Shown here in pieces: positions 1-24,167 of a stretch of 24,167 nucleotides of DNA. The DNA comes from a virus: positions 1 to 24,167 of the IMG/VR virus record IMGVR_UViG_3300049736_000026; one strand, 5' to 3'. The position numbers and the translations under genes are program-made. Positions within the stretch are counted from its first letter, which is position 1; each line of letters begins with the position of its first letter. Under the pieces are notes generated by a model. That model searched no databases and was not told the DNA's origin. It saw nothing but the letters and a program-made list of their open reading frames with translations.

Positions 1-1
1 C

Positions 2-511
2 ACTTTTAATCTACCTGACCTCGCCGGTAAGCAGGTTGTTTTTGACGACGGCAACACCACTCTGGCGGCTAACGCTGGTGCTGCTTCAGCTACGATTAAC
101 ACGAACATCAACACAGCCTCGGCAACTATTACTTCTAATGTTAGTGGCAGCACCGATAACTTTGCTTTAACAGCAAATCATCTGCCTGCTCACAAGCACA
201 AGATGTTCGGCACCAACAACAGCAGACCTAGTAGCTTAAGAATTACAAGTCACTCGAATAGTAACGTAGCGCATGAAGGCTCTGGTGGTAACGCAGGGTA
301 TATTATTCAACGAGACCAGAACAATGCCACGCCCAATGCAGGTAATACTGGCAACGCTTATTCGGGCAACGCTAACGGAGCTAACCATGCCCACGGGGCA
401 GGGAACCTAGCTGTTACCTCTACTCTTGGGGGAACCATCAACGCCACCAGCGACAACGTTAGTTCGTTGCTATACACAAGTCTTATCCTTAACGCGATTA
501 TAAAACACTAG
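2..511 (+). CDS. Tail fibre protein with tail-collar domain, 5' end cut by the window
   Basis: The frame is open from base 2, so the gene begins before the window. Only the C-terminal 169 residues are present. The visible part starts with FNLPDLAGK, the signature of the phage tail-collar domain (T4 gp12-like), followed by the conserved LTANHLPAHKH segment and a terminal hydrophobic stretch ending in IIKH, which is how such fibres commonly end. Between these lies a strongly Asn/Gly/Ala-rich segment (about codons 100-150), probably the exposed tip. By family analogy this is a virion protein involved in attachment to the host surface. It is directly followed, 9 bases after its stop, by the large structural gene at 521. 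An internal ATG at 203 lies mid-domain and is not the real start. Confidence 0.8.
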   Translation, partial: TFNLPDLAGKQVVFDDGNTTLAANAGAASATINTNINTASATITSNVSGSTDNFALTANHLPAHKHKMFGTNNSRPSSLRITSHSNSNVAHEGSGGNAGYIIQRDQNNATPNAGNTGNAYSGNANGANHAHGAGNLAVTSTLGGTINATSDNVSSLLYTSLILNAIIKH

Positions 512-520
512 GAGTATCAC

Positions 521-2611
521 ATGCCTTTGATGAAGCTCCAGTTTCGGCCCGGTATCAACCAAGAAACCACCCGCTACATGAACGAAGGCGGCTGGTTTGA
601 TTGCGACAAAGTTCGGTTTCGTTACGGTGTAGCGGAAAAGATCGGCGGGTGGACACGTTACTCCGCCAATACCTTTGAAGGCATTTGCCGTAAAATGCAC
701 AACTGGATTGCACTAGATAGTTCTAACTATTTGGCTCTCGGCACACACCTGAAGCTCTATGTCGAAGAAGGTACAAACTACTTTGATATTACCCCTAATC
801 GTAAGACATCGACGTTGTCGGCAGGGTCTTTCTCAGCCACCAGCGGCAGCGCGGTAATTACAATCACAGACAATGCCCATGGCGCGATTACTAACGATTA
901 CGTTGTTATAACTAATGCTACGACATTTGCGGGTGTTCCAGCCGCTGACTTGAACAAAGAGCATATCATTACCCGTGTAGACGGTAACACTTTTACAATA
1001 ACTGTCTCAACGACAGCTACAAGCACAGCCACTGGGGGCGGTACGCCCACGCTCACATACCAGATTAACACTGGCCTTGCCACAATCACGGGCGGTACGG
1101 GCTGGGGTGCCAGCACGTGGGATGGTGAGACCCCTGACGACGTAACGTCATCCTTGAACGGTGGAATCAATGATAGTGCTACGACAATCACACTAGCAAG
1201 CGCAGCCAGCTTCCCGGCCAGCGGCCAGATCCGCATTGGAACAGAGCTTATTAACTACGCCGGTAAAAGCGGTAACGACTTAACTACGTGTACTCGTGGT
1301 GTTGAGAGCACTACTGCCGCCGCGCACTCAACAGGAGCAAGCGTGGCCGCTACTACTGTAATGACCGCTTGGGGAGAAGCTGCAACAATCTCTGTTACGT
1401 CCGGTACGGAAGCAAGAATCTGGTCTTTCGACAACTTTGGCGAAGACCTGATCGCTAACGTGCGAGACGGCAACCTCTATTATTGGGACAAGGGCAATGG
1501 TTTGAGCCAAAGAGCCGTACCGCTTAGTACCCTATCTGGCGCAAGTGGCACACCGACAATAGCGCGTCAGGTTATTGTTTCTGACCGGGACCGTCATGTG
1601 ATTGCTTTTGCGTGTGATCCGACGACTGCTGTCGGATCACAAGACCCGCTTTTGATTCGTTTTTCAGATCAAGAAAACGCTATTAACTGGACACCATCGG
1701 CTACAAACACTGCTGGTGATTTGATTATTGGCTCCGGCTCAAAGTTTGTGACAGCAATTGAGACTAAGCGTGAGATTCTGGTTTACACCGACGCGTCGCT
1801 TCACACGCTGAAGTTTATTGGTGCTCCGTTTACTTTTGGTATCTCTCAGATCTCCACTGGTATTAGCATCATCGGACCGAACGCTGCCGTGGCCGTAAAC
1901 GATGGCGTGTTCTGGATGGGTGAGAATCAGTTCTACGTTTATGACGGCCGTACCACGCAGATTCCGTGTTCGGTTCGTGCTAAAATATTTGACGACCTAA
2001 ACTTAGACCAGAGAGAACTTGTAACTGCTGCGCTTAATTCTCAGTACAACGAAGTGTGGTGGTTTTATCCGTCGATCAACTCCACCGAAAACGATAAATA
2101 TGTGGTGTACAACTACGAAGAAAAAGTCTGGTACTTTGGTACATTAGGTCGAACCGCTTGGGTTGATGCTGAGACGCGTTCATATCCCGTTGCTGCTGCT
2201 CCCGACAACAACCTCTACAACCACGAAAACGGTAACGATGATGGGTCGAACAACCCAGCCACCGCTATCTCTTCTTTTATTGAAAGCAGTCCCATGTCAC
2301 TCGAAGCGGGTGACAAGTACATGCTGACCAATAAAGTTTTACCAGATGTAACGTTTGCGGGATCGACATCAACTAGTCCGGAACTAACGTTTGAGATGAG
2401 GGCGTACAATAATCCGGGTGAGACCTTCGGGGAAGCACTGACGAGCGATGTGGTTCGTAGTGCTACGAGCCCTGTAGAGCAGTACACGGACGAGTTGTAT
2501 ATGCGCCTGCGTGGTCGATCCTTTTCATTGCGTTTGAGTAGCTCGGAACTCGGGACTCAATGGCGGGTCGGTGTTCCGCGTGTCGAACTAAGACCGGACG
2601 GGAAACGATAA
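521..2611 (+). CDS. Large head-tail or tail structural protein, P22 gp10-like stopper candidate
   Basis: 696 residues. An AGGAG site at 510-514 lies six bases before the ATG. The N-terminus (residues 5-50) and the region 300-560 form a beta-rich body with propeller-like blades (DGVFWMGENQFYVYDG, then KYVVYNYEEKVWYFG). This resembles the layout of the P22 tail accessory/DNA-stabilisation protein gp10, but the match is by pattern only. Two insertions interrupt it. Residues about 100-180 form a Thr/Ser-rich beta domain (HGAITNDYVVI). Residues about 208-275 carry the recurring phage module with INDSATTITL, then FPASGQIRIG, then CTRG. Both are modules I associate with marine phage structural proteins. 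By its position before the ejection-type proteins it probably closes or extends the portal. An alternative is a tail hub protein. Confidence 0.6.
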   Translation: MPLMKLQFRPGINQETTRYMNEGGWFDCDKVRFRYGVAEKIGGWTRYSANTFEGICRKMHNWIALDSSNYLALGTHLKLYVEEGTNYFDITPNRKTSTLSAGSFSATSGSAVITITDNAHGAITNDYVVITNATTFAGVPAADLNKEHIITRVDGNTFTITVSTTATSTATGGGTPTLTYQINTGLATITGGTGWGASTWDGETPDDVTSSLNGGINDSATTITLASAASFPASGQIRIGTELINYAGKSGNDLTTCTRGVESTTAAAHSTGASVAATTVMTAWGEAATISVTSGTEARIWSFDNFGEDLIANVRDGNLYYWDKGNGLSQRAVPLSTLSGASGTPTIARQVIVSDRDRHVIAFACDPTTAVGSQDPLLIRFSDQENAINWTPSATNTAGDLIIGSGSKFVTAIETKREILVYTDASLHTLKFIGAPFTFGISQISTGISIIGPNAAVAVNDGVFWMGENQFYVYDGRTTQIPCSVRAKIFDDLNLDQRELVTAALNSQYNEVWWFYPSINSTENDKYVVYNYEEKVWYFGTLGRTAWVDAETRSYPVAAAPDNNLYNHENGNDDGSNNPATAISSFIESSPMSLEAGDKYMLTNKVLPDVTFAGSTSTSPELTFEMRAYNNPGETFGEALTSDVVRSATSPVEQYTDELYMRLRGRSFSLRLSSSELGTQWRVGVPRVELRPDGKR

Positions 2612-2862
2612 TGCCACAGCGGTCACTTGTACCACCCACGATTGCTGATGCTCCGGAGGAGTATCGCCGCGAGTATGTTTCCGACTTGGCTCGTGCCTTG
2701 GAGCTTTTGATCGAGCAGGTCAACTCCGAAGGTGAGCTTCGTGCTTCGGCATTGGACAGCACTAAATCACCGCTGGTTCTCAAGGATCTGCCTACGTCAG
2801 CCACGGGGCTTGAAACTGGGTCTGTTTATAACGACAGCGGCACACTGAAGGTAGTAACTTAA
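2611..2862 (+). CDS. Small conserved phage protein, unknown role
   Basis: 83 residues from an ATG that overlaps the preceding stop (TAATG at 2609-2613). This is preferred over the in-frame ATG at 2560, which lies inside the structural gene. The product has an acidic helical middle (EEYRREYVSDLARALELLIEQV) and ends in TGLETGSVYNDSGTLKVVT, an ending I recognise as typical of small proteins in marine phage structural modules. No catalytic motif or membrane segment is visible. The tight coupling to the stopper-like gene suggests a virion or assembly protein. No function can be assigned. Confidence 0.7.
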   Translation: MPQRSLVPPTIADAPEEYRREYVSDLARALELLIEQVNSEGELRASALDSTKSPLVLKDLPTSATGLETGSVYNDSGTLKVVT

Positions 2863-2874
2863 CGATTTATTGGC

Positions 2875-2880
2875 TATAAT
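2875..2880 (+). promoter_or_regulatory. Consensus -10 hexamer before the ejection-protein genes
   Basis: A perfect TATAAT sits in the 36-base gap before the gene at 2899. The -35 position 17 bases upstream (2852-2857) reads TAGTAA and is poor, and there is no exact TGn extension. This may be a weak internal promoter or chance. Confidence 0.3.
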
Positions 2881-2898
2881 GAGCCAACAAGGGATAAG

Positions 2899-4353
2899 AT
2901 GATGCAAGGTATTCAGGCACTAGGACCAGGTGTAGCAGAAAAAATGGCTGCTATGGGTCAGTTCGAAGACGATCAAATCGCTCACGTTGCCGAGGGCGAA
3001 GTGATTGTTCCTGCTCCAATCCTGAAATATTACCCTGAAGTCAAAGAGCAGGTTTTTGCCGCGATTAGAGACCAGGGCCTAGAGCCAGAGCAGTTTATGG
3101 TCGGTAGCGAGATGGTCGCCATCAACCCCAACACTGGCGTTCAAGAGTTTGGGTTCTTCAAAAAACTCTTTAAGAAGATTAAAAAGGTTGTAAAGAAAGC
3201 CGCTCCGCTTTTACTCGCCGCTGCTTTGCCGGGTGTTGGCACTTTTCTTGCCGCAAAAGGCGGTATGCTCGGTATGCTGGGTAAAGGTATTGGTACGTTG
3301 ACGGCCGGTAAAGCTGGTCTGCTTGGTACGTCCGCTGCGTTAGACGCAGCATTTAAGGGCGGCAACCTAAGAGATGTTATGAAGGCCGGTGCAACCGGTG
3401 CCGCTGTTGGGGGAATTACACAAGGTATTTCTAACCAGATAACTGGGAAATCTGGTGGTTACTTTACTCCAGCCACCCCTGCCCCCAACCCGACGGTAGA
3501 CGCAATCAATCAAGGCAGACAGCAAGCCGCTGTTTCTACGGCGAAAGGTAAACAAGTTGCTGACGCTTCTGGTGCAACTGGTACAATGACCGATGCGACA
3601 TCTTTTGACCAGGCTGTTAAAGAGCAAGTGGGTGGAAACATGGGTACCTCACCAACAGTGGGGACGGCACCCACCTCTGGTAGTGGCGGTATTACAGACC
3701 TACCCCCATCCACACAATTACAGGGTGATATTCGTAACGTGAGACTCGGTGACGGTGCTACTTTGTCAGACCTACCCAGCACAGAGAACCTGTATCCGAG
3801 TCCAACTGAGGTTGTCTTTCCGGGCGGTGGACCGCGTATAGGACCCACCGTTCAAGCAGCAGAAGCTGGCACCCTGGGCCCTGCCCCTAGCCCTGGCTTT
3901 TTCGAAAAAATTGCTACCGAGTTTAAGGAGAATCCGCTTCCCGCGATAGGTACGGCTCTCAGCACTGCTTCTCTTGCTGCGCCATTGTTTATGGAACAAG
4001 AAATGCCGGAGCAATCTAGCATGTCTCTCAACCAAGAAGAGTTAGCGGCACTCTTAAACCAGGGAGACATCCTGAATTATCAAGGCAGGCCCATTCAAGG
4101 TATGTATTACAATCCTGAAACAGAATCGTTTCAGGATGTACCATACGTGCAAAGTAGTGGTATAATGACAGCGGCTCATGGTGGACACATCATGGGTCCC
4201 GGAACAGGGACCTCGGATAGCATCCCTGCATATCTGTCTGACGGTGAGTTCGTTATGACAGCAGACGCAGTTAAAGGCGCAGGTGACGGTAGCCGTAAAA
4301 AGGGTGCCGCTAAAATGTACGCCATGATGAACAAGTTTGAAGGACAAGCATAA
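2899..4353 (+). CDS. Probable internal virion / DNA-ejection protein with membrane-active segment
   Basis: 484 residues. The start has an AAGGGA ribosome site four bases upstream; the adjacent ATG at 2902 is an alternative. Residues 20-80 hold the module IAHVAEGEVIVP and NPNTGVQEFGF. A very basic Lys/Phe stretch (86-100, FFKKLFKKIKKVVKK) follows, then a long Ala/Gly/Leu hydrophobic region (about 101-150), which looks membrane-active. The middle is low-complexity Pro/Thr/Gly. The C-terminus (about 425-484) has GGHIMGPGTGTSDSIP, DGEFVM and GAAKMYAMMNKFEG, a tail I recognise from marine podovirus virion proteins. It is the first of four consecutive genes that resemble the T7 gp14-16 or P22 gp7/20/16 sets in position. 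Function is inferred from context. Confidence 0.55.
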   Translation: MMQGIQALGPGVAEKMAAMGQFEDDQIAHVAEGEVIVPAPILKYYPEVKEQVFAAIRDQGLEPEQFMVGSEMVAINPNTGVQEFGFFKKLFKKIKKVVKKAAPLLLAAALPGVGTFLAAKGGMLGMLGKGIGTLTAGKAGLLGTSAALDAAFKGGNLRDVMKAGATGAAVGGITQGISNQITGKSGGYFTPATPAPNPTVDAINQGRQQAAVSTAKGKQVADASGATGTMTDATSFDQAVKEQVGGNMGTSPTVGTAPTSGSGGITDLPPSTQLQGDIRNVRLGDGATLSDLPSTENLYPSPTEVVFPGGGPRIGPTVQAAEAGTLGPAPSPGFFEKIATEFKENPLPAIGTALSTASLAAPLFMEQEMPEQSSMSLNQEELAALLNQGDILNYQGRPIQGMYYNPETESFQDVPYVQSSGIMTAAHGGHIMGPGTGTSDSIPAYLSDGEFVMTADAVKGAGDGSRKKGAAKMYAMMNKFEGQA

Positions 4354-5531
4354 TGGCAGGCACGAGCTCAAACGCCAAGGCTCTAAGAGACCTTAAAGAA
4401 GCGAACGAAAAGCTTGAACGGCTACAAGCCGAGAACAAGCTGCAATCGGAGCAGATTTACGCGTATAAAAATAATTTTGACCCGAGCCAAGCTGGCTCTT
4501 CTCCTTTGTATTCGCAAGGTCAAAACATAATGGAAAATCTGCCTGACAAAGCAGATGTTTCAATTGCCATGAATCGCTTGGCTCCGTATCAGGAAGAGTT
4601 TCAAAAGGACATCTTCCGTACGACTCGCGAGTTAGCCGACGCACCTATCATGACACCCGAGCAGCAAGTTGCTGGTTTTAATCCACTTCAACAAGCTGCT
4701 TTAACCGCGGGGCAAGAACAGATTCTTGGTGTTCGCGATCCCGAAACGGGACAACTCTTGCAGGCAGGCACGGGCATCGGCGGATATCAACCACTGTTGC
4801 AAGAAGCGATTTCTGGTACTCGCGCTTCTACTGGTCAGGCTCTTCGTGCCGAAGGCATGTATGACCAAGACATCACACGCCAGTTCATGGATCCGTTCCA
4901 GCAAGAAGTAATCGACGCATCACTGCGTGATATCTCTCGTGCTGGCGAAATGGAACGTCAAAAACTATCCGACGCTGCCGTCGGCGCAGGTGCTTTCGGC
5001 GGTAGCCGTGACGCACTTTTGCAAGCCGAGCAGTACCGTGGTCAAATGCAGCAAATGGCTGACACCGCAGCCCAGCTTCGTTCGGCTGGTTTCCAACAAG
5101 CACAACAAGCTGGTATGGGCGCATTCGAAGCTGCTCGTGGTCGCGACCTGGGAATTGCTGGGCTAATTGGTCAGGCTGGCGGTCAGGTAGCTGGCCTTGC
5201 GTCACAGGGTCAAGCACAGGCCGGTCAAGATATTGCCACACTCCAAGGTCTGGGTGCCATGAGTCAAGCACAGCAGCAAGCACAGTTAGACGCAGACCGT
5301 GCTACACAACTAGAACGCTTGTACGAACCCTACAAACGTGTTGGATTTATGACGGACGTTATGGGAGGCACTCCTAGTGTCCAGTCCTCGATGACCGCCA
5401 CTCCTCCGCAACAACAACCGGCGGGTCCAAATCCTTATACGCAGTTTGTTGGTTTGGGTATCGCGGGACTTGGTGCTTTAGGCGGCATGGGTTATCGCCC
5501 GTTCAGTAGTAGTCCAACAGCGCAGGGGTAG
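4353..5531 (+). CDS. Gln/Ala-rich internal virion protein, ejection-type
   Basis: 392 residues, start coupled to the preceding stop (TAATG at 4351-4355) with a GAAGGAC ribosome site upstream. Residues 8-36 form a charged helix likely to be coiled coil. Residues 90-300 are a long helical Gln/Ala/Gly-rich region with the segment AVGAGAFGGSRDALLQAEQY (about 209-228), a motif I associate with internal proteins of marine podoviruses. Residues 335-390 are Pro/Gln-rich and end in a short hydrophobic Gly-rich stretch (FVGLGIAGLGALGGMGY). No enzyme motif is seen. Location between the 484- and 434-residue proteins supports a role in the internal core or DNA delivery. Confidence 0.55.
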   Translation: MAGTSSNAKALRDLKEANEKLERLQAENKLQSEQIYAYKNNFDPSQAGSSPLYSQGQNIMENLPDKADVSIAMNRLAPYQEEFQKDIFRTTRELADAPIMTPEQQVAGFNPLQQAALTAGQEQILGVRDPETGQLLQAGTGIGGYQPLLQEAISGTRASTGQALRAEGMYDQDITRQFMDPFQQEVIDASLRDISRAGEMERQKLSDAAVGAGAFGGSRDALLQAEQYRGQMQQMADTAAQLRSAGFQQAQQAGMGAFEAARGRDLGIAGLIGQAGGQVAGLASQGQAQAGQDIATLQGLGAMSQAQQQAQLDADRATQLERLYEPYKRVGFMTDVMGGTPSVQSSMTATPPQQQPAGPNPYTQFVGLGIAGLGALGGMGYRPFSSSPTAQG

Positions 5532-5534
5532 GAC

Positions 5535-6839
5535 ATGATCAAAGGTCAACACCGTAAGATGTTTCGTAAGCCGGGCCTCGCTCGACAGGCTCTTGGTATT
5601 CTGGCTTCATCGGGAGAACTGATGAACGAGGTGCAGCCGCGTATGCGTATGGCGCAAGCGGGTGCTGTGAACAAGTCGCTGTTTGACCAAGCCACTCGTA
5701 TGGTGGACGGCATGATTGCATCTGGTGAAGCACCGGCCGCTAACCGTGACGCTGCGATCAACAACCTGTATCGCTACTATGAAAACCGAGCTCTGACGAA
5801 TCCCCGCCCCGCTGCTTCGCGTATGCAGGGTTACATGAATCCAGCCGATGCCCCGATCGACACAAGCGGTGTTCGTGGGCTGCCCTCTGCTGCGGCTCAA
5901 AAAGTTCCGGGCGGTATAGGGTCTATGATTGGCGGTATAGGGTCTATGGTTGACAGCTTCGCCAACCCCGACTCTCCCCCTCCTGGAGAGGCGTTGCGAC
6001 CTCAAATGGAAGAGGACGATACTCGTATAGAGCGTCTCGCTAAAAACATCGGCTCTGGACTTCTTTCCACCGCGCAGCTTCCCTCTAATGTTGTTAAAGG
6101 AATCAACCGTATCGGCTCCGGTGCGGTTGATGTTGCCGTTGGACCAGCCGAGGAACCGCTTCTTGCTGGTGGGCTTGTGTCCAACGCGAATGCTTCTGAT
6201 AAAAAAGTGGATCCCCCTAAACCGGGCAAACCCGAGAACAATCAAAATGCAGACCTTCTCGAACAACTTGAAGATCTTAAGAAAGAAAGAGACAGGCTCT
6301 CCGGTCTTATCGACAAAGACGAAAAAGAAGCTATTGATCCGTTCCTCCAACGCTACAAAGAAATGACCGGGAATGACGAAGACGATTTCTATCAAGCCAT
6401 GATGACGGCTGGACTGGCTATTGCTGGCGGACAAAGTGACGACGCTGTTTCAAATATTGCCAGAGGTGCGTTGGCCGGGCTACAGCAATACAGCAAGAGC
6501 AAGAAAGATCGTCGCGATTCACTGTTCTTGGCAGAGATACAGGCACGGAAACTCGAGGCTGCTGAGACACCGGCAACTATTCAAACACTTGAAATCTTGC
6601 AAGACAATCCGGAACTACAAGACCTTTACTCTCGTACTATTGGCAAGACTGAGAAGGTTACCGACAAACGTGCTGCTGATGCTCAACTGATTGCCGCACA
6701 AAAAGCTTATAGCGCAAACAACGAGGTGGCAGGGGATCTGGCTCTGCAACGTGCTTTGTTGATGTCCGGCACGGATCCTGACACTAACTTCCAATCTATG
6801 AAAGAGCGTATGCAGAGCAGTAAGGCTTCTGTTGAGTAG
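5535..6839 (+). CDS. Probable internal virion protein with central coiled coil
   Basis: 434 residues. It starts three bases after the previous stop, with an AGGGGTAGGA stretch just upstream. The N-terminal 90 residues are basic and helical (Arg/Met-rich). A Gly/Ser/Met repeat lies at about residues 126-140 and is encoded by a tandem 21-base duplication at 5910-5951. Residues about 235-275 (LLEQLEDLKKERDRLSGLI) are a strong coiled coil. Residues about 285-335 form an Ala/Gly-rich helical segment (MMTAGLAIAGGQSDDAVSNI). The charged C-terminus shows no motif. It is the third gene of the presumptive ejection set. It could equally be a scaffold-like core protein. Confidence 0.5.
   Translation: MIKGQHRKMFRKPGLARQALGILASSGELMNEVQPRMRMAQAGAVNKSLFDQATRMVDGMIASGEAPAANRDAAINNLYRYYENRALTNPRPAASRMQGYMNPADAPIDTSGVRGLPSAAAQKVPGGIGSMIGGIGSMVDSFANPDSPPPGEALRPQMEEDDTRIERLAKNIGSGLLSTAQLPSNVVKGINRIGSGAVDVAVGPAEEPLLAGGLVSNANASDKKVDPPKPGKPENNQNADLLEQLEDLKKERDRLSGLIDKDEKEAIDPFLQRYKEMTGNDEDDFYQAMMTAGLAIAGGQSDDAVSNIARGALAGLQQYSKSKKDRRDSLFLAEIQARKLEAAETPATIQTLEILQDNPELQDLYSRTIGKTEKVTDKRAADAQLIAAQKAYSANNEVAGDLALQRALLMSGTDPDTNFQSMKERMQSSKASVE
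5910..5951 (+). repeat. Tandem 21-base duplication inside an internal virion gene
   Basis: Two adjacent copies of a 21-base unit starting GGCGGTATAGGGTCTATG (5910-5930 and 5931-5951), differing at one base near the end. It is in frame and encodes a duplicated Gly-Ile-Gly-Ser-Met segment, consistent with replication slippage. Confidence 0.85.
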
Positions 6840-6847
6840 GAGGCCTT

Positions 6848-9800
6848 ATGGCTAAACTAACCATACCTGGCAGAGGCTCTTTCGAAGTTGATGATTCAGT
6901 CCTGAACCTATCGGAACCCGAGTTACAAGCTTTTGCAAAAGACTTCGCAGCAAAACTAGACGCTGAAGGAGACGTGTCTGTCTTTGGCGATATCGCCACG
7001 GGCGTAGGTGCTGGTGGCGTGGGTTTCGTACAGGGGATCTCGGAACTCGGAGCTTCAACAGCTGATCTTGCATTCGACACAGACTACAGCCGCAGCGTCA
7101 CACAAACCTTTGAAGAGTTTAAGGAAGCTACGGGGCTTGTTCCGCAAACAACTGCCGGAGAAGTAGCGGAGGCTATCACTAACTTTGGTGTTGGTATTAT
7201 TCCTGTTTTAGGTTGGATGAGTAGGGCAAACTCAGCCGCCAAAGGCACAAACTTACTCGCGGCAAGAGGGATGCTAGGTAAGTCAGCTGAAGCTTTTGGT
7301 AAACGATACAAAAATGTTCTTACGAAAGTTGATGAAACCGGGACACGAGTAAACCGTTTTGCTGGTCAAGCAGGGGTGGGTTCTCTCGCGGCCGGTGCTG
7401 CTGACTTTGCCGTAAGTCCTGACGGTATGCACACTCTGTCGGACGCGTTCGATGCAATGCCGCAAGGACTGAGAACAATCGAAGACACAGGACTTGAGGG
7501 TCGTGAAGAAGCTATACGTAAGCTGCTTAACAAACTCAAAGTTGGTGCAGAAGGTGCTGCATTTACCACCGCTTTTGAGCTCCTTGGTCCAACCATTAAA
7601 GGTGCTTCTTTTGTTATTGGTAACACCCCCGGAGTTCCTCAGATAGCACGTAATGTCTCTCTGGGGATGGAGACTCTAGGAGGAGCATTTGAGTCCGCCT
7701 TTCCTAAAACAGCTAAAAAAGCAAAAGAAACGCTCAGCACTGCACGTGGTGCACCTCGTGCCTTTTACGAATTGACAGAAGATTTAGGAGCACAGATCGA
7801 TGCTCCCGAAGCGGTTGGCATGAAGCTTTTCACTGATCTTGATAAGAGTGTCCGTCAAACTGTAGCCTCACAAGGTATCTACGGAAAAGGAAAAGCAAGT
7901 CGGCAAGACGCTTTTACAGCTGCGATTAGATTCCTTGAAGGAGAGGATGACGCGCTGAAAGGCTATGACCCCAAGGTACTTTCATCGGCTACAGAAATGC
8001 GTAAGCTGATCACCAATCTTTCAGAAGAAATTTACGGCGAACTGGATATAGCGGTCAAAAAAGGTGACCTATCCGCAGAGGAACTAAAACCTGTACTTGG
8101 CGCAATCAAAACACAGTTCAACAGTTATCTCCGTCGCATGTACGAAGGACCCATGAACAAGTCCTACAGTGAGTTGACACAAGGACGCGAGAAAGAGTCG
8201 TACGAAGCTGCTGTGGAAGAGATATACAGAGCAATTCGCGCAGAAAAAACCAACGCTGGTATAAAGGTGATTGATGAGGAACTTGCTCGGCAGGAAGCTC
8301 GGGCTTTTGTTGACGAACAACTTGGTTTTCCAGCGGGCTCTTTGGGCGAAGGGGGCAAGCCGTTGTCTGCTATTCGTGTCGAGGAAATAGCCGATGATGC
8401 AACACTTCTAAAACGCAAGCTTAAAGAGGAGGCTGGGTCTAAAGAACGGGTGCCTATATACACTTTGTCGGACTCTATTCTATCCTCTAGATCGAAACGT
8501 CTGGAGAAAGCACCTAGTCTTCGCACTCTCAAACGCGAACGAACAGAAGGGCGGGAAGCTCTAGAACACCGCTATCTGAGGACAATCGCAGATATGTCTC
8601 GTTTTCGTGAGACAAGTAAGTTTTATCGCCAGGTTGCTGAAGACGACACCATGTCATCTTCTATGAAGAGTGCTGTAGAAGCTATTAACAGCGGAATGCC
8701 GGGGCCGATGATTATTCGTCCATCGACTATAGAAGAAGGGTACGGTCCGCAAACAATCGATGACTTGATGCGTTTGACAGACGCTGGTTACACCCTTCTT
8801 AGAGACGACAACAACAAGGCGATTATTTCAAAGTATGGTCCCCTGACAGGTGGCCTGATTAGAAACGATGCCTACGAAGCGATTACTGCGACACAGCGCA
8901 ATCCCGACGGAGTTTTAGATTCTTTGTGGTCTATGTCCCTACAAGCCAAGGGTATTTCTCAAATGGGTATGACAGTTCTCAACCCAATCGGCCAGATTCG
9001 TAACTTCCTCTCAAACCACTTTGCCCTCATGGCTAACGGTAACATGATGAACGGTGCGGACATGGTGGACAGTATACGTATTGCTGCTGGTAAAGCGGCT
9101 AACTTGGCTGATGACGATTTTCGTAAGTTCTACGATCTTATGGGCGAGCAGGGATTGCGAGATCAAAGTTTGACCATGAACGAGTATAGGTTGCTCCTAA
9201 GAGAAGGTCGCGGCATTGATCGGTTGGGCGCAAGCACTACCTCAGAAATGGTAGAAAGGGCTGTCCGCGCTGTTCCGGGCGTAAAAACAGCGGAGGCTGT
9301 ATACTCAGGAGTCGATAACGTAGCTAAGACAGTGGCCTTCGCAGGCGAACGCGGGAAGTATGCCGCTGCTTTTCGTAAGGCTGGTCTGAATGTAGACGAG
9401 GCGTTCAAGCTTGTGGAGGGCGACAGTGTACTTGCTCGTGATTTTGTTGATCAAGGTATCGCTGTTCGTCCTCAGTCGTTGTCTGAAACAGACAACTTCC
9501 TGAATGTTATGGCAGGCGACATTGTAAAGAAAACAATGCCTATCTACTCCCGTGTTCCCGAGGTCATCAAGCAAATCCGCCGAGTTCCTGTTATTGGTAA
9601 CTTTGTCGCCTTCCCGGCTGAGAACATTCGCAACTCTACGAACATCTTGAACCAGTCTCTCAAAGAGATGGGCTACAAAGTAGGTGATGAGCTTCGAAAA
9701 CAGATTGGCAATAAGGCTGCGGCTAAACTGGAAAGTCAAATTAGAACCATCGGCGCACGACGCGCTATGGGTGCTTACGCTTCTATTTCTCTAGTCCCGT

Positions 9801-11119
9801 CATCTATTGTCGCAGCAAGTAAGATTGCAAGCGGTATGAGCGACGAAGACTACCAAGACTTCATGAACAACGAAGTTCCTAGCTACTTGCGAGATCACAC
9901 CCTCGTTATACTGAAAGATGGACCAGACAAAACTGAATACATCGATCTCAGCTACATGATGTTCTACGACTACCTTAAAACACCTTTCAAGAACGCTATT
10001 AGAGAATACAACAACAAAGGCGAGATAGGTGCGTCGGAGGCAGAGCAGATTGCAACAAGTGCTTTGGCAGGGTTGTACGGTTATCTTGAACCGTTCGCCT
10101 CAGAGGCAATTGTTGCCGAACGCTTGATTGACGCAACCATTCGTAATGGCCGCACAGCTACAGGGTCTCCGATTTACGGAACAAACGACGACCTTGGTGA
10201 AAAGGCACAGAAAGGTTTCTTGCACGTTCTAGGCGGTATGGAACCAGCTGTTCTGAAGATGATTGCAGAAGTTAAATCTACCGGACTTGAACAAGGTCGA
10301 TTGGTACGTGCTTTCACAGGAACGCCTTCCGCAACTGGCATGGAATACACAATGCCGGAAGAACTTCTGACGTTATCTAGCGGTCTACGCAAGTTGGAAA
10401 CAAACAAAAAACAAAACTTGTTTTATAAAGGGTCTGAGTTCAGCCGCAACCGTAGCGGAAGTATCACAGAGTTTACTCGCTTTGCCAAACGCAACGACGT
10501 GACACAAGAACAAGTTGAGCAGCAGTACATCGAATCGATGGGTGACCTGTTTAGAGCACAGCAGCAGATTTATAAAAACATTTCTTCCTACCGAAGAAGA
10601 GGCATGTCGGATAATGATATCCGTCGTTCGTTGCGAGAATCAAACATAGGTAAGCGAGACATCAGTGCTCTCATGCGTGGAGAGTTCCGGCCGTACCGTC
10701 TTAGCAAACAGTTAAACAAATTCTTGGTGGACGAAGAGGATCGTCAAGGTTTAAGACGTGTCCTGCGCCGTGTTGACCGCTCTCGGATGAACAATTTGTA
10801 CAAAGAACTGAGTGGTCGGTCTCTGGACGGGCCTTTAGGTGATATTTTCGACGAACAAAGCTCTTTACAAGACATTGAAAACACTGAAGAAAAACGGCCT
10901 CTCTCGTCGCCTGTAGCATCGAGTGCCGTACCTATGGACACCGCTACGGGACCAGAGGCATCATTTGACATGTCTAGTTTGTCCGATTTCTCCGTACCAC
11001 AGCAGCCTGTTCAAACTGCTGACTTGCAACCAATCCAACCAGACGCTAGTCTCTTAGGCGATGACCCTGTGACTATCGCAAGGAATATGCAAATAGCACA
11101 AAGAACCAGGAGGGGTTAA
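6848..11119 (+). CDS. Giant internal virion / DNA-ejection protein (1423 residues)
   Basis: 1423 residues, close to the length of T7 gp16, with an excellent AGGAGG ribosome site at 6838-6843. Two Gly/Ala-rich hydrophobic segments (about 49-75 and 109-124) near the N-terminus could insert into membrane. The central part is helical and charged. Around residue 711 is NPIGQIRNFLSNHFALMANGN, and around 880-960 a conserved-looking helical block, both reminiscent of large polyvalent phage proteins injected with DNA. Residues from about 1345 are Ser/Pro/Gln-rich. I do not see a lytic transglycosylase or protease motif, unlike T7 gp16. It is the last and largest of the four-gene block, the usual place for the largest ejection protein. 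The family link is by size, position and composition, not a secure homology. Confidence 0.55.
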   Translation: MAKLTIPGRGSFEVDDSVLNLSEPELQAFAKDFAAKLDAEGDVSVFGDIATGVGAGGVGFVQGISELGASTADLAFDTDYSRSVTQTFEEFKEATGLVPQTTAGEVAEAITNFGVGIIPVLGWMSRANSAAKGTNLLAARGMLGKSAEAFGKRYKNVLTKVDETGTRVNRFAGQAGVGSLAAGAADFAVSPDGMHTLSDAFDAMPQGLRTIEDTGLEGREEAIRKLLNKLKVGAEGAAFTTAFELLGPTIKGASFVIGNTPGVPQIARNVSLGMETLGGAFESAFPKTAKKAKETLSTARGAPRAFYELTEDLGAQIDAPEAVGMKLFTDLDKSVRQTVASQGIYGKGKASRQDAFTAAIRFLEGEDDALKGYDPKVLSSATEMRKLITNLSEEIYGELDIAVKKGDLSAEELKPVLGAIKTQFNSYLRRMYEGPMNKSYSELTQGREKESYEAAVEEIYRAIRAEKTNAGIKVIDEELARQEARAFVDEQLGFPAGSLGEGGKPLSAIRVEEIADDATLLKRKLKEEAGSKERVPIYTLSDSILSSRSKRLEKAPSLRTLKRERTEGREALEHRYLRTIADMSRFRETSKFYRQVAEDDTMSSSMKSAVEAINSGMPGPMIIRPSTIEEGYGPQTIDDLMRLTDAGYTLLRDDNNKAIISKYGPLTGGLIRNDAYEAITATQRNPDGVLDSLWSMSLQAKGISQMGMTVLNPIGQIRNFLSNHFALMANGNMMNGADMVDSIRIAAGKAANLADDDFRKFYDLMGEQGLRDQSLTMNEYRLLLREGRGIDRLGASTTSEMVERAVRAVPGVKTAEAVYSGVDNVAKTVAFAGERGKYAAAFRKAGLNVDEAFKLVEGDSVLARDFVDQGIAVRPQSLSETDNFLNVMAGDIVKKTMPIYSRVPEVIKQIRRVPVIGNFVAFPAENIRNSTNILNQSLKEMGYKVGDELRKQIGNKAAAKLESQIRTIGARRAMGAYASISLVPSSIVAASKIASGMSDEDYQDFMNNEVPSYLRDHTLVILKDGPDKTEYIDLSYMMFYDYLKTPFKNAIREYNNKGEIGASEAEQIATSALAGLYGYLEPFASEAIVAERLIDATIRNGRTATGSPIYGTNDDLGEKAQKGFLHVLGGMEPAVLKMIAEVKSTGLEQGRLVRAFTGTPSATGMEYTMPEELLTLSSGLRKLETNKKQNLFYKGSEFSRNRSGSITEFTRFAKRNDVTQEQVEQQYIESMGDLFRAQQQIYKNISSYRRRGMSDNDIRRSLRESNIGKRDISALMRGEFRPYRLSKQLNKFLVDEEDRQGLRRVLRRVDRSRMNNLYKELSGRSLDGPLGDIFDEQSSLQDIENTEEKRPLSSPVASSAVPMDTATGPEASFDMSSLSDFSVPQQPVQTADLQPIQPDASLLGDDPVTIARNMQIAQRTRRG

Positions 11120-11502
11120 TGGACTGGTCAAAATATCCGAACTTTAGCGAGTCGGAGTTCGCATGTTCACATTGTGGCGAGTGCCACATGAACGAGTCTT
11201 TTATAGCCAAGCTTCAATCTCTTCGCTCTCACTACGGAAGAGGACTGACGGTATCTAGTGGATACCGTTGTCCCGATCACCCGATCGAAAAGAAGAAAGC
11301 AAAGCCCGGCACACACTCAAGTGGTCATGCCGCGGACATAAAGATATCACACGGCGCAGCCGTTGAACTCTTAACACTAGCTCTTCGCAGCGGAGCCTTC
11401 ACAGGCATCGGCATACAGCAGAAGGGCAGTCACGGTTCCCGCTTTCTTCATCTTGATGATAAAGAGATGGGCCCGACACGCCCAACTATCTGGTCGTATT
11501 AG
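11119..11502 (+). CDS. Peptidase M15 family zinc D-Ala-D-Ala carboxypeptidase-like endolysin
   Basis: 127 residues. A strong AGGAGGGG ribosome site (11108-11115) precedes an ATG overlapping the previous stop (TAATG). The fold signature of M15 peptidases is complete: SSGYRCP at 46-52, THSSGHAAD at 65-73 giving zinc ligands H66 and D73, and FLHLD at 109-113 giving the third ligand H111. An N-terminal Cys cluster (C16, C19, C22) is typical of the short phage and host-like versions. The enzyme would cleave peptidoglycan stem peptides. With no signal peptide it would need a holin or virion delivery. Adjacent to the ejection block, it may be the endolysin or a virion-associated hydrolase. Confidence 0.88.
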   Translation: MDWSKYPNFSESEFACSHCGECHMNESFIAKLQSLRSHYGRGLTVSSGYRCPDHPIEKKKAKPGTHSSGHAADIKISHGAAVELLTLALRSGAFTGIGIQQKGSHGSRFLHLDDKEMGPTRPTIWSY

Positions 11503-11952
11503 ATGACACCATCTTCATTGGAGGTCCATACCGGAGACATCGGAGAAGCATTGTGCCTCTACCGTCTTCGGCAAATGAATGTTCCGTGTGAGGTCGTGCA
11601 ACTCGGAACCACTGACATCATTGCTATGGTCGGTATAAAACCCGTTCGCATTCAGGTTAAGACATCTCGTACTGTATATGAGGGGGCTAGAGCAAAGAAG
11701 GATGGCGGTAAGAAATATCCTATACGAGCCACCTATCACTTCTCGGTAGCCAAGGGCAGCAAAACAAAAGTCGCCCTCACCGAAGCTGATTGCGATATAC
11801 TAGCCCTTGTTGGTCTCGACCACGAGGGCGTTTTATTTTTACCAATGTCCGGGGTGCGACACCAAAAGACAAAGCGTGTACCGGCCGCTGATTATCTAGA
11901 CCCGGAACTCGCAGCTTGTAGCTGGAACAAGGCTGTCAGAAAGCTGTACTAA
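11503..11952 (+). CDS. PD-(D/E)XK-type endonuclease, Holliday-resolvase-like
   Basis: 149 residues. The ATG follows the preceding TAG with no gap and no ribosome site, so it is probably translated by reinitiation. The nuclease core is visible: GDIGEALCLYRL with the helix-1 acid E15, D38 in the strand TTDIIA, and RIQVKTS giving Q51-V52-K53, the E...D...(Q/E)xK pattern of the PD-(D/E)XK superfamily (PDDEXK_5-like and archaeal resolvase-like proteins). It likely cuts branched or host DNA during replication or packaging. The substrate is not deducible. The stop TAA overlaps the stop of the convergent gene on the other strand. Confidence 0.7.
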   Translation: MTPSSLEVHTGDIGEALCLYRLRQMNVPCEVVQLGTTDIIAMVGIKPVRIQVKTSRTVYEGARAKKDGGKKYPIRATYHFSVAKGSKTKVALTEADCDILALVGLDHEGVLFLPMSGVRHQKTKRVPAADYLDPELAACSWNKAVRKLY

Positions 11953-12467
11953 GAGTTTTTCTTTTCGAAGAACATTGCCATTGTGAAGCGAAAGTCGGGG
12001 CAAGCTGTGCTCGGTGCGCGTAGCGAATGAGGTACACCCTCGTCCATCCAAAGCACCCGACCCGACTTAAACTCAATGGCTGTATCTACCGTCATGTCGT
12101 CATTAAAGATCATGGTCTCTCCCGCCCATTCGGGTAGCCACCGCACATTGGCGTAGTACACCATGCTTTCTTCTCGCTGATGCGTATGCGGGTAATACAC
12201 GTTGCCCGGGTAAGACAGGTTAATTGTGGTCTTAGTAGGCCATCGTCCGTCAATTTTATCCAACAATTTTTGAGACGTAATATTCTCAAAAAACTCCAGC
12301 CTTCTTATGTCGTCATCGCTGTAGTGACTTGCCATGTTTCGAAACAAGCCGCTTATTTCTTCGGGGCGGTCAACCCAGCCCACGTTGAAGTTACTATGAA
12401 GCACAAAATCATACATGCGCTCTATTTCTCCGGCCGGTATTCCACCGTCAATTATCTCGTATCTCAT
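11949..12467 (-). CDS. 2OG-Fe(II) oxygenase (prolyl-hydroxylase-like), second of a tandem pair
   Basis: 172 residues from the ATG at 12467, which overlaps the upstream stop (ATGA) and follows a GAGGAAA ribosome site. The in-frame ATG at 12512 would add 15 residues lying inside the neighbouring gene. The double-stranded beta-helix core is recognisable: PHTHQREES at 93-101, WLPEWAGETMIF at 110-121, GRVLWMDEGVPHSLRAP at 136-152 with the distal ligand H147, and R160 in FRFTMAMFF as the likely 2-oxoglutarate clamp. The first metal motif reads H94-T-H96 instead of the usual HxD/E, so the iron geometry may differ, or it may belong to the branch using HxH. Substrate unknown. It is last in the replication operon. 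Confidence 0.75.
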   Translation of the reverse strand: MRYEIIDGGIPAGEIERMYDFVLHSNFNVGWVDRPEEISGLFRNMASHYSDDDIRRLEFFENITSQKLLDKIDGRWPTKTTINLSYPGNVYYPHTHQREESMVYYANVRWLPEWAGETMIFNDDMTVDTAIEFKSGRVLWMDEGVPHSLRAPSTACPDFRFTMAMFFEKKNS

Positions 12468-12964
12468 TTGTTTTCCTCGTGTAACTGCGCTGTCGTGGGA
12501 GGATTTCTCCAACCATTAATTAAAAATGCGTGGCGTTCTCCCGACCAAATCCCTGAGACCCGGTGCCAGACACCTGGGTCTAGGACCACGCATCTATTGA
12601 ATCGTGGGGCTATACGCTCTACCTCTGTCCGTGTTTCGTCCGCAGTTTGAATTTCTAGAAACCCACCCCACAAAGAGTGTTCTGTTGAATATAAAACGCA
12701 AGACCAATCCGCCGGAACAAACTTCCCGTTTAATCCCTTTTCTTCGTCCTTGTCGAAATGCCAGCTATTTACGTGTTCATGATGGCAAATATTGTACCAA
12801 TACTCAAAACCACACATTCCTTCTGGTTGAAAGTAATCTACACAAAACTCAATCACATCGTGAGCAGGTTCACTTTTAGTGACACCGTCCCACCACCTTA
12901 TGTTTTCAAAATGCTTCACATGATTAGTGAGGTGACTAGGTAAAAAATCGTCTAGCAAAATCAT
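12464..12964 (-). CDS. 2OG-Fe(II) oxygenase, first of a tandem pair
   Basis: 166 residues, beginning two bases after the polymerase stop. All expected active-site elements are visible: WHFDKDE with H69 and D71 (HxD), a WGGFLEIQ strand at 99-106, DPGVWHRVSG with distal H134, and R144 in SGERHAFLING as the 2-oxoglutarate-binding residue. The family hydroxylates protein side chains, nucleobases or small molecules using Fe(II), O2 and 2-oxoglutarate. Phage members occur widely in marine phages and most lack a known substrate. Co-transcription with DNA polymerase makes nucleic acid or a replication protein a candidate, which is inference. It differs strongly in sequence from the neighbouring oxygenase, so a recent duplication is unlikely. 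Confidence 0.8.
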   Translation of the reverse strand: MILLDDFLPSHLTNHVKHFENIRWWDGVTKSEPAHDVIEFCVDYFQPEGMCGFEYWYNICHHEHVNSWHFDKDEEKGLNGKFVPADWSCVLYSTEHSLWGGFLEIQTADETRTEVERIAPRFNRCVVLDPGVWHRVSGIWSGERHAFLINGWRNPPTTAQLHEENK

Positions 12965-12966
12965 TG

Positions 12967-14892
12967 TTATTCAATTTCGCCCCAGTTGTCGCCTAACGCG
13001 AAGTCAATCTTAAATGGTACCAAAGCTGGTATGCATGTTTCCATGATTTCTTTAATTTTGTTTGCTTGACTTTCGCTCTCTATATTGAAGCACAGTTCAT
13101 CATGCACTGTGAGTAGGGGAGTGAACCCCTCTTTGTAGCAGTCCACCATTGCACGTTTCATTTGGTCAGCACTCGACCCTTGTATCAACCGGTTGAGAGC
13201 CTTGTATGTGTAGGCACGTTTCAGCGATTCTTTCGGGCCGTGCTCACGTCGGGCATCTTCGAACGGCAGCGCACGATGCAGGCCATAACGCTTCGGCTCC
13301 CATTTATCAAAGCGGCATCGTCGGCCAAGCACTGTTCGAACAACCCCGTTGGTTTCTGCTGCTCGAGACACAGCATCAGCAAGTCCTTTGACAAACGGAA
13401 CCTTGGAGTTGTAATCGCCCAGCAAGTCTTTGGCTTCGTTCTTTTCGATATCCAAAACACCAGCCAGCTTGTTGATGCCCATGCCGTACATGATGCCGAG
13501 GTTCACGGTCTTGGCATCCTTACGGGAGATGCCTGCCATGTCCGCCACCATCTGGTGAAAGTCTGCGTCATCTTCTTCGTACTTATCAATTACTTCTTGA
13601 ATCATCGGGTGCTTCCTTGCGCCCGATAGCGACCCAGCGTAGTGCGCCAGCCATCGCGGTTCTTGTGACGCGTAGTCAAAGCTGCCCCATTTATTACCCT
13701 CATCGGGAACAAACAATCCTCGAATAGCTTTTTTAATCTGTGGGTCACGAGCCGGTATCTGCTGGAGATTAGGGTTGGAGGAAGAGAACCGGCCCGTTAC
13801 CGTGCCGCCATCATCCGAGCGGAGGGGGTGAAACTCTGCGTGAATGCGACCCTTGTGAGAGAACTTGAAGATGTTCTCGATGAATGTCGTATTCGCTTTG
13901 TTGAACTCTCGCATACGTAATATAGACTGCGCGACAGGGTGCTCATGGGCTGCAAGAAATTGCTTCGTGAAACTCGGAGCTTCTTTTGCTGTTCGCGGAT
14001 AGTCGAGGCCGAGCTTGTCGAACGCTTTAGCCAGAGAGGCTGCTGCCCAAGGCTCAACCTGAAACCCTACCGTCTCTTCGATTTTCTGGTGCAGCCTGTT
14101 CTCTTCGCTGTTTAGATAGTCACGAGCCTTCTGCGCTCCTTCGAGATCCACCTTCACACCGTTCCAACGCATGTCGAGCAGTAGAGGCGTTAGGTCAGTT
14201 TCCATTTCGAAGATCTGTGACACCTCATCTTTCACCAGTTCTGGCTTCAGCCTGTTCCACAAACGCAGTGTAATATCCGCGTCCTGTTCAGCGTACCGAC
14301 CAACAAAGCGAGAGGGCAAACGCCACATCTCTGCCTTCGGGTCAAAGCCATAGTCCATGGCAGCGGCGCGAAGTGTCTTCTCACTTTTACCCTCGCCCAA
14401 ATAATCAATCGTCAAAGAGTTTAGATTGTACCAGCGGCGGTTCTCGTCCAGCATCGCAGCCGCGGTCATTGTATCGTAAACCCTGCCGTTAACTTTGACA
14501 CCTGCCCAGCGCAACCAGCCCAGATCGTATTGAGCATTGTGCATCACCTTCGGCACATCGGTCTCACAGACTTTCTTAACGAAAGCCATGACAGACTTCT
14601 CTGGCATGTTCCCACCACCCTCGTGGCGAATAGGGAAGTATCCGGTGAAGTCACCGTAGGCAATAGCAATCCCACAAATAAAGCCATCATTACGAGCCCA
14701 GCCTGGCCCCATGGTCATCAGGTTTGGATCAGAGGTCTCTAAGTCGATCGATATAATCTTGGCTTCTTCATAGCCTCGTGGGAACCCAGCAGGTGGTGAC
14801 CAGTCTTGGTCGAGCGCACCGTAGGCAACGTCTTTGATATCACTGTCTTGTACGTCTTGGAGCTTTTGAAAAAAGCCTAGCTGTCCGGTCAT
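12967..14892 (-). CDS. polA: Family A DNA polymerase (Pol I-like) with 3'-5' exonuclease
   Basis: 641 residues from the ATG at 14892 that overlaps the helicase stop (ATGA), with GGAGA upstream; an ATG at 14907 would add five residues. The proofreading domain is intact: IDLET (D50, E52), HNAQYD (N119, D123) and YAEQD (Y200, D204). The polymerase motifs are complete: GRFSSSNPNLQQIP, motif A DYASQEPR (D406, E411), motif B from R457 through K461 to Y469 (RKDAKTVNLGIMYG), and motif C VHDE (597-600). The O-helix residue equivalent to E. coli Phe762 is Leu465, a variant common in virioplankton and linked in the literature to slower or temperate replication. No 5' nuclease domain or fused DnaJ-like domain is present. 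This is the replicative polymerase of the phage. Confidence 0.95.
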   Translation of the reverse strand: MTGQLGFFQKLQDVQDSDIKDVAYGALDQDWSPPAGFPRGYEEAKIISIDLETSDPNLMTMGPGWARNDGFICGIAIAYGDFTGYFPIRHEGGGNMPEKSVMAFVKKVCETDVPKVMHNAQYDLGWLRWAGVKVNGRVYDTMTAAAMLDENRRWYNLNSLTIDYLGEGKSEKTLRAAAMDYGFDPKAEMWRLPSRFVGRYAEQDADITLRLWNRLKPELVKDEVSQIFEMETDLTPLLLDMRWNGVKVDLEGAQKARDYLNSEENRLHQKIEETVGFQVEPWAAASLAKAFDKLGLDYPRTAKEAPSFTKQFLAAHEHPVAQSILRMREFNKANTTFIENIFKFSHKGRIHAEFHPLRSDDGGTVTGRFSSSNPNLQQIPARDPQIKKAIRGLFVPDEGNKWGSFDYASQEPRWLAHYAGSLSGARKHPMIQEVIDKYEEDDADFHQMVADMAGISRKDAKTVNLGIMYGMGINKLAGVLDIEKNEAKDLLGDYNSKVPFVKGLADAVSRAAETNGVVRTVLGRRCRFDKWEPKRYGLHRALPFEDARREHGPKESLKRAYTYKALNRLIQGSSADQMKRAMVDCYKEGFTPLLTVHDELCFNIESESQANKIKEIMETCIPALVPFKIDFALGDNWGEIE

Positions 14893-16415
14893 ACTTGGAA
14901 TCTCCATCTTCCGCGACCTTCAATCAGGTGAAGGTTGTGCTTGGCACGTGTCATGCCCACATAAAAAGTTCGTATCTCACTGTCGGGGTCATTCATTGTC
15001 TGGCAGGCGCGAGACGTTTCGAGCATTAAAGCCACGTTGTCTGCTTCGCCGCCTTTTGCTTTGTGAATAGTGGACAGCTTAATACGAGGGTTTTCAGAGT
15101 CAAACTTCTCCCCTGCCCGAAGTACGGACTGGATATAGATGCGGTCATTATCTGGAATACGGAGAACGTCGAACCACTGCTTGGGTTCGCCGAACAAATC
15201 TTCTGTCTGTTCCATAAGCCGTTGGACATCCGACATGGAGACAACATCTTCATTGATCATGCTGTCTATGTGCTTGTCGCCCTGACGACGTATGCGCTTT
15301 TCAATATCCATAAAAGCCCACATGTTCTTAAACTCATCACGTCCCAGACTAGAGCCAGTCGTTAACCTTGTCCATCCCCTTGTTGCGTCTATGATTTTTT
15401 GGGATACGCTAAACCCGGAGCCTTGTCGGAAGAACAAAAGCCCCATCTCTTTCATGCGAGAGGCGACCTGATTAGCGATATAGTTAGTGCGGCACAGCAC
15501 TAGCCACTGGCCTTGAGAGAGGTCAAGCTCATCTAAATTGAAGTGCCAATTGATCGTCCCTTTACGTTCGGTTGGCTCCCACTGCTTGTATACACGATCT
15601 GCTACACGACTAATCAAGCGGCCCGAAACTAGATGCACATCAAAAGGAACACGGTAACTTTGCTTCAATACCGTTGCGTTTTCGCAACGCCCTTTGAAAT
15701 CTTCTGGGTCTACGCCCATCCACTCGTAGATGCACTGGTCGTCATCCCCGGCATACACTACTTCTCGCGTGTTCTTTGCCAGCTTATCAACCATCTCCCA
15801 CTGCAAAGGAACCAAGTCTTGTGCTTCATCAACAATCAATAGGTCGAGGTCAGGGCAATCGCCGCGGTCAACGAACCCTTCGATCATGTCGGTAAAATCA
15901 ATCTTACCTAATTCTTCTTTGTAGTCTTGAAGCCCTTTGTTGATTATCTCAAGCTGGCGGTAATCTAGGTTGGCATAGTTAGTTCTGGCGAACTGGCGAT
16001 AAGGAGACACGCGTCTGACACGAGCCATGTTTATAATAGACAGGTACACATCTCCCGGCGCACCCATGCGAAAGAACTCTCCGTCGTTCATGCTCATACT
16101 TTTTGTAGAACGAAACTCTACGCCAAGTAGCTCCTCTAGCCGCTTGTAGTCAGAAGCTGCCAGGACATCTTTAGTGCTAAGTCTAAGCTGATGAAACGCC
16201 AACGAATGAAGCGTACGGAAGTATGGCATTGATTTTATTTCCAACCCCAACTCAGAAGCTGCACGAGTACGCGCTTCCTCCGCTGCCTTTTTGCTGAACG
16301 ATACAAACGCGATACGCTCCGGTGCTACGCCCTCACGCAAGCGTTCCTTGACCAAGTTGATTAGTGTATACGTCTTGCCGGTGCCGGGTGGTCCAAGTAT
16401 TGCTCTAGGCTCCAT
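14889..16415 (-). CDS. Superfamily 1 UvrD/Rep-type DNA helicase
   Basis: 508 residues from the ATG at 16415, which shares its A with the preceding stop (TAATG) and follows GGAGGAAG. A longer frame reaching 16502 would cover the upstream gene and is rejected. Helicase motifs in order: GPPGTGKT (8-15), motif Ia region FVSFSKKAAEEA, TLHSLAF (68-74), DEAQD (196-200), YAGDDDQ (221-227), QSYR (252-255), STIHKAKGGEAD (448-459) and YVGMTRAK (485-492). It should be a 3'-5' ATP-driven ssDNA translocase, serving as fork helicase or recombination helicase. At 508 residues it is shorter than UvrD (about 720), with reduced 1B/2B insertions. It overlaps the polymerase gene by four bases, suggesting they act together. 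Confidence 0.93.
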   Translation of the reverse strand: MEPRAILGPPGTGKTYTLINLVKERLREGVAPERIAFVSFSKKAAEEARTRAASELGLEIKSMPYFRTLHSLAFHQLRLSTKDVLAASDYKRLEELLGVEFRSTKSMSMNDGEFFRMGAPGDVYLSIINMARVRRVSPYRQFARTNYANLDYRQLEIINKGLQDYKEELGKIDFTDMIEGFVDRGDCPDLDLLIVDEAQDLVPLQWEMVDKLAKNTREVVYAGDDDQCIYEWMGVDPEDFKGRCENATVLKQSYRVPFDVHLVSGRLISRVADRVYKQWEPTERKGTINWHFNLDELDLSQGQWLVLCRTNYIANQVASRMKEMGLLFFRQGSGFSVSQKIIDATRGWTRLTTGSSLGRDEFKNMWAFMDIEKRIRRQGDKHIDSMINEDVVSMSDVQRLMEQTEDLFGEPKQWFDVLRIPDNDRIYIQSVLRAGEKFDSENPRIKLSTIHKAKGGEADNVALMLETSRACQTMNDPDSEIRTFYVGMTRAKHNLHLIEGRGRWRFQV

Positions 16416-16642
16416 TATTCTTCCTCCGGTAGATCGAGAACAAAGATCGGAGTTGTTGTACCCACGTATGATCCGAGTACGTTGTAGTGAAAGTGCTCCC
16501 ACGCTTCTTCTTCGGTCATCTCATCTTGATCGATGAACGTGTTAACCACGCGCACAGCGTCGTAAACATATACGTCTTCGAAACCGCAGCGAGATCCAAT
16601 GCCGATAATTGCTTCGTCAAATTCTGAAGGTAATTTCATCAT
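16415..16642 (-). CDS. Small acidic protein between primase and helicase, unknown
   Basis: 75 residues. The start ATG overlaps the primase stop (TGATG at 16640-16644); the next ATG at 16639 is an alternative, and a TTG at 16645 is less likely. The product is acidic, ends in LDLPEEE and has a likely helix DEMTEEEAWEHFHYNVLGSY. There is no membrane segment, Cys cluster or recognised domain. Its position, coupled at both ends to replication genes, suggests an accessory factor of primase or helicase. This is context only. Confidence 0.75.
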   Translation of the reverse strand: MMKLPSEFDEAIIGIGSRCGFEDVYVYDAVRVVNTFIDQDEMTEEEAWEHFHYNVLGSYVGTTTPIFVLDLPEEE

Positions 16643-18168
16643 CAAAACGGTGTCTCCTCTCCACGTACATCGGGTTGCGGTATGTCAGGCTCCATGCCAA
16701 ACTCTGGTATCGACCAGACACGAATAACTTTGGACTTGCCTTTAGTGTCGGCAAAGCGGCGAGACTCACTGGCACTCTTGCCGCTGTTCAGTTCCTTCAG
16801 CCGCTCCTGTATCTGACCACGAGTGTACGCACTAAAGTTCTTAGCGCGTAGGAACTCCATGAAGGAGTCGAGGCGGAAGTATGTGCGACCCTCTTCTGTC
16901 CATGGCTTGCCCAGCATAAGTTCCTCGGCAGACTGTGCTTGCACACGGCCGTTGCAAAAGCTTTCAAGCATGTCCACAAACTGGCCTTTGTAGGTCAACT
17001 CTTCCGGCACTTCGATCACAACCATCTGCTGCATCAAACCATTAACAGCCATCTCCCAGTCGCTCTTCTTAATTTCCGGGGGCATAAAGTTTAGTTGCTC
17101 CATGCAGGCACGTTGAAACCGTTGGAACATCTGTAGCTCTTCTGTGCTGACCTCAATACGTCCGCCGTTTACATCAACAAACCAGACACGCGGATCGGAC
17201 TCGACAACCGAGAGACCCGTGACTTCTACAGAAGTGCCGCCGCCGATACCAAACTCACAACGCCGACACGCCGCCTTATCGCAATGATCTTTGAACGGTG
17301 ACTGATTGCACATATAAAAATATTCTTTGCGGTCAATAGACTGCTGTATGGATACAACTTCCGACGCAGACAGCGGCGGATTGCAATATGATTGATTATC
17401 TTTTTCTAGCTGCTGCTGCCATCCTGTCGGATCTTGCTGCTTGCGATAGATAGCCATCTGCGTCATGGCGAGATTACGCTCACCGGAGCCGAAGGACTTC
17501 AAGGCAAGTATAAGCAGGCACGGCGGTGCTCCGGGCAGGTCGGTGGTGCTGTCAGCTAACTCTATGGATAAAAACTTATTGGGTGTTACGGCAATCTTTT
17601 CAGCTTTGTCGAGAAACTCTTCCAAAGAAAGCTCGTTACCCTTCGCGTCAAGCGCAGGACGAGTCGTAAGATCAGCATCAAAATACGGAAGGTTGATGAA
17701 GTTACCGACATCACCACGCTCAACAAGAAGCTGCTCTTGCTTCGGAAAGATTTCACTGCCGCCATGTCCCAGTATGGCTGCAACCTCTGATAGCTTGTCG
17801 CGCATATCCGCCGCAGAAACCCAACCTTTGATAAAGAAATATATGTGAGCTCCACCAGACTTACTACGGCAAACAATAGCAGGAAGCTTAAGAGAAGCAC
17901 ACTGCCGAGCAATAGCGTCGAGATCGAGTGGATAAACGTCCACATCAATAACGCCAAAACGACAATCGTTTCTTTCGGTGATAGGGATAGATCCGACACC
18001 CTGCTCTCCGTCCAAGTGTTTCTGTACTAAGGCCTCTGTAAGTGGCTCTCTAATTATACGCGATTTGGCCTCTTGTTTGCCACCGCGTCGAGAATCCGAA
18101 ATTGTTGTCTGTCCATGCGCTGCACTGAAACCTTCAAATACAGCCATGAACCTTTTGGTAATGTCCAT
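16642..18168 (-). CDS. Archaeo-eukaryotic-type (AEP) primase, TOTE-like
   Basis: 508 residues, GAGGG ribosome site just upstream of the ATG at 18168. The catalytic core of the AEP superfamily is visible: FGVIDVD with D75 and D77 (DxD), SKSGGAHIYFF with H108 (sxH motif), and EIFPKQEQ at 139-146 followed by NFINLPYF, a pattern I associate with the TOTE-type AEP branch. Residues 215-285 look like a helical PriCT-type segment (GSGERNLAMTQMAIY). A four-Cys cluster follows (C287, C296, C301, C304), probably a zinc or Fe-S site. No helicase domain is fused; the C-terminal 180 residues are unrecognised. It would make primers for the polymerase at 12967. It replaces the DnaG/TOPRIM primase of T7-like phages. 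Confidence 0.8.
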   Translation of the reverse strand: MDITKRFMAVFEGFSAAHGQTTISDSRRGGKQEAKSRIIREPLTEALVQKHLDGEQGVGSIPITERNDCRFGVIDVDVYPLDLDAIARQCASLKLPAIVCRSKSGGAHIYFFIKGWVSAADMRDKLSEVAAILGHGGSEIFPKQEQLLVERGDVGNFINLPYFDADLTTRPALDAKGNELSLEEFLDKAEKIAVTPNKFLSIELADSTTDLPGAPPCLLILALKSFGSGERNLAMTQMAIYRKQQDPTGWQQQLEKDNQSYCNPPLSASEVVSIQQSIDRKEYFYMCNQSPFKDHCDKAACRRCEFGIGGGTSVEVTGLSVVESDPRVWFVDVNGGRIEVSTEELQMFQRFQRACMEQLNFMPPEIKKSDWEMAVNGLMQQMVVIEVPEELTYKGQFVDMLESFCNGRVQAQSAEELMLGKPWTEEGRTYFRLDSFMEFLRAKNFSAYTRGQIQERLKELNSGKSASESRRFADTKGKSKVIRVWSIPEFGMEPDIPQPDVRGEETPF

Positions 18169-18179
18169 GTCACCCTCTT

Positions 18180-18222
18180 AAAAAATACGAGGTGTGCTCC
18201 CTCTTCCTCGAAGTAGCACACC
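18180..18222 (-). terminator. Hairpin plus T6 run between SSB and primase genes (terminator or attenuator)
   Basis: On the minus strand the stem GGTGTGCT (18222-18215) pairs perfectly with AGCACACC (18198-18191) around a 16-base loop that itself can form a small CTTC/GAAG helix. Five bases later come six consecutive T residues (18185-18180), just before the primase ribosome site. This resembles a Rho-independent terminator inside the operon and would reduce read-through from the abundant SSB transcript into the primase. Confidence 0.6.
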
Positions 18223-18232
18223 CCGCACCACA

Positions 18233-19039
18233 CTAGAACGGCAAGTCGTCAGACTCAATAGTCTTAGCTTCTGCCGTGTCTAAATCTGGATCTTGTGCTG
18301 CCTTAACTTCACCGGCGGTGACCATTCTAGCAAAGTCCTTCGCCTTCTCGTACAAGGAAGGGTCTTCCACATATCCAGCTTTGCCGACAATCTTCCATGA
18401 CTGCCAGCTACCCATGTCATTAGATCGCTCATCCGTTGACATGTTCCATACGATGCCAAAGGACGGAACCTTGAAGGACTTGTCACCCTTCTTAATTTCC
18501 TGCATCGCAATCATTGTGTTCCATTGACGGGACACTTTAAGGTTCGAGGATTTCATATCCAAGATAGCGGTTTGCCAACTGCCGCTTGTCGGATCTTGGA
18601 TCATGACGTAGTGCTGTGCGGACACAACAAGCTCGTTGCCGTTTGGCAGCATCTCTTTGTTGCCTTCACGTTTCGCATTCAACACGCCTGGATCGTTCGG
18701 TGACAGTTCGCCATGGAACCCGCCGCCTTCGTCGTATGGAGTAAACTCCAAGTACTTTTTAACGAAACCACACGCGATGATGTTCACACCATCTTCGGCC
18801 TTCCACACCTGGCGGGTGACGGTATTGAATATGTCACCTTGCTCGGCACCTTCAATAAACTTCTCGTTCTTCTTTTTCAGTTCCGGCGACACCGGCTGAA
18901 GAACACGCAAGAACGGGATTTGCAAATCATCCTGCGTAAAGTTTTCGGTACCTGCGCCAGCATCCTCTAGGAAGGTATCCAGCATTGCGGCTGGAAGCTG
19001 CGCTTCTGCTTTTTTAGTTACTGCTTTAGTTTCACTCAT
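18233..19039 (-). CDS. Probable phage single-stranded DNA-binding protein
   Basis: 268 residues, beginning eight bases after the preceding stop, with only a weak purine-rich site upstream. Residues 35-60 contain FTQDDLQIPFLRVLQPVSPEL, then GDIFNTVTRQVW, then a beta-rich body (YVMIQDPTSGSWQTAILDM, PSFGIVWNMS). This matches by eye a phage family found beside replication genes. The C-terminus is acidic and ends in SDDLPF, the same kind of tail that bacterial SSB and T7 gp2.5 use to recruit partner proteins. An OB-fold is expected but not provable by eye. Role: coating of ssDNA during replication and recombination. The following hairpin may keep this gene expressed above the downstream enzymes. 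Confidence 0.65.
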   Translation of the reverse strand: MSETKAVTKKAEAQLPAAMLDTFLEDAGAGTENFTQDDLQIPFLRVLQPVSPELKKKNEKFIEGAEQGDIFNTVTRQVWKAEDGVNIIACGFVKKYLEFTPYDEGGGFHGELSPNDPGVLNAKREGNKEMLPNGNELVVSAQHYVMIQDPTSGSWQTAILDMKSSNLKVSRQWNTMIAMQEIKKGDKSFKVPSFGIVWNMSTDERSNDMGSWQSWKIVGKAGYVEDPSLYEKAKDFARMVTAGEVKAAQDPDLDTAEAKTIESDDLPF

Positions 19040-19047
19040 TTTAGTTT

Positions 19048-19608
19048 CTACTTTCGTTTGATTTTAGCTTCAGTTCCGACATAAGCCCCGAACATGTCGA
19101 GGTCTAATTCGGTTCCCGTACCCAGCTTGTCTTTAATCCAAGCTTTCAAAGTGGACGGGTGGACACTCTTTCGATTGTCCGGATCGAGACCCTGCCTCAT
19201 GCAGTCGTCTACAAATGCACCGGCTTGGTTATCTTGTCCGCGGCCGAAGGAAACCTTGACCTCGTTCTTGATAATATCGTCCTCGCCAATGCTGCGGAGG
19301 AAGTTAAACGCTTCCTCCTTTCTAGCTTCGGGGATTGAGGCGTACACGAACTGGTTCAGTGAAACGGAGTTACCGTCCACATCGACACGATCCATGCCCA
19401 TCTCTATCATCTCTGCTGGAATTAGTTCGCGGGTGATACGTTGAAATTCTTTCTTCGCATCTTTCGCCGCTTGCTCGTGCTGCTCTTGCAGGCTTTGCTG
19501 CTGTTGAGCTTCACGAATGAGATTGGATAGCTTTGATCCGCTCTCGGTAGTGACAGTGTCAAACGCTTCTGCGTCTGCTGCCATCTGATCGAATAGGCCA
19601 TTACTCAT
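19048..19608 (-). CDS. Phage replication-module protein, unknown role
   Basis: 186 residues, first gene of the minus operon, AAGGAAG ribosome site upstream. The N-terminal half (25-65) is a Gln/Glu/Lys-rich coiled coil. The second half has the pattern VYASIPEARKEEAFNFLR (88-105), IIKNEVKVSFGRG (110-122), HPSTLKAWIKD and a final MFGAYVGTEAKIK. I recognise this pattern as a widespread phage family that sits beside SSB-like genes, but I know of no established activity. The coiled coil followed by a compact domain recalls Gam-type DNA-end binders in layout only. As the leader gene it should be among the earliest products. Confidence 0.65.
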   Translation of the reverse strand: MSNGLFDQMAADAEAFDTVTTESGSKLSNLIREAQQQQSLQEQHEQAAKDAKKEFQRITRELIPAEMIEMGMDRVDVDGNSVSLNQFVYASIPEARKEEAFNFLRSIGEDDIIKNEVKVSFGRGQDNQAGAFVDDCMRQGLDPDNRKSVHPSTLKAWIKDKLGTGTELDLDMFGAYVGTEAKIKRK

Positions 19609-19673
19609 TTGGCTTCCTTTCTACTCTCTACTTCTCCGCTTAGAGCCCGTCGGCTTTGATGTAGACAGTTCGT

Positions 19674-19687
19674 CCCAGCTAGTTGGG
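19674..19687. promoter_or_regulatory. 14-base imperfect palindrome in the leader of the minus operon
   Basis: CCCAGCTAGTTGGG matches its own complement at 12 of 14 positions and is centred on CTAG. It lies in the presumed 5' leader of the replication operon. In RNA the mismatches become G-U pairs, so it could be an operator or a small hairpin. No regulator is identified. Confidence 0.3.
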
Positions 19688-19714
19688 AGTTAGAGGGAGG
19701 GTTCCTATCGCTGG

Positions 19715-19743
19715 CGGTGATAAGTGATCTATCGATCGCACCG
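19715..19743. promoter_or_regulatory. Inverted repeat CGGTG-N19-CACCG abutting the plus -35 box
   Basis: Five-base arms at 19715-19719 and 19739-19743 end exactly where the TTGACG -35 box of the rightward promoter begins, and lie just downstream of the leftward start point. A dimeric regulator here could activate one direction and block the other. The arms are short, so chance is possible. Confidence 0.35.
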
Positions 19744-19772
19744 TTGACGAACCATCTACTATGTCCTATATA
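19744..19772 (+). promoter_or_regulatory. Sigma70-like promoter for the SNF2 gene
   Basis: TTGACG at 19744-19749, spacer of exactly 17, TATATA at 19767-19772. The expected start is near 19779, leaving a leader of about 38 bases. It shares its -10 with the opposing promoter. Confidence 0.7.
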
Positions 19773-19795
19773 AATTGGGATAACTTAAACGTCAA
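19767..19795 (-). promoter_or_regulatory. Sigma70-like promoter for the replication operon
   Basis: On the minus strand TTGACG (19795-19790), spacer of exactly 17, TATATA (19772-19767). The -10 is the same palindromic hexamer used rightward, so the element is symmetric about 19769/19770. The leader to the first gene at 19608 is about 150 bases. Confidence 0.7.
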
Positions 19796-19816
19796 CCCCT
19801 AATTGGATCTATACAA

Positions 19817-21259
19817 ATGTACGAATATAAGACTGAACCATACGACCATCAGCGTGATGCGTTCGAGACAAGTAAGGACACCCTAAACTACGCATACTTC
19901 ATGGAGATGGGCTGCGGTAAATCCAAAGTCCTCATCGACAACATGGCGTACCTTTACGAGAACGGTGAGATCGACACCGCTGTTATCGTGGCACCGAAGG
20001 GCGTATACCGGAACTGGGTGCTGAAAGAAATACCCATTCATCTGCCAGAACGAATCGATCACCGAGTGTTTACTTGGAGGGCATCGCCAAACAAAGCGCA
20101 GAAGAAAGAGTTGGAAGAAGCTACCGTCATCGGTGGGCATGACGGGCTCCGCATCTTGGTTGTAAACGTAGAAGCATTCGCTACCGAAAAGGTCATGCGC
20201 TATCTTAGAACATTTCTAAAAGATAGCTACTTCCTCTTGGCGGTAGACGAAAGCACTACAATCAAAAATCCGAAGGCCAAACGCACCAAGCAGCTTACGG
20301 CCGTGGGCAAGGCGGCTACATACAAGCGCATTCTGACAGGGTCGCCTGTAACTAAATCACCCATGGATCTATATGCACAATGCACCTTTCTCAACCCAGA
20401 CCTTTTGGGGTTCAGTAATTTCTACGCATACCAAAACCGTTACGCTGTAACACGTCGCCAACGAATGGGTGCTCACACCTTCGAGCAAATCATTGGCTAC
20501 AGGAACATGCCAGAACTAGCGGACAAACTTCGCGGGTTCTCCAATCGTGTTCTAAAGAAAGACTGCTTAGACCTGCCTGATAAAACATACTCCGCACGAC
20601 ATGTGTCTTTGTCACCCGAACAGGCCAAGCACTACGTCACGCTCAAGAACTATGCGCTGGCTATATTGGATGAAGGGCAGGTCACTGCTCCACAAGTCAT
20701 GACGCAACTGGTGCGACTTCAACAACTACTATGCGGCTACCTCGTGACCGACGACGATGAAGTAGTGGAGATACCCAACCGCCGCATGGACGCGCTGATG
20801 GACACGATTGAAGAGATGGACGGTAAGATAATTATCTGGTCACGTTTCCGAAACGACATAAAACGAATCACTGAAGCATTGAAGAAAAAGTACGGCGAGG
20901 ACTCCGCAGGGTGCTACTTCGGCGACACGACAGACGACGAGCGCGAAAAGTTGGTTGAAAACTTTAGTGACCCGGAACACGAAACTCGGTTCTTCATTGG
21001 TAATCCGCAAACGGCCGGATACGGCCTGACGCTGGTCAGTGCCAGCAACGTTATCTACTACGCCAACGACTTCAACCTTGAAACACGGGTGCAGTCGGAA
21101 GACCGTTGTCACAGGATTGGTCAGACAAAAGCAGTGACGTATGTAGACCTCATTGCAGAAGGCACGGTGGACGAACATATTGTGAAGACACTAACAAAAA
21201 AGATTGATCTAGCTGGCGCAGCACTAGGCGAAGAAGTTAGAGAATGGTTGAAATTGTAG
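19817..21259 (+). CDS. SNF2-family (SWI2/SNF2-like) DNA-dependent ATPase/helicase
   Basis: 480 residues. The upstream sequence has only a weak GGA, so initiation may be modest. RecA-like lobe 1: YDHQRDAF (9-16, Q-motif-like), MGCGKSK (31-37, Walker A), VIVAPKGVYRNW, DEST (144-147, Walker B/motif II, in place of DEAH), LTGSP (173-177). Lobe 2: IIIWSRFRNDI, YFGDTTDDERE, TAGYGLTLVSAS (399-410) and QSEDRCHRIGQ (426-436) with the arginine finger. This is the phage SNF2-like group that acts as a dsDNA translocase in replication, recombination or protein displacement. It is divergent from the replication operon and shares its control region, so the two are probably expressed together or exclusively. 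Confidence 0.92.
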   Translation: MYEYKTEPYDHQRDAFETSKDTLNYAYFMEMGCGKSKVLIDNMAYLYENGEIDTAVIVAPKGVYRNWVLKEIPIHLPERIDHRVFTWRASPNKAQKKELEEATVIGGHDGLRILVVNVEAFATEKVMRYLRTFLKDSYFLLAVDESTTIKNPKAKRTKQLTAVGKAATYKRILTGSPVTKSPMDLYAQCTFLNPDLLGFSNFYAYQNRYAVTRRQRMGAHTFEQIIGYRNMPELADKLRGFSNRVLKKDCLDLPDKTYSARHVSLSPEQAKHYVTLKNYALAILDEGQVTAPQVMTQLVRLQQLLCGYLVTDDDEVVEIPNRRMDALMDTIEEMDGKIIIWSRFRNDIKRITEALKKKYGEDSAGCYFGDTTDDEREKLVENFSDPEHETRFFIGNPQTAGYGLTLVSASNVIYYANDFNLETRVQSEDRCHRIGQTKAVTYVDLIAEGTVDEHIVKTLTKKIDLAGAALGEEVREWLKL

Positions 21260-21500
21260 GGTGCAGGCCATCCTTTCAGTGGTGACCAGGGGGTTCACCA
21301 GAGACAATGCGATAATGGTGGGTAGGCTGTGTGCCCTATTGTAATGAACACACACTTACGCCGCTCAAGCCTTGGCTTGCAGGAATCGGTTCTTCCGAGG
21401 AAGTGTATAAGAAGGTAAATTATCGTAACCCCCAACTACATTGACCCAACCTCTCCCATGGAATAGTATGCCTGCAAGGGTTGTCACAAAGGTACGAACA
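21260..21500 (+). other. Hairpin-rich noncoding stretch before the RHH cassette
   Basis: 241 bases with no convincing coding frame on either strand. Several short inverted repeats follow one another: TGGTGA/TCACCA (21280-21300), TGTGTG/CACACA (21328-21354), CAAGC-CTTG-GCTTG (21366-21379) and TCGG/CCGA with CTTC/GAAG alternatives (21386-21403). None has a T-run, so they are not ordinary terminators. It could be a structured RNA, a protein-binding region or an origin-like site. It ends in the promoter at 21441. No tRNA cloverleaf is found. Confidence 0.4.
21441..21469 (+). promoter_or_regulatory. Sigma70-like promoter for the RHH cassette
   Basis: TTGACC (21441-21446), spacer of exactly 17, TAGTAT (21464-21469). 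The expected start near 21476 gives a 25-base leader with an AAAGG ribosome site before the ATG at 21501. It matches the spacing of the two central promoters. Confidence 0.6.
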
Positions 21501-21665
21501 ATGAATACTGATAAATACAAAAGCGTGGCTGTTCCGATAGAAGTTTGGGAACAGGTGCAAAAATTAGCAAGAAAGAATGATCGCAGCGTAGCTCGTCAGA
21601 TTTCATGGTTGATAAGGAAAGAAGATGAGCGAACTGGGGACGGACAAGAAAGAACAGCAGGCTGA
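21501..21665 (+). CDS. Small ribbon-helix-helix (Arc/CopG-type) DNA-binding protein
   Basis: 54 residues from the ATG at 21501, preceded by AAAGG. A longer in-frame reading back to 21441 would begin at the -35 box and is rejected. The fold is readable: beta strand KYKSVAV (5-11), helix A EVWEQVQKLARKN (14-26), then SVARQISWLIRK (29-40) as helix B. The product is basic, followed by a short polar tail. Such dimers bind operator DNA, with the strands entering the major groove. First in its cassette, it may regulate its own promoter or the divergent one. The last 41 bases overlap the next gene in another frame. Confidence 0.75.
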   Translation: MNTDKYKSVAVPIEVWEQVQKLARKNDRSVARQISWLIRKEDERTGDGQERTAG

Positions 21666-22014
21666 AATAGCTGACCGTCTTGACCAAGCCATAGAAGAAA
21701 TCTTTATGGAGTATGCGGACGTAAACGTACAAGAACAGTCCGCTCTCATGCTCAACCTAGCAATTAAAAACATTATGTTCGAAACAAACGCTCTCGTTGC
21801 AAGCGAAGTTGTGATGGGCAGTCTGCAATCTTGGATTGCTTTTGCTCGACACATGGCTGGCTTTAAAGACCCGGACATAGAGACTGGGGAAGAAGGTGAA
21901 TACGATTTTCACCATCGATCTCAGTATGAAGTCCTCCTTATGTCCCACGAAGAAGACGCGGAGATAGATGACCGCCTCATAAATCTCGACGAACGAGACA
22001 AGAAACCAAACTAA
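21625..22014 (+). CDS. Acidic helical protein, unknown
   Basis: 129 residues, AAGGAAAG ribosome site just before the ATG at 21625, which lies inside the RHH gene (41-base overlap). The N-terminal two thirds are helical (QQAEIADRLDQAIEEIF, SALMLNLAIKNIMF, VVMGSLQSWIAFARHMAGF). The C-terminal third is very acidic with charged repeats (ETGEEGEYDF, HEEDAEIDDR). No signal peptide, TM segment or Cys. Downstream of a DNA-binding protein, it could be a partner or antagonist of it, but there is no motif to support this. Possible other roles include host takeover. Confidence 0.65.
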   Translation: MSELGTDKKEQQAEIADRLDQAIEEIFMEYADVNVQEQSALMLNLAIKNIMFETNALVASEVVMGSLQSWIAFARHMAGFKDPDIETGEEGEYDFHHRSQYEVLLMSHEEDAEIDDRLINLDERDKKPN

Positions 22015-22019
22015 AAATA

Positions 22020-22050
22020 TGGTATAATCCTCGAACGAGTTAAGTACTCG
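22020..22050 (+). promoter_or_regulatory. Extended -10 promoter with a 5'-end hairpin
   Basis: TGGTATAAT at 22020-22028 is a perfect extended -10 (TGn-TATAAT); no -35 is visible, as such promoters permit. CGAGT-TAAGT-ACTCG (22036-22050) forms a 5-base stem starting at the predicted transcript start near 22035. It may stabilise the mRNA or serve as an operator for the exported-protein genes. Confidence 0.5.
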
Positions 22051-22065
22051 CTAAAGGATAATGTA

Positions 22066-22698
22066 ATGAGACGGCTTTTCTTTGTCTTGTTGCTTGTGTC
22101 CTCTCCAGTTCTAGCACAAAACGAACAGGTAGGCGATCTTAACACGAGCAACATGAACAGTACGGTAAGCAGTAACAACCCGTCAACATCGACCACCAAT
22201 AACTACAACGGTGCTGGCGCAGCTTCTGACGTTACCCCGCCTCCAACGGCGGTATCGCCCAGCGCACCGTCGGGCGGCTCTGAGTCGTGTCTGATTGGGC
22301 GTGGTATGGGTGTGCAGGTAAACGTGCTTGGCCTATCTCTTGGCGGATATAAGCAGGACGCAGAATGCAACCGCCGCCGCGATGCTAAAGCCCTGAAAGA
22401 ACAAGGCATGTCGATTGCTTCGGTAGCCCGGTTATGTCAGTCGCTGGAAACATGGAAGGCCATGTTCGACTCCGGCACCCCGTGTCCTATGGCGGTGAAT
22501 GGCCGTCTTGTAGTGGGACGAGCGGCAACTGTTCTCATGAAAAGAGACCCAGCTACGTTCATCCCAGATTACAAAAAGCGCAAGGCGTGGTATGATAAGA
22601 TATTGCAGATTGGTAAGGATGAAAGCAATGAAGAGAATAGCGATTCTGGTCTCAGCATTTCTGAGCGTTTCCGCAGCACACTCCGAAACGACGATTGA
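22066..22698 (+). CDS. Exported Cys-containing protein of a recurrent marine phage type
   Basis: 210 residues, AAAGGA ribosome site nine bases upstream. A clear signal peptide (RR then a hydrophobic core, VLA cleavage after residue 17) points to Sec export. Residues 18-72 are Asn/Ser/Thr then Pro/Ser-rich and probably disordered. The folded part holds four cysteines (75, 101, 124, 140) in IGRGMGVQVNVLGLSLGGYK, CNRRRDAKALKEQGM, ARLCQSLETWKAMF and GTPCP, a pattern I recall from many marine phage proteins without known function. There is no lipobox. Periplasmic disulfides are likely. It may act in lysis, superinfection exclusion or envelope modification. Its last 71 bases overlap the next gene. 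Confidence 0.7.
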   Translation: MRRLFFVLLLVSSPVLAQNEQVGDLNTSNMNSTVSSNNPSTSTTNNYNGAGAASDVTPPPTAVSPSAPSGGSESCLIGRGMGVQVNVLGLSLGGYKQDAECNRRRDAKALKEQGMSIASVARLCQSLETWKAMFDSGTPCPMAVNGRLVVGRAATVLMKRDPATFIPDYKKRKAWYDKILQIGKDESNEENSDSGLSISERFRSTLRNDD

Positions 22699-23422
22699 TA
22701 ACCTAGTTAACGCTAGTCGGACAATCGCCGCGAAGCTTGAGCAAGGCCGCCACGCGGTCTATGGCGCAGAACATTACGCCAGCGTCGGTGGTATCATCGA
22801 CTACAACGCTGTGGACGATGAGCAGTATATCATCAACTCCGGTGACATCGACGCGTATAACGACGCGCTCAACGGTGTCCGCAACGCTTTATATTTCACC
22901 ACGCAAATGAAACTCGAAGAAAAGTACGAAGAATCGATGGTCAAAGTTTCTGAAGCTGTAGACAATTTTGTTGTCGCGAGTGTTCAACTCAGCATGGTTG
23001 AGGAGGTCGCCGAGGTGGCCGAAGTCGCGCAAGAAACAAACAACGTTGAGGATCAAATCGCAGTCCAAGAGTTCGTCGAAGTAAACGACGTTGAAATCAA
23101 GCAAGAGACTGTGGTCGAATATAACCAGTCGCTAGAAGAGATCGCGGTCAACGCCCGTGACGCTGGTGCTTTCTTGGCTGCGTCTAAGAACGAACAGTTG
23201 ACCAGCCTCTCTGACCAACACGCCCAAGACTATGGAAACTCTATGGCTGAAGCCTCTATGTCTTATTCTGCTACTAGCGACGTACTTAGCATCGAGTGGG
23301 CTACCAACATTGGCAGCATCTCTTTTCATGACTTCCTGCAAGGCGACTACGTATCGGCCGCGGAAGTATTAGGTGAAGGCGAAGCAATCTATGCCGACCA
23401 ACAAGCCTACATGTACCAATGA
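22628..23422 (+). CDS. Second exported protein, acidic Val/Glu-rich
   Basis: 264 residues from the ATG at 22628, chosen because AAGGA lies eight bases upstream and the product then starts with a good signal peptide (MKRIAILVSAFLSVSAA, cleavage near residue 17-19). ATGs at 22592 and 22619 would weaken the signal. Mature residues 25-120 are helical with a Tyr/Ile-rich middle. Residues 122-163 are a Val/Glu-rich acidic repeat (VEEVAEVAEVAQ). The C-terminal part is Ser/Ala-rich and helical. No enzyme motif is seen. It overlaps the previous exported-protein gene by 71 bases in another frame and is linked to the next by ATGA, so all three are probably made together. Confidence 0.65.
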   Translation: MKRIAILVSAFLSVSAAHSETTIDNLVNASRTIAAKLEQGRHAVYGAEHYASVGGIIDYNAVDDEQYIINSGDIDAYNDALNGVRNALYFTTQMKLEEKYEESMVKVSEAVDNFVVASVQLSMVEEVAEVAEVAQETNNVEDQIAVQEFVEVNDVEIKQETVVEYNQSLEEIAVNARDAGAFLAASKNEQLTSLSDQHAQDYGNSMAEASMSYSATSDVLSIEWATNIGSISFHDFLQGDYVSAAEVLGEGEAIYADQQAYMYQ

Positions 23423-23826
23423 GCCTAGAGGATACCGAACTAACAATCGGCGGCACGAAGCTGCGCGGGGTGTGGATTGCAATCGTCTTGTCTATAGGCA
23501 CCACCCTAGCTGGCGGTATATGGGCAGTCGCGGAGTTTTACGGACGGATCGAATCAGTGGAGGCCGCAGTCGCTGGGAACGGTGACACCGCTCAGAAACT
23601 CGTAGTGCTCGGCACCAATCTCGAAACCATTATGGAAAACCAAAAGCAGTTGCTAGATCTGCGTGATCGAATTGCAGAGGTAGAGAAGACGACAGTGGAG
23701 AATGACCTGCTGGTCAAACAATTCAAAGAAAAAGTAGACGGGATCAGCGGCCGCTTCAAGAAAATCAACCGTGAGATTGATGATATTTGGAAGGGGCTAG
23801 ACGCTCTGTCCAACCCCCTCCAGTAA
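23419..23826 (+). CDS. One-TM protein with long periplasmic coiled coil
   Basis: 135 residues, start overlapping the preceding stop (ATGA) and no ribosome site, so translation is probably coupled. Residues 1-17 are polar with TELTIGGTKLRG. Residues 18-38 are one transmembrane segment with Gly-rich middle (TTLAGGIWAV). Residues 60-130 are heptad-like and charged (ETIMENQKQLLDLRDRIAEV, KQFKEKVDGISGRFKKI). The layout (short N-terminus, TM, coiled coil) matches inner-membrane spanins in outline, and marine phages carry similar small proteins of unknown role. The gene ends where the opposite-strand gene also ends, with no gap. Confidence 0.65.
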   Translation: MSLEDTELTIGGTKLRGVWIAIVLSIGTTLAGGIWAVAEFYGRIESVEAAVAGNGDTAQKLVVLGTNLETIMENQKQLLDLRDRIAEVEKTTVENDLLVKQFKEKVDGISGRFKKINREIDDIWKGLDALSNPLQ

Positions 23827-23997
23827 TTATTCGGGATACTGGCAGCAGCGGAAACCGCCGGGGCACTCGCTGCAAAGCGTACCCCTCTTGGCGACTTCCT
23901 CATTGCTGTCTGGGTCTTGCTTCTTGGATCTCGGAACTCGGTGCTCTTTTTGCACAGTCCATGGCGACCAAGCGTGTTGCCTTGGGTCTTCCTTCAT
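23827..23997 (-). CDS. Small Cys/Trp protein, unknown
   Basis: 56 residues from the ATG at 23997, which overlaps the stop of the neighbouring minus-strand gene (ATGA). The in-frame ATG at 24045 lies inside that gene and is rejected. The product has HAWSPWTVQKEHR then a basic stretch and a C-terminal cluster CSECPGGFRCC. The W-x-x-W and CxxC layout resembles small phage proteins of the possible zinc-binding kind. Role unknown. Its stop abuts the convergent stop at 23824-23826. Confidence 0.55.
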   Translation of the reverse strand: MKEDPRQHAWSPWTVQKEHRVPRSKKQDPDSNEEVAKRGTLCSECPGGFRCCQYPE

Positions 23998-24155
23998 TCT
24001 CTGAAAACCACGTAACCAAGAATACAAACCACGATTATACCGCATGTTATAACACCACCGTCAAAGCTACGCGGAGATGGTAAAGGGCGGCTCGGCTTCT
24101 GGGTCGATAGTACTGTGATCGCCCACACCTTGTACCCCAGGCTCTGAACTTCCAT
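23994..24155 (-). CDS. Small membrane protein, start uncertain
   Basis: 53 residues if it starts at the ATG at 24155; a GTG at 24128 with GGGG upstream would give 44 residues and a more usual start. The C-terminal 20 residues are a hydrophobic transmembrane helix (GGVITCGIIVVCILGYVVF, residues 33-51) followed by RE. The stop is at 23994-23996 and overlaps the start of the next gene. The frame stays open to the window edge, so a longer gene is possible. A small membrane protein beside lysis-type genes suggests a holin or pinholin, but this is a guess. Confidence 0.5.
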   Translation of the reverse strand: MEVQSLGYKVWAITVLSTQKPSRPLPSPRSFDGGVITCGIIVVCILGYVVFRE

Positions 24156-24167
24156 TTCCTGGATACG
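24067..24167 (-). CDS. Possible C-terminal end of a gene continuing past the window
   Basis: In a different minus-strand frame, bases 24165-24070 are open and end in a TAG at 24069-24067. The readable C-terminus is Pro/Glu/Gly-rich (GDHSTIDPEAEPPFTISA) and looks like a natural tail. It overlaps the small membrane gene, so it would fit if that gene starts at the GTG at 24128. It is too short to identify. Confidence 0.3.
   Translation of the reverse strand, partial: YPGNGSSEPGVQGVGDHSTIDPEAEPPFTISA

Follow-up and report, generated by a model that had tools for sequence, protein, structure and literature searches.

A probable bidirectional sigma70-type promoter built on one palindromic -10 between the replication operon and an SNF2 gene in a clade of marine phages

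The DNA analysed here (the window) is a stretch of 24,167 nucleotides from an IMG/VR virus record, the left half of which carries virion, tail and lysis genes. A 208-bp gap separates two divergent sets of genes: a leftward operon that opens with a phrog_2378 gene and continues through replication functions, and a rightward set led by an SNF2-related gene, downstream of which lie rightward genes for proteins without a named function (Table 1). The two units seem to encode functions that the lytic cycle requires jointly, and their gene content alone would suggest early timing for both. Two overlapping leftward ORFs (11949-12512 and 12464-12964) both match phrog_274 (DNA endonuclease V), as a duplicated or frame-split gene.

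Table 1. Features of the divergent locus, in window coordinates.
Feature	Position	Strand	Basis or remark
Remaining leftward operon: Pam3 gp34-like protein, AEP-type (archaeo-eukaryotic-type) primase, UvrD-like helicase, family A DNA polymerase with 3'-5' exonuclease domain	12967..19039	-	
First leftward gene: phrog_2378, Pam3 gp33-like (DUF7307)	19048..19608	-	
Small hairpin AGCC-GACG-GGCU, 5' of the phrog_2378 gene	19644..19655	-	compensatory changes in relatives
Predicted 5'-terminal leader RNA structure: 14-bp closing stem (19746-19759 / 19661-19674) and two inner hairpins	19661..19759	-	z about -2.3 to -2.7
Inverted repeat CGGTG-N19-CACCG	19715-19719 / 19739-19743		
-35 TTGACG, rightward promoter	19744..19749	+	sequence, consensus rank, core identical across clade members
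Predicted leftward start (A)	19760	-	spacing; 14-bp leader stem starts at +2
Rightward -10 hexamer CTATAT	19766-19771	+	
Shared palindromic -10 TATATA	19767..19772	no strand	sequence, consensus rank, kept in clade
Leftward -10 hexamer TTATAT	19773-19768	-	
Predicted rightward start	19779..19780	+	spacing alone, 7-8 bp past the -10
-35 TTGACG, leftward promoter (CGTCAA on +)	19790..19795	-	TTGAC core kept in L096, L004, L003, L089, L309
First rightward gene: SNF2-related ATPase/helicase	19817..21259	+	

Within this gap, a 52-mer (19744-19795) reads TTGACG-N17-TATATA-N17-CGTCAA; direct inspection of the sequence found the boxes and the 17-base spacers exactly where the original prediction had placed them. 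The 52-mer is present once in the window, and its layout appeared in none of 100 dinucleotide shuffles of the window. Because TATATA is its own reverse complement and lies 17 bp from a TTGACG on either side, the -10 is usable on both strands, and the two predicted starts fall 19-20 bp apart on opposite strands.

The sigma70 consensus of the alphaproteobacterium S. meliloti is CTTGAC-N17-CTATAT (PMC2873474). In a blind scan of both strands of the whole window with this consensus, which may not be that of the host, the rightward half of the element was the top site in the 24 kb (11/12) and the leftward half was joint second (10/12), each with the exact N17 spacing. The window contains four sites of this kind, against a mean of 2.6 in shuffled sequence (range 0-5), so that the striking point is not the number of sites but the coincidence of the two top ones on a single -10. 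On both strands a G, not the consensus C, precedes TTGAC. Measured against the E. coli -10, TATATA matches at 4/6 positions and misses the -7T, and a standard E. coli-type promoter scan of the window did not list the symmetric site, as TATATA does not end in the T of TATAAT. The proposed -10 therefore holds as a good hexamer by the alphaproteobacterial-type consensus only, and is a poor one by that of E. coli. Unlike the alphaproteobacterial promoters that it resembles, the phage element would be used in both directions at once. The type of -10 and kinship with Pelagibacter phages, which are among the named relatives, point tentatively to an alphaproteobacterial host. A more distant relative was found in a Maricaulis MAG. 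One near-identical contig belongs to a MAG with the label Gammaproteobacteria, which may be a matter of binning.

Searches with both flanking proteins gathered 82 divergent loci (the window itself and repeat entries of one contig included) and 75 collinear ones, which we reduced to 20 distinct intergenic regions (groups) and 32 groups, respectively; direct DNA relatives of the window were not found among named phages. The divergent loci show three layouts. In class A (the window, L003, L089, L096, L004 and, from a MAG, L309), TTGAC and GTCAA are 42 bp apart with TATATA exactly central, and all 16 core bases are unchanged in the five relatives. In L004 this full conservation of the core coexists with identity to the window at only 16 of 36 spacer and 18 of 60 flanking positions. 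All clade members examined carry the element in the intergenic region between phrog_2378 (-) and SNF2 (+). Class B (L097, L098, L099, L005) has 26 bp between the boxes, and a hexamer 17 bp downstream of each box (weak in L005) almost abuts the opposite box; in L097, for example, TTGACT-N17-TATCCC is set against TTGACA-N17-TATACG. The named phage 023Pt_psg01 has a class B-like arrangement with 27 bp when its sequence is read directly, and blind scoring did not recover its rightward half. Class D (L107, L109, L111, L133, L156, L167 and others) has boxes 50-52 bp apart and two separate -10 hexamers, and its leftward TTGAC lies within the conserved first codons of SNF2 (MKVNY or similar).

Opposing TTGAC..GTCAA boxes 20-60 bp apart were present in 16 of the 20 divergent groups and in none of the 32 collinear ones, a comparison for which the Fisher value is indicative only, since the groups are related by descent, and in which part of the 16/20 could reflect protein constraint on the SNF2 codons of class D. 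When class D is set aside, the boxes are found in 7/7 divergent groups against 0/32 collinear ones. It had been anticipated that relatives keeping both genes would keep both -35 boxes, and this held for those 16 groups; in 4 of the 20, an exact box is missing on one side. The symmetric 52-base layout was proposed as a feature to look for among related phages, but as a general property it did not survive, being confined to one clade while other relatives have gaps of 26-27 or 50-52 bp. What stays nearly constant in the sister lineages, as the gap between boxes varies (42, 26-27, 50-52 bp), is the distance from the -35 to a -10-like hexamer, mostly 16-18 bp. Rightward promoter matches in the relatives and in the window score equal to or above the leftward ones.

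In a tree of phrog_2378 proteins, class A forms one clade (99/96) nested with class B in a larger clade (100/99). The members of class B do not form a single group of their own; class D occupies one side of the tree and the collinear loci another. Given this topology, the shared -10 is best read as one derived solution that probably arose from a pre-existing overlapping pair of promoters, a direction of change that we infer from a tree rooted at its midpoint.

Among IMG/VR contigs, 14 carry the exact 18/18 layout, 6 of them from the window's clade, and the distinct 18/18 sites outside the clade number seven. A control 19/17 layout, which can match either strand, hit 10 contigs; with counts this close, viruses in general show no enrichment of the layout, and we rejected that idea. 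The spacing table of a wide-gap IMG/VR scan covers only a sample of its matches. Nor is the layout common in alphaproteobacterial genomes: TTGAC-N(15-21)-TATATA-N(15-21)-GTCAA, over all 49 spacings, gave 2 matches in 385 genomes. On the strength of this low count, the shuffles, the promoter ranking and the conservation of the core, we rejected a chance origin of the symmetric layout at the locus. Two of the seven sites outside the clade, in unrelated viral contigs, have the symmetric layout between divergent ORFs (L083:5083-5134 and L086:4032-4083), with CTTGAC-N17-(C/G)TATAT matched on both strands, and may be independent inventions. The leftward ORF of L086 is Arc-like, and a DnaB-like helicase gene lies further along; the 428-aa ORF of L086 matched only its own contig among viral contigs, and no relative of either region turned up among named phages.

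The leftward start gains partial independent support from a predicted leader RNA. In an RNA beginning at 19760, a 14-bp stem would start at +2 and enclose a pair of hairpins, one of them formed by the CGGTG-N19-CACCG repeat. The window, L096 and L097 are each predicted to have a 13-14-bp helix from +2 (p <= 0.003 each), which was found in none of L098, L099, L005 and L004. Relative to the window, the L096 helix replaces two wobble pairs by Watson-Crick pairs and loses one pair, and that of L097, a locus of class B geometry, is unrelated in sequence. No Rfam match of note was obtained for the leader. The CGGTG repeat had been suggested as the site of a regulator; a 5-bp inverted repeat is by itself weak evidence, this one is absent in L004 and altered in L096, and we set the operator aside in favour of a hairpin in the predicted leftward leader.

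Closer to the phrog_2378 gene, class A, most of class B and the collinear relatives retain a 4-bp hairpin whose loop is GACG/GAAG and whose stem varies by compensatory changes (AGCC/GGCU, ACCC/GGGU, UCCC/GGGA, UGCC/GGCA). This hairpin has no match in Rfam and is a possible translational operator. In collinear relatives the hairpin is followed by UAAACUUU, and in class D (e.g. L107, L109, L167) a conserved AACCTGAAGAGGA leader stands in its place just 5' of the phrog_2378 gene. On the contig of L004 (L082, about 3510-3860), three tandem hairpins of this kind and an additional small ORF, the start of which resembles a signal peptide, separate the symmetric promoter from the phrog_2378 gene.

We consider it likely that the element is a genuine bidirectional sigma70-type promoter. 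The proposal of one shared -10 serving the replication operon leftward and the SNF2 ATPase rightward is supported by the exact match, the consensus rank and the opposing boxes in relatives. Host RNA polymerase holoenzyme would bind the single TATATA one way round or the other, with the near-consensus TTGACG that it faces as its anchor, and would initiate near 19760 on the replication operon with its structured leader or near 19779-19780 on the SNF2 gene. Since there is room for one polymerase at a time, the two units would share and compete for initiation, with polymerases alternating between directions and no sign of a latch. Mutual exclusion should follow sterically, and an exclusive choice between directions is sterically plausible. 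A further idea, which we hold as tentative and rather unlikely, is that mutual occlusion is itself selected: the pair would have been rebuilt in no fewer than three geometries (42, 26-27, 50-52 bp) with overlap kept, and the ratio of the replication operon to the SNF2-led unit would be fixed by competition for one polymerase site.

Three other readings were weighed. A phage or host regulator could bias the orientation of the polymerase so that the units are expressed alternatively, as in lambda-like or pLS20-like switches; the promoters of classes A and B do overlap fully, overlap persists through changed geometry as if occlusion were useful, and in E. coli strengthening one side represses the other (PMC12825309). 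However, no regulator gene or family was recognised among the flanking proteins, the candidate operator is explained by leader RNA structure and is not kept among relatives, and the functions on the two sides appear to be required together, so that a regulated either/or switch is unsupported and we regard it as improbable. It is more doubtful still that a single direction, probably leftward, is active, with the other box as decoration or a relic. The leader RNA backs the leftward start, and the distant relative DSL-LC04, by reading, appears to carry a leftward promoter only (TTGCAA-N17-TACACT), but both TTGAC cores survive though everything around them has changed, rightward matches score at least as well, and the SNF2 gene has no other evident promoter. 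A palindrome adjoining replication genes in AT-rich DNA might also be an inverted-repeat operator or a replication-origin element, which we find scarcely credible: a variable gap between boxes combined with a steady 16-18 bp from TTGAC to the TATA-like hexamer suits sigma70 rather than a dimer site.

The bidirectional promoter that we favour has close parallels in the bacterial shared -10 promoters of Warman, Grainger and colleagues (PMC12825309, PMC10268837), in which one -10 is read on both strands between opposed -35s and divergent genes, two polymerases exclude each other sterically, and starts lie about 18-20 bp apart, close to the separation predicted in the phage. In E. coli, the starts are mostly 18 bp apart, with 10 and 23 also common (PMC12825309, PMC10268837). 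A separation of about 7-25 bp would be expected of this kind of promoter. The present case differs in being a phage element whose -10 is a perfect even palindrome with 17/17 spacing, in a register other than the usual A-N3-T core. The five E. coli bidirectional promoters tested had basal activity too low for competition, which was measured at strengthened bidirectional promoters, where an improved -35 on one side represses the RNA of the other (PMC12825309); in contrast, the -35s of the phage element, which is known from sequence, both match the consensus at 5/6 positions, and with two near-consensus -35s it would be expected in the competitive range. The overlapping promoters of genetic switches, for example those of pLS20 (PMC4207663), are likewise divergent and mutually occluding, but no regulator or operator was found in the phage, and the functions on either side look cooperative rather than alternative.

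The marine phage element thus appears to be a clean, conserved and comparatively well-supported example of an already known kind of promoter. It offers an unusually clean natural test case, with two near-consensus -35s around a perfectly palindromic -10, in the range of strength where the E. coli work predicts polymerase competition, and its relatives are a ready series of geometries with which to ask whether selection maintains sharing, occlusion or mere compactness.
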